NCBI GenBank assembly: GCA_030295235.1
Contig: AP026124.1
Span: forward strand, 620,001-684,000
Reading direction: 5' to 3'
From: Fistulifera solaris
Lineage: Eukaryota; Bacillariophyta; Bacillariophyceae; Naviculales; Stauroneidaceae
Length of the DNA: 64,000 bases
Below the pieces are notes generated by a model that saw nothing but the letters and a program-made list of their open reading frames with translations, was not told where the DNA came from and searched no databases. This document shows, piece after piece, positions 1 to 64,000 of this stretch. Position 1 is the stretch's first letter, and every line of letters begins with the position of its first letter. A program made the translations under genes and the position numbers.

Positions 1-565
1 ATTTTTCGCTTTTCGCGTCCCTCTCGTCTCTCGTCTACTGCTCGTTCGTTCAGCGATGTTCACAAACGACAGAAAGCCGGCCAAGACTTATCAGCAATAA
101 AAGCAATCGAAGGTGAGTTAATGACTAACAAAGAGAAATTTATATGAAGATGATTCAAAAAGGATGTCAAGAGAGGCATTTGTTTCCGCAAGTATTTCGT
201 TTGCGTCGAGATTCGGGAGAAACGAAAAGGGTCGTCATTTTGGCGGCATTTCCGTCCGACGCCCCGCGTTTTCGACACTGTGCACTCTTGCCTTGCGATG
301 CGTCGACGAGTGATTAGTTTCTTTAAAGTCTACATCTATTTCAATAAGAAATGGTATCCATCATTGCTGCTGCGCCGCGTGCAGCGGTGACGAGAGTCAT
401 TGTCTGTCGTGGTTTCTACGGATCGATCCTACGGCGCGAAAGTGCGCGTCGTGCTTCCAAAACCACTCAAAGTGAACCTCCAATTGCATTCCGTCATCTG
501 ACCCCGTCTTTTTCGCTTTCATTATGTTCTTTCTCCGTCGCGTTTCTATTACTCCATAATTACAG
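1..565. promoter_or_regulatory. Upstream region of ADP/ATP carrier, possible 5' UTR intron
   Basis: No convincing protein is seen here. A donor-like GTGAGT at about 114 and a pyrimidine-rich stretch ending TTACAG at 565, directly before the carrier ATG, could bound a roughly 450-nt intron in the 5' untranslated region. That would place the transcription start near position 60-110. The splice reading is inference; no promoter element is recognised. Confidence 0.3.
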
Positions 566-1477
566 ATGTCCAGCTCTAGCGAATTTATCATCAATTTCCT
601 TGCCGGAGGTGTGTCTGGCGCTGTTGCCAAGACTGCTACGGCTCCCATTGAGCGTGTCAAGCTCCTCATCCAAACTCAGGATGCTAACCCCAAGATCATC
701 AGTGGAGAAGTCGCCCGTTACAATGGCATCGTCGACTGCTTCTCCCGTGTTGCGAGTGAGCAGGGTATCAAGGCTTTCTGGCGTGGAAACTTGACCAACA
801 TCATCCGATACTTCCCTACCCAGGCCTTCAACTTTGCTTTCAAGGACACCATCAAGGCCCTTTTCCCCAAGGCTGACAAGAACACTGAGTTCGGAAAGTT
901 CTTCGCCATCAACATGGCATCTGGTGGTCTTGCTGGAGCCGGTTCGTTGTTGATCGTCTACCCCCTCGATTACGCTCGTACCCGTCTTGCCTCTGATGTT
1001 GGTTCCGGAAAGGCCCAGTTCAGTGGCCTCCTTGACTGCCTCAAGCAGACCATCAAGACCGGTGGTCTTGCTGCCCTCTACAACGGTATTGGTGTGTCAA
1101 TTGTTGGTATCATCCCCTACCGTGGTGTCTACTTCGGATTGTTCGATACCATGTCCGGCTACAACCCCTACCAGAAGAGTGATAACAATGTTCTCCGTGC
1201 CGGATCTAAGTTCGTGTGCGCTCAGTCATCTGCCATCGCCGCCGGTTACGCCTCATACCCCTTCGACACCGTCCGTCGTCGTCTGCAGATGCAGTCCGAG
1301 AAGCCCAAGGCTGAATGGGTCTACAGCGGAACCATGGACTGCTTCGGTAAGATCGTCGCCAACGAAGGTGCGGGTGCTCTTTTCAAAGGTGCGGGTGCCA
1401 ACGCCCTCCGTACCGTCGGTGCTGCCATGGTACTTGTGCTTTACTCCGAGATCACTGCTTTCTTCAACGCCAAGTAA
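566..1477 (+). CDS. ANT: Mitochondrial ADP/ATP carrier (adenine nucleotide translocase)
   Basis: A 303-residue mitochondrial carrier family protein in one uninterrupted exon. It has the usual three repeats of two membrane helices, each with a PxD/ExxR/K-type signature: PIERVK near residue 28, PLDYAR near 133 and PFDTVRRR near 231. The last is followed by RRRLQM, the diverged form of the RRRMMM motif diagnostic of ADP/ATP exchangers. It would swap matrix ATP for cytosolic ADP across the inner membrane. Length equals the family norm. The ATG at 566 directly follows a TTACAG acceptor-like string and starts the first repeat at the expected distance. Codon use is strongly C-ending, as in highly expressed genes. 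Confidence 0.95.
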   Translation: MSSSSEFIINFLAGGVSGAVAKTATAPIERVKLLIQTQDANPKIISGEVARYNGIVDCFSRVASEQGIKAFWRGNLTNIIRYFPTQAFNFAFKDTIKALFPKADKNTEFGKFFAINMASGGLAGAGSLLIVYPLDYARTRLASDVGSGKAQFSGLLDCLKQTIKTGGLAALYNGIGVSIVGIIPYRGVYFGLFDTMSGYNPYQKSDNNVLRAGSKFVCAQSSAIAAGYASYPFDTVRRRLQMQSEKPKAEWVYSGTMDCFGKIVANEGAGALFKGAGANALRTVGAAMVLVLYSEITAFFNAK

Positions 1478-2740
1478 GCTTATGTAAAGCGGATAATGTA
1501 ATCGCGATGTTTGGATTGATTATTTTCGTATTTGTGGTTATTCAACGAATTCAATTGCCAAGAGGGACAAGCTAATATCAAATGCAACAATAGGCTTTTT
1601 TATCTTAATGTGTATTAGTTGATCTACATGCGAAGTAATCTAGAACTGGAGTGCCGTTGTAAAAACACTTACACAATTTTTCGGACGTGGATGAATGCGT
1701 GCCTGGCATTAGACGAAAAGGCGCTCCACGGCTTCTGTATCGTGCATTGCTCAGTCTTTCCTCTTTCATTTAGATCTAAAGTTTTCGATTTTCAAATCGT
1801 TCCGGAGCAGATGACTCGACATATTATGTTGTCGATCCACTCCTTCAAATCAAGCGTATTCTTTTGCATGCAATAATTAGGACAATTTCCCTTGTGTCGA
1901 CAAGAGACAACATGCTTGCACGATCTTGTCAGTAGAGAACATTTGTTATGATGAAACCACATACGCCACTTCCTGAGTAACGATGCGCGATTTAATACAA
2001 GTGAGCAATGTCTCTTCAATTTGGCTAGATCAGCAGCACCTAAGGCTTACTCTACACTTTGGTCGAAATGCTCGTTTGGTAATACATTGATCCGCTGGTC
2101 GCTTGAAAGCACCAGTACGGAGTATCGCATCAAGAAGCAAAAAAGGTGGCACGCGTTTCAGTGTAAAGGTGCTGCTCCACCCGTGCCAATGTAGATGCCT
2201 TGAATCGAGAATAATCGAGACCGATCTTGCTTGCGAGATTTTCGATTGATTCGATCACATAAGAAGTTAGAGTAAAACTACTGGTACCGTACCTCAAAAT
2301 AACTTGTTATGTGCGGTGTGCGGTCTATTTCATCCACTTTTCTCCGTTTCCGCGTTTTGTTGCTCAATAATCAATAACTAAAACAACCAGTGTCTCTGTG
2401 CTAATGTCTTATCATGCGTGCCACATCAACGTAGTACAGTAAGCTTCAGTACTTTGTATCCTGTAGGATTGAAGCTAGGCGGTAGGCGGACAAAATTCCC
2501 GTTTCTTTTTTCTACCAGTTATATGTTATAAAGTGGGCCGCTAATTCGCGTGGGAAGAACTTGCTTCTTTTTCCGCCCCCAAGACAAAGGGAAAAAGCGG
2601 CTTCACAACTCGCAACAGCAATACAAACTACATGGTACCAACGCTTTCTCCAACTTTCATCTTCAGTTGTAATATTAACAAACCCGCAACAGCAACTATT
2701 CAACTTCGGAAACACGCCACGTGTGTCTCTCTATTTCAAT
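1478..2740. other. Intergenic, no gene seen
   Basis: AT-rich spacer with only short unsupported ORFs. It includes a GGTACCGTACC tract near 2282, one of many such palindromic tracts in the window, and a purine/pyrimidine-rich leader just before the next gene. Confidence 0.5.
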
Positions 2741-3356
2741 ATGAATCGAGATTGGGGAATGAATCAGGTGTTGAACGCGTCCCCGCCTCTATCCGCTGAG
2801 GATTACGAATACGAAGAATGTGCTCCGTCACGACGGGACAGCCCGATCGCTTTTTGCGGAAAGGGATTCAAACCAATTCTTGATGTTCTAGTAAAGGTGA
2901 TCATGCTCCCCTGCCGGCAGATCGCTTGGCTCGTAAGCAGCGGATTGTTGGTCGAAGAGGAGGTGTCGGGCAATTACAGCTCGTAGAAAACGCCGCCAGG
3001 GCGGCACTCGACACAAACGAATCCGATGACGAAACTGGCAATGGCATCCAGCGGGAGAGCTTACCAAATTCTTCCTTTAACGGTCCACAGCCCATGACGG
3101 TGGATCGAACGAGTCCGCGCAAACGAGCCAGAATGGGATCGACCCATGCTGCAGAACCTGATCCTTCTGTAGCGGCAGCTGGCAAACTTTTGAAGGTCTA
3201 TCCACACTAGATGACAAAGATGAAGAGGATCCTGTTCGAGGTGTTGTTCGGAGAACGTCGCGGAGAACTTCGTACGATAGTAAAATCAAAGATGCAAAGG
3301 ACGATTTCTTGCTCTTATCCGCATATGCGACGAACGCATCACAGCTAAAGCGATGA
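2741..3356 (+). CDS. Unrecognised nuclear-type protein, frame broken twice
   Basis: I do not recognise a family. Coding starts at ATG 2741 and passes through three frames: 2741 to about 2888, about 2888 to 3190, and about 3190 to the stop at 3354-3356. Each change is repaired by one extra T in a short T run (near 2887-2888 and 3188-3191), giving a protein of about 205 residues. Visible traits are an acidic and serine-rich middle, a likely nuclear localisation signal PRKRARM near the centre, a second basic patch RRTSRRTSYDSK, and a C-terminal DDFLLLSAY segment. A 50-nt intron at 2891-2940 would also fix the first break, but the one-base repair gives smoother sequence. Convergent with the CXC gene. 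Confidence 0.5.
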
Positions 3357-3520
3357 ATTGAATGTGAAATCAGTTCGAATGTCTTTTTCAAATTAAAAGT
3401 TAAACTTTAGAACACCATAATGTTAAGTCATTACAAAGTTCTTTCAAATAAACCGAAGAAAGTGCCTAGACTTCGAAAATCTTCGTGTAGATTTATTGTT
3501 CCGCGTTGTTGTTGTTGTTG

Positions 3521-6500
3521 TTAGCCATTGTACTCCCAAAGCTCCTTATCCAGAGCGATGCGGCCCCATTCCTTACTCACAATCGAAGCGTTGTAGATAT
3601 CGGCGTTCGTTAGGAAGCTGAATACATTGAGGATGGTGTGTTTGGGCTGTTTGGGGTCGCCGAACAGTGATAACATTTCTTCCTCGGATTTGCTCTTGCG
3701 CGACGACGAGGGATCGAACTCTATTCGTACTGGGGGCGTTCGAGGCGCAGTATTCTTCGATGCAGTGACCGGCGTTGAAGTTTCTGGACAGGGTCGCTTC
3801 TTCGACGAAGCAGATTTAGTCTCCGTGGCTTTTGTTGACTGGTCCTCAGGCTTGTAATGTTGCATCATGGCGCGCATTTGCATTTCGTGAGCTCGCTGCT
3901 GCTGGCCAAACATAGGTGTGACTGGAGGTACACCAATAGTGGAATAACCGATATGACCCATCACCGATGAAGTCATGTAAGCTGGGTGCATATAGCCACG
4001 GTGAGACATAGTTCCTTGTGACATTTGGTGACCATGAACCGCCCCAGCTGGCAAGTTGCTGCTTCGCATGTTGCCGGGGGAGACAGGAGGGCCCTGTTGC
4101 GGGGCACGCTGTCCTTGCCAAACTTCATGGGCCACTCGAACTGCATATTCGGCGCCCTTAGAATCCTTCATTTTTCTCCTCTTGTCGATCAGCGTCTGAG
4201 AACCAGCCAGGTTTTGACAATCCACGCATTTACAGCTCGGTCCGCAAAATTGCCCGGCAACAAAACACTGTGACAAAGACACAACACAAAAAATGAGAGG
4301 TGACAAGATAGCAACAAAAAAATTTAACCAAAAGACTCACATCGCAATACTTTTTGAGGCAGTATGACCGCTTGCATCTGCAGCCGCTCGTACTTTGTTG
4401 AAATGCTGTGGGGTTCTTGGCGCGAGCATTCTGAATCGCTTTCTCTCTCAAGTCATCAAACTGAGGAAGGTTGTTGCAGTCCACGCATTTGCATCCGTCG
4501 CAGTACGCTTTCGCGGAAAAGCAAAAGCAATAAAGCTTGAGACACTTCGAGTTTTTGCAATTACAGGACCTCTTCACAAAATCACTTTCTTTCGTTGCGC
4601 TGTCTTCACTAGCCGGGACGCTCTTGTGAGAGGTTTTGACCGTACTCGGTGGGATTAATTTTGGTAGTTCTGCAGGAGTTGAAGAAGATAGAGTTGTCTG
4701 AGTTTTGGGGGTAGATACTGGTTGTATATTCTGAAACACATGAGATTGCGATGCGTATCTGTGAGCTTGGAGATGTGGTTGCGCATACATGTGTGGCGGA
4801 TAAGCATTTCTGTACGCTTGTGCCGAATGGTATGCTACGTTTGAGGCTCGCATCATGTTATTGATCCCTTCGAAGGATTGCTGTGTACTTGCATACTTCG
4901 CTCCGACTTGGCCGAGTTCCAGTCGCATTCGGTTTCGAGGAGCAGATGGCATCTGTCGATCCAATGTGCCATCGTTCCACAATTTCGTTGGCTTAACTTC
5001 ACTTGAAGGTAGAACAGGTGATGCTTGTAGAGACGTCGAAGCGCCGATTCGAGAAGCACGAGAGATAGCGCTTTTCGAGGGTGAAACTTTGGTAGCTGAA
5101 TTTTTCGTAGCTTTTCGGACAGGTGACCTGGTCACTCCATGCAACGCTCCAGAAGGTGGTGCGGTGATGAACTCATTCAGAAAGCCTGAAAAGGAAGAGT
5201 CCTTTTTCAAAGATCTTTGTGGCAAGGGGGGAGCATCGATCTCTCCAGAGCTCGATCGCGTCAAGGCGATCTTTGGATGATGTTCGTCGCCCGAAGGTTC
5301 AAAGTAGACAAGCGATGGACCGACAGGTGAGAAAGCATCCGCCAATTGTGGATCAGGCGTTTCCACCATCCCAAAACTGGATGATAAACCAAAATGAGGT
5401 GAAGCACGAAGAGGGGATCTATTAAAACCTTTTCCAGGAGGCGAACGAAAGAGATTTGAGGTGGGTTTGTTGCTCGGTGTCATGGCCATGTTGACCGCGT
5501 TTAAACGAGTCAAAGGAGATGTTCGCGCAGACGCGGCAAACAAATCGTCGACAGGCGGGGGAGAGCGCCAAACCGGGTCAGTGTTGTAGTGAAAGGGTCG
5601 TCCATGAAAGTGTCCGGGTGTCGCGTGTGCAGTCGACATGCTTTTCTGGTGCCATTCTCGATCTTGGCCGTAAGGAGTTGAATAATCGGAAAATCGCATG
5701 GATTGGTAATGTGAGAGCGGCGGGGAGCCATGAGGTGAAGCAAATAGAGACGAGGACCTATGATCACGGTAACCCGAAGGCGATCCTCTTGGCGGTGAAT
5801 CGCTTTCACCGAACGAACCAAGAGGACCTTCCCAGATCTCAGTTGACTGAAGGGGGTCGTGGTGGCTGCCAGTGGTGTCCATATTGCTCGCAAGGGGCGC
5901 TGAAGCTGAAGCCTGTGTTGTTGATTATTATGAATAAAAGGGTGGAAAAGCCCGCGACAAGATTCGCGCCATTTCGTTGATAATAGCAGTTGCAGTCGTG
6001 AATACGTCACAATTAGGAAAAACCGTTGCAATCGGTAATCGTGATACCCGTTGATTCGCAATGAAATCCGTATGGACGAGTTTTTGACCGACCATAGTAA
6101 CCATGTCAATGCATTAAGTAGTATTGTGCGTAGCAAAAATACATAATGAAATTACGATGACAACGGGGAAAATCATCAACAAGGCAATCGTGCAACGAAA
6201 CAAGGAGGGAGGAAATACGAATTCGAAACAAGTCAAGTAAGAAGGAGTTGGAAAAAATACTTCAAGAACAGACAAAAGGCCATCGATTTCATTGTAGCAA
6301 TAATCGTAAACGTACCTTTGGAGATTTCCGAAGCATTTTGAACCGATGGATAGAAGATGAATTACTTCGAGCTGGTGTTGCATCTAGATCACAGCGCGCT
6401 GAGCCATGATCCTTGCCTTTGCGTGACTGGGGTTGGGTATCGGCTGGTAATGTCGTTTTTCGAACAATGCTCTTTGTTTGTGAAGATTTTGGAACTTGGC

Positions 6501-6675
6501 TAGATGGAGGCAGAAAGTCGCTGTGTGTACTCGTGCTTTCTGATTTTGTTGACGATCGTTTGCCCGTTGACTTTGAATTCTTAGAATCTTTTCGTATCGA
6601 TGTATCTTCCGCTGACTGACCTCTTGAATGCGGCTGCATGGTTTGATTTAAAATTTCCGCGCTTATCGCTTGCAA
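3521..6675 (-). CDS. CXC-domain (TSO1/LIN54-type) regulator with F-box-like tail
   Basis: A cysteine-rich CRC DNA-binding protein of the tesmin/TSO1/LIN54 family, expected to bind CHR-like promoter elements in cell-cycle control. The main exon, 5882 down to 4341, holds the first CXC motif (CNCKNSKCLKLYCFCFSAKAYC) and the start of the second. A 73-nt intron (4268-4340, GTGAGT..ACAG) splits the second motif, which finishes CFVAGQFCGPSCKCVDC in the exon 4267-3521. The extreme C-terminus (LNVFSFLTNADIYNASIVSKEW) looks like an F-box, unusual for this family. The N-terminal half is Ser/Pro-rich and disordered. An upstream exon 6675-6316 joins in frame at 5912 through a 403-nt GT..AG intron; this first exon is inferred, and otherwise the start is ATG 5882. 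Confidence 0.85.
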
Positions 6676-6758
6676 ATGTAAAGCTTTCTAGAATAGTCTT
6701 TCCTCTGCTGAGCGTCACAAATCAATTAAACGAAAAACTCCCGAATGCTCTTTAATCG

Positions 6759-7090
6759 ATGGATCACCCGATTTTTAATGCAAGAGAAGAAGTGACAGAG
6801 AAAAGCGGCAAAGATGCACCTCAGGTGGTGACGATCTCTCCTGAGTCTCTTCGCGCGCCTGAACCTCGCCTGCTCTGTTCTCGCTGTGGAAAAGTCCTGC
6901 TAGTGAAAGCAATTTTCCAGACAACAAAGCTACTGATATCGGCAATTGTTGGATTGATAGTGACGTGATTTCTTCTATGTATCGAAGCTACAACGCCACT
7001 AATTCTATTGTACTTCTTGATGATAACCACGGTCGGTGGAGCACGGCCGCGTTTTTGCATCGCTTTGGCGCCACAAATGTGAGCTCAACA
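6759..7090 (+). CDS. Small unrecognised locus, frame broken
   Basis: From ATG 6759 a frame runs to about 6890 (ending ..LLCSRCGK). A different frame then continues as protein-like sequence (NKATDIGNCWIDSDVISS, then LLDDNHGRWSTAAFLHRFGA) to a TGA near 7090. One added A in the AAAA at 6890-6893 joins the two into about 110 residues. The second half has the composition of a real globular protein, but I cannot name a family. It could be a small gene or a decaying fragment. It is divergent from the CXC gene, whose proposed start lies 83 bases away. Confidence 0.35.
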
Positions 7091-8485
7091 TGACTGGGGG
7101 CAAGTCCGGCGCCTTTTCACGTGCGTATGAGGTGCTGCTAGGAAACTTCCTCCTGCTTAAGTATCATTGCCGTTGAAGTTTACTTATGGGATCTGGATAA
7201 ATTTCCATCCGATTTAAACGCACCGAGTTTATGGGTCGAAATTTGATAAAAAGATTTCAATCTGCGTTTTAATATAATTTTTACTGGAGAAATAATCAAA
7301 TATTTTTTGTTTTAGTTTCCAAAATGAGAATCTTTTTATAAATTCATTTTAGAATCTCATTTCATCAGAAAACGGAGATGTAGCTTGTATCGAAGTCCTG
7401 GTTGCTATTTTCCCCATAGAGTGAGCGTAATTTTTGGCGGCGAGCTCGGCGGCCAACGAAAAGCAGGAGATGCTCAACGTATCTATTTTGGCTACTTCTT
7501 GCTTCACTGTCTTAAATCTAGGTTTTCCCAGAACTCAGGATTACCCAGTCTAGGTTTGAAATCGCAGGTTCCTTAGTTCCAAGCTTCTAAATAAGCTAAG
7601 TATGAATCCGACAGTTTTCATTAGAAGTATTGCAATTCGTTGCATCTCTGATAACTAATGTTGTCCAGCATCAAAAAACTGTGACCTTTGACGATTATTT
7701 ACCATGTTATTGCTGACCGTTGCATGCTATGCTGGAATAAATTTTTCCTCTTGCACATAAATGAAACTATAGTACATTAAGCGTCAACCTCAATGAGTCT
7801 GAGTGCATCTAGATGGACACGTCCTGGTTACGAGGTGTAACTTCCTACCTTCTCGCTTGGAATCGACGCGATACTCACGAAAAACAGCTAAAACTTCTTT
7901 TTGACAGGCAAAGCGTTAGTTTGACATGCCGATCACGCCAGAGGATGTGCATCCACGATTCTTCCGAGGCAGCGAAGACAAATTAAATCCAAAACTAAAG
8001 GTCTATAGCTTGTTTATTATTTCAAAAGAAACGAGGATAGCTTTTTGAAGTACGATTCGCACGCTCGTAAAGTAAGAAACACCGGAAACTGATTTAGATA
8101 TGGTTATTAGAGTTTACCGGAAACCCTAGAAAGCTAGATAGTAGTAATGTCGAGATCCATTCCGTTTTGAGGCTCGGTGTAAAAACTCAGTCACGTGTCG
8201 CAACGAATACAAACTGCAGTATCCACTGGCCGTTGAATAGTACTTACACAGCAGTGGTTGCGGCGGTTGGACGAATTCAGTTAGCTTTGGTCGGTTGTTG
8301 CCGCAACAGATAGATAGGTGCAGATGTCGCGACAACTACGTGACAATAATATCATCTTCGACAAATTGACGACAAGATTCAACACAATAATTCTACAGAG
8401 CCGATATAGGAGATAAAAAGTGACAATCGATAGGAGACGCTTTGTGGGACTCGTTCTTGACTGATATCCAACGCATTCAATCATC
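7091..8485. other. Intergenic, no gene seen
   Basis: AT-rich spacer with T/A-rich blocks around 7250-7370. All ORFs are short and of random composition. No RNA gene is recognised. Confidence 0.5.
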
Positions 8486-11400
8486 ATGTCGAGAGACGGC
8501 TACCCCATGGGCGGCCCCAATCGGCGACGACAAACGATGAAATCGGGCGGTTTGGGGACGTTCATGGACGATCCTCGATCGCGCAGCCGGGGACGCTCGA
8601 AATCAAAGGATGCCGATTTGTCTATTATGAGCGGCGTGTCTGGTGTAGACAGGATTTACGATACGATACCGGATGAGTATCTTTACAACTCCAAAAATAT
8701 AGAGCCAACCTTGTACTTCTTGCCGCGGCTGCTGGAAAACAACGCAGAAGCTAGAAGGGATCCTACAGCTGTCGCAGGGAAAAGAAAGCGTATCACCTTA
8801 CGCTCAGAAACTTGATCAAAGCGGCTGAGGAAGATGTCCGCCTTCACCGGGCGAGAGTGCAGGCAGCTCAGATCAAAGACGTTCGGTTGCTGCGGAACTA
8901 TCAACTGGAAACAGATCCAGAGTATAAAGAGCGCACAGATAGGTTCAAGGAACGCCAGGCTCTCATCGATGAGCTAAATGATCAAGCCCATGCTATTCTG
9001 GAAGGACTACATGACAACCAAGATGGCCAAGGGTTGACGCAGGCGGAACGAGCGCAGGTGCATCTAGCACGTTGGCAACGTGCGCTGGAGCTCTACGTAC
9101 ACACGCAACACGAAGGTATGGATTGGCAATCCATTTTCGAATATTTACTGGGAGGCATTTCGGAAGATCAAGATATTAGCCAAGTGTTGCAAGAGGCGTC
9201 CCAACTATGCTCGGCAGTTGTTGATTCGACGACGCAAGCATTGAAGGACGCAGAGGCATATGTTGCCGATCTTGAGTCTCCATACCTTATTCGGCTGGAA
9301 GCGCATTCCCTGTATGCTAACGAATGTATGCGACAAGTCGGCGAAATCGAAGACCAATTCAAAACGTCTGGACGCACCGCTCTACAGATCGGGCATCAAT
9401 TGGAGCACGCTGAACTAAAGCGCAATCAGTGCGAGGCCGCTTCGATGTTGATTCGTCGCTGGTGGATGATGGAGAGCCTTGCTGAAACTGAGAAGAATAG
9501 TGGAAAGCCAATTGATGTAGAAGCTGAAATTCGCGGAATTATTTCTCCGGGTGCTTGCAAACTGGATCCTTTGTTTACAAGATCAGAAAACTCGCTTGAT
9601 GCCGCGAAGGCATTGAAACAGCTACGGGCCGTTGTTCGTTCAAGAGGAAACGCAGCGGCGACGGGAAGTGCAACCACGGCAATGACTGCGGACAAAGCGT
9701 CGTCCCGTCGGTTCGCTATTACAGCAAACTTGATTACCAGAACGAGCGACGCGGTCGAAGGACGCCTATTGAATGCGTTCTCCGAAGTCTATGGCGCTGG
9801 TGGAATCTACGATTTTTCTTCAAAGCCCAGACCCGGAGCAATTGATTGGCGCGAGCTTCGAGCACTGGCTCAAGCTTTGCTATTGTTTGATTCGGGACGG
9901 AATCTACATAAGCGCTATGTGGACATGGTAGTTGGTTCGCGATTCCCTGAGCTGTTTTCTCCTCAGATGGATGACGGAGATGAAGATACTATGTACTTTA
10001 GGGAGGCGTCAGACGCGGATGCCACGAGAAGCAAGCTCACAAATCTGTTCCAGAGGGTTGGTGAAGTTTGTACGGCTGAATTTGAGTTGATTGCCCATGT
10101 ATTTGGAGCCGATGAGAATCGAACTGATTTGCTGGATGGGAACGAGGAAATGCCGCTTGTCGTGGCGAGGGCACTTCTACAGCGCGTGGTGAGTGATCCT
10201 TCGCATGGTCTACAAGCTCGTATCAACGCCTTGTTGGCCAGCATTGACCGTCAAGGCGATTTGGAAGCTGCTGCAAAGAAGCTTGATACATTTGTCGTGG
10301 TCCACGAGAAAGCAGCAGGGCTTTTTAGCCTTCTTATTGGTGCTGCAGAAGCAATGGCGTTTCGTGATGAATCATCCGGCACGTCCAAAAGTTCGTCGAA
10401 AGCAAATCAAGGAAATGCAGTGGAGTCTCTTAAAGGCTTTCTGAGATCTCAAGAGCTTGCGATCACAAACGCCCATAGACAGGCCTATGTCAATTTGGAG
10501 CTACGATTAATGCATCACGATTGTTGCAATATTCTCGATCACGCCGGTTGTGCCATGGTCAAGAATGCCCCATTGCGCCCTGATCCAACTTTGGCAGAAA
10601 AAGGAATTTTGGAAGAATTCCGCGCCCCTGTGTTGCCGCTACACAAAGAGTCTCTTAAGCGTATTGGGTTCACAGGAATTCTTGCTGGTCCCCTCAAGCA
10701 ATCTTTGATGATTCAAACTCTTGTTCGTGGAACAGATTCGCTGGTGCGAGCTAGGCTCATGTTCGGAGCCAATAAACGCAGTGGGGAAGCAACTTCACGA
10801 GTAATTCTAAGAATTTACTCTCAGATGTGCTCTTTCTTTGGTGAAGCCTTTCTTTTCCCATTGTCGAGACAATAGGAGACATCTTACCTGTAAGCGCCCC
10901 TTCTCAGCCACCTCAGTTACCTTTCGACGAGGAACAAGAGCCGCCGGATCTTGGTGTTGCAGCTGCTTTCTGGGTGTGTCTAGAGCATGTCAGCTCTGTT
11001 GCCAAAGCATTTGATCGAGAGCTGTGGGCTGAAGGTCGTGAAGACAGTCAGCGAGTTTGGGAAACGTTAGAAGAATGCGGGGACAGCAACTCAATGGCTA
11101 TTGCACGAGAAGAACGCGTCTTGTTTTACACGAAACTTGAAAAGCGGGGCGAGGCGGCCATTCTAAAGGCGCTGAATACTTTGAGCGCGCATATGCAATG
11201 GATCATTGTAACCGGAGGCGAATCCATGTTGGCAACGGGTGGTACACGCATACTGAGCTCTCTGACTGGACAATCAGGTGGTCCATATGCGATTCCTGCC
11301 AACACAATTGCTGAAAACAGCAACAGTCCAGCTGTCAAATCTCTACTGTATTGTTTGCGGCGTCAGCTTCCGTCAATTCAGGCAGCACTTACTCAAGAAA

Positions 11401-11849
11401 CCCTGACTCGATTCTGGACGGCTCTTTCCATGCGCATGTATGATATTTTTGTTTCGCGTTTGTTGCAGTATTACTATATTACAACTGCAGGTGCTGTTAT
11501 ACTCTTGGAAGATATCAAGTCGATGACAAACGTTGCGCAGTTGGTTGGAACAAAACATGATCATTGGTTGAAGTTGATCGAACTCGTCGCTCTATACCTG
11601 CCGTCTCCTGGTGGAATCACATCGATGTTGACAGGCCCCGAAGGAGACCCTGGAAAGGGTTTGTTTGCGAAAGTCGGTCGTGACCAAGCTTTGGTATTTC
11701 TTAGCCGACGACAAGATTACCGCTACAAGGCAGCGGCGGGAATGAAAAAGAGTTCGTGGGTTACGGACATGCTGACGAGCTTGAATGTGACCGACCCAAC
11801 CGATGGAGTAGTCAACATGAGTCTTTTCGCAGCTAGCAGGATGGGTTAA
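8486..11849 (+). CDS. SEC10: Exocyst complex subunit Sec10 (EXOC5)
   Basis: Large helical tethering protein of about 1,100 residues. The C-terminal third is diagnostic: a segment around 11180-11220 (LNTLSAHMQWIIVTGGE) parallels the EXOC5 stretch before its last domain. The segment at 11440-11560 (MYDIFVSRLLQYYYITTAGA) and the ending RDQALVFLSRRQDYRYKA match the conserved Sec10 C-terminus. Sec10 bridges Sec15 to the exocyst core and docks secretory vesicles at the plasma membrane. The frame is broken twice. Near 8771-8780 one extra base restores it, or else a 65-nt GT..AG intron 8713-8777. Near 10857-10860 one extra C restores it and gives FPIVETIGDILPV. The N-terminus is basic and Ser/Arg-rich, longer than in animals. 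Confidence 0.85.
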
Positions 11850-12435
11850 GCTGCGCAAATGTTCGCTGGCTACTTCTGGCTCTGCCTCCTAACAGGTGGA
11901 TTCGTTTAACAATGGTATGGAGCACTCTGTATTGGTTTTCTGAATCTTATTTATCTTTGAGAACTATATGTAGCAAAAAGGCGTAGTTGTGGTTGCGTGT
12001 TGCGTTCACCGATCTAATGGGACTAGGTTGTTACTCCATTTCTCGTCATCAATTAGCGTCCAAAAGTCACTAATATTGCTAGATGGTACATGGTACAGCA
12101 TTATTGCAATGCTCCTCTTCGCAATGCCTCTAAAATCTTTCCCGTTCCAGCAATCCAGATTTTACTATAGCCCTAAAGTGCTTGTTTTTCGCATGACTGA
12201 CTCTCTCTCTAGAGATTTCAGTCAAACATGAGAAATCATACTCCGTAAGGTTACCTGGAAAAGACTAAGGGTATAATGCGAGGCATTTAACCTTATTGAT
12301 GGTAACAGGGGAAAGCGTTCTGATGCTTTTGCGATTATCGGCATCTGCATCAGCATTGGCAAGAAACACCTGAAAGCTATTACAGAGTACCTCAAACAGT
12401 AACTACAGTATCACTAAAAGAAAGCAACTTTGATA
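11850..12435. other. Intergenic, no gene seen
   Basis: Spacer between Sec10 and the first zinc-finger paralogue. Only short low-quality ORFs are present. Confidence 0.5.
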
Positions 12436-13503
12436 ATGAATGAAGACAAGAAGCGAAAGCCCTTTCTAAAGCTTATCGCGAACTCCAGCAAGCGACCTCG
12501 AGTTGCTACTATTTCGTCGAGCGGTGGAAAGCGCAAAGCTGTTTCGAGCAGCGCCACCGATAACGGAGGAGTAGGAGTGGAAGCTGTGGGGGAGACCTCT
12601 GTTCCACCAAAAAAGGGCGACTTGGAAAAAGGTTGCGGTGCATTATGTAGTGATCCGAACGCAGATTCTTGTCCACCAAAAATCGAGTCTCGCGAATGGG
12701 TCTGTTTAATGTGCACGCTGCACAATTCCGGTAATCGCAAGCGATGCCAAGCTTGCGGAACCCGTGAGCCGATTATGAATGATGCTCCGCCAGTCGAGGT
12801 GCTCCATGATCCGTTATCTCGGACGGTATATTCAACGCCTGCTTTGAATAATATGCAACAAAAGGACTCTTCGATAGTTATGAAACTTGTTAAGAAATTG
12901 GATACACCGATGGAATCACGGGTAAATAAACCGAAGACACCGATTCAGAGTCCGTCAACTATCATGAAAAGCGATAACAAAAGTCGTGCTTTGGCATCTA
13001 CTGCCAATAGTGAAATCGCTTCGTCCAGTAAACGAAATGGAAACAACGAAAGGAGCCCCTCAGCGCCTACAGGTCTGAAAACTACCGCATTCACGAACAA
13101 GGAATTATCTAAGAGTGAGAATTCTGTTAGTGCTATCAGGGATGCACGATTGGCACCAGCGCAAATCCCTCGCGACCAAGAGACTCCAATAATGTTGCAT
13201 GGAAATCAGGAACAGATACAACAAATGCTCGTCTCCATTGTGGATAGAGTAGAATCTCTGAGCAAACATATCCATGCCCATAGGGATGATATTCAGAGTC
13301 TTCGTATACAAAGTGAAGAAATTCTAATGATGCAGAAACAGACTCTTCACGAAACCCAAGAGATGCGAGCCTCTTTGACAAATTTCCTATCTGGACAAGA
13401 TGCTGAGCATTCTCATGCAGGACCTGCAGAAGCATTCGCCATTCGGGTTTTGCAAAGGGAGTTTCGCAAGAAGCAACGAATGGTGGAAACACCAGGATGG
13501 TGA
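12436..13503 (+). CDS. RanBP2-type zinc finger and coiled-coil protein (paralogue 1)
   Basis: A 355-residue single-exon protein with start ATG 12436. The basic N-terminus (KKRKPFLKLIANSSKRPR) is a likely nuclear localisation signal. Around residues 80-108 is one RanBP2-type finger, WVCLMCTLHNSGNRKRCQAC, with the W-x-C-x2-C and C-x2-C pattern used for RNA or ubiquitin binding. Residues about 250-325 form a coiled coil, followed by a short basic tail. The same order, finger and tail recur in the gene at 14073, so this is a tandem paralogue. Unlike that copy it has no Sae2-like sequence downstream; 13504-13640 holds no trace of it. Function is unknown. Confidence 0.8.
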   Translation: MNEDKKRKPFLKLIANSSKRPRVATISSSGGKRKAVSSSATDNGGVGVEAVGETSVPPKKGDLEKGCGALCSDPNADSCPPKIESREWVCLMCTLHNSGNRKRCQACGTREPIMNDAPPVEVLHDPLSRTVYSTPALNNMQQKDSSIVMKLVKKLDTPMESRVNKPKTPIQSPSTIMKSDNKSRALASTANSEIASSSKRNGNNERSPSAPTGLKTTAFTNKELSKSENSVSAIRDARLAPAQIPRDQETPIMLHGNQEQIQQMLVSIVDRVESLSKHIHAHRDDIQSLRIQSEEILMMQKQTLHETQEMRASLTNFLSGQDAEHSHAGPAEAFAIRVLQREFRKKQRMVETPGW

Positions 13504-14072
13504 CAGGAATCGCTTTGTGTTGTGTCTCTCTTATTGCGGCTCTCATACATTCAAAGTGAAAGCCGTTGTCTTAAAAAGCTTGGCGTCTCAGTTAATTGAT
13601 GCCTTAATAGCAAGATTGCTGCCCTGCTTGATTTGAACTCTCATGCGATGAGTTTTAGAGTCAGTCGTCCAACGGTTTAAAAAAGAGATATTATAGGAAA
13701 GTAATTACTAGTAGAGGAGAAGGATTGATCTTGGTTTTGATAGTTAAGAATGGGATCCAGATTAGACGTAGTCTCGTTTGTCGCGTGATGCCCAGAGTCA
13801 GAGGAGCGAGGACACATAGTTTTTAGTCACGCATATTGACTCCCCCGATCGCGCCAGAAACTTGCGTAGAGATTGGTACTGAGTGTACTGCACTGATCTG
13901 GTCGGCAGCAAATGTCGGATGCCCACATGCACATCCCACATCCACCTCGCTCTATCTTTTACCCTTCTTTTCTTGTTCGACTACTACGTACTAATAAGCG
14001 ATAAAACACATTGTGAAACGTAAAAATCATCATCAAGAAATAAACAAAATCAAGCAATCTGATACTATCGAT
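13504..14072. other. Intergenic between zinc-finger paralogues
   Basis: No gene is seen. On the minus strand, 13690-13614 contains a string resembling a tRNA T-arm (GTTCAAATC), but stems do not form; see rejected items. Confidence 0.45.
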
Positions 14073-15594
14073 ATGACATCTGTAAATAGTGACGGCAAGA
14101 AACGAAAGCGCTTTCTCAAGCATATCGTTAACAAGCGACCTCGAGCAAATCGTGTCTCGTCAAGTGGTGTCAAAGAAGCAGCTCCGAGCGCCACCGAAGA
14201 CGCAGCAATTGTCGTACAAGCAACATCACAGACATTATTATTTGGAGAGAATTCTGATTTGAAAAGTCCCAGTACCTCCACGAGTGATCCATGCACACAT
14301 GTTTGTCCTGAAAATAAAGAAAACGCGACAATCAAACCAAGGGGTTGGAATTGCGGTAGCTGCACTCTTCTAAATCCCGAGAATCGTAAAAGATGTACAG
14401 CATGTGGGTCTCGTAGACCGATTGCGGATCCATGTGCGGTCTCTGATCCACACAATGCGGTGTATTCCACTCCTGGAAGGGTACATCCCATGCAAATACC
14501 TGCTGACACGTTAGTCGATAATATGCGTTCGGATGAGTTGAAAACACCCACAGTAAAAAAAGGCCGACGATGTTTCGACGCTAAATGGGAATGACTCGTC
14601 ACGACGAACTCCTAGACAATCGATTTGCGATCTGCCATCTGAGGTAACTGATGATAACGAACGCTCTGCGCAAAGGAAAGGCAGTAAGAGACCCGCCCTG
14701 CAATCGGTATGCCTACGAATATCATCCCCAGAAATTGAGAAAGACAATCCTTCCAGTCAAATGGTGTGCGCCAATGCTGTCGAGAATGCCCGGCTGTTAC
14801 CACATGACCACGAAACTCTGACGAATGGACACCAAACACTTACTTTGGCGAGGGTTCTTAATGAACTGAGGAGCATGAACGAGCTCATTCGTATCCAGAA
14901 AGACGACATTGTAGATTTGACCAAACTTGTCCGCGACCAAAACGAAGAGATTCGGATTTTAAGAGAGCAGAATGTCGACATTTTGTTGGCACAAGACCAG
15001 ATGAAATCGTCGTTGGTCATTTTGGAATCGAGGAGCAATGCCAGGCAGCCTAACGTAGATCCAAAAGAAGCGCCAGTTCAAAGAACGAGCCATCGAGTGT
15101 CACTCCAGAGGAAAGACACGCTGATGTCATATGGGAAGGTTGCGAGGCGACGCCACGTCGACAAGAACATTCCCCCTGTAGAAAAGCACACTCCGCATAC
15201 CGATATTCACTCTCTTACCGTTGAGCCGGTATCGAAATTGGAAAATCCAGATAAATCTGTGTGCGACGACAATGCAGAAAAACTATCAACTTTTTCACAC
15301 CGAAACGAGATCCAAGCCGACCATGCAGCCAAAGACAGTCAAAAGCTTCCTTCATCACCTCCTTCGCCAGCCGCGTCAACACAAACCATCGATCCGGATG
15401 CTAGTTCACAGATGGCTGATTCAAAGGAATCATCCTTGTCCAAACTATCTTTTCCTGATCGTTTGCTGAAGAACCGAACGAATCAGAATCTACCCAAGCA
15501 AGTGTCGAGAGCATGGGTGAATAATAAACATGCCCGTCAGTTCATAAGCGAAATGGAAAAGATATTCCAAGAAAGGCATCAGCGTCCTGGATGA
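14073..15594 (+). CDS. RanBP2-type zinc finger and coiled-coil protein (paralogue 2)
   Basis: Second copy of the zinc-finger/coiled-coil architecture, about 507 residues from ATG 14073. The basic N-terminus (KKRKRFLKHIVNKRPR) matches paralogue 1, and the RanBP2 finger is WNCGSCTLLNPENRKRCTAC near residues 90-110. The frame breaks in an A7 run at 14554-14560. With six A the reading continues smoothly (KKADDVSTLNG) into the long frame that ends at 15594. A strong coiled coil follows (around 14845-15030), then a disordered Ser/Pro-rich region. The tail QERHQRPG aligns with the tail of paralogue 1, so the stop seems genuine, yet the Sae2 domain starts on the same bases. See the next entry for a possible single CtIP-like gene. 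Confidence 0.75.
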
Positions 15595-15959
15595 CGACGC
15601 GTCCAAAGCTCACTTCGACGGCTCCCTTTTGTAGCGCCACGAATCCAGGACAGGATACTCTCTTTGAAGAAAGCCCACAGCCCAAGTATGCTTACAAAGA
15701 AACGGTCCGCTGTCGTAAAGATCGGCAAGCGTTGCCATGTCATGATTGCGATGAATGTCGTTATTGGTACCTGACGCTAAAGAATACGGGCCATGACTTT
15801 AGTCAAGATCCGTTATCCTTCAGTCGCCATCGCTCGCGATTTCAGCCGCACGAATCCCCCGTCGATTTCTGGGAAATGTCGTTTGTTGATGAACGTAAAG
15901 CTCGACAAGCCGAGGAAGTGGAACGCCAGGCTCGAGAACAAGAAGAAACTGAGAAGTAG
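15591..15959 (+). CDS. CtIP/Sae2/Com1 C-terminal domain protein
   Basis: 122 residues carrying the Sae2/CtIP C-terminal domain of the DNA double-strand-break resection factor that activates the Mre11 complex. Recognisable parts are YKETVRCRKDRQALPCHDCDE, matching the CtIP block around its C-x2-C zinc pair, and SRHRSRFQPHESPVDFWEMSF, matching the SRHR..P.TP..FW signature. Full CtIP proteins also need an N-terminal coiled coil, which lies just upstream in the preceding gene. The ATG (15591) overlaps the upstream stop as ATGA, odd for a eukaryote. A GT..AG intron at 15517-15575 (59 nt, weak AAG acceptor) would fuse the finger, coiled coil and Sae2 domain in frame. The domain call is firm; the gene model is not. 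Confidence 0.8.
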   Translation: MTTRPKLTSTAPFCSATNPGQDTLFEESPQPKYAYKETVRCRKDRQALPCHDCDECRYWYLTLKNTGHDFSQDPLSFSRHRSRFQPHESPVDFWEMSFVDERKARQAEEVERQAREQEETEK

Positions 15960-15989
15960 GCATCCGTAAAGCTCACAATAAACTTCTTT

Positions 15990-16562
15990 CTATAATTTTT
16001 TATCATTCGGTTCCGGTGAGACTACTTCCTGTCGCGTGGCAATTTCAAAATAGGAGTGTGCACCAACTTGTTTCGTTTTGTGCTTTAGATAAGATTCCCA
16101 GACTTGTTGTGCTTGCTGTTCCTCGCTTGGTGATGGTTTGGATGATGCATGCCGCACTGGTGTTTCCCTGACACCCCGCGGAGCATCGTAAATATCTGTA
16201 TCGTTGAGCGCGTCCATTTCCGGGCAAGAGAATTCCGAAATTTGATGGATCATATGCATCATGTTGCCAAGATCCTGTCGTAACTGTTGTTGTTCATGAG
16301 AATCAATTTCGTCCAAATCAATCAGCGCACGCTTGGCCAGAATTTCGATTTCTGCTTGTGACATTGGTTCATGTTTCTGATCCAGCCGAAGATCAGCAAT
16401 TGACCATGTCGGGTCGGGAAAGCAATCGGCTAGTGAAGATTTGCTAGTGCCATTTCGTGTTGACAAAAGCATTATAGAGGGTCGGTTGCGCGCCAGTGTA
16501 CCGGCTACGAATTGCAACCTCGCAGTAGGGCTGTTGCGCAGGAGTAAATGGGAAAGTTTCAT
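15990..16562 (-). CDS. GATC: GatC-like subunit of organellar Glu-tRNA(Gln) amidotransferase
   Basis: 190 residues from ATG 16562. The first 40 (MKLSHLLLRNSPTARLQF..) are basic, hydroxylated and free of acids, as in mitochondrial presequences. Residues about 66-150 carry the GatC pattern: SQAEIEILAKRALIDL, then a helix LRQDLGNMMHMIHQI, then a loop of Asp/Pro ending APRGVRETPV, equal to the GatC tail that wraps GatA. GatCAB converts misacylated Glu-tRNA(Gln) to Gln-tRNA(Gln) in organelles. A longer frame opens upstream at 16688 but contains no presequence. The gene is convergent with the Sae2 gene (30 bases between stops). GatC is a short, weakly conserved family, so the call is moderate. Confidence 0.65.
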   Translation of the reverse strand: MKLSHLLLRNSPTARLQFVAGTLARNRPSIMLLSTRNGTSKSSLADCFPDPTWSIADLRLDQKHEPMSQAEIEILAKRALIDLDEIDSHEQQQLRQDLGNMMHMIHQISEFSCPEMDALNDTDIYDAPRGVRETPVRHASSKPSPSEEQQAQQVWESYLKHKTKQVGAHSYFEIATRQEVVSPEPNDKKL

Positions 16563-16936
16563 GTCAATTCCTTGGCCTTCAGATCCTAGAAAATGTGATG
16601 ATGTGGTACCTGGTAGAGGCCCCTTCCATGTTACAGTATAACATCGACTTTTTACTTTTATTTGTTCACGAGGAGGAGGAGTCGTCACGAGTATTCCAAC
16701 TTACTCCCAAACAGGGGACAGTCTGTCCTTCCCCCTTGGCAACAGCCTACTCACTGATGTTACACAAAACAGCGATCTGCACTGTATATACAACGTACTG
16801 TATACTGCGGGTCAAAACGTGTGAGCAAAGGAAAAAACGTTTTCCCCCAGATGTGATCTTGTGTTGTAGTACTACGTATGTCAACTTGCAAACAACAACA
16901 TTCAGTTCTACAACGCGAATCATCAGCGAAACTAGA

Positions 16937-18373
16937 ATGGGACTTTTTGAGGAGTTACCAGCTCACCAATGGCGTTACCGAGTTCCGGAGTTTCGATTAC
17001 ATCGAGAGCCAGTTCATTTCAAAGAATTGGTAGATGGTTTGCAAACACAAAAGTGTCTGATATGGCTTGCAGAGGCAGAAATGTTTGTTACCCATCGTGA
17101 CGCTGTTTGGAGTCATGTGCACGATTTCAGAAGCTGGTCGTTTTCTGTCGCAAGAAACGACCGGGATGTCTGCCAATCTCCGTTCCGATTGTATGCCAAA
17201 ACTACTACCGTCGTTGAAGACTCAATTCTGTTCCGTTTACGCGACGACTATTTCCGCCGCTTAGTATTCTCGCATAATGAGTTTCCGTTCGCTCATTTTC
17301 CATTTAGCGAAAGATTTGTTGGAACCATTCTGGGGTCCAATCCGAGTAGATGTCACGAATTTCGCGAGTTTGTATTTTCCCCAGAACAGTCGGCTGCGAT
17401 GGTCAAGCAAGCTACGCCAGTCCAGTTGGTTCTCACAAACTGCGAGGTTGCAGATGAGGGAAAGCTATTTTCCAAATCATTTAGAAACAGGTCAGAAATG
17501 TTTGGATCGCTCACTCTCCAGGGCGAGCTACCTATTCGTGGCAAGCACTTTTCGTCGTTCTTACGACACCTTGATAAAGACTTGGCAACTCTGGATAAAT
17601 TGAAGATCGAGGGCGCTGTTGTTAACCGACTCGCTTGTCCCTTGTTAGCACAAATTAATGTCAGGGAGCTGATTTTACAACGTTGCGTGTTGGAAGACGA
17701 CGGTGAATCACTGATAAATGCGATATCATGTGGTTCTGCGACATTTCAGACCTTGTCAATTGACAGAATACACGGTGGCTACTATCATTCTCAATCTACT
17801 TCGTCTTTGAATAGAGTTCTCAATCACTTGCTACATGCCATTGGAGACGAAAAGTGCAGAATCAAACATTTAAGAGTTGGATATCCTAACTTCGATGTTC
17901 CGGTATCGCTCATCGATACGCTGCAGAACAACCAGAAGCTTGAATCACTTTGTTTGTGCAACGCGAACATACCAACAAAATTCTGGATACGGCTTTTGGA
18001 CGAAATATCGCGACATCAGTCACTGAGTCTCTTAGAATTGGAGAATATGTGGAACTTCGATCAACATGAAGTTGCGTATCTCAGAGAAATGTTAGCCACG
18101 AACTTTCGAGTGGAAGTCTTGATTAATCGCGAACCTATTGTCAAACAGGACTGGCTGGACCAATGGGATGAAGTCGTCTTCCCTCAGCTTTGTTTCAATC
18201 GCTTTCGTCGGGGTGTTACCCAACTAGGTACCACTGTCGATGAGTCGAGAAAAGTTGGCTTGTTTGGTGCTGCTCTTCTCGCGAACCAATTTAGCCCGAA
18301 ACGAATTGGTCTTCTCATGAGCATTCACGCTGATACGCTAGTTTGTCTATTTCAGACTCCCGTTGACGTGTAG
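16937..18373 (+). CDS. Leucine-rich-repeat-like protein, unrecognised
   Basis: 478 residues from ATG 16937 (the frame is open upstream to 16595, but that part has random composition). The C-terminal two-thirds shows irregular leucine-rich repeats of the ribonuclease-inhibitor type, for example LDKLKIEGAVVNRLACPLLA, INVRELILQRCVLEDDGESL and LESLCLCNANIPTKFWIRLL. The N-terminal 170 residues have no recognised domain. Such divergent LRR proteins are common in diatoms. There is no signal peptide or membrane span. Function unknown. Confidence 0.65.
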   Translation: MGLFEELPAHQWRYRVPEFRLHREPVHFKELVDGLQTQKCLIWLAEAEMFVTHRDAVWSHVHDFRSWSFSVARNDRDVCQSPFRLYAKTTTVVEDSILFRLRDDYFRRLVFSHNEFPFAHFPFSERFVGTILGSNPSRCHEFREFVFSPEQSAAMVKQATPVQLVLTNCEVADEGKLFSKSFRNRSEMFGSLTLQGELPIRGKHFSSFLRHLDKDLATLDKLKIEGAVVNRLACPLLAQINVRELILQRCVLEDDGESLINAISCGSATFQTLSIDRIHGGYYHSQSTSSLNRVLNHLLHAIGDEKCRIKHLRVGYPNFDVPVSLIDTLQNNQKLESLCLCNANIPTKFWIRLLDEISRHQSLSLLELENMWNFDQHEVAYLREMLATNFRVEVLINREPIVKQDWLDQWDEVVFPQLCFNRFRRGVTQLGTTVDESRKVGLFGAALLANQFSPKRIGLLMSIHADTLVCLFQTPVDV

Positions 18374-18881
18374 CAGGTTTTTACCAGAAGCTTTTATTTT
18401 TTATTTTTTTTGCTTTCGTCTCGCATGATATGATTTTCTCTTTCAAGTATAGCAAGCTGAAAGCCTGTAATATGGTGTTGAAAATGGTCGCATTGATCGT
18501 CGAATACGTCAAGTTTCTAAAGAACACAGCTAATAATCAGTCCTAAATCGCCTTAGATCAAGGGGTAAGTCGTGTCGGGAGTCGAAAATCAGAGCTCACG
18601 TAGAAATATCACGTGGAATAACTACTAGATAGCACAGAACAGCAACTTCACGATAGTTACAGTACGAACTTGCCGTTCTACTACTAGATATCGAACTTCT
18701 TATGGTGATGCTGGCGCGCACTCTGCGTCGAGTTCGACACTTCTTGTTCCTTTTCATCACGAGCTGTGTACCTGTGTAGGATTTGTACTGCAACTCAACT
18801 GCAAAGCGAGCAGGAAAATCTCCTCCCACAAAACGAAATCATCCTTTTTTTCACAGTTCCGCGCAAACGCTCTTCAACAAA
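18374..18881. promoter_or_regulatory. Upstream region of histone H1
   Basis: No gene is seen. It contains a T-rich tract just after the preceding stop and the presumptive H1 promoter. No motif is recognised with confidence. Confidence 0.4.
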
Positions 18882-19906
18882 ATGTCTACAATCGAGCTTA
18901 TTAAAGAGGCTATTGCGGCTTTAAAAGACCGTACTGGATCTTCCATTGTGGCAATCACTAAGTTTATCGAAAGCGAGAAGAAGGTACGAGTTTATAAAAA
19001 GAGTTATCGTGTTTTTTGGAGCAACGAATTTTTCGAGTTGGCGACAACGCGCGTTCTTCGTCGACATGACTCACATCCCACCAGAAATTCGCGTTATAAA
19101 CCCCAATCTTTCTTCTTCCATTCACCTTATCTGTCAAGCATCTCTTTAACTTTGATGATGTGAGGTTTTGGGTCGAGTTGGGTGATGGCAGGGAGTGCTG
19201 TAGCAGTTTTATATTTGACATTGAGTTGTACATGAAATTGACGTTGATTTTGTACGGGAAATTGTGAGGCATGATTTTACCCCCTTCTCGACGCTTTCAG
19301 CACCTTTTTCACAACCACTTCTTCAATCGACTCTTACCTCACTCTTTTCTCTTTTTATTTTAGCAAAATGTCAAGAAGCACATTCTAAAGGCTGCTTTGA
19401 AGCGGGGTGTTGAAACCGGTACTCTCGTACAGGTCAAAAATTCGTACAAGGTGTCCGCCGAAGCCAAGAAGAAGCCGACCAAACCTGCTGCCAAGCCCAA
19501 GATTGCGAAAAAAGTAAGTTTCTTTCTGAAATACTTTTTGTCATATGCTCTTAGAAATTGATTTTCGTGCCATACTTTATTATCAATCATTATCTCATGA
19601 CCGGGCTAAACGCTGATACAGACGACAGAGAAAAAGGTGTGTTTTATGGCTAACAGCGCCGTTCATCTATACCGTTTACTAACCAACTCTATCTTTATAA
19701 AATAATCACAGCCTGCAACTGGAAAGACTGAAGCATCTAAGAAGAAAGCTCCGTCTGCCAAGAAGGCCACAGTCAGCAAGAAGAGCGGCAACGCTGCGTC
19801 GAAGAAGACGACTGTTGCCAAGGCGCCTGCTGCCAGCAAGAAGAAGGTGACATCATCCAAGAAGGCTGTTGCGACGAAGGCAAAAGTTGCTGCGAAGAAG
19901 CAGTAA
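18882..19906 (+). CDS. H1: Linker histone H1
   Basis: Four exons: 18882-18983, 19364-19513, 19622-19636 and 19712-19906, giving 153 residues with all phases consistent. Exons 1-2 encode the winged-helix H1/H5 globular domain (IKEAIAALKDRTGSSIVAIT, then KHILKAALKRGVETGTLVQV). Exon 3 is a 15-nt microexon (TTEKK), and exon 4 is the Lys/Ala/Ser-rich tail with repeated KKA and SKK motifs. The protein binds the nucleosome dyad and linker DNA. The first intron is long for this genome (380 nt). The introns have GTACGA, GTAAGT and GTGTGT donors with TAG or CAG acceptors. The short globular domain and small size are typical of algal H1. Confidence 0.92.
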
Positions 19907-20696
19907 GCAAGGAGCTGGGAGCATTTCATTCGATCTCCGACAATTATCCGTTGCATGGTTGATGTTTGTATCATACACTGAAAAGATAGACTGTACCTGC
20001 TTGGTCTTAATAACCAGTAAAAACTTTGAGTCTATCTATGAATACCGTCTATGGAGTTAGGCTCATGTCGTCAATACTAGAGAAGCACTGCGTTAACCCG
20101 TTGAGGAGATCTTCGGAGGATTTAGGGCATAGACCCAATGGGCAGAGCGTAGAAAATGCCAGAATTACTTTGGCGCCTTTCCGTTCTGGTTAAATCATGA
20201 CTAAACAACTACTCATCTCAGCCATGATCCTTGCTATGGTCGTGAATCAAAGTCATTTTCAAGTTTCAAGCACCCCAGGTAGACCAAAGCGCTCTGGTTC
20301 TAGCTTTTGTGTGCCTCCCTTGTAGTTTTCGTTTTCAGTCGATTCTTCGGTGTCCTTTACCGGAAAGACAATGCATACAGCACTTTCGAGAAGACATCCT
20401 ACTGTACAATCCCCTCTTCAACGGATCCAATTTCCATTCCGTTTACAGGTACTCTCACTCTATCAAAAGGATGCTCATGTAGCTTGTTTTTCGTTTAGGT
20501 TGTAGTAGAAAATTTTTGAGCTTGAATCTGGCTACCTGGTACGCGTGCGCGGAGAAGTGAAGAGGTTGCGCAGTCGCCAAGCCTCTTTGTGCTTTGCGGA
20601 ACACGATGCACATCACGACGACTTGTTCTTCATTAAACTTTTTTATCGCCTCTATTGTTTGCATCTTCTTTCGGTCCTCAACGTTGTGAAGCGGCA
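19907..20696. other. Intergenic between H1 and PEN-2
   Basis: No supported gene. An ATG-led frame at 20545 overlaps the PEN-2 coding exon in another frame and is treated as a shadow. Confidence 0.45.
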
Positions 20697-21113
20697 ATGC
20701 GGACTGACATTCTTTCGAAACGACTCTTCTATGTTGGAGGTTTTGGCTTGCCCTGGTTGTGGATTGTTCACGTTCTGTACTGGCGAGGAGACAAAGAAGG
20801 AAATTCAAGCGAAGGTCTACTAAATCCAGATGATCGTAAGTACAGCTTTATTAGCAGCAATACTGAAATGGCATCGGTCGTTTAATTTTTGTTTCTCTAC
20901 GCCACAGACTTTCACGACGAGCCGACAGAAATGTCAGCAGATGAGATTAAAGAAGCAGCAGCGAAATGGGTAAATCGATGCAGAATGTGCTCTGGGCTTT
21001 TCATCATAGCGTGGATTGTATGGATTATTTCGGCGCAGTTGCTGAGAGATATTGTTTTTCCGACGACGTGGTATATGCTAAGTCCGAATGATGCAGCCGT
21101 AACAGGGTGGTAG
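20697..21113 (+). CDS. PEN2: Gamma-secretase subunit PEN-2
   Basis: Two exons, 20697-20835 and 20908-21113, flank a 72-nt GTAAGT..CACAG intron, giving 114 residues. The N-terminal half, DILSKRLFYVGGFGLPWLWI followed by VHVLYWRGD, matches the PEN-2 signature (..CRKYYLGGFAFLPFLWLVN..FWFFRE). The second half, AAKWVNRCRMCSGLFIIAW then IVWIISAQ, is the second hydrophobic region. PEN-2 activates presenilin endoproteolysis within the intramembrane aspartyl protease complex in the ER, Golgi and endosome membranes. It is slightly longer than the animal protein (101 residues), with an acidic insert between the hydrophobic regions (DEPTEMSADEIKEA). The start is the first ATG in frame and lies close to the conserved block. 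Confidence 0.88.
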
Positions 21114-21352
21114 GCGGGTTTGTTGTCATCGACGATACGAAATGATATGCTAGAACAATGGGCGAAATGGCATTCCGTTGATGTCTATAACGGCTGGTTC
21201 TTCAAATACTGAGGCCCTCAATACGCAAATACTATCAGTATTTCTTTGCCAATGAAATACTCGCAGACCAATTTTATTTATGTAAAGATTCTACAAAATT
21301 AACACCGTAAGAATGACTACATTTTTATGTTTGAAACTAGTGTGAAGTAAAT

Positions 21353-23089
21353 CTAAATGTCGTTTGCAGCTCTCAATAAGTCAGGCTTGGCTCGAAGCAC
21401 TGCAAATAGCGTTGTGCGGGCCCCTTCCTCTCGTCGGAGAAGTCGGCTAGAAGGGACGTGATGAGAGCCTAGTTCATTGTCACCAGTGGTGAGGCGCTCG
21501 TTCGCTAGTAGAGCTAGCACATGTGGATAAAGAGCGGGTGGGATAATCTTTTCGCTATGCAGAGCTGGTGGGTGTGCTTTCATCAAAGTGCGAAGACCGT
21601 CGTCCCAGGTTCTTACCCCCGCTTTCAGTGCCATCACCAGCGGAAGTTTGCCATTCTGCCCGTGAGGTGTGAATGCTCCTTCTGGAAATCGCTCTAGTAG
21701 AAGCTTTAAAACCTTGTCAAAAGGATTCGTTGTCTGTGAAACGGTCGCTGACGAAAAGAAGCTCATCGCTTCGGAGAGGACGCTCAAGTCATCGGCATTT
21801 GCATCTGCTGGGACCGTCATGGCCGCAGCTGCTGCCATGAAGCTAGGATGCGTTTCGTTGAGACGGGATAGAAATGAAGATGCAGTGGCTGCTATGTGGA
21901 TAGGGAGGTTTCCTTCTTCATCCATCTCGCGGACTTGATGCGGATGAAGGGACAAGGCAAGACGGATAACTTCTGGCGGGCATCCGTAGCCAGTCAGCCC
22001 CACGGATGCATGAACAATACGAAACTGTCGACGCCCGTACTTCGCATTGCAACCTTTCTCTTCTTCGCTGTCTTCTACTGAAGGGAAAGAAGCCCGAATT
22101 GACTTCCCAAACATGCTGGGCTTCGGGCTGGTTGCAGCAATGCATTCCGTGGCCCAAGACGCTGCCTCTTTTGCGACGGCAGCCTCGCCCGGCGATCGAC
22201 AGCCCTGCTCGTGTAAACTGCGGAAATACTTGCTTTCTCGCTTCAACCTCTCTTCAGCTAAGCGGGCTATGATCCATCCGGCCCGCTTCCATAGATCGCC
22301 CAGATTGGCATGAACTGTCATGGCAGCTGCTAACGCAGCCTTTTCAGGTATGTCCTGGTGTTCACGATGGAGGCTGTCGACTCTTGCAATCACCACTTTC
22401 ACACGCTCCCTGTATCGTCGGAAGAGAAGTGCGAGTGGTGTCTGACCAGTGGCATCTTTCATGCCCAAAACATTAACTTCAACTTGTGGCCCTGTGCCGC
22501 TTGATAAGTACGTGACGTCTTCTTCGACGTCGTCGAAATCTTCTTCCAAAGCACAGTGATTCTCAAAACCCATCATGAGGTTACCTTCTCTGATTGATTC
22601 CTCAAAAAGCAAGCGAAAGGCATCAATCTCCAGGCCTCGAAAGGACATGCATGCATAATGTATGGGTGCTCTACCCATCCTGGACAAGTCAGCAGTCGGA
22701 GAAACACTTTTTCCTTCCGCATGAGTGTGCTGCTTGGCACACTCTATTAAGGCCCTCATCGATTGAGCCGAGCAGCGATGGCTTGCGGCTACGTGCAATG
22801 GCGTCGCACCTTCGTGGTTCGAGATTCGACTGGCTGAGCGTAATGCCAAGATTACAGCCGGAGGAGGGTCTAATCGACATGCTACATGCAGCGGAGTATT
22901 TCCAGTTACCTCGTCTTGATAGAGCGTCTCGGAGGGGTGCCTACGAGCACGACGAATAACTTCTTCCCAGGACCGGTTTTGGATCAAACAAATGAGTGTC
23001 GAGGGATGGAAGTGACGCATGCGACGGAGACGTCGCTGAGCGAAAGAATAAATAGGATTGCCTCGGAGGTCAGTGAGCAAGTGCCTCAT
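21353..23089 (-). CDS. Ankyrin-repeat protein
   Basis: 578 residues in one exon. Degenerate ankyrin repeats are seen as GNTPLHVACRLDPPPAVILA near residue 63, GATPLHVAASHRCSAQSMRA near 93, GRAPIHYAC near 141, GQTPLALLF near 214, GNLPIHIAATAS near 398, and GKLPLVMALKAGV near 487. The middle is helical, and no enzymatic domain, signal peptide or membrane span is visible. Proteins with this layout are a large family in diatoms; partners are unknown. No frame breaks. Confidence 0.8.
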   Translation of the reverse strand: MRHLLTDLRGNPIYSFAQRRLRRMRHFHPSTLICLIQNRSWEEVIRRARRHPSETLYQDEVTGNTPLHVACRLDPPPAVILALRSASRISNHEGATPLHVAASHRCSAQSMRALIECAKQHTHAEGKSVSPTADLSRMGRAPIHYACMSFRGLEIDAFRLLFEESIREGNLMMGFENHCALEEDFDDVEEDVTYLSSGTGPQVEVNVLGMKDATGQTPLALLFRRYRERVKVVIARVDSLHREHQDIPEKAALAAAMTVHANLGDLWKRAGWIIARLAEERLKRESKYFRSLHEQGCRSPGEAAVAKEAASWATECIAATSPKPSMFGKSIRASFPSVEDSEEEKGCNAKYGRRQFRIVHASVGLTGYGCPPEVIRLALSLHPHQVREMDEEGNLPIHIAATASSFLSRLNETHPSFMAAAAAMTVPADANADDLSVLSEAMSFFSSATVSQTTNPFDKVLKLLLERFPEGAFTPHGQNGKLPLVMALKAGVRTWDDGLRTLMKAHPPALHSEKIIPPALYPHVLALLANERLTTGDNELGSHHVPSSRLLRREEGARTTLFAVLRAKPDLLRAANDI

Positions 23090-23275
23090 TTTTCAAGTCA
23101 ATGATGGTCGTTGGCTTGGGATGTCGAGGAGTGAAATACGATGCTATTTAACGAAATGAATTTGCTCGCGGTGGATTTATCACGACTAATGGCTGACTTT
23201 TGTCAAAGAATGATCTCGAGAACTTCCTTGACTCGCCCGAGACAGAACAGGAAAATAATGGGGGGTGGTTCGGAA
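23090..23275. other. Intergenic
   Basis: Short spacer upstream of the ankyrin gene. No element recognised. Confidence 0.4.
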
Positions 23276-23566
23276 TCACGAATCTAGCTCTACTATGTAG
23301 TTGAAGTGTGAAGCGGTAATCAGCTTGTTGACGGCCGGATCTATTTTTTGTTTTTCATTTAGTACTTTTGATTCCACTGTCATCTTTGACCAGGTCGATG
23401 TGTCCCGAGTGTCGTCGTTTGATGCTTGGGGCTGGGATGTGCGTTGAAGCTTCATTATGTGTAAAGTGCTTCTTAACCAGTAATTAGTCGACATCGCTGT
23501 AACGATTATACACATTAGAGTACAGAGAGACGAGACTGGACGTAGCATCATGATGAAATGCACCAT
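23276..23566 (-). CDS. Possible small membrane-anchored protein
   Basis: A 96-residue frame with a strongly hydrophobic N-terminal segment (residues 6-25, LRPVSSLCTLMCIIVTAMST) followed by a polar Thr/Ser/Lys-rich tail, the layout of a signal-anchored or type II membrane protein. No family is recognised, and no neighbour supports it. It could be chance. Confidence 0.3.
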   Translation of the reverse strand: MVHFIMMLRPVSSLCTLMCIIVTAMSTNYWLRSTLHIMKLQRTSQPQASNDDTRDTSTWSKMTVESKVLNEKQKIDPAVNKLITASHFNYIVELDS

Positions 23567-23833
23567 CGAGAGCTAGAGGGTAGTTTTCATTGGGGCTGGG
23601 GCTTGTCGATTGCCGATCCCCTAGCTAATTCATCAAGCGTCCAAAACGATAGCAGCATCTAGCTACTCTTCAAAGGCATAAATAGATCCATCCTATTATA
23701 TATGGAGTAATATGGTTGCTGCTTAATTTTGAGTCGGACTATTGCTTCGTCGCGTATTCCAACGGTGCTGCCATCGTCGCGTATTCAAAGGTTGCTGCCA
23801 AAGACACACACTAATTTCGTCGTCGTGCAGATA
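23567..23833. other. Intergenic
   Basis: Spacer with a short direct repeat of TCGTCGCGTATTC at about 23747 and 23774. No gene is seen. Confidence 0.4.
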
Positions 23834-24905
23834 TTACAGTGCACTCAACTTGTCCCATGCTACCTGTCCGATTGCGGCATCTTGCGCTCCTGTTCCTGTC
23901 AAATCGACAACAATCAGTTCGTCCCCCTGTCTGCCTGGTTTTCCATTCACCAACTCTCCAAGTTCAGCATAAACATCGGATTCCGTCATAACACCTTCTT
24001 TCAAGGCGGATCGTAGTTCGCCAACTTTTGACGTTTGTTTCGTCAAATCACTAATATATTTGCTAGCCTTCAAAACGTCGACCGGAATTTCTTGTTTCGT
24101 CGGTTGATCACTTCCCGAAGCGATAATAGTCGTACCCGGACGTAGATCATTGAGCTCTAGTACGGTATTTCCGCCGGGTGTTTGAGTGAAAATCACATTC
24201 GACATACCACACAGTTCGGCAGAACACCTTGCCACTTGAAAGTCTAATCCAAGTTCGCCACTCATATCTGCTGCGAACTCATCGGCTCCAGCCAGCCCAT
24301 AAGCAACCCCTCTGAAGTTCGGTCTCACGGCTTTCGCCGCACGTGCCATATTCCTCGCAATTGCTCCACAACCAATAAATCCTATTGTTAAATAGTCGTC
24401 GGGTCGAGTGGTATATTTGAGCGAAACAGCACCTGCCGCACCTGTTCGAAGATCTGTCATGAAGCGATTTTCCTGGAAGACTGCCAAGGGAGCACCTGTC
24501 ACAGCGTCTACCACGATGAAGACTCCGGAACCGGCTGGTAAGTTTTTCTCTAGGTTCTTGTAGAAAGATACGCAGGCTAGTTTGACGGTGAATGTTTTCG
24601 TTCCGGAAACGTAACCACCTTTTATGTGACAGTCACCGGGGCCAGCAGAAGCTGTTTCATGGATTCCGATATGCATAGGCATAGGGACATCGACTTCCCC
24701 CCTTAGCCAAAGCACCAAATGCGGCTTCGACGGATTCGATGGCGTCGGCGACGGAAAGATTTGACGTGACAGTTTCGTAGTCAAACAAGCGCGGAGCAGG
24801 GAAAGCGGAGGTTGCCAGGGCGCGGCGGCTCGCTGCAGCAGAGCATGATGTGAACTTTCCCGCGTTACGAACCAAGTGACGAGATGCAATAGAGAACAAA
24901 GTCAT
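23834..24905 (-). CDS. Ornithine cyclodeaminase / mu-crystallin family protein
   Basis: About 356 residues from ATG 24905. The N-terminus (MTLFSIASRHLVRNAGKF, rich in Ser/Ala/Arg) looks like a mitochondrial presequence. The fold signatures are LRTGAAGAVSLKYTTRPDDY before the NAD(P)-binding glycine motif GFIGCGAIARNMARA, and the C-terminal VVDLTGTGAQDAAIGQVAW block. Family members deaminate ornithine to proline or reduce cyclic ketimines using NAD(P)H; which applies here cannot be told from sequence. The frame breaks in a G6 run (plus-strand C6 at 24697-24702). With five G it reads AFGALAKGEVDVPMPMHIGI, exactly as in the family. Confidence 0.85.
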
Positions 24906-25241
24906 GTTGATATTGTAGTCAATTCTATCCTTGAATAACTTTGTCGATCAATCATATTAAATGCAAACAACACGCGCAGTATTTCGAGAGATCTTTTTCT
25001 TCGTACGTGGCAACATCGACGTCATGTTTACGTCACTTCCGTTACCGGTAGGACTAAGACGTTTGCGTCCGTCTTCCGTCTTCCACTCTTCGTCTGCCTG
25101 CCTATCGGTCATATCGTCGCAAGCATTCAAACAAAATTCCTCCCGATAAAACAAACCATGACATGTGATCATTAAGCATTATCATTACCTTGTAGCTCTG
25201 TTTCCTCCTTGAACATTGCGTCTGTACCGTTCAAGATCATA
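24906..25241. other. Divergent promoter region
   Basis: Spacer between the minus-strand cyclodeaminase gene and the plus-strand repeat protein. No gene or motif is recognised. Confidence 0.4.
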
Positions 25242-28200
25242 ATGGATCAACTCTTTGAAGAGATATTCTCTGCGGGGGAAGGCTCGCCTCGGGAAGGATT
25301 CCTACGTCGTCTCGATTGTGCGAAGCGGCTGGTTTTGGAGGGAGACGCAAATACGCGCTCCCGTGTCGATATTAAAACGAGTTTATCTCGGCTTTCTCGT
25401 CGTTCTCCGTGGTTTGTTGATCAGGGTTTAATTAGCGTTCACCACGAGCAAGAGATGGCCATGGCTTGCTTCTTTTGGGAATTTGGAGCATTTTTTAAGT
25501 TGAGGACAGTTCTTGAATCCTTCGCCAGATCGGTTTCTCTCCTTCGAAACCTCAGTGGCACATTTCTAGAACTCTATCTAGAGCCCGACTTCTCTTTTGC
25601 TAAGTTATTTGACGAAACTGGCAGCGGCATATTCTGGTTGCCTGAAATTCTCATGGAGGCCTCTCCGCTGATCAATCGTTACGGAGAGCAAGACAATCGA
25701 CAAAAAGAGTTTCGGAATCAGCGATGGGAAGTACCGCTAGTATACATGCTTTGCGGTGTAGGTTTGGAACTGTATCGCGGTACAGCTTCAATGGCGGAGC
25801 TGTTTGATGCGCTCAGAGCGTCTCTCAACAAGCTGTCGTTTACGTTGCAATCTAGCCGAGAGGCCGGACTGGCTTTGTTTATGTTAGATTCGTTCTTGTT
25901 AGATAATAAAGTTGGAAAAGCCTTACCAGGGATGACGTTGGAACTCTTAAAAAAGAAGCTTGCTGTCCAGAGGTTTGTGGATCGTTCTTTGTACGACGCA
26001 TCTTGGCATTGTCTCTGACAACATTTTTGTTTCAGTTATTCCAGCCTGCACACCGCTGCAAAGGCTGCTTGCCTTTCGCAGACGGACATCAGTGCAAGAT
26101 GCATACAACTTCTAATGAGCTCTGAGTTTGACAATATAGATACAATTGGGGACGATCTGCTTCGTTCATTTTCTATCGGGCCTTACATCAAAGAGTTGGA
26201 CAAAAGAAAGACTCCATCATCAAGCATAGCATTTCACAAACGATGCGCGCTGACATTCTGCAGCCGTCTTATCCCTTGCACGCTTTCATTGAGTATAGAA
26301 TCATGTTTGGTCGCACGTTTGAAGCGATTCAAATAGCTTCAGATATGGAACATCATCAAATCATTTTTGGTCAACGGGCTGTTGAAGATGCTTACAAACT
26401 TGTCGTCAATCATTACTTTCAATCGAACATGCTACTCTATGGAACATGGCAGAGTAGTTACGCCCAAGAATACCTTCATTTTACCGGCGTGCTTGGTTTT
26501 GAAGTTCTCCTTCAAACAGTTGCTAGCCTTCCAACCTATTTTCCAGCGTCGCATTATACTTCTGAAGAGCGACACTATATCTCGACGCAATGCACTAAAA
26601 GTGTGATTTCTCTCTTGGTTCATAAACGTGGAGCCCGATTGGCGATTAATTTAATGTCAAAGTACATGCCAGATGTCATTCCTGAATTCTCGGATATTGA
26701 CAGGGGCATTGACTGGGCCAAACGAATGATGAAACAGGCCAATCCTATTCCAACTTCAATCGAGAGAGAAGAAGTTGGTCCTTTAGTGAGAGCAAAACTA
26801 TATTCGTTAATGGGACGGATGGAGCAAGTAGAAAAGTCATCTGAGTCGGTCATGGAGCAGGAGGATGATGAAGAAAGCGTGCTGTCGACTAGCATTCTAG
26901 AAGTGAACGTTTTCCGAGGCACTGAAGGAGCCATTTCACAAGGAGAAGATGGATATGACGCCGAAGATAGCCAGGACCACAGCTTAACTGAAGATGATGA
27001 AGAGCCGCGTACACCTTCGCTCTCTGGGATTGCAGCTGCATTGATTCCTAAAAAGAGGAATAGCGAAAGTGAATTCTTTTCTTCGGAGCACCCAAATGCA
27101 TCCTTGCAACTAGATCCAGGGTATGATGCAGATAGTCAAGGTCAAACAGATGTCGAAGAAGTTAGAAAAACAAAGAAGCGCAAAGTGGAAACTGGCTACG
27201 AAGCCGGCGAAAGTCAGGGACATACCGATGAGGGAGGAGGAAGAGGAGGAGGGAGTTTCAAGAGAGAACATAGCTGACGAAAACACTGCCGGGTCATTAT
27301 CTTTTGTTTTAGCGGAGACAGAATCACAGAGACACGGTACTCTAAATGGGGTGTCTCGTGCAAGAGACGAGACACCATCTGATGGCATGAGTGCTGCTGA
27401 CGAGCTTACAAGTTGTCATGATGAAGATATTGGTGCGGTATCGTCAGAACTAGATGAGGGTACTGGACCATCCGCCCCTATATATTTACCAGCATCAATT
27501 TCACAACCTCGAGGTTCAGTGTTGGTTCAGTATGCAACGGAAGCACAGCAGAATTTTTTGTCAGGGCAACTATCTTTCGTCGATAGCTCTTTCGCGACCG
27601 ATGACGCTGTCTTAGAATGTGCCTCTCAAGCTGCAAGTGTTGAATCTATAGGTTTGTCGGAAGCGGGGCACTCTGTTGGGGACCATGTGTCTCATATGAA
27701 TAAACCCGATGGCTTAGGTGCCGAGCTTGCACAAGAGTCCAATCATCAGAATGATGTTGGCGCACATGAGAACGTTCATGACTCAAGCCCGCCGACCATT
27801 GAAAGGGATCGCTCGCAAACTGAAACGAATGAAAATAGCAAAGAATTTTATGACAATTCGAATCACGTTTGGATGGAGCGTGATTCCGAGCAGGATGGAC
27901 GAGAAGAAAAGTATTTCGAAAGTGATGCGTCGACTGATCAGGTCACACAATCAGATCAGCCCGTGATGGTATCGGCGTGGAAACGTCCGTTTGCTGATAT
28001 GGAAAACGACAACGATAAACAAGATACCAACGATAAACAAGATACAAGCACCAAGGGAGCTGCAACTAATGTAGCAGACGCTTCATGGGAAGAGCCGATG
28101 GTAAAGCGACCGCGTCGCGAATGTTTTTCTAACGACGAGAAGGACGCAGAAACATTCGAAGACATGAACTTACATACGCGAACCGATGATAGTCAGCAAT

Positions 28201-29906
28201 CGTCTCTTTTGGAGTTACAAGCGGAAAATGGTTGTGGTGAGCAAGCTTTCCGTGGTATTCACGACACAGCCCTATTCTCAATTCGCGAAGACGCTGAATA
28301 TGTTACAGCAGAGCCTCAAAACTTGTCGTCAGCCAATCTAGACATCGATAACGGGGTGAGTGAGGGTGCCTGCTCCGACAACCAATCCGGGGATCAGATT
28401 GACAACGATCAATTGGCTGTGCAAAAGGAGGAGCGGACAATAGAAACTGTTACCGAAGAACATTCTGTTGCTTCTTCGATTGCACAGGAAAAGCCTCCAC
28501 GTAGCACGAGGAAAAATAAAGCAGCCGACGCAAATGTAGAGCCGTCTTCGCCTATGAGCACTATACAGGACCAGGCAGCAATTGTGAGAGAAGAAGAGCA
28601 TTCCATGGATACTTCAATTGCACAGGAAAAACCTCCAGTAAAACAGAACACGAATTTTGCAGCGGCAGCTTTGGGAACCCCTTTGCGAGTGACTCGCAGT
28701 CGAAAGGCAAAGGGTGGAGATGACGACGAACATTCTGTTGCTTCTTCGATTGCACAGGAAAAGCAACCCCGTGGCATGAGGAAAAGTAAAGGAACTAGTG
28801 ACCAAGCAGAAACGGGCGGAAAAGAAGATCATTCCATTGCTTCTTCAATCGCGCAGGAAAAGCCTCTATGGAAACAGAACCCCAAAATAACAGAGGCAGA
28901 ATTAGGCACCCCTCTTCGCGCGACCCGTAGTCGAACAACCAAAAGTGGAGACGATGGACATTCCGTGGCTTCTTCGATTGCACGGGAAAAGCCTCCACGT
29001 AGCACGAGGAAAAACGAAGCGAATGAGAGCCGAGCAGCCATGGGTGGAGAAGAAGATCACTCCACGGCTTCTTCAATTGCAAAGGAAAAACCTCCAGTAA
29101 AACAGAACACGAATTTTGCAGCGGCAGCTTTGGGAACCCCTTTGCGAGTGACTCGCAGTCGAAAGGCAAAGGGTGGAGATGACGACGAACATTCTGTTGC
29201 TTCTTCGATTGCACAGGAAAAGCAACCCCGTGGCATGAGGAAAAGTAAAGGAACTAGTGACCAAGCAGAAACGGGCGGAAAAGAAGATCATTCCATTGCT
29301 TCTTCAATCGCGCAGGAAAAGCCTCTATGGAAACAGAACCCCAAAATAACAGAGGCAGAATTAGGCACCCCTCTTCGCGCGACCCGTAGTCGAACAACCA
29401 AAAGTGGAGACGATGGACATTCCGTGGCTTCTTCGATTGCACGGGAAAAGCCTCCACGTAGCACGAGGAAAAACGAAGCGAATGAGAGCCGAGCAGCCAT
29501 GGGTGGAGAAGAAGATCACTCCACGGCTTCTTCAACTGCAAAGGAAAAACCTCCAGTGAAACAGAACACGAATTTTGCAGCGGCAGCTTTGGGAACCCCT
29601 TTGCGAGTGACTCGCAGTCGAAAGGCAAAGGGTGGAGATGACGACGAACATTCTGTTGCTTCTTCGATTGCACAAAAGAAGCCTCCCTCAAGTCAGAAAA
29701 AGAGTAGAGTAACAAATAGGAATGCCGAACCATCACAGGCTACCGGACAGACTGAAGTTGATGAAAACAAAGAAACAGTCGCAGGCATAGCAGCATCTAC
29801 TCCCATGCGTGTGACGCGCAATCGAGCAGCTAAGATTGCCGAGGAAGCTGCACAAAGCAGGGTCCTTCGAAGCCAGAAAAAAACAAGAGGTGCAGATCAA
29901 AAGTGA
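25242..29906 (+). CDS. Large repeat-rich nuclear-type protein (possibly ELYS-like)
   Basis: About 1,540 residues from ATG 25242. One 45-nt intron (25991-26035) is followed by two one-base breaks: an A4 run at 26202-26205, where one extra A gives ELDKKKDSIIKHSISQ, and GGG at 27242-27244, where one fewer G gives a Glu-rich stretch. The first 550 residues are helical and end in a segment rich in Leu/Ala; this resembles the helical part of ELYS-type nucleoporins only loosely. The rest is disordered, with three GYDA-type acidic repeats, then repeats of HSVASSIAQEKPP and TPLRVTRSRKAKGG. The basic repeats could bind DNA or RNA. See the 459-bp repeat entry. Confidence 0.6.
28631..29660 (+). repeat. 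459-bp in-frame tandem repeat, two full copies and a partial third
   Basis: The string CCTCCAGTAAAACAGAACAC recurs at about 28632, 29091 and 29550 (third copy with one change), a period of 459 bp or 153 residues. The first two copies are almost identical at DNA level, so the duplication is recent. Each unit holds smaller repeats of about 40 residues ending in SIAQEKPP or similar. Confidence 0.9.
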
Positions 29907-30053
29907 GAACCTGTTTTTAAGATGCTTTAAGGAGTCTAGTAACATCACGGACTTAATACTGAACAAATAAATCACGATAGCATTTAACAAAAAAAAACAA
30001 CGCTACAGCTGCTTTAAAACAATGAAGAGCAAAACATATTAATAAAACATTCT

Positions 30054-32037
30054 TTACTTGTTCGTCAAGTTTGCCATCAGATGAGGATCGTTTGCAGCAA
30101 GTTTCGCTATCCTTAGCATTTCTTGATCATGGTACACACTCTTACTGGGCGACGCTGCAGGTTTATCACTTGCTCCAGTCGAATCAGGACTACCGATGAG
30201 CCGCCGAGCGCCAAGCTCAGCTTCTAGTTTTGCTTTTGCCTTTGCCAGATAGCTTTTCGATGCTGAATTCTCAGGGTCGTATTTCAATGCAGTGGTATAG
30301 GCCGAAACCGCCCCAGCGTAATCTTTCATGAAAAAAGCGACTAAGGCCAAGTCGTGCGTGCGCTTTGCCATAGTTGGGGTTTAGTGCCAGAGACTGCAGA
30401 GAGTCTTTTTCTGCCTCTGGATACCTCTCCATGTAACATAACGAAGCCGCACGGTTTGAATAATAAACGTGTGAATTAGAGCCATTTGGACAGCATTGAA
30501 TGGCTTTGCCGTAAGCATCGAGAGCTTCAGCGTACTCTCTTTTCGACATGCAGCTGTTGCCAATAACCTTCCACTTTTCTGCTTCGCGTTCTCCAGATGC
30601 GTTCACGTAGAGGTGTTTCTGATTCGAGGATTTATCCCACTCGCTCACTACGGAAAAGCTAGAGCTTAAGGTCGTAGGATTGTCTACGGGTTCCGCCAAA
30701 CGCTTCGCGGCCTTTTCGAGATAATTCTTGCTGCTTTTACTGTCGGGTTCATATTTCAGTGCCACAGTGTATGCTTCTATAGCTTGTCTATAATTTCCAA
30801 GCAAAAACTGTGCCAGCCCCAAACGGGCGTGGGCTTTGCCATAGTCAGGTCGAAGTGACAAGCTGCGCTCCGAATCCAAAATAGCTTCATTGAACCTCTT
30901 CATGCTAACCATCGCTGCGGCTCGATTGCTGAAATAAACATGAGAATGAGGTCCTGAAGGCGATATTTTCAGGGCCTGAGTGTAGCAATTTGCTGCCTCT
31001 TGAAATTCCTTGTCTTGCATATGCGTATTTCCCATAGACTTGAATCTTTCTGCTTCTTGAATGTCCTTTGGGTTTTGGACCGACGACGAAAGAGGCCCGT
31101 AATCTGAATCATCGACGTTCTTTGACGGCATTCGACTTTTAGATCCTGGTCTCTGTGACGCACTACCACTTTCAACACGTCCACTTAGCGCTTGCTGAAT
31201 ACGTTGAGTTCTACGCTGCATCAGCTGTTCTGCCGCAGAATGAACAGCCAAGTCTCCCATAGTGTCGTTCTCTTCTTTCGCAGCAATTTTATTACGAAAC
31301 TTCGCAACAATTTTACGATAGCGATCTTCATAGATTCGTTTCTGATAGCTTTGCAGATCCTCTCCTCCCAATTGCTCAACACTCGAGGACGATGTTGGGT
31401 CGAAGAAGCCTCTCGCTTGTACTGCCTGAAGAAATTGATGAAAGAGAGGAGACTGAATCATGTCTTTCTCTGCTTCAAGCCGCGTTCGAGCCCCTAAACT
31501 AGCCAGGCCAGCAGTTGCGATTTCTCCCAAAGTGAGAGCGCCTTTCAAAGCAGGCCCACTCGCCAGACCATTCAAGGGGTAAAATCTGTAAACATTGCTG
31601 GGATGCGAGTCGTCGTATTCGTACCAATAATCGTCTTCCTCTTTCTGTTGACCCAATTCACTGTCTCGACTGTTCCCTTCATTTCTAACGTAAAGGATCT
31701 CACTTTCCATCGCAGAGAGACTAGGAAGATTTTCCCTCAAAGATTCGGCGGGTAGTGTAGCATGTGTTCGAGCTTTGTCGAAATATGGATCACTATCTCT
31801 GCCCAAGTGACTCGGAGTGACAAAAGCACGCCCGAGTGCCCAACACGCAATTGTCAAGTAGTCGGCATCCAGGCCCTCCACGGAACGAAGAGCATGTGGC
31901 GGGTAAACTCTCCGCAGATCTCTCAAATAATCGAGACAAAGCAACACGAGTTCGTTTTCATTCGGAAGACTGTGAAATTGCCCAGGATCACAGGGATCTT
32001 CCTCCAAAGCAAGATTTTCACCTGTGATGTCTCCCAT
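30054..32037 (-). CDS. TPR co-chaperone-like protein with two TPR arrays
   Basis: About 660 residues from ATG 32037. The N-terminal 330 residues have no named domain. Two three-repeat TPR arrays follow. The first runs from ERFKSMGNTHMQDKEFQEAA through HVYFSNRAAAMVSMKRFNEA and GKAHARLGLAQFLLGNYRQA; the second repeats the same order with KWKVIGNSCMSKREYAEALD. This is the layout of SGT/STI1-type Hsp70/Hsp90 adaptors. The tail has a short STI1-like segment, MLRIAKLAANDPHLMANL. The frame breaks inside the last TPR near 30341-30348; dropping one base gives LGLVAFFMKDYAGAVSAY, a clean repeat. It is cytosolic by default, with no signal peptide. Confidence 0.8.
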
Positions 32038-32697
32038 TGCTTGTGATTTAATATTGTCGATGTCTTTTGTTTTGTTGTAGCTTCTATTGCTTTTCAATAA
32101 TGTAAAAAAAAGTCTAGGTTGTCTCACACTTTGTAGTTTGCGCGTTTGTGATTGCGCACCAATTTTTGTGTAATACTATCCTGTATGAAAATCTTATCTG
32201 AATACCGCTTTCATTGTTAAGTATTTGTTGTGGATATTAATAGTTCAATATAAAGTGTATAAAGAATATCCTGAAATGTATTGATATATAATGGATACTA
32301 TGCGACGGTTGGCGAGTGGGTTCTAATTAAGAAGTGCCGTGAAAACGAGGAAAGGAGCCGATGGGCGACGATATGAGATTTCGTCGTACCAGTTCATAAA
32401 TATCTAATAATTATTTTAGTGGTTGCCGTACCGGTACAGGCAATCAGTAACGGTTAGAAAGGTCGGTCACAACCCAGTGATCTATCAAATGCACAGTGAA
32501 CGGAAAGAATAAATGTCATTGTGACATTGGAAGTCCCATCAAATACTACTGAAACGTGTAACGAGACTAAATAAATTTCTTGGAATTATGACCTTATTCA
32601 CAATGACCCCGAAAAGCTCACGAATTTGCCCCCATGTGACCATCATTGATCTTACGATCCAAGCAAAGACCCTGGTTTTCGTGTGCCTCTTGGCATC
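32038..32697. other. Intergenic, no gene seen
   Basis: AT-rich divergent promoter region between the TPR gene and the HSF-like gene. A CGTACCGGTACAGG tract lies near 32427. Confidence 0.45.
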
Positions 32698-33932
32698 ATG
32701 CAGATCGATTCCCATGCTGGCATTGACCACCAAGAAGAACCTTTTCTTCGAGAGGTATCAGCGCAGTCGACTTCTAGTAAAAGCGCCGGTCCGGCGATGT
32801 CTCTTCCCACCGGTTTATCTGCCCTAATACAGGCAGCAACTTCCCACCTTGGAATTCCTGCTGATCAACCGAAAACTGCAGTCACACACTCATCAAACAG
32901 AGTCTTCGCTGTACCAAAGTCCGATGATACCAGTGAAGAGGGAGTCGATGGGCCTCAAAGTAAACCCAATCAATCTAGAACACCAGTAATGATCCCAGAG
33001 CCAGATCCCAGGAAGCAGTCTTTTCCGGAACTGCTAATGACTCTTGCAATGGATCCTTTGAACGTTGATACAATCGCTTTTCTTCCAGACGGAAAATTTT
33101 TTGCTATACGAAGTCAAACTTTCTCTCTAAAGCTAATGACAGAACATTTCGTGATAGAAACGTTTGCTGCGTTCCTTGAGGTACTAGAGGATTGGGGTTT
33201 CACTAGAGTCAAAAAGATGAGCATTGTCTCGGAATTGAAGTGTTCCACCATCCTTTGTTTTTAAAAGGTGATTGGATTAGATGCTCTCAGATTGAATACG
33301 GAAAATCACCCACCGAAGTAAGAATCTCAGCGCTCCCTGAGAGAGCTCGCTTAGAGTTTTCGTATTCACCACCAGATGATAGCGAAAAATCTATCGGAGT
33401 TCATTCAAAACGAAGGCTCTCACCAGATTGTGCTTTAAACCGCGAAGCTGTTACGACTCTATCATGGCAGAAGAAGAGGGCTGATAATGTCTCGAGCTAT
33501 CTTCAAAATAGCAGTAGCCGTCGGAGTAGCATGACTTCAGCGGCATCCGATCTACATCCTGATGCGTCCTTCACTGGTGTGAACCGCACTGACGATCTCA
33601 GAAGCATCGCGCTAGCGATAACAGCAGATAAACTTCGAATCAGATGCGGTGATTTACAATTAAAGGGATCCCAGCCGTTGATAGACTGCGCAGTCCAATC
33701 TGCAACTCAAAATATTGTCACTGACGCTATTGAAACATTGCTCAGAGACGAGACTCATACACAAGAGACATATCGGAGGCACGAACGCGAGCTTTCTAAG
33801 TCATCACTTCCGGGCTTAGTTCCGATCAGTAAACAGCTATTTTCACTAGTCAGTGAAGACTTGTGCGACCATAGCACGGACGCCAAAGCATCCCCTAAAT
33901 CAGAGGAAGAAGACGAGCGTCAAACTGATTGA
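32698..33932 (+). CDS. Diverged heat-shock-factor-type DNA-binding protein
   Basis: About 411 residues from ATG 32698 (first ATG in frame). Residues about 105-200 follow the HSF winged-helix pattern: FPELLMTLAMDPLNVDTIAF, LPDGKFFAIRSQTFS, ETFAAFLEVLEDWGFTRVKK, then VFHHPLF after a break. The canonical basic recognition helix SFVRQLN is replaced by a less basic version (TFAAFLEVL), so DNA binding may be altered. The frame breaks at GG 33231-33232; one extra G gives SIVSGIEVFHHPLF. The C-terminal half is disordered with a basic SKRRLSPD patch. Such diverged HSF-like proteins are numerous in diatoms. Confidence 0.7.
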
Positions 33933-34137
33933 GCGAACTATGTATTGCTGAGCCGTTTCTTTGCTGTCAACCATCGATTGTGCAACCTGAAGGTATACCT
34001 TAATACACTCAAGGATGAGCACTCCAATCGAACGGTAGACCAAATGGTATGACATCATCAATGAAGCGTCTTTAAGGTAGTATCATCTACTAGAACTTTT
34101 GTTTAAATAACACTTATCTTAAATTTTCCCCACAAAT

Positions 34138-37100
34138 CTACTGGAGCCATAAGAAAGGTTTCCCAGGAGTCGCATTTTCGGCCAGATTATTGGGGGCATC
34201 GGCAGCTTCATCAGTCCCTAGTTTGACGACGTTTAATTCTGACACGTTTACTTGCTTCATGATATATTCCTTGACCTCATCCAATAGAGCCTTTTGATCG
34301 AAGGGCATTTGAACATCCATAGCGGAGGCACCAACATCTTGAACTTCGCTTTTCACGAAGGATGCGTATTGCATCGTGTTTTTCAAAAGCTTCTTGTCCG
34401 AAACATTTTTTGCCGCCCAATCTTTAAGGTCTTTCCCGAAGGTAGACGGGAAGCCCGTGCCCGGTTGAAACTGCTCTTGCATCCAAATCATAACTTTCAC
34501 CTTCCAGTCAGGGAATGTGTCAGACACAAGAATTGTTGCCCTGCTGTAGCTTTTTTTGTGTTTTCCTGCGGTAGCACGGAAATCTCTCAAGCTGGACATC
34601 AAAAATTTAACTTGCCTAGTTAGCATCTTGTCTTCTTCATTCGCTTCCGGCCATGGAGCATGCACGGCTAAACCAGCTTCGCCGGTTTCCTTCCAGAGAC
34701 TTTCCGACCTTAATTGGTGTAAGTAGTGCAACCCATTAGCCTAATGAGGGACACAACGTATTTTCATTGACCACTGCGTCACTTACCAGTGCGGGCAAAT
34801 CGGACAAATCATTATGATAACACTTCGCGCCCACTTTCGAACCACATCGGCATGCATGGCTACATTACTATCTTTGCACCAAGAGCGGTAAAAGTCACGA
34901 GCAATCAGCATTTCGAACCAACCCTGTTTCAAGCCCTCTTTAAATTGCATCGTCGAGAAAGCTTTCGCGGTGGCTTCGATATGCCGGTTCGTTTCATTGA
35001 TCAAAATTTTGTCCATTGTATTCATTTCACCTGAGCGGAGATCAGAAGAGGACAACGTTTCTTTGATCCATCCTTCTTCGGTCACCAAAGTAAGAATCGC
35101 AGCGTTCGCTGTATCTCGTTCAAAGTTTGCATCATCAAGCGAGTCGCCAGCGTCAGCACAAGCAAAACGAGTTGCATCGGCCCCGTATTCATCGATGGTC
35201 TCATTCAGAATCAAAAATTTCCTTTACTTTTGCTCATCTTTTCAGCGTCAACAAGGACGTGACCATTGCAGTAGTAACTTTTAGGCCACAGATTTGGTTC
35301 CTCCTCCCAAATCGCTGCGTGGTTGAAGAGAGCCATTGTCAAATGGTTTGGGATCAAATCTTTAGCACTCACACGTAGGTTCATCGGATACCAGTATCGG
35401 AATTCGGAGCGCATTTTGTCAAGAACATTCTGAGAAATCTTTGTAGACGGCATGGGACCATTTCGATAAATATAGTCGAACACTTCTTTTGTCAAGTCCT
35501 CAGGATTAATTTTGCCAGGTGACAACTCCTGGTTACCGTTCAAATTATTCTCTCCTTGAAGGTAATGCGCAATGGTGTAATAAGCCATGTAAACGGTACT
35601 ATCTGACAAACTCTCAATGACCCATTGCTTGTCCCACGGAAGAAATGTCCCTAGTCCAAACTGTCGTGTACACGCCCATTCCTTAAGCCAGCCCACTGTG
35701 TATTCGTAACGGCTTAAAGCGCTGGGGTCATAAGCGTCAAACGCGTCCGAATTCAAAACGTGCTTCCTCACAGCTTCACTCCAAGTCTCTTCGCCATAAG
35801 CAAGATACCACTGATCCGTAGCAGCAACGACGCACTCATCGTTTGTTCTCGAAACAACCTTAGACTCCGGTTCAAAATACAGGCAAGCAAGACCATCTTT
35901 GATCATTTCTTCCTTGATGATGGGTTTCGCCTCGCTGACCTTCTTCCCGCTGTGAGGACCGAAGGTCATCATTCCCATGGTGAAACCTTTTAAGTATGTC
36001 TCGTCTTTGGCTTGCGTGAGTTTCGCCTTGTCATTAATTGAAACGATTTTTAGCTTTTCACACATGTAGACAGCAGATGTATTCCCGTATCCTTCGATAG
36101 AAATGATAGGCACTACGTTGTAAGGCATGACCATATCGTCTGTGATGTCGAATTTCGCACGAAAATCCGGTTTATCCTGCAGCACCTTCAACGAAATATA
36201 ATCGTCTGGAGCATCGCTGGGAACCGAAGTAACGATGCCAGTTCCTTTTCCCATGCTAATCGTCAATAGCGGCAAAGTGTATACTTTCTCGTAGGTTGCC
36301 AAAGGTGCTTTCAACGGCAGACCGAGAAGTTCATCGCCGGTAAAGTTTTCCAAGCACGTGATTTGACCGAAATCCTTCGTGAAATATTCATTGCCTTGGT
36401 ATGCCTGGCAGGACAAACCGCGAGCCGCACGAGCGCTCATGATAAAAACCTCATCGGTTGCGTCAATTTGATAAGCACCATACTCACCAGTAGGAAGAAC
36501 AAAGCAGTTGGTTTGTCCGTACATGGTTTCAGGACGAAGCGTAGCAGGAACAAGATAGACTGGTTTCGTTCCCGCTTTTTCGAGCAGCGCCTCCATTTTC
36601 GCATGACGTGCTTGACCGTGATCCGGTGGAAGAACCTTCAACTTAATTAAAACGTATTCTTGGGGACCGACGCCTTCGCCCTCGGAACGATCATGATCGG
36701 CACAGACTTGACCATCAACCAAGCTGTAAACGTTATTCCTTTTCCCAAATAAGATCTTGCCTTTTTCGCGAAGCACTTCAAATTGCCAGCGAATGAAAGC
36801 ATCATAGTAAGGGTTCACGAAGGTGGTGATGAACGAGCGTCTCCAATCGATGCAGGAGCCGAACTTTTTCAAGTGATCCACTCCAAGGGGTGGAAAATAG
36901 GAAAGCCAGTGGAGGGCATCCTGAAAGGCCGGAATCTCGTCTTCACTCTGTACCATTTTTGAAAGAATTTTCCATTGGCGAACAATCCCTCCACCTGTTT
37001 TTTTGCACGAGCTTCGTCTTCTGACCTTTTGCTTTGTTTTCAGGCTGCTGCGCAGCTGCCTTTTCAGCCTCTTCCTTTTCTTTTTAGCATCTGAGCCAAA

Positions 37101-37574
37101 ACTTCAGGATCATCCTCTGGGAACTTGGGCGGGCAACCGAACTCTTCGATCTCGGCCTTTAGTTTGTTCGCAGCCTGTAGGAAGGTGGGACTGATGAGAA
37201 TTTCAAGTTCACAACATCACCCAGCAGCAAGCTGCTCTTACCGCTTGAATAGGCATTCCTGTGCAATGAAAAGCAAAGGGGAAAAGAACATTCTTTCCCT
37301 GATGGCGCTCAAATTGCGCCCGAAACAAAGCTTTCGTCAAGCTAAAGCCGTGGCCGATGTGCAAGTGACCGTTCGAGTACGGATACGGAAACGTGACAAG
37401 AAACGACTCCTTGGTTTCGTCCGGATCCGCATTGAAAGCTCGGTTTGCTTCCCACATTTGCTGCACGGCAATCTCATTTGCGCGAAGGCTATCGCGTTTC
37501 CCCGTTCCTTTGTTGACATTATCTTTGATCGATAGGTCTGCCATTTGAGAGATAGCTTCTGCTGTTGGCGTCAT
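34138..37574 (-). CDS. LARS: Cytosolic leucyl-tRNA synthetase
   Basis: About 1,107 residues, archaeal/eukaryotic-type LeuRS. The class I HIGH motif is in [17 protein letters not shown] (exon 1, 37574-37242) and KMSKS in [13 protein letters not shown] near 35230. Between them lie the CP1 editing insert with [15 protein letters not shown] and a TRQFGLGT motif. A 67-nt intron is at 37175-37241 and a 46-nt one at 34741-34786, the latter off by one base as written. One-base breaks occur at plus-strand T5 37081-37085, T7 36998-37004 and A5 35213-35217, where one more base gives [14 protein letters not shown]. The C-terminal eukaryotic extension ends at 34138. No targeting peptide, so cytosolic. Confidence 0.93.
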
Positions 37575-38246
37575 GATCTAACTGCAATCCCTTTCCTAAA
37601 GTCGAACGAGTTGTGATTGCTTTGTTATGAAGCTTACAGTCAACAACGGATTGTTGGTTGCTTCAACTTCGACAAAAAGATTGCTGCCAAGTGTTTGAGT
37701 TGCGATTTTGAACGCGAGAAAAAAGAGGAGGGGCGAGGAGCTCATTGTTCTGCCGCCGTCCGTCAAGACCTGGGTGTCGTTTCCGCGTGTCCAAGAAAAT
37801 CGGGACTGGAAATCCGACAACGGCACTTCGTGAATTACCAGTAATACTGGTAAGCACAAAACAAAAAAATTAGTGTGTGCTTTCCAAAGTTCAAGGCCAT
37901 TTCGTCGGAAAGTGTACTGTGTACAGCCGCCCCTTTCCAACGAGGAGGTGTGTCGTCGTTTACTCGATGTGATCCAGCAGTCACACCTCGCACACCCGTT
38001 GCACCGCTCACGAGCACAAAAAGAAAGTAAGTTGTTGCCGCCTCTTGATGAGTCACTAAGAAACAATTCAAAACTTTCCATTTATCTACAAAGCCTGGAA
38101 AAGTCTTTACTTACGACAGCAATCAACGCAAGCGCATTCCCTTTGATTTGTATCGTCGATTTGCCGGTACAGTTAAGGTTGTTAAGTGGGTCTTCCAAAA
38201 CTCCATTGATTATCACGTCAACCGAGACGACTAAATAAGGACAAAT
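37575..38246. other. Divergent promoter region, LeuRS and HPt genes
   Basis: No supported gene. Overlapping ORFs on both strands have random composition. Confidence 0.45.
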
Positions 38247-38700
38247 ATGGCGTCTGCAGAGGAAATTATTGACTGGGACGAGGCCATGCAGCAATGTGGC
38301 GAAGACGAGGAATTTTTGCACGAACTGCTGAATGATTTTCGTGGCGAACTCGAGACTCAACTAGCCAGTATTGCGGAAACAATTCAGGTGCGTAGCCAGC
38401 CGCGGTGTTACATCGACCGACACCCCTTCTCACAATTGCATACCTTATCAGAATCCCGGGGAAGCCCCTTATCATCTTATCATGCGCGCGGCTCACGTTG
38501 TCAAAGGAGCTGCGGCTAATTTAATGTGCGGCCAGCTACGAACAGCAGCGATGAATCTAGAACAAACCTCAAAGCAAGTTCACGAAGCAGGAGGGACCTC
38601 AGCACCTCAAGACATTCAAGCTCAGGTGCAACTTCGATATTCAGAGCTACAGGTAGCTGTTCAGAACTACATGGAGCTCCTAAAAACTCTAAACATTTAA
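38247..38700 (+). CDS. Histidine-containing phosphotransfer (HPt) protein
   Basis: Two exons, 38247-38387 and 38452-38700, around a 64-nt intron (GTGCGT..ATCAG), give 129 residues. It is a single four-helix HPt domain. Helices FLHELLNDFRGELETQLASI and RAAHVVKGAAANLMCGQLRT carry the phospho-accepting His in AHVVKGAAANL (the family's H-x-x-K-G-x-x-x-x-L/x pattern). HPt proteins relay phosphate between hybrid histidine kinases and response regulators in multistep two-component signalling. Its size matches free-standing plant and fungal HPt proteins (AHP, Ypd1). No break. Confidence 0.88.
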
Positions 38701-38946
38701 ACAGAGTAGAAATGTTTGAATTTGTGTTTAATATACTACTCCGTATGCTTGTAGAACGGAGACTCTGTTCAATTTTATTTAGCGTGTGAATCAAGCCAGG
38801 ATCGTAAAGCAGTAAGTAAAGAGAAAGGACAGACAGCATGAAGGAAAAAATGATTTTATGGTTGACGTTAGGTGGGGTTACAGTTACTAAACTTCCCCAT
38901 ATAACCTTTTGGATATCTCCATAATTTTCACAACAATAAATCTCGT

Positions 38947-40052
38947 TTAATCAGAAGACAAGAAGTATGCAACTAGATCTCGAGCGCTAACAACGCCGAT
39001 CAGCCTGTCCTGTTGATCGACGACGTACAATCGATTAAATCGTACCTGAGCAAAGGTTTCAAAGATTGCCTGAAGTGTGTAAGACTGGCTGCATGTCCGT
39101 AACGCATCGGGTGTTGTCACGTCTTGTCGACTTTGTGACAGAATCTCCGACAAAGGCAGTTCGAGATTCTTGACAGCATGCTCAGCGTCTGTCGCCTTTG
39201 TTAAAAAAAGTAATATCGGATCTGCTGTAAACGCCTATGATCTTGCTTGTGTTTGGGTCCACCACAGGCAAAGCCGATAAATTGTTTTGATGCATTAGTG
39301 CTAAAGCATCAGACAGACTTTGATTGGGATGTGCCACAATTAATGCACTTCCGTAGGTTCCTATACTCAGCTCCGAAATGGAATCATCAAACAGCCTTCT
39401 TTGTTCCCTGAAGTGCAATACCAAGTGCTCTAAAACATTTGTGTATGTAATGCACGCCAGGACACGCATGTCCTCAGTAAATACAATCGGCAGGAAATCG
39501 TGCGAGTTCCTGTGAAGCTGTTCGCAGGCTTGTTTTAAAGTACAAGCCGAATCCGCCCTAACGAACGGCCGGATGCAGAAAGGATGATGGCCGCTTTTTC
39601 GGCTATCTTCGGCAGCTTCTCGCAAAATCTCGGCAATACCGCGAGTTGCAAGGGCAGAAATATCTTTACCTGTAGCCTTGTAATATCTGGAGTATATCAA
39701 TAAAGTCGGTCACAGTCAACATCCCTACAAATTGACACTTGACAGGGTCCCAAAGGGGAGCAGCCAACATATCTGCGCGCAACAATCTATCGTTAGATAG
39801 ATTATTTAATCAGAAAGATGATCTGTAAAAAGACTTACCATGCTCAACAAGTGCATAGAAAGCAAGCTGGATAGGAATGCGTGTGTCGAATACAACAACT
39901 TTACCGCTCGCTCTCAACACAGAAAAACAAGCGTGTTGTTCTAGGAACTGCAGAATCGCCTGCCGACCCGCTTGGCGCACTACTTGCCGTTCATTCTGCA
40001 TCACGGTTGTCGAAGACACCCCTTGATTAATTGCAAGAGTCTCGGATTCCAT
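38947..40052 (-). CDS. SNF4: AMPK gamma / SNF4-type subunit with four CBS domains
   Basis: About 346 residues from ATG 40052. CBS1 begins with VVFDTRIPIQLAFYALVEHG, close to the gamma-subunit VVFDTSLQVKKAFFALV. A 66-nt intron (39773-39838) precedes PLWDPVKCQFVGMLTVTDFI, the conserved gamma sequence. CBS2-4 follow, ending RLIGVVSARDLVAYFLSSD. The gamma subunit senses AMP/ADP/ATP in the SnRK1/AMPK kinase. Two one-base breaks occur: GG 39689-39690 (one fewer gives DILRYYKATG) and CC 39195-39196 (one fewer gives NKATDAEHAVKNLELPLSE). No other domain is attached, unlike plant beta-gamma fusions. Confidence 0.88.
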
Positions 40053-40590
40053 TGTAATTCTAAATTATGGCTTCACAAAGCGCAGATTCAAGTCAATAGA
40101 GCGTTATGACCGATAAACAAAGTATGGGCGATAGAAAGGATACTCGGTAGCGAAAGAAATCAGAGATTCTAGCTTCTTATCGGCCGGTTGCAGCAAGCCA
40201 AGGGTTACTCAGTGCTGCGTTAGAATCTTGTGGCCTGCCGCTACAACACAACAAGCAGAATGGCACTTGACAACCATCGCAGAATGCTTCAAGTGCCACA
40301 ACGGTGACAGCAAAAATATTGCGTTGTGCAGGTGGTACAGAATGGCAGACGACTAACCTTACTGGGTTGGGATAGTTGAGGGATAGTAATCGATGAATCC
40401 GGTCGCTGATTGTCGGGACTAAAAGATAGCTGATAAAAGGAGTCAATTGGCGTAACTCCATTAGTTAACAACTAAGGCAGTGGAACGATCATTAATACCT
40501 AAAGAGTAGATAATCAAGTAGTTGTGTATATGTTTGAAAAAACCAGTACTTAGTGTGATTATGAATCATCATCAGTAATAAGATATGTTT
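40053..40590. other. Intergenic, no gene seen
   Basis: A 94-codon minus-strand frame at 40177-40461 is Cys-rich but has no support from neighbours or recognisable motif. Confidence 0.4.
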
Positions 40591-41175
40591 TTATGCAGCA
40601 GTTGCTGATTTCTTGTGAGCAGTCATTGTTGCTTTGGTTTCTCCCACAATCATCTTGTCAATCTTGACATTGGTAACGCTAGTCTTCTTCTTCAAGCCGT
40701 CAGTAAACGCATGAGCACAGAAATCGCTGAATTCGTTACCGTTCACATCTACGGATGTGACAGTGGATGCCTTAGCCAAGGCATCTACCATCTTCATGGC
40801 ATCCTCGTCGACTAGCCCGCATTGAACAAGCTCGATGCTTTCAAGTGCCGAAGCATAGGAAACGGAACTAATAACTGATTTGGCCCCGAAACACATTCCT
40901 TTGACTTGCAGGTGCTTGAATTGGGAAGCCGTCACAAGAATTGTAGATATAATAAGGCCCAGATCGACTTCGGCATCCGTGGCAACGACGTTTCGAAATG
41001 TCACAGACTCGAGAGGCTTGCCCCGGAAGTGCTTGGCAAGCGCAATCATATCTTCTTCATCGCCATCAATCGTCACATTGTCCATGACAAACTTGCTAAA
41101 CTTGCCTGCCGCCTCAAGCTTGGCCCTAATCTGTGCGAAAGTTGTGTGAGTGCTGGATATTTCGAGTGTTGTCAT
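40591..41175 (-). CDS. Small leucine-rich-repeat (RNI-like) protein
   Basis: 194 residues from ATG 41175. It is built of repeats of the ribonuclease-inhibitor type with about 28-residue spacing: FSKFVMDNVTIDGDEEDMIA, LESVTFRNVVATDAEVDLGL, FKHLQVKGMCFGAKSVISSV, LESIELVQCGLVDEDAMKMV and VTSVDVNGNEFSDFCAHAFT. There is no signal peptide, kinase or NTPase domain. It is probably a cytosolic binding module; partners unknown. No frame breaks. Confidence 0.75.
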   Translation of the reverse strand: MTTLEISSTHTTFAQIRAKLEAAGKFSKFVMDNVTIDGDEEDMIALAKHFRGKPLESVTFRNVVATDAEVDLGLIISTILVTASQFKHLQVKGMCFGAKSVISSVSYASALESIELVQCGLVDEDAMKMVDALAKASTVTSVDVNGNEFSDFCAHAFTDGLKKKTSVTNVKIDKMIVGETKATMTAHKKSATAA

Positions 41176-42145
41176 GATCACAAACTGGAGAAAAGGTAGT
41201 CTGTATTTTTTGTTTCGCTCTCCAGAGTCAGAAAATCGTGTTTATGAGAAAAGGAAAAAGATGAGGAGCGAAACACTGGCCAAAGAGCATCCTTCCGCAT
41301 GGCTCAGATGCGAATCTTCAAAGTCGGTTCAAGAAATAAGTGGTTGGTTCGCATTCGACATGTACTCTTGTCGACTACCAAGACACATCAAGGTTCTCAT
41401 TCTGTCCAGAAAACCATTAATTTATGTAGTCTGTAGTGTGACTCCTCCTCGATGCTCGATGCTCGAGCCTTGCCTCGTCTCTCGTCTCCCTGAAAAGAGA
41501 GGTTCCTTGGCAACCACTATACATGCAAGTCACAAGTCACAATAGGGCAAACCTTGTTGTTCTTTGCCCTTCGGGTTTTTATTTGGGACTTGCGAGCTTG
41601 CGAGGTGAAAATAATGCGCCAGAAACGACGATAGATTCGAGTCACGTTTTTCCCAGTACTTGTACACAGATGGGAGATACGACATGCTATCGATAGAAAA
41701 CACCAAACACTATCATTAGGGAATCACATTAATCACTACAAAGTACTATATGCCCAAAGTGTTGGCAACCTTTTTCCACGACTCACATTCAGTCATGAAC
41801 CGAGATAGTTACAAGTCAGACTGCTACTATAATGCCGTTCGTTCTGCGGGCTCAGTTGACTACCAGGTAATTTCTTACACACTTCGATCTGCGCTTTGAT
41901 TCTTGTTGACGAGTAAACTTGAAAATTCTCTCGGATCGTTGTCTTCCGCGGCTTTGATAAACCGCACCACGACTGACTTTTAGTCAAGAGCAAAGCCTAA
42001 GAGCCTATTTTTTTCAACTCTTCACGCATCGCAAATGCTTTGTTCATTCCGGACATGAAAAAAAAACAAACGACGATGATGATTTGTTTATTATTTGAAC
42101 ACGAAAGTAAATACCTCTCCGTAATCTTCTGTCAGCATTATTCAA
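41176..42145. other. Intergenic, no gene seen
   Basis: Spacer with poor ORFs. It may include the promoter of the truncated hydratase. Confidence 0.45.
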
Positions 42146-42616
42146 ATGCCACTAAATAAGCGGGAAAGATACCGAAATTTATCTTGTTACATGGATCGGC
42201 GAGCATGTCGTTCAAGTCGCTCTCAGTCGCCCCCATAAGTTGAACGCCGTCAATCGGGGCATGTGGAAAGAAATTGGAGAAGTTTTTATCGTCGCTTGGA
42301 ACGATGGGGGATGGATGCCGGTGCGTTCTCTTAATTGGAAATGGGGAATCGTTTTTGTGACCGATACGTCCTTGATGCCATCGAACAGAAGGGAGATGCG
42401 GCTCACATAGGAATCGCGTTTGCACCTCTCATTCGCGACTTGCAAGCCTGCTTCACGTCACTTGAAAAGTGCCCGGTACCAGTCGTAGCAGCTATTCATG
42501 GAAATTGCATCGGGGCGGGTGAGGGCCTTATTTGTGCAGCGGATGTAATGATGTTTGGGATGTTGTCTTTAGGATGGTGCACAGATGACACCATCGGTAT
42601 ACCGGTCTTTAAGTAA
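42146..42616 (+). pseudogene. Truncated enoyl-CoA hydratase/isomerase family gene
   Basis: The N-terminal half of a crotonase fold from ATG 42146: VVQVALSRPHKLNAVNRGMW matches the first conserved strand and helix, GCRCVLLIGNGESF the next strand, and PVPVVAAIHGNCIGAGEGLI the oxyanion-hole glycine region. The last may continue to CAADV, after which the sequence turns random and stops at 42616; the whole C-terminal half with the second catalytic region is missing. Frame changes occur near 42160, near 42270 and in T5 at 42352-42356. Some may be assembly indels, but the loss of the second half cannot be. Best read as a truncated copy or pseudogene of a delta3,5-delta2,4-dienoyl-CoA isomerase-like gene. 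Confidence 0.6.
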
Positions 42617-42988
42617 AACTTATGCGCATCGGTACCCAGTATTTAAGTAAAATTAATCGTTGTATAGTACCGTTTCCATCGTAACATAGTCACACCCGTA
42701 GACACGACGTACCAAATCACTATACATCATAGTCACACCCGTTTTAACTACACTCTACACTCCCACGTGAAAATATCACCCCCCCCCCCCCCCAGATTTT
42801 CTTTATATATACTCCGTATGTGAAAATACCACATGTTTAGATTTGTTTCACGATGGCTTGTCGATTGTCGATTGAATACCTGGTACCTGGTACAACTCAA
42901 CAACGACAACGCAAAGAATAACGAAATTCGAAAAGTAAAGCATGCACTTCAACACATAGAAACTACTCTCATTTCTTTAAGATACTCA
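42617..42988. other. Intergenic with C15 run and short direct repeats
   Basis: Contains CATAGTCACACCCGT twice (about 42684 and 42727), a run of about 15 C at 42779-42793, and a CCTGGTACCTGGTAC tract near 42880. No gene is seen apart from a possible in-frame extension of the following gene to ATG 42833. Confidence 0.5.
42779..42793. repeat. Poly-C tract
   Basis: An uninterrupted run of about 15 C, the longest homopolymer seen in the window. Its length is likely to be unreliable in the assembly. Confidence 0.85.
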
Positions 42989-43938
42989 ATGGAAGGGGGA
43001 CTTGATCACAGCAGCACATCGACAGAAGGTAGAACGGCACACACAGCGACGTTCATGGATGTAGAATGCCTCGACCAAACTTTGTTGCGTTTGATTGAAG
43101 GTGCGCTCTTGCCTCTCTTTCGTGATGCAACGTCATCAACGAAGGCTTATGCGAAGCTCCTTGCGCTTCCGCTTATAAAATTTGCTACTGTTGTCGCCAC
43201 AAGAGGACAAACGCCCGCAACTCAAATTCTAAAACTAGAACTTTCTCCTAGAGCGTCGAACGCCCGTTCCTTTTCTTCGCGCTTAATATTCTTCGCTCTA
43301 CTCAGCTCTTTGATACCAACATTAACTGATCATCTTTTGGAATGGCTAAAAGCAAAAATACAGTCCAGACTGGAAGAACACCCGATAGAGGAATCGGATA
43401 TGTCAAAAGAGCGCGCGAAAGACAGCGACTCGTGTTCATTCTCATTCAAAAGACCATGTCTCGGATATTTCCGCTGGCGCGACTATGTTGCTTGTTAGCC
43501 TGCTGGTCGGGTATAAGCCGAACTCCCATTTTAGCTATGCTCGTTTCCGGTCTCGGCTTTCAGCCCAAAGGTCCGGAAAAACCACGTTTACACGTAGACT
43601 ATGCACACCGACGGTGGCTTCAACAGGAAGCCACATCAACAGCAAAACTTTTTCTGGCCGGCCTATGGATGTTATCGAGTTGGAAACCCGTCATCGATGC
43701 TTTTTTATGGAAACCTCTGGCTATTCTAGTTCCATTAACCCGCGTACCGCAAACCGCAACACCTACGAAGTGCCCTATCTGCAAGAGTGAAATGAATGTC
43801 CCGGTACTACTATCTTGTCGGCATAAAGCCTGTTACACTTGTTTCTATGCAGACCTGGACAGTTCTAAAAGGGCGAGCTGTCGAATTTGTCGAAACCACA
43901 CTCAAGAATCTCAGGCGGTGCTAATTGCATCCTCGTAA
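42989..43938 (+). CDS. PEX2: Peroxin PEX2-like RING protein
   Basis: About 316 residues from ATG 42989. The N-terminal peroxin region has the PEX2/PEX12 pattern (MDVECLDQTLLRLIEGALLP, then RGQTPATQILKLELSPR). A membrane-associated part reads MLLVSLLVGYKPNSHFSYAR and VDYAHRRWLQQEATS, matching PEX2's LFLRTGxYxxLxER and FEYxNRQL. A C-terminal C3HC4 RING is CPICKSEMNVPVLLSCRHKA followed by CYTC and CRIC. It is a subunit of the PEX2-10-12 ubiquitin ligase that monoubiquitinates PEX5 in the peroxisome membrane. Breaks at A4 43448-43451 and A5 43577-43581 are each repaired by removing one A. PEX10 is the alternative, but the mid-region favours PEX2. Confidence 0.75.
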
Positions 43939-43976
43939 ACGTTGATTGAAATTTCTCTACACTGCAGAGTCCGCCA

Positions 43977-45187
43977 TTATTCGCAGAAAGTGGTAGGCAG
44001 TGTGAATGGATCACGCAGCCATCCCAAATTCGTGGTTTTATCGCAATGCCCCACCATGGCCTGACGCAACAGCTTTAGAAGCGCTGTTGTAATCGGTCCT
44101 CCTGGTAGTGTTTGACCGTAAGGAAACACGACTTCAAAACCTTCTTCGCCGTCACCGGTAGCTAATCTTGCAATTGGGACGAGTTCCGCTGCCGTTCCGG
44201 TGCAAAACGCTTCTGTGGCATTCTTGAACTCTCCTAGGGAGACATCACGGCTACTTGCTGTAACATAACGTTGCCCAGTGCTTTCTTCCATTGCGCAAGA
44301 GAGCTCTTGTGCATGGAGGGTAATGAGATGTAAAACAGTTTCACGAGTGACCCCAGGCAGAATCGTACCCCGATCCAAGGAAGGAGTGACGATCTCCCCA
44401 GTCTTCAAAACTAAAAATACGTTAGCTGCAGATAATTCTTGGATCTTGGCTTGTTCTAGCTCCCCACCTTTGTACGTCTCCATTTCAAGGAAAAGGTTGT
44501 CCATGAAACCTTGTTTTTTACAATCCACAAGTGGCTTTATCGTAATGGCATAATTGGAACTGCATTTGACCGCACCTAGTCCACCACGAGCCGCACGAGC
44601 TCTTCGTGTCTCTACGTGCAATTTCAAACCAGCGCTAGTTCCTTTGAAGTAATTACCAGTAGGGCTTACATACACCAAAAGGTGATTTCAGGAGAAGGAT
44701 ACAAGCCCAATTGTTGACCCGTCCCCAGCAACATCGGACGGACATAAAGTTTCATTCCTTCTCCCATCGGAGGTATCAATGTTTTGTTTGCCTGAACAGC
44801 AAGTTGAATTGCTCGCATGAACATCGCTTTATCAGGCATCGGTAAACACATTTCCTCGGCGCCCTTCCTCATCCTTTCATAATTTCGATCTGCACGAAAT
44901 ACCACAGCCTGATCGTCTGACCGGCGGTAACACTTGAGACCTTCCCACACCGTTGTACCATAATTGAGGGACGTTGTCGCTGGATGGAGGTCCAGAGGGT
45001 GTTTTTCGTAAGAATAAATAGATGTCAGTAACGACCCGGAGTCTGTTTCGAGGTCATAATGCTCCGTAGTCCAGACATTCGTCGTCTTGATGAGAATGTA
45101 GTAATTATTGGAAGGAAGATTCAAATCCCAAGGAAGTGAGCTAAAGTCCACTTGCTCCAGAGGAGATGGAACCGAAGATGTTGACAT
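43977..45187 (-). CDS. BCAT: Branched-chain amino acid aminotransferase
   Basis: About 403 residues, PLP fold type IV. The catalytic lysine lies in GLGAVKCSSNYAITIK, with the upstream family block TTVWEGLKCYRR, the arginine-containing VRPMLLGTGQQLGLYPSPE, and the GTILPGVTRETVLHLI block. It interconverts Leu/Ile/Val and their 2-oxo acids with glutamate/2-oxoglutarate. The start ATG 45187 begins MSTSSVPSPLEQVDF. An in-frame ATG at 45280 adds 31 residues that could be targeting sequence, so location is uncertain. The frame breaks at plus-strand A4 44677-44680; one extra base gives EITFLVYVSPTGNYFKG. Confidence 0.9.
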
Positions 45188-45555
45188 GGTCGTGCTTTTG
45201 AAGAATGTGAGAAAGCTTTGGAAGAACAAAAAATGTGATGTTTGTTCGCGTTCCGTGTCTCGCGAAAAAGTGGTTGACATCTCCCCTTCTGTGACTTAAT
45301 CTGCTACTCCGCCCGCCCGTGTGCAATCCTTTCCCGTTGAATGAATGATGGATGTGTACCGGTTGCGTGTCGCATAGGACATCTATTGAAAACGTGAGTA
45401 CTACGTTATGTGTAGCCGTAATGAGTCACACACGACAGCGACTGTTGATGCGCGATCTTTTCACTTTAACATTGCATCTCTATTATTTCATGACAAGGCG
45501 CACCATTTTAACGTGAAGTTCATTTAGTTACAACTCCGTACGACTCATATTCACC
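45188..45555. other. Divergent promoter region, BCAT and cyclophilin
   Basis: No gene is seen apart from the possible BCAT N-terminal extension to 45280. Confidence 0.4.
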
Positions 45556-46518
45556 ATGTTTATGTCTACTGTGAACGCTGTTTTCACTCTTCTCTCTTAT
45601 GCTTCCATGGGTATGGCTTTTACGCCAAAGCCGATGCTGCAACAGACTCACGTCAGTACAACATCTCTCCAGATCGGGGGCATGTTTCAAAGTTTCTTTG
45701 GAAAAACAGATGCCGAAATTACGGACACTGTATTTTTTGATGTCAGTATTGGTGACCAGCCGGCGGGTCGCATCGAAATGGGACTTTACGGCAACGTAGT
45801 GCCCAAAACGACAGAAAACTTCAAGCAACTTTGCACCGGCAAGCCAGGATTCGGCTACGAAGGCTCAATCTTTCATCGCATTATCCCAGGTACGGGACTA
45901 TTGAATACAGTATCGTTGGATGAAAAAATGTAGTAACTCACACAATTTTTTGTTGCTTTCAGGTTTCATGTGCCAGTAAGAAACATTATTTTTGGTTAAT
46001 GTTGTTCGATCCGCCTCAACTCACACACCTTTTTGTTGTATCATATTTTCATCACGTAAATACTAATACTCTTAGAGGGTGAGTCAATTTTGCATCCAGG
46101 TATTCTTTAAAAGGTGTCTGACGAAAACGTCCCTGCAGAGGCGACTTCACGAACTTTAACGGAACTGGTGGTAAATCGATTTACGGAAAAACATTCGCCG
46201 ACGAGAACTTTGACATTGCTCACGGAGGTCCCGGTACTTTAAGTATGGCTAATGCTGGGCCCAACACGAATGGAAGTCAATTCTTTATCACGACAGGTAA
46301 GTGGCATAACGAACAAGGTTTTCTCGTCGACGACTCAGGACTAAGATGGAATGACTGCTTTTCTCCATCCAGGCGCTACACCGTGGTTGAACGGCAAACA
46401 TACGGTTTTTGGAAAAGTCACAAAAGGCATGGAGATTGTTCGAAAAATTGAGGCGAAAGGCTCTGAACTCGGAAGACCGTCGGCTGAAGTCAAGATTACA
46501 AAAAGCGGTGCTCTGTAA
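45556..46518 (+). CDS. Cyclophilin-type peptidyl-prolyl isomerase, targeted, with microexons
   Basis: A 217-residue cyclophilin. Exons 45556-45889, 45963-45975 (13 nt), 46076-46078 (3 nt, AGG), 46139-46296 and 46373-46518 add to 654 nt in frame. The core shows [49 protein letters not shown] and [18 protein letters not shown], with the catalytic Arg in FHRIIP. The 3-nt exon is inferred because the near-invariant MCQGGDF needs one more Gly codon than exons 2 and 4 supply, and CTTAG-AGG-GTGAGT lies between them. The N-terminus is a signal peptide ending GMAFTPKP, like the diatom plastid A-F motif. It is a proline isomerase in the plastid or secretory path. Confidence 0.88.
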
Positions 46519-46713
46519 ACGCTGCGCGTCAAACGAATACTTTCAATTACAGTATAGAAGATTGAGTTAGTAACAGTGTTCTTCTGTAGAGTTTTTAATA
46601 GCTATTTCGTCTTCAACGTGGGTTGTGTATGCAAAGGTATTTTGCAAGAAGTGGCCCTTTGATTCTCCATGTCGTGAAACTATCTCAGATTTCGACCACA
46701 TCAACTCGACTTT
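46519..46713. other. Convergent 3' spacer
   Basis: Short spacer between the cyclophilin and G-patch stops. Nothing recognised. Confidence 0.4.
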
Positions 46714-47407
46714 TCAACTCGATGCATGCAAAAGCCTTCTCGACAGCCTTGTCGCCTGAATGAAATGAAGCATGTTTGCCTCCGATGACGATAGAGGTAT
46801 GAATTGACCGTTCATTTGTCCTCCATACATTTCTTTTTCTTTCTTACTCTTTTTCTTCCTCTTTTTCTCTCTCTTTTCCTGGTCTGAATAAGATTGGGCG
46901 GAGATTTCCTCTTTACTCATGTCTCCGGTCCGAACTGATTCTCCTGTACTCGAGCTGGCAACACTCTCACTACGTCTCCATTTGGCTAGCTTTTGCGTAG
47001 GCGCGGCGCGCATTCCAAATCTTGCTCCACCAGTGGCCTCGAATAGCTCTTCATCGGTATACTCGCGTTTGCGTTTGCTCGATTTTTCTCTTTTTCTGTT
47101 TGCTCCCAAGCCTGGCTAACGTATCGCCGAGGCTATCTTTCCACCATTGCTCTCCGGCGGCACGCTTTTCTGTGGCAACTTTCTCAATACCAAGCCCCGC
47201 CTTCTCCTCTCTTTTCTTCACTTTTACATGAGTTGTAATTCCGTCCCGTTTCTTACCGAGACCGGTCCCTTCCGTCCACCCCATTTTCTCCAGTTGCTTC
47301 CTCGCGAAGGCTGACGTTGGCGCTGATAAATGTTCTTGCAAAGAACTTCCATGTTTCTTGCGAAGCTTTGATCCGGCCAAATCGACCATTACGTCTGCAG
47401 TTGCCAT
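46714..47407 (-). CDS. GPATCH4: G-patch protein, GPATCH4-like
   Basis: About 231 residues from ATG 47407. The G-patch is AFARKQLEKMGWTEGTGLGK continuing KRDGITTHVKVKK..GLG, and GEQWWKDSLGDTLARLG follows it, matching the WW helix after the GPATCH4 G-patch. G-patch proteins bind and stimulate DEAH helicases; GPATCH4 acts in nucleoli and Cajal bodies. The C-terminus is basic, KEKREKKRKKKSKK-like and nucleolar in style, with a TDEELFEATGGARFGMRA block typical of eukaryotic nucleolar G-patch proteins. The frame breaks at plus-strand CCC 47105-47107; one fewer base joins LARLGANRKREK. Confidence 0.8.
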
Positions 47408-47899
47408 TATATTCTATCTTTGAAGGTCAATAACACTGCGGGTGATTAAACAAAACGCGAAAGCAATGCTCAATGTTGTGTTACGTCGACGAAATAAAAA
47501 ACGGAGTTAACAAGAACTAAAAAAGAAACAATGGTGGTAAAAAAGCAACATCATGCGGACAGGTGGACAAACCGAAACTCCGACATCATACCACTGACTC
47601 GGCCCTCATTAAAAGTCGGTCATGGATGAATTTATGGTGAATTAATTATTGTAAACACCTATATACACCCGGTAGTGTTCGACAAGAATGACAAAATAAT
47701 CTGGAAGACAAAAATGATATTCTCTATCGTTACATACATTGTTTAGAAACGAGTGAAGGTACATTTGCGATCCGCCATTGTCTTCTGTCCGTTCTGAGAG
47801 ATTTATGCAAATAATGGCAAAAACGTAACACAAAGCATGCTCAAAGCTAGACTTCCATCAAACAGTTTCCGATTGAATGGACGAATGCATGTGATCTCT
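47408..47899. other. Intergenic, no gene seen
   Basis: Spacer upstream of the G-patch gene and downstream of the HSF gene. ORFs are short and unsupported. Confidence 0.4.
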
Positions 47900-48855
47900 C
47901 TATCCTTCGTCGGTGTCTGACAGTGAAGCTTTTGGGTCGTTTAGGCTGCCTCTAAATAAAGTGTCCAAACCATTCGTTGAACTTTCACTCAATGAAACTT
48001 TGTTCCGCGATGAAAAACCGTCTAAACTTGGTATCTCCTGGACACCTTTGACCATAACCTGCTGCATTTGCATCATTTGTATGTGCTGCATCTGCATTAG
48101 TTGCATCTGCTGCCACATGATTGGGTTAGACTGCAAAGTCATCTGGGGACCCGGCATTAGCATTGTAGGACATCCAAAGCTTCCGATTGGACCTTGCATA
48201 TTCGCGAAGGGCTGCGGATGTGATGGTACATAACTTACTTTGGTTCCAGAGTTGTTTGACATTTGTGTACAAAGTTCTGGGTTGTCCCGCGAAAACAATT
48301 TATGGTAATACGAACCCGTTTCTGGACCACGCGAGACTCGACTGAAGCCCCAGCGATTCAGCTTCCTTGTAAAGGAGGCAAATCGACTCCCTCGAAAGTA
48401 CAATGGAAGGATTTCCGACTCGAAAACTTTCTTTTTATGAATCATGAATGCATTTCCGTGATCGCACCAAGAAATGATATGTGCATGAGACCCATCCGAC
48501 AATATATCCATGAGCTAGTGTTCGTTGCAAAGTATCAGCAAGGCAAGTATTTGTAAAAGGTGTAAGGTTTGCGATCCGGAAAACGTTAAATAACTGCGCA
48601 GTGGAAGTGTCGGAGGTCTTACGATCGGCTACGAGCTACGTCCGTCTCAAGAAGCGGCTCTCACAATGATTCTCGAGGAAGAAAGTGTACGAACGATGAC
48701 ACCGTAAGCGCCTCACTTACTTTCTGCGGAAATGTGCGCGTAGAGTCATCCGCGAAACCTTTCGTTTTGTTATATTGATCCATTGTCATTGCAAAGGCAG
48801 CATATTCATTCCCTCCTCTTCCGACAAACCCAACGGAACTTGTTTCGTCTACCAT
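47900..48855 (-). CDS. HSF: Heat shock factor transcription factor
   Basis: Two exons, 48855-48721 and 48514-47900, around a 206-nt intron (GTAAGT..CTAG), give 249 residues. The HSF DNA-binding domain begins in exon 1 with FPQK and continues LMDILSDGSHAHIISWCDHG, then ILPLYFRGSRFASFTRKLNR and WGFSRVSRGPETGSYYHKLF. The recognition helix RFASFTRKLNRWGF is canonical. The C-terminus is Met/Gln-rich (repeats of QMQ and MQM) and Ser-rich, like a transactivation region, and no HR-A/B coiled coil is visible, so trimerisation may be weak. It is clearly closer to classical HSF than the diverged gene at 32698. Confidence 0.9.
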
Positions 48856-49592
48856 ACTCTTCTGATTGTCTGGTGCGCTCTGTTCCCGTGAATGAGAGCT
48901 ATAAAAAGATTAAAGTCGGTTCTATGGGTATTGCTTGATGCCCTCGATCCAGATTGTAACTTCATCATGATGGTCGAGGAATAGATACGTAGTACTCCGT
49001 ACCAGGTACCGTACCTGGTACCGGTACCTACCGGTACCGTTATCGTACTCCGTAATAGTGATACTCGATACTCCATCACACCGGTACCGGTACCACAGGT
49101 GTTTTAACTTGTATTGCTATGGTATGAAGTGTGCGGGAAGCCTTGAATCGATAATACTTCAGTCCCGGGAAATGTCGTTGAGCAGATGACTTTGCCATAA
49201 AGTTCGAAGACGTAAACAGGAAGTGAAGCTAATATTTTCATTGATATTGTCGATGTACATTATTGGGGTAACCGTGTGTGAACCAACAATATTGTTTCGG
49301 TCGCGGATGATGTCGATGAAAACTGTTTCAAGCAAACAACTCTGCCCTCAACGCTCAACAAATGGTGGTCTTAGTCGCTGAGGCCAAATCTAATGGGATC
49401 ATAGTCCGCTGTATAGCTGATATTTTCTTTCCAGTTCCGCCAATATTCCCTGTTCGACACTTGACAAGATTATCACTAAGAGTTCACCACCTAATCCGTA
49501 GTCTGTATCGTTTTAAAAGGTTAGTCTACATAGATTAGTGACCGATAAGGCCGGCACTGCCTTCAGGTTTCTCAGCCGTGTTGTTCTTGAGT
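48856..49592. other. Intergenic with GGTACC-rich tract
   Basis: No gene. The part 48990-49095 is dense in GTACC, ACCGGT and TACTCCGTA strings (next entry). The rest is AT-rich 3' flank of IspH. Confidence 0.5.
48990..49095. repeat. GGTACC/ACCGGT palindromic tract
   Basis: Overlapping copies of CCGGTACC, GGTACCGG and TACTCCGTA in about 100 bp, able to form short hairpins. The same words recur singly near 2282, 16610, 32430, 42880, 55940 and 58415, always outside coding sequence. A genome-specific dispersed word; function unknown. Confidence 0.7.
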
Positions 49593-51084
49593 CTACTTGT
49601 TTTCACCACTGATCTTCTTTAGCAAGAAAATGCTACTCAACGAATCCTGAACTGCTTTGTCAGGGGTCGATGCCCCCGAAGTAACACCCATGACAACGTC
49701 CTTACTAAGGTCTTCGATGAATTTCTCTGTGACGATTTCTCCCGTCACCGTGCGGTGAGTGATGGTGTTATCAGCACCAATGCACTCCGCGCGGTCGATG
49801 TGGAAAGATCGGATACCGGCGTGGTGCGGAATCTCCAAAAGGTGAGCTGTATTGGAAGAATCCCATCCTCCGACAACCAAAATAAAATCAAGACCATCAG
49901 TCTTGGCAATATCAACGAGCTCGACAACCGCGTCTTGTCGTTCCTGAGTAAGCATGTTAACGTGAGATTAACGTCTTACTAAAAGAAAAAGGAACCTCAT
50001 GCCTTACCTGTGTAGCATCACAAATGGTATCAAACTCCATGTAATGGTTTTTGATTTCTGCAGGACCGAATTTCTTCATCATTGTCTTCTGCAAGAGCTG
50101 GCCAATTGCTCGTGTCTCCTTCTTGTACATAGTGGTCTGATTGGCCAATCCAATCTTCTGGAGCATAACGTCAGGGTCGAATCCTTTGCTCACAGCTTTT
50201 TCAAAATGCTTCATGAAAGCTTCTTTATCACCGCCGTTAAGAATATAGTTTGAAAGCATTTCGGCTTCTTTCATATCTTTGACACAAATGTAGTCTTCGC
50301 AGAAGGAGGTTGTTGCCACAGTCTCCTCGTGTGCGTATTTCCCATGAATCACACTAGTCATGCCCGCTTTTTGGTGCTTATCAACAGAGTTCCATACTTT
50401 CGAAACCCAGGGACAAGTAGTATCGACCACTTCAACGTTCTGTGAATCTAAGTTGAGTATTGTCATCGAGCTGGGATCAATACCTCATGAAAATTCAGGA
50501 AGACTTACCATCTTATCAAAACGGTCCATTTCCTCGAAGGAAGCCCCAAACGCCGGTAGAATCACAACATCGCCTTCCTTTACAGTGTCAAAATTCTTTC
50601 TTCCGTCATCGAGTTTCTCAATGAACTGCACATTCATATCCTCGAGCTTTTCGTTCACCTCAGGATTGTGGATCAGTTCATTCGTGATGTGCACCGTCTT
50701 ACCCGGATAATGCTCCACAGCTTCGTACGCAAGGGCAATACTACGCTCAACACCCCAACAGAATCCAAAGTCCTTGGCAAGGTATACTTTTACACCGTCG
50801 CGTTCCATGATATAGTTGCTTTCTCTCAATTGCTGGACGATTTCACCTTTGAATTGTTCCTCCATACTTTTCTCGACTCCTTCTCGAACTTCCTTGAATC
50901 CTTGTCGATAGAATTGGGGAGACTTCATCATGCGCAAACGTTCTTCCTTTTTGGATAAGGCACGTTCCTCGGTGGAGGATGATTGCTGAAGAAATGTAGC
51001 TGCGCGAGGACTTACAGACATGGGCCGGAATGCATCGGCACTCGTCACCGCAAAAAGAGCCAGGCAAAGAGACGAGAATTTCAT
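49593..51084 (-). CDS. ISPH: Plastid 4-hydroxy-3-methylbut-2-enyl diphosphate reductase (IspH/HDR)
   Basis: Three exons, 51084-50509, 50439-50008 and 49943-49593, with introns of 69 and 64 nt (GTAAGT..CACAG and GTAAGG..CTCAG), give 452 residues unbroken. It is the last enzyme of the plastid MEP isoprenoid pathway. The three [4Fe-4S] cysteines lie in FGFCWGVERSIALAY, VVDTTCPWVSKVW and TICDATQERQDAV, and the substrate-binding SGASTPD is near the end. The N-terminus is a signal peptide ending SADAFRPMS, the A-F motif of diatom plastid import, followed by a Ser/Arg/Lys transit part. The plant-like central insert NHYMEFDTICDATQ supports a cyanobacterial/plant-type enzyme. It should act in the stroma with ferredoxin. 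Confidence 0.95.
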
Positions 51085-51675
51085 TGTATCGTTTCGAATT
51101 TTACTTTGCAACACGTAAAAGAGGAAGATCACTGATGTCTTCCTTTGACGAACAACAATACTAGATTGACAAGGGTGCTCGATGTGTTAGCGGGCATGTC
51201 TGCAACACGGCAACCAACAATCCGTCAAGTTCGAGAGGCAAAAAAACGTGCACATGGATCTACGGAAATTGCGTTCAACATTCGGGTTCACGATGACGTG
51301 TAAATTGTACTGAAATAGTTTATAGTAAATCATGACGAAGTCACGCAATGATGTTGGTGACGACTAATTCGTGAATAAATCAACATCACCAAATCGTGAA
51401 TCATCGTCGTGGCACACAGCACACACAGATCTATATCTCGAACCTTACCGCATCATTTTCTAGTTCAGCGAAAGAAAGGCTCCGTCGCACAATGAAAGAA
51501 AAGAAGCGCGAACTCAAAAATCGAATACAGTAAATATTAAGTTTGCATTTGGATCAGTTGTATTCGAAGAGTGCTGAACTCTCTATACAAGTAAAAAGCT
51601 TGATATTTAATTCTTGCTCCCATAAAGTTGAAGCATTGAAGAAGGCGTGTCGAGGCTAAGGTTGACGCAAGAAAA
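51085..51675. other. Divergent promoter region, IspH and p47
   Basis: No gene. A 90-codon minus frame at 51537-51809 overlaps p47 exon 1 and is a shadow. Confidence 0.45.
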
Positions 51676-52557
51676 ATGAGCAATATCCACGGTCTCTTCA
51701 GCGGGAGAAACGACGACGATGATGACAGCGACGATGAGAACAACCGATTTGTGGGAGGAATTGGTGAACGCGGCGGTGGAAGGTGAGAACGAAGAGGCAT
51801 AATCTTCATGTGTTTTCATTGCCTCATACGGCTTTTGCTTACTGCCATCGTTTTAACTCACCGCGCAGCGGCTTGGCGGTTCGACCAAATCCAGAATCGA
51901 TCTTCTCGCGGGCTGAAGACGCCACAGCAGACGATGAAGGTCAAGTGCAACGCACTATAACTATGGTAAGCGTTATGTCTTCTCGTCGCGAGAGTGCTTT
52001 TTTAAACAAAAAAATTAATCTTGTTGTAATCGCGTCAAAAGTATCGAGACGGTTTCGTTGTAGATGACGGCCCTTATCGCCGGTTAGATGATCCCAGCAA
52101 TGGAGACTTCCTTCGCTCACTCGCCATGGGACGAACACCGGCGGAGCTAGCGGGCGATGGAGATGTCGTGGTAGGATTAATTGACAAACGCAACGAAGAG
52201 TACGTGGAAAAATTCCAATCTTTTTCGGGTGAGGGGAACAGTCTCGGTGGCACCGCGAGCGTAAGTACCGACGGAGCATTCGATCCAGCATCGCTTCCGG
52301 AGAGTCCTCCTCCCGTGGACGATCGCAAACCGTTAACTTCCATTCAAATACGCCTCCCGAACGGAACCCGTCGTGTGGTGCGCATCAACTTGTCCATGAC
52401 AGTCGGCGATCTCGCGGCGCACTTGCGTTCCGATGCGGGCTCCGAACCCTTTCGCCTTGTCGCAGGATTTCCTCCGAAACCATTGACCGATGCCAGTGCC
52501 ACCGTGGAAGGAGCTGGATTGAAAGGCGCACAGGTGTCACTGCAGAAAGTAAACTAA
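51676..52557 (+). CDS. NSFL1C: p47/Shp1-type p97 cofactor (SEP and UBX domains)
   Basis: Three exons, 51676-51782, 51869-51965 and 52042-52557, give 239 residues in frame. A short acidic N-terminus is followed by the SEP domain (TITMYRDGFVVDDGPYRRLD, then FLRSLAMGRTPAEL) and a C-terminal UBX domain (TSIQIRLPNGTRRVVRINLS .. FRLVAGFPPKPL). In the UBX loop the p97-binding Phe-Pro-Arg is Phe-Pro-Pro, a possible change in affinity. The N-terminal UBA domain of animal p47 is absent, leaving the short form. It would adapt the Cdc48/p97 ATPase to membrane fusion or protein degradation. Confidence 0.88.
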
Positions 52558-53180
52558 GATTTTAGTGTTACGCGGAACTTTCACGGGAATTTATAATGCT
52601 AAATTTTATATTAATTGAAATGTTATAACTGTGTTGAGTAGACTGGTCGCTTTAATTGTCTTCAAGGCTAGTTGATTTTGGTGTAGTTACGGTTAGCGAA
52701 CCTAGCTTGGAGGGAACTTTTTTGAGCGCCCATCTGTACTCAATGACATAGAGTAAATGAAACGCGGGCGGAGGCCATAATTCCAGTAATAGCGCTACGT
52801 ACTACATTTTGATTCGGTCTCGATCATTCGCCAACGATCCGCGCCAGAACCACCCAGCACTTTTTATATCATAGTCAGAACGCCACCCGCTCCGGTGCAA
52901 TTTTGAGCCCATTTTGCGTGTGGTGTTCGCGGCGACAAATAATAATAAGTTCATTGACACAGTTGACCGCGCATACTTTACTTTGTTGATAGCAATTGAC
53001 AATCAGCAAACTTTTTGACTGCTTGTTCATTCAACAGATCGTCATTGTCACAGCCCTCTCGATAATCAACTGACACTTCGATCGTGAGCCAGCAACTATA
53101 TCGACGCTTTCGTAGCACGACTATCATTTTCTCGTCCCTCCGTCTTTTCCTTCGACTGCGCTCTGCAATAAGCTAGAGAG
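52558..53180. other. Intergenic, no gene seen
   Basis: Spacer with the Rad21 promoter. No motif recognised. Confidence 0.45.
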
Positions 53181-55278
53181 ATGTTTTATTCACAAATCAT
53201 TCTCGCAAAGAAAGGCCCTTTGGGTAAAATATGGCTGGCAGCTCATTGGGGTGATAAAAAGCTTGCCCGTCCGGCCATCTTCTCTACCGATATTTCTGCT
53301 TCAGTCGATAGCATTGTTCACCCACAAGTCCCGTTGGCTTTGCGTGTATCGGGACACTTGTTGCTCGGTGTCGTCCGAATTTACTCCCGAAAGGTCAAAT
53401 ACTTAATGCACGATTGCCATGAAGCCATGGTCAAGATGAAGACGGCCTTCCGGTCCGCGCAGGATAAAGCAAACAACGTGAATGGCAACATTACAATCAC
53501 CACCCATGCGGCTGGTCGTGGCAGCAACTTGAACGTCGCGAACTTTGGGGAGGCGCAAGATGCTGTTGCTGCTCTCATCGTGGATGAAGCTTTCTACGTC
53601 CCTTTTGATATCAATGACGATGCCATTGCGGAAGATTGGATTCCGGCAGACGTGGGCGACACGCTGGACGCCAGTCGAACCGAGTCAGTTGTGCGCGGCG
53701 GAACTTCGCCGGGAGCTGCTTATGATAATTCCTCGCTCTTCAATATGACAGACAATATGCGGAACTCGGACGAGAATGAGTGGACTGAATTCGATCCTGA
53801 TGAAGACAACGTTCCCGGCGCGGAAGAATCCACCGTTTCGGATATTGAAATTCGGCGAGCAGCGGATGAATCATTACAGTCAGGCTCACTGGTAAGCGAT
53901 ACAAGCATACGTCCTCATCTACTTTTAGTGAATGGACCTGTTCTGAAGCTTGTTTCTTCCTCGTTCACAGAATGCACGGGTCTCGTTGCAAGGTGTCCAG
54001 AAACGAATCGCATCACCCGGTGATGACGACGACATGAATGTACCTTTTCCCGATGATGACGAGGAAGATCTTCCCCCGAACTTTGATAATGATGACGCAG
54101 CTGGATTCGGTGAGAGTCATGTAAGCATGAACCTATCTCTCTCTCGAGACGATTCGACCGCAGAGAAATCCACCACTGGCAATGCCATCAACATTGGAGG
54201 GCTGGACGACAGTTCCAACGAAGGCGACGAAACAAAGCGCAAGCGTCGGACGTCCAAGACAACTCGCAAACGTCGCCGTATTCACATTGACGAACGAACG
54301 GAGTTACGAGGTACGGAGGTCAAAGCCTCTCTTGAAGATACGAGTGATATTACGAACACTTTCTTTGTTCATCCAGCAACGTGGGTCGAAGGTGTTCCCC
54401 AGCAGGGCAAGGAGAAGAACGATCGAGAACTTCTCCGGTCGTACTTGTCGTTTACGAAACAATTCACCCGACCTGCTATTGCAGAGGACGGGCAACTTGC
54501 CCCAGTTTTGCTGGAGCTCTGGGCCCGCAACGCTGCCCCTGTATTAGGGAAACCCTTTCCTTACGACGAAGACCAATCTGCGGAAAATGAAGTTGAATTA
54601 CCTCGACGGGGAAACGACGACGAAGAATTGAGTCGGAGAGAATTGGTTGACCATGAAATGCGTCCCAACCTTGACGACGACGATGCATTGGTACCACCAC
54701 CCGATGATGACGAAGACATGCCTCCCGTCAATTTCAACGACGACGATGACCCGCATAACCAGAACGAGTTTGGACTCGAGGCTACATTTGAAGAGAAGAG
54801 TAAGTTAGCCGCGCATGTCGAACATATTGTATTTACCCCATTTTTGTCTGACTTTTGTTTTTGCTTAGGTCTGGGTGATAGCCGATACTCCGATCTTGGT
54901 ATCTCGCTCGGTATGGCCAACGACTTGAATGAAGATCTCATTGGCGAGGATGACGACGATGATCCACGTCAAGCTACTGGCGACGAGCTAGTTTCAAGCA
55001 GTTCGAAGTGGCACAAACACACAATCACCGTGTACAATTTTCTGAAACGAAAGATGGCCGACCCGAATAGCGAAGAAGAGGAAAACGAGGACAAACCTAG
55101 CGTCCTTGTGTTCGACGATTTGAGCAAGAATTGTTCTCGTCGCAACGCTGCTGCTGTTTTTTTCGAGTTGCTTCAGCTAAAGACCTGGGATTACGTCGAA
55201 CTTGGTCAAGAAGAGAGCTATGGAACAATCAAAATTGCTCCCGGAGCCAAATTCTCTGAAGAGGCCCCATCTCTTTAG
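53181..55278 (+). CDS. RAD21: Cohesin kleisin Rad21/Scc1
   Basis: Three exons, 53181-53891, 53971-54799 and 54869-55278, give 649 residues unbroken. The N-terminus [20 protein letters not shown] followed by [11 protein letters not shown] and [20 protein letters not shown] is the Rad21/Rec8 domain that closes the Smc3 gate. The C-terminus, [20 protein letters not shown] .. IKIAPGAKF, is the Smc1-binding winged helix. The middle is acidic and disordered, with two related [13 protein letters not shown]-type repeats and a basic [17 protein letters not shown] nuclear localisation signal. The intron 54800-54868 is a multiple of three and open, so its retention would be tolerated. A mitotic rather than meiotic kleisin is the simplest reading, unproven. 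Confidence 0.92.
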
Positions 55279-56165
55279 TTCGATTGCCATCAACTCTATG
55301 CGGCATTTCGATAGGAACTGTGACGTCAACGTGTGTGACATGGCTATCCGATTACTTGATGTGGCAACAGCAAAAATTTATTTTGATAGACTATGAAGAA
55401 TTTAAATTGTAACCATACCTCTTTACTTTTCTTTTCTATCTGATAAAGCAAATCGTGCAATTCCATGGAAATGGTCAGTGCTTCATTTTTGAAACATAGT
55501 ATAGTACGGAATCATGCTAAACCCTTGATGTGCGACGATGACTCGCAAAACCACTGACGTTCACATTCCCATTCGTTCGCGGATATTGTTTTCGTGTCCA
55601 TGTCAGAACCGCAAAAAGATCCTAAATCTAACAATGTATTACAGCAGCGTCATAAATCTCTTTCTTTGAGAGAAGGAGATAATCAACCACGTACATGCGT
55701 GGCCATGCATGAACATGAAGCATGTTGAAAACTGAACATCGGTATCATGGAGTAGACTACCAATAGACCACCCAGCACGACGCTAAACATGAGGCGGCTT
55801 CTCGCGCGTTCTTTCCGCTTTTTCAATAACCCTTTTCGACGAAATCTTTCTGGTATAGATTTGGGCCATTCGTGAGGGGTTTAACTATCGATTAGCAACA
55901 ACAAGGAGAAAAAGTGTGGGAAATTTGCTTTGTACCAGTACCAGGTATCGTTGACGGTTTCGAAAAGGATCGTACAATAAAGTAGAGAGCCGTTTCGACA
56001 CATTCACTGCGTAGTACCTGTCTGGCCGTCCCCGGTCCCAGCTGTCGGCGGTCGGCGATGGTTTTTGGCTGTTTGCTTTTATGTGTCGGCGCGCATTCTG
56101 TTGCTGGGATAAAGACAAGGTTGCGGAGTCTTTATTCAATTCACAAATATTCGTTAAATTATAAA
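55279..56165. other. Intergenic, no gene seen
   Basis: Spacer between Rad21 and the NDUFA2-like gene, with a GTACCAGTACCAGGTA tract near 55935. Confidence 0.45.
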
Positions 56166-56940
56166 ATGTCTTGGAAAGCGGGATTGTCACGCTACTTGCC
56201 GAGCTTGCGATTTTTCGCTTGCCCCAATAGCCCCTCGTCGCGAGGTGTCATGTAAGAACTTTCACAAATTGCTGCTGCTCGTTCAACGGTAGCCGTGTCC
56301 ACTCCTCACATAATTATTTGCTGTGGTCGTCTCATCACACGAAAGGCAATACTATGTAAAGAATTACGATGAACTGAAATTGCTGAACCCCAATTTCCCT
56401 TTAATGATGCGCACGGTGGAGAACGCGATGCCGGCGGTTACCACCGAGCTCGAATGGACAATGGATGATCTCTTTCGCTTCATGATTCAGACCGGCCGTT
56501 TCCGTGATAACAATGGGACCATTTCTGAGGCACGCGTGGAAGCCGCGAAGGCATATCTAAGCACTGACTGGAAGAAAATGGCAGTCGAACGGTGGAAGTC
56601 TCCTGGATTCGATCCAGAGAGACCCTACCTGGATGAAGATGAGCCGGAATGGAAAGACAACGCTCAAATTAAAAGTGATCTTGCTACGTACTTTAACATG
56701 AAAAGCGCCATAAAAGAGCAGCTTGATATTATCAAGAGTGGTCCTAACGACGAATTCACCCGCGCAGAGAATGCTCTTCTCATGTGCCAACGAGTTGACC
56801 TGTGGTGTGCTGGACCCAAAGAAGTCGAACGAGCAGTACAACATCTTTACAAGCTTGGTCGTAAGTTGAATGAGCGCGAAGTGGATTACCCTGCTTTCAT
56901 CGCGGAGTTTTACCCTGGAGTCGATGACATGGCAGCTTAA
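56166..56940 (+). CDS. NDUFA2: Complex I NDUFA2/B8-like subunit with a C-terminal extension
   Basis: Two exons, 56166-56251 and 56346-56940, around a 94-nt intron, give 226 residues. Residues 1-70 match the thioredoxin-like L51/S25/CI-B8 domain of NDUFA2: LRFFACPNSPSSRGVM, then YYVKNYDELKLLNPNFPLMM. NDUFA2 is normally about 99 residues and sits on the complex I matrix arm. Here a further 130 helical residues (FRFMIQTGRFRDNNGTISEA .. VDYPAFIAEFYPGVDDM) follow with no break. I do not recognise the extension. It could be a second small complex I subunit fused on or a lineage-specific addition. Confidence 0.75.
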
Positions 56941-57184
56941 ATTGAGTGCCGTATAAACCCGAAGGAATAGTTTTTAATTCATTAATCTGTTCCCGTTTGT
57001 CCTTCAAAGGGTGGCTAAAAGGAAAAAGATGATGTACGGATCGTGTCTCCTTATGTATGATGTTTTTTTGAATATTTTGGTTATTTTTGGTCGATTACAA
57101 ATAACAAGGAATACTGAGCAACAAACAGAAAGGGAGTTTTAAACAGAAAGGGAGTTTTTCTTTCACAACTCCGCATGGATCTAT

Positions 57185-58004
57185 TCATCCAGATCGAATA
57201 CCCCCAATAAACCCAGCCGCGAAACCCGAACCTGACGGCAAATTGTATGTCAATACCTCCATCAACTTGTCGTAGGCCAGTTGTCCATCACCGCGATCTA
57301 TCTTTCCGTCCTTATTCATATCAAAGAATCCTTCTACTTCTTCTCGCAATTTTCCATGATTGACTGTGATGTATCCTTGGTTTGCTAGTGTTTGCAAGCC
57401 TATGAATCCCAAGCCTTTGTTTATAGAAGATACCAACGCAGACGATTGGACAAAGAGAATGTCAATTTACGACACATGTAAGTCGTTTCAATGATCTGAA
57501 CAAATGTCAAACGTACCAAAAATGAGCCCCGCAGCTTTTCCGACCTTTTTCATTGCAAAACCAGAGCAGTAACCTGAAATGAACCCGTACGAGACTTCTG
57601 TGGGGAGTCCTGTGTCAATGGCGCTTTGCACCTAGCATTGTATTGCAAAGTGAAGGATTCAAAAAGTGGGAATAGATAACATATTAGTACTCATCGTCAA
57701 GACTAATCTTTTCAACATTATCAATTTCGCGTACCTTTTGTCCTGCAGTAACAGCCAAATCGTCCCAGAATGATCCAGTCGGAAAATGCGCGATTTTGTT
57801 GAAGTCGAGTGATACTTGTTCCTCTTTCTTTTCCTCCTTAGGGATGACTTTATTTCTCGAAAACCATCCACCAAACATTCCCCTACTTTCCTGGCAAAGA
57901 GTGTTGGATTCATTGTTGGAATAGTAGCCAATCATCGTTGCCCCAGTCATCCAGACCATTTGTCGTTGCAGGTGCATTTGATTGAAAGCGAATCGAGAAA
58001 GCAT
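57185..58004 (-). CDS. FUN14-domain protein with an EF-hand
   Basis: Exon 1, 58004-57735, ends VTAGQK. Exon 2, 57631-57517, reads VQSAIDTGLPTEVSYGFISG and YCSGFAMKKVGKAAG, the FUN14 membrane domain. Exon 3, about 57436-57185, has GFIGLQTLANQGYITVNHGK, then an EF-hand loop DMNKDGKIDRGDG inserted where FUN14 proteins have a short linker, and a glycine-rich C-terminal helix. Introns are 57632-57734 (103 nt) and about 57437-57516; the second lacks an AG at the needed place, probably a base error. FUN14 proteins sit in the mitochondrial outer membrane and act in mitophagy or lipid handling. The start may lie at ATG 58095 in a shifted frame. Confidence 0.75.
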
Positions 58005-58708
58005 CCTTTGAAGACGATTGTTGATTTGCCGCGAGCTGTTCTGTGGCGTTCAAGAAATAGGGACGATACACAATGACGTCTGATATCGTTTTCAATAATC
58101 TTTATTGTGATAAGTTTTCCTTAGACACTGACACGAACCTTTTGCTTTCCAATAATTCGTCTTCAAGCGCTCTACCGCATTGCCGCAGAAGAATTGTTTT
58201 GTGACGTCGTGTGTCATTGTAGACGTAGTACTCGTGACAGAAATCCAGTCGTGGTGAAAATCGGACAAAACTTTGGACGGGAGACGGGAAGCTTATGACG
58301 TCAAAAAATGACGTATTCATTGCAAATGCTGTCTCACCATGATTCCTTACCAGTGGCAGTGGCAGCATGAAATTACGGAAGAAAAGTATGGAGTATACCA
58401 GTACAAGCACCGGTACCGGTACCGTACCTCAAGGATGAAAGAAACACCGAAGCGGACAACATTTTTTACTTCGTGACTCGTGACTAAAATCTAGTCGTGG
58501 GTCTTGGTAAAAAAATAAATGTTTCGTTAACGTCGTTGTTTAACCTTGACCTTACCGTAATCACGAATCACTGTCGATTTTTTGCCGACGCAATAGATCA
58601 GAAATTGCAGTGCGTATCGTAGTACGTACGGGCATTCGCTTTTTCCTGCAATAGTGAGCTTGTTATATAGCATAATCGACATCTTGCACACTTCTGTTAT
58701 CAACCAAC
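58005..58708. other. Divergent spacer
   Basis: No supported gene. A 102-codon minus frame at 58102-58410 begins in an A/T-rich GGTACC tract and looks random. Confidence 0.4.
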
Positions 58709-59641
58709 ATGTTTGCTCTTTCTCGCGCATCTGTTCGCAGCGTCTCTCGCTCGGCTCTCCGAAGGTGAGACATCATACTCGCTTGGCATCCGTTTTTCTC
58801 TTTTTTCCCCGTCCACTCATCCTGTCGTTCGTCACTTTTCGCCCTTAAACAGTTTCGCAGCTGTCCAAACGGCTGATAAGCACACGTTGATCTTGGTTCG
58901 TCACGGAGAATCCACATGGAACTTGGAAAACAAATTCACCGGTTGGTATGACTGTCCCTTGAGCGATAAAGGACACGAAGAGGTGAAGGAGGCGGGTCGT
59001 TTGATCAAGGCGGAAGGATTGTCAGCGGATATCGCCTTCACGTCGCTTCTGCAACGTGCCATTCGAACTCTCTGGCATGTGCTAGAGCAAACCGGACTCA
59101 TGTGGATTCCTGTTCACAAAGCGTGGGAGTTGAATGAACGTCATTACGGTGCTTTGCAGGGATTGGATAAGCAGGAGACTGTTAACAAGTACGGCAAAGA
59201 TCAGGTTCTCGTATGGAGACGTAGTTACGATATTCCGCCCCCGACGGTGGATAAAAGCAGTCCTCATCATCCCTCCAACGATCCTCGTTACGCGGGTTTG
59301 ACTTTCCCGAGGAATTCACGGAATCCCTCGCCACAACCCTCGACCGCGTTGTTCCCTTCTGGAATAAGACCGTTGTGCCTGAAATCAAGAGCGGTAAAAC
59401 TGTGATGATTGCTGCTCACGGAAACTCTCTCCGCGCTTTGGTCAAACACTTGGATGGCATCGACGAGGCGACTATTGCTGAGCTCAATATTCCCACTGGT
59501 ACTCCCTTGATCTACGAGCTGGATGATAACTTGAAGCCCATTCCGCAAGTTGGAGCTATTGCTCCTTTGCAAGGGCGTTATTTGGGTGACCAAGATGCTA
59601 TTCGTGCTCGAATTGAGGGTGTCAAAAATCAAACCAAGTAA
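58709..59641 (+). CDS. PGAM: Phosphoglycerate mutase, 2,3-BPG-dependent type, organelle-targeted
   Basis: Two exons, 58709-58764 and 58853-59641, around an 88-nt intron, give about 281 residues. Exon 1 ([19 protein letters not shown]) is an amphipathic, Arg/Ser-rich mitochondrial presequence. The core starts [20 protein letters not shown] with the phosphohistidine in RHGE, then [15 protein letters not shown] and the second catalytic His in [16 protein letters not shown]. It interconverts 3- and 2-phosphoglycerate. Diatoms keep lower glycolysis in mitochondria, which fits. The frame breaks near 59298-59301; one extra base gives [17 protein letters not shown]. Confidence 0.92.
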
Positions 59642-60475
59642 AGCGTTTTGTTTCATGATAGGTTCTTTGTTCTAGCTCGTTTTCTTCCTGATTTACAGAT
59701 CAAATTGTTGCTGTTTGTTTATCCTAGAACGCAATAAACTCGTACTCCGTAACATATCCTTATAATTTATGATTGAACTACAGTCGTGGAATCATCGTAA
59801 CCTTACGACCGACACTCTCGAGAGAGCTATAGGTGAATACCGAAGACTATGATCTCATACGCAAGAATTTTCGACGCAAAGAGTCAAGCGTGTATTTCCA
59901 ATGTCTGAAGGTGTTATATGATAGGTAAGACAAACATAGCTTTCGATGCTGGCTGAACAAATAATGGAGTTGGGTAGCATTCTGGCTCGGAAGGAAGCAT
60001 GCTCGTGACTGAAATACAGTCGTGAATGGTAAACATTGAAGACACAACGATTTTCAAGGCTTTTTGACGCAAAGAGTCAAGTGTGTATCTTCCAATGTCA
60101 CTGAAGGTGATAAACAAGTTTAGTTTCCATGCTAGCTGGTTTGATACCAACAAAAGTATCCGGTTTGGCCTTTCGTAAAGCACAATACTTGTTATATGTT
60201 TTGCTCGTAAGGTTCGCGCTATTGTTGGGATTGCTACGCTAAGGTTAAGGTTTAGGTTTGATAGGCGTTTATTGATTATTGAGTCGTCGTCGAAGACCTA
60301 TTTGCGGAAAAGTTCATCGACGAAGATGCACACAGATGACGAGAGAGTTGATACTGTACCCCAGTTGCGAACTCTGACTTGCTAGTTTAGACTTCCTATT
60401 CACACACAATTATCAGTTATTCTTGTGTTGAATCAAACGTTTTAGAGTTGGATTAACTGAGCGGATAAACGCAAC
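59642..60475. other. Intergenic with a degenerate direct repeat
   Basis: No gene. GACGCAAAGAGTCAAG occurs at about 59873 and 60066 with flanking similarity (next entry). Confidence 0.5.
59770..60140. repeat. Degenerate direct repeat, unit about 190 bp
   Basis: Two copies share TACAGTCGTG, GACGCAAAGAGTCAAG, GTGTAT and CCAATGTC..TGAAGGTG in the same order, about 190 bp apart. They are diverged and have no terminal inverted repeats, so they are not an obvious transposon. Confidence 0.55.
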
Positions 60476-61350
60476 ATGGCAGCTTGCTCTCGATCGGTGT
60501 ACCCTCCAGCGGTCGTCAAGGCCGTGCAGCGCCAAATGAAGAAACGTCAGATGGGGCCAACATCGATTCCCAAGTCTCTGGAATTGAAAGAATGTATGGA
60601 AAAGACAAATTTGAAAGATGTAGTGGTAAGTTGACACTTGATTAATTGTTGGTAATGTATTGAATGATAATCTCATCGCTCTCCGATCAGTTGATTGAAG
60701 TCAAAACCGATAAGGCAACGAAGCATGTGGACGAAGTAGATGTGCTTCGGGGACAGGAAGTCATTAAACGTCATACGGGGAAGAACGGGGCCTTTTGTTT
60801 CGTCGTTCGGCGACCAGGTAAGAACATAATGTCTATATACTTTCAAGAAAACTCGGCAACTCACAATTATGTTTTCACGGATTGCATAGGATGATTCTAC
60901 TGCCGCGAGCAGGCACTCACACTGTCTGTCCTCGCGGCTATTTATCCGGAAGTCTTCGAGGGGTTTCAGATCTTTGGGATTATCAAGGAGACGGGGGTGG
61001 ATGATGAAGGTTTGGTAGAATTTGTTGACAAATACTTTGATTTCCCTCTTTACTGCGACAAAACATTTTCATTTTACCGAGCTCTGGGTGATCGAAAAAT
61101 TGGAATCAAAGATATTCTCAATCCTCTATCTCTTATCGGGATCTTATGCGATTCGATTAAACGCGTGGTAGAAAAGTCGGTTGATGGGAATTTTTACGGC
61201 GAAGGAATTGTCCAAGGGGGATACATTATTTTCAATAAAGATGGAAAGCCACAATGCATGTACCAGGAACAAACGGGTGTGGATATTCGTGTGACGGAAC
61301 TTGTTGCAGCACTCGATGCTGTTCGCGGTAACACGGCTACAAAGGGATAG
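60476..61350 (+). CDS. SELU: Selenoprotein U (PRXL2/SelU family) with in-frame UGA
   Basis: Three exons, 60476-60625, 60691-60817 and 60890-61350 (introns of 65 and 72 nt), give 245 residues with one in-frame TGA at 60892-60894. The TGA follows RRPG and precedes FYCREQALTLSVLAAIYP. In the thioredoxin-like PRXL2 family this place is RPG-C-x-x-C-RE, so TGA replaces the first Cys of CxxC, as in known SelU proteins with Sec (UxxC). The rest matches the family: FGIIKETGVDDEGL, FPLYCDKTFSFYRALGDRK, and GEGIVQGGYIIFNKDGK. No base is missing at the splice, unlike broken genes nearby. It is a redox protein, probably cytosolic, with no targeting peptide. See the SECIS candidate. Confidence 0.85.
60892..60894 (+). 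other. SELU: Selenocysteine UGA codon
   Basis: TGA in frame between exon-3 codons GGA and TTC, aligned with the first Cys of the CxxC of PRXL2 proteins. The frame is open on both sides, to the stop at 61348-61350. Confidence 0.8.
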
Positions 61351-61579
61351 ATGAGCTAAAACAAAAGCGGCATGAATGACGGTGAAGTCGGTTATAAGCA
61401 GCCTAGCAATCGGCTTTCTTGAAAAAATGACGCAAAATCATTTCAACTTGACCAGATACTGGGTATAGACACAGCTCCAGAAAATTTTGAGAAAGAATGG
61501 AAAGAATTCTACCCAGACTACTTAATTTTACAGGCTACTCGCACACAAAGCGGTGCCGTTATTTATTTCTTGGAAAGGA
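61351..61579. other. 3' region of SelU, convergent spacer
   Basis: Holds the SECIS candidate and then AT-rich sequence before the JmjC stop. Confidence 0.4.
61375..61445 (+). promoter_or_regulatory. Candidate SECIS element
   Basis: About 30 bases after the SelU stop. A 5' TGA (61383-61385) and a 3' TGA (61420-61422) flank a stem of 7 to 9 pairs, GTCGGTT at 61387-61393 with AATCGGC at 61408-61414, all pairs counting G-U. The loop ATAAGCAGCCTAGC has the unpaired AA (61396-61397) about 10 nt after the first TGA. Below, GAATGA (61374-61379) could pair with TCATTTC (61438-61444). These are the eukaryotic SECIS parts. The 3' side has a 5-nt bulge, so the fold is a candidate only. Confidence 0.55.
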
Positions 61580-62852
61580 TTAAACGGTTCGCTGTACTTT
61601 GCGTTTCCAATGATGCTCTTCCTCTTTTTGTTGATTGGCGAGAACTTCGTATTTCATTTGGAATTGGTCTCTAGCGTTCATTGCCCGGGCACGTTCCGCC
61701 AAATGAGGATACTCGTCGTCTAGCTTACACAATAGTTTCCACGCCATGCGCTTTCGTCCCGTTCGAGTCTCAATCCAAACGCGATCAAAGTTGCGAGGAG
61801 AGCAAAAGTTTTGTGTAACGCCCACCGTATCAGTCAAGTTGAGAACAGCACTATCAAAAAAGACCAAAATGAAGCATGAGAATCAACAACACCATATAAT
61901 CAAATGACACAAATCTCGTGTTTGAACACTTACTGCCACCATCCACTGGGAATGAAAACGGTTTCCCCGGAATTCTGTGTAAATTCATAGCAAGCAAAAC
62001 CTCGGTACTCGTCCATGTGCTGACATGCTGCCGCTTTGTGCTTGATTCGATCGAGAATAAAGGTGAAATAATGAACGGCTTCATCATCTTCATTGGACGT
62101 AATCAAGCCTTTTCCTTTCACGATGCGTTTGGGAACATGAGGAGGGAAAAGTACCCACCTCTTTGCCCATGAATTAAAGTATTCCATGCACTGGTTCCCA
62201 AGGGATCGATATGAACGGTTGTTCCCGAACGCTTGGGTCCAACGAGAAACCATCGATACGGCGGGCGTCGGGACTCGGAAACGAACCGAAATAGATCATC
62301 CCGAAAGTACGAAGGGACTTGATAATCGGTTAAAATGCGCTTGGCGTACTTGTCCTCGTCGAAATTGGAATCGAATATATAGAGTGGCGAGTCATCTTTA
62401 TTGTTTCGGAGATACTCCAGAAAATATTTCAATCTGACTTTGACTTTATGGCCATCATCATCCTCCCCGCACTTTAATTTGCGGTTTTGCAACTCTTCAT
62501 CTTTGGTTAATGCTTCCAAATCCCAACTGGCCACCGCAGGCCATGGTTCGGTCCTTTCCGCTGAATCGTAACCTTCCGGAATGCCTTTGATGACGCACGG
62601 AATTTCCTTGGCTTCATAATGTTCGAAGAAATCTTCCTTAGTCAATGTCCGGGCATCGAGAATAGCGGGAATGTCGACCGGGGCATTTTCGTCGGATGGA
62701 ATAAAATGTTCGTATTGTCGGTGTTCATCGGTCAGCGACTCGAGATAGCGGGGAAACTTTTCGGCCATGCCATCCACTTCCCAGTTTCGAAGACTCGGTC
62801 GATGGAGGCGTTTGGCCTCTTCTATTGATTTTTTCCAGTTTTCTGTTGTCAT
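61580..62852 (-). CDS. JMJD6-like JmjC oxygenase
   Basis: About 396 residues from ATG 62852 (an ATG at 62942 adds 30). The JmjC core shows the iron ligands HxD in TTVHIDPLGTSAWNTLIHG, the 2-oxoglutarate-side GQKRWVLFPP, and the third ligand His in SGWWHAVLNLTDTVGVTQNF. The His codon is split CA|T by an 83-nt intron (61851-61933). The pattern (HIDPLGTSAWN, GWWHAVLNL..T.A/GVTQNF) is that of JMJD6 and its plant and protist relatives, Fe(II)/2-oxoglutarate lysyl hydroxylases or demethylases. A frame break at plus-strand TTT 62162-62164 is fixed by one added base. The basic tail WKRKVQRTV could aid nuclear location. Confidence 0.85.
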
Positions 62853-63453
62853 GAGAGGAGATCTTACTGTACACGTTCGTTGATTAAAAGTTGCTGGCGG
62901 CCCGTCGGCGGATGGTAAGTCGGACAAGGACAAACTGAGCAAAGTAGGGAAAGGAGACTTCCAAAGGTACGGCTCTAGCGAATGAGAAATATCGACACTT
63001 TGTAGTCTCTTTCAAGTGTGATGTCTCAGATGATAAAATACTACAGGGTATGAAATAATGAGGCGAAAGTCCAACAAGGTGATGATGAATGGCAACGATG
63101 AAAATGACTTCGGATTTTCGTTCCTCAATAAATAAACGGCATTCGGCATTCGGCCATCGTCATCGAGGGACGAGGGATAATTTCTCGTCAAGGGATCGGG
63201 CTATTTGCAACAGCCACTCATCAGAAACGTTTTTGACGTCACACTCACATAGCTTATGGCTCTCATCTTGGGCCTTTTTAACGTCGTACCAGGTGCAGAC
63301 GATTGGCCTGAATCTGAAAGGCGTCGGACGAGATTTTTGATTTTTTTTTGTTTTTCGGAAATCTTTTGCGATGAGTTTGCTGCATGCCCCCATCAACTGG
63401 TGTATGGACGCCTTGATTGCATCAATTTGACAAACGAATCGCCTTCATTCAAC
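62853..63453. other. Divergent promoter region
   Basis: Spacer between the JmjC gene and the membrane-protein gene. No supported ORF. Confidence 0.45.
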
Positions 63454-64000
63454 ATGGTATTAGCACTGATCGGTACTGGAGTGGTATGTTAAGGGAAATC
63501 GGTTCGAAGCGACAACGACTCCTCGCTTCTTTCACTCGCTCATTCGTTTCTTCCGTCTCCCCTTTAGGCACTCGGCATCGTTCATGTTTTGACAGGCCCT
63601 GATCATCTCTCGGCACTCGCGACACTGAGCGCGAATAATGACAGTCATACAGCTTTCTTTCTTGGTGTGCGATGGGGAGTCGGTCACTCTACCGGTCTTC
63701 TAACAGTTGGGGTAGTCTTCATATTAATGTCACTTTCGTCGAATCAAGAAACCATTGAGATTCCCGAAGGCGTTTCACACTTTTTCGAATCCATCGTAGG
63801 AATATTCATGATCTTATTAGGTATTTACGGAATTCGACGTGCGCATCATCGTAAAAAATACGGAATTGTTGTCGGATCGAGATGGGTTAACACGTGTCGC
63901 AATGCAGGAGGACTGGGATGCCTCCGTCATTCGATCACGTGCGGGCGAAGGAGCTGTAGATGACGACGAACAAAACAATCGTGATGAAGACGAACAAAAG
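63454..64000 (+). CDS. UreH/NicO-like integral membrane protein (runs off window)
   Basis: Exon 1, 63454-63483 (MVLALIGTGV), joins exon 2 from 63568 through an 84-nt intron. Exon 2 has VLTGPDHLSALATLSANN, a histidine/aspartate motif like the HVLTGPDH of UreH/NicO-type transporters, then two membrane helices (HSTGLLTVGVVFILMSLS; FFESIVGIFMILLGIYGI) and an HHRKK cluster. The family includes nickel/cobalt permeases and urease accessory membrane proteins; the metal here is inference. A frame break near 63876-63888 leads into an acidic tail (AVDDDEQNNRDEDEQK) that continues past the window end. Confidence 0.65.

Follow-up and report, generated by a model that had tools for sequence, protein, structure and literature searches.

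The question raised by this locus of Fistulifera solaris is whether a TGA triplet lying in frame within an otherwise open three-exon gene ends the protein or is read as selenocysteine (Sec). The gene is located in a 64,000-nt stretch of DNA (positions 620001-684000 of contig C2, hereafter called the window), which is part of a 51.7-Mb genome comprising 61 contigs. The first-pass annotation of the window had proposed a PRXL2/selenoprotein U (SelU) gene of three exons, with a single internal TGA and with splice phases that agreed without any repair. On joining the exons, both the coordinates and the reading proved correct: 738 nt were obtained, encoding 245 residues, with one internal TGA (codon 94) and a terminal TAG, and the two GT-AG introns were in phases 0 and 1 (Table 1). 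Based on the sequence comparisons described below, we conclude with high confidence that the gene most likely encodes selenoprotein U (SELENOU), a PRXL2/FAM213-like redox protein of the thioredoxin fold, and that its UGA would be read as Sec.

Table 1. Positions of the SelU gene, of its in-frame TGA and of the SECIS candidate in the window, and location of the tandem SelU-like genes elsewhere in the genome.
Feature	Position	Strand	Remarks
Exon 1	60476..60625	+	codons 1-50; kept on C1
Intron 1	60626..60690	+	65 nt, GT-AG, phase 0; 52/71 aligned columns identical with the C1 counterpart
Exon 2	60691..60817	+	ends with ...RRP and the first base of Gly93
Intron 2	60818..60889	+	72 nt, GT-AG, phase 1; 52/74 aligned columns identical with the C1 counterpart
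Exon 3	60890..61350	+	contains the in-frame TGA; final TAG 61348-61350
TGA, proposed Sec codon (residue 94)	60892..60894	+	same on C1; Cys in the C30/C31 paralogues
UxxC redox motif (U-F-Y-C), predicted	60892..60903	+	context RRPG-U-F-Y-C-RE
SECIS candidate stem	61367..61433	+	starts 16 nt past the stop codon; ATGA 25 nt past it
Helix I (proposed)	61367-61373/61427-61433	+	6 pairs, one mismatch
5' SECIS core ATGA-C (candidate)	61376..61380	+	
Helix II (proposed)	61381-61393/61408-61419	+	12 pairs, bulged U 61383
Apical AA (candidate)	61396..61397	+	16 nt after ATGA; apical loop starts AUAA
3' SECIS core GA (candidate)	61421..61422	+	
Tandem SelU-like genes (SelU-b)	C19:408001-413000; C20:386001-391500		two per contig

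Analysis of the predicted protein indicated its family. The AhpC-TSA_2 domain (PF13911) was recognized with an E value of 2.7e-13 and a score of 50.7 bits, the gathering cut-off being 27, and the match spanned residues 116-218, with residue 94 lying outside of it. Two PDB sequences matched the protein, and the better one was prostamide/prostaglandin F synthase 9us9 (E 7.8e-8). When residue 94 was typed as Cys, it was aligned to the first of the two Cys in the CxxC motif of this enzyme (RRFGCVVC), which shares the position of the motif with the window protein but has Cys where the window gene has TGA. The segment RRPG-U-FY-C-RE displays the arrangement of the family, that is, a CxxC or UxxC motif following RRPG or RRFG, and the in-frame TGA stands, between conserved flanks, where the homologues have Cys. 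A genome search with the SelU protein yielded 13 matches. The window gene also differs at this site from its homologues on C30 and C31, which belong to the same family by sequence and have Cys (RRPG-C-VL-C) in place of the Sec codon, the identity being 37 percent with the C30 paralogue and 36 and 26 percent with two stretches on C31. The placing of the TGA at the family Cys position, put forward in the first-pass annotation, agrees with both the PDB sequence and the paralogues. All four tandem SelU-like genes (two on C19 and two on C20) have TGA in the context RRPG-TGA-xx-C, and the first of the C19 copies shows an apparent frame-shift 3' of this codon.

The relatives retrieved from databases are informative in a different manner. 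Among the 57 sequences tallied, the query row excluded, 42 begin beyond the site or no more than 10 residues ahead of it, and the site is W in seven, Cys in five and a gap in three; P0032, counted among the 42 late starters, has W there as well. Both the late starts and the W letters probably reflect the way in which gene callers handle TGA, W being the outcome of reading it with code 4, and automatic annotation is likewise expected to cut or mis-splice the window gene at this codon. Three of the relatives, named by EukProt, come from Attheya, Amphora and Cylindrotheca, which we take to be diatoms. A search of viral contigs with the relative P0001 returned three loci with 28-residue matches.

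The genome contains further genes with TGA at Sec sites. A single TGA was present at the Sec site in two of seven GPx matches, TGA was found likewise in three of four SelM matches, and the TrxR genes on C45 and C46, among 23 matches, had it as well; we assume that the TGA positions in these three families are the known Sec sites. No TGA was detected in any of the six Rdx (SelT/SelW-type) matches, and one of the 17 MsrA-type matches has an internal TGA (C7:700881-701144).

A search of the genome for the Sec machinery, which the first-pass annotation had named as a check, was successful for tRNA-Sec, eEFSec, SepSecS and SPS2 and fell short for PSTK, since the PSTK-like matches on C30 and C31 were weak and below the curated cut-off. 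The tRNA-Sec search gave 14 matches, six of which exceeded the Rfam cut-off, and ARAGORN classified five of these six loci as tRNA-SeC with the anticodon tca. These genes are arranged in tandem pairs on C27 (330126-330416) and C29 (316339-316634), with single copies on C3 and C4, and the C27 pair adjoins an RNase MRP match. The eEFSec gene is present on C11/C12; the C12 exon matched eEFSec 5izk with an E value of 2.9e-79 and contained PF21208/PF21131, the Pfam domains of eukaryotic SelB/eEFSec, above cut-off. With the selB model TIGR00475, the genome search gave 55 matches, none of them above cut-off. Of the selB-like matches on C3 and C4, near the tRNA-Sec genes, which were considered as EFSec, the one on C4 was rejected, being on translation what we presume to be a mitochondrial-type EF-Tu. 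SepSecS was found on C9/C10, with all five matches above cut-off. SPS2 was found on C16 only and has TGA at KG-U-ACK, the motif KG-U-xCK being in our understanding the Sec site of this protein; the matched stretch holds two TGA, one of which is at the Sec site, and the other may lie beyond an exon border.

A control is built into the genome, as two diverged copies of the gene are present. In the second copy, on C1 (exons 712036-712185, 712252-712378 and 712449-712909), the exons, splice sites, GT-AG borders, frame and TGA are all kept. Between the copies, dS was ~0.32 before the TGA and 0.29 after it, dN was 0.014 and 0.009, respectively, and the codon differences past the TGA comprised 25 synonymous and two non-synonymous ones over 151 codons (dN/dS = 0.03); divergence of the introns was far above that of the exons. 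TGA is a normal stop codon, and the gene might yield a 93-residue fragment or be decaying. Yet the preservation of TGA on C1, together with the purifying selection evident downstream of it, indicates that this triplet did not arise by faulty sequencing and does not terminate the protein, and the bias towards synonymous change, set against the much more diverged introns, points to translation of the sequence after the TGA. Hence, we consider a true stop very unlikely.

A splice variant that drops the TGA and leaves an ordinary protein could use the in-frame AG acceptors at 60952, 61009 and 61018, identified in a scan up to 61080. However, every one of them would remove the whole UxxC active-site motif, and the modeled GT-AG borders and frame are those kept on C1. 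Retention of intron 2 would preserve the frame in the window copy and lose it on C1, where this intron is 70 nt long, and the TGA would still be met, which makes such an escape by splicing extremely unlikely. The W found at the site in seven of the 57 database relatives could, in turn, mean that TGA stands for tryptophan in the nuclear code, as in table 4. We hold the probability of this to be practically negligible in view of the TGA at what we take to be the Sec positions of SPS2, GPx, TrxR and SelM in the same genome, the Cys in the paralogues, and the presence of both eEFSec and a tRNA-Sec with the anticodon tca, the W letters being more readily attributed to gene callers that use code 4.

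With UGA taken as a Sec codon, the following course of events can be envisaged. The two short introns would be spliced out, and the ribosome would reach UGA at codon 94; a SECIS stem-loop located just past the stop codon would recruit eEFSec with Sec-tRNA(UCA); Sec would be put in place of the first CxxC cysteine, and the resulting U-x-x-C pair would presumably serve as a reducing active site. The first-pass annotation had treated actual Sec insertion in this organism as inferred, and we are of the same opinion.

It had also directed attention to a SECIS element in the 3' UTR. The 3' region was searched with in-house scripts, with Rfam and with a single covariance model, and a SECIS-like stem (61367-61433) with pairing kept on C1 was found, though one of atypical form on which the models were silent. 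Earlier scanners, which demanded a shorter spacing or filled stem ends, either missed the candidate or gave a different pairing, on C1 only; it was found by a scanner with different rules and a wider spacing. All 18 proposed pairs are standard in both copies, and of the eight differences between the two 67-nt stems, three affect paired positions, all preserving the pairing, and five are unpaired. The constrained energies in the window and C1 copies were -14.9 and -16.2 kcal/mol for the whole stem and -9.9 and -13.9 kcal/mol for the upper stem. In the constrained minimum-energy fold, the window copy has both helices, and the C1 copy keeps helix II and forms helix I in a register different from that proposed. 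A two-copy scan for AA-type stems over the 290 nt past the stop codon passed this stem as the sole one. When applied to six gene pairs, the same scan found a stem in four (SelM1, SelM2, TrxR and SelU) and no conserved AA-type stem for MsrA and GPx. We propose, with reserve, that the stem 61367-61433 is probably the SECIS of the SelU gene, in an atypical form.

It is also conceivable, though rather unlikely, that the gene encodes a selenoprotein and that its true SECIS, of a form not yet recognised, lies in another part of the 3' UTR. Several observations speak against the candidate stem, and some of them fit this possibility. The apical adenines of the candidate lie 16 nt from ATGA and break the 10-13-nt spacing rule used by Lobanov et al. 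(PMC2375036). Rfam reported nothing in the window, and even at a relaxed threshold the 3' region matched none of its SECIS families; a genome search with RF00031 gave no matches either, which carries little weight as the same was true for 14 control genomes. The covariance model R1, comprising seven SECIS candidates from the SPS2, GPx and SelU-b genes of the same genome, did not report the SelU site with E up to 10, and its sole match in the window was 49214-49264 (E 2.2). The fold energy of the 100-nt region of the candidate was no better than that of shuffled sequences (108 of 200 at least as stable, z 0.11), and the proposed helix I is absent from the fold of the C1 copy. With a simple descriptor, an equally good match occurred in 14 of 1000 shuffled 290-nt 3' regions, a figure that is weakened by the fact that the spacing rule had been loosened with the site in view. 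Matches to this descriptor are not rare in the window: with both strands considered and the candidate counted in, the candidate's score is reached at five sites of the ATGA type, and at 14 if any NTGA is allowed. The alignment of the window with C1 had 74 of 85 columns conserved from the stop codon to 61435 and 182 of 210 beyond; the degree of conservation is thus similar in the flank and in the stem, and by itself it does not set the stem apart. Against the true element lying elsewhere stand the possibility of forming 18 of 18 pairs in both copies, the lack of any other conserved AA-type stem in the 290 nt scanned, and the TrxR genes on C45/C46, whose stem has the same GAATGACGGTG start and an AA spacing of 15 nt.

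The last resemblance allows a tentative suggestion, one that we deem doubtful, that the SECIS ruler is relaxed in this lineage, with the apical adenines of SelU and TrxR at 15-16 nt from the ATGA core. If true, SECIS-binding proteins would rely on recognition of the core and accept an apical motif that is displaced or absent. The stems chosen after GPx and three of the four SelU-b genes have no apical AA. The motif GAATGAYGG is shared by seven of 11 stems of other genes in alignment A2, a biased count, as the choice of these stems relied in part on visual inspection; in the window, it occurs three times versus 1.40 expected, and at least three occurrences were seen in 19 of 100 shuffles. As to individual genes, the SECIS-like stem chosen 3' of the GPx genes on C19/C20 is without AA at the apical position, and the SelM-type gene at C3:2259842 and C4:2150486 is followed by two AUGAC...UGA stem-loops, which are 192 (C3) and 206 (C4) nt apart.

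Selenoprotein U with Sec is a known family, diatoms included, as the first-pass annotation had stated and as the cited portions of two papers confirm (PMC2375036, PMC7539508). In the former, 16 selenoprotein genes, including two for SelU, are given for Thalassiosira pseudonana, whose SelU is, as proposed for the window gene, a Sec-form SelU of a diatom; its selenoproteome also has GPx, TR, SPS2 and SelM, as does the genome described here. In the latter, which covers 36 algal genomes, the Sec form of SELENOU, as proposed for the window gene, is reported for over half of them, diatoms are credited with 20-44 selenoprotein genes, and F. solaris is mentioned for another family, PDI_e. The cited text of another study lists SelU among the eukaryotic selenoproteins detected in ocean samples (PMC2398784), and F. 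solaris itself is described as an allodiploid diatom (PMC5935921), which the genome analyzed here resembles in its paired contigs and its mean GC of 0.458. Since TGA-bearing SelU genes have been published for diatoms, the window gene adds to a known type: a selenoprotein U gene is ordinary for a diatom, and what makes this one of interest is its atypical SECIS candidate, which may help to define the SECIS elements of diatoms. The locus also provides an example, with good support, of a stop codon that would be recoded in a diatom-like alga.

Two features were noted in the neighborhood of the SelU gene. On its 3' side, a convergent minus-strand gene occupies 61930-62840 of the window; the only domain match in 62118-62840 is a cupin below cut-off, and a JmjC domain is above cut-off in 61930-62295. 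On the other side, a 34-nt direct repeat (59862-59895 and 60055-60088, spacing 193) with 88 percent identity sits between SelU and a gene that we take to be phosphoglycerate-mutase-like.
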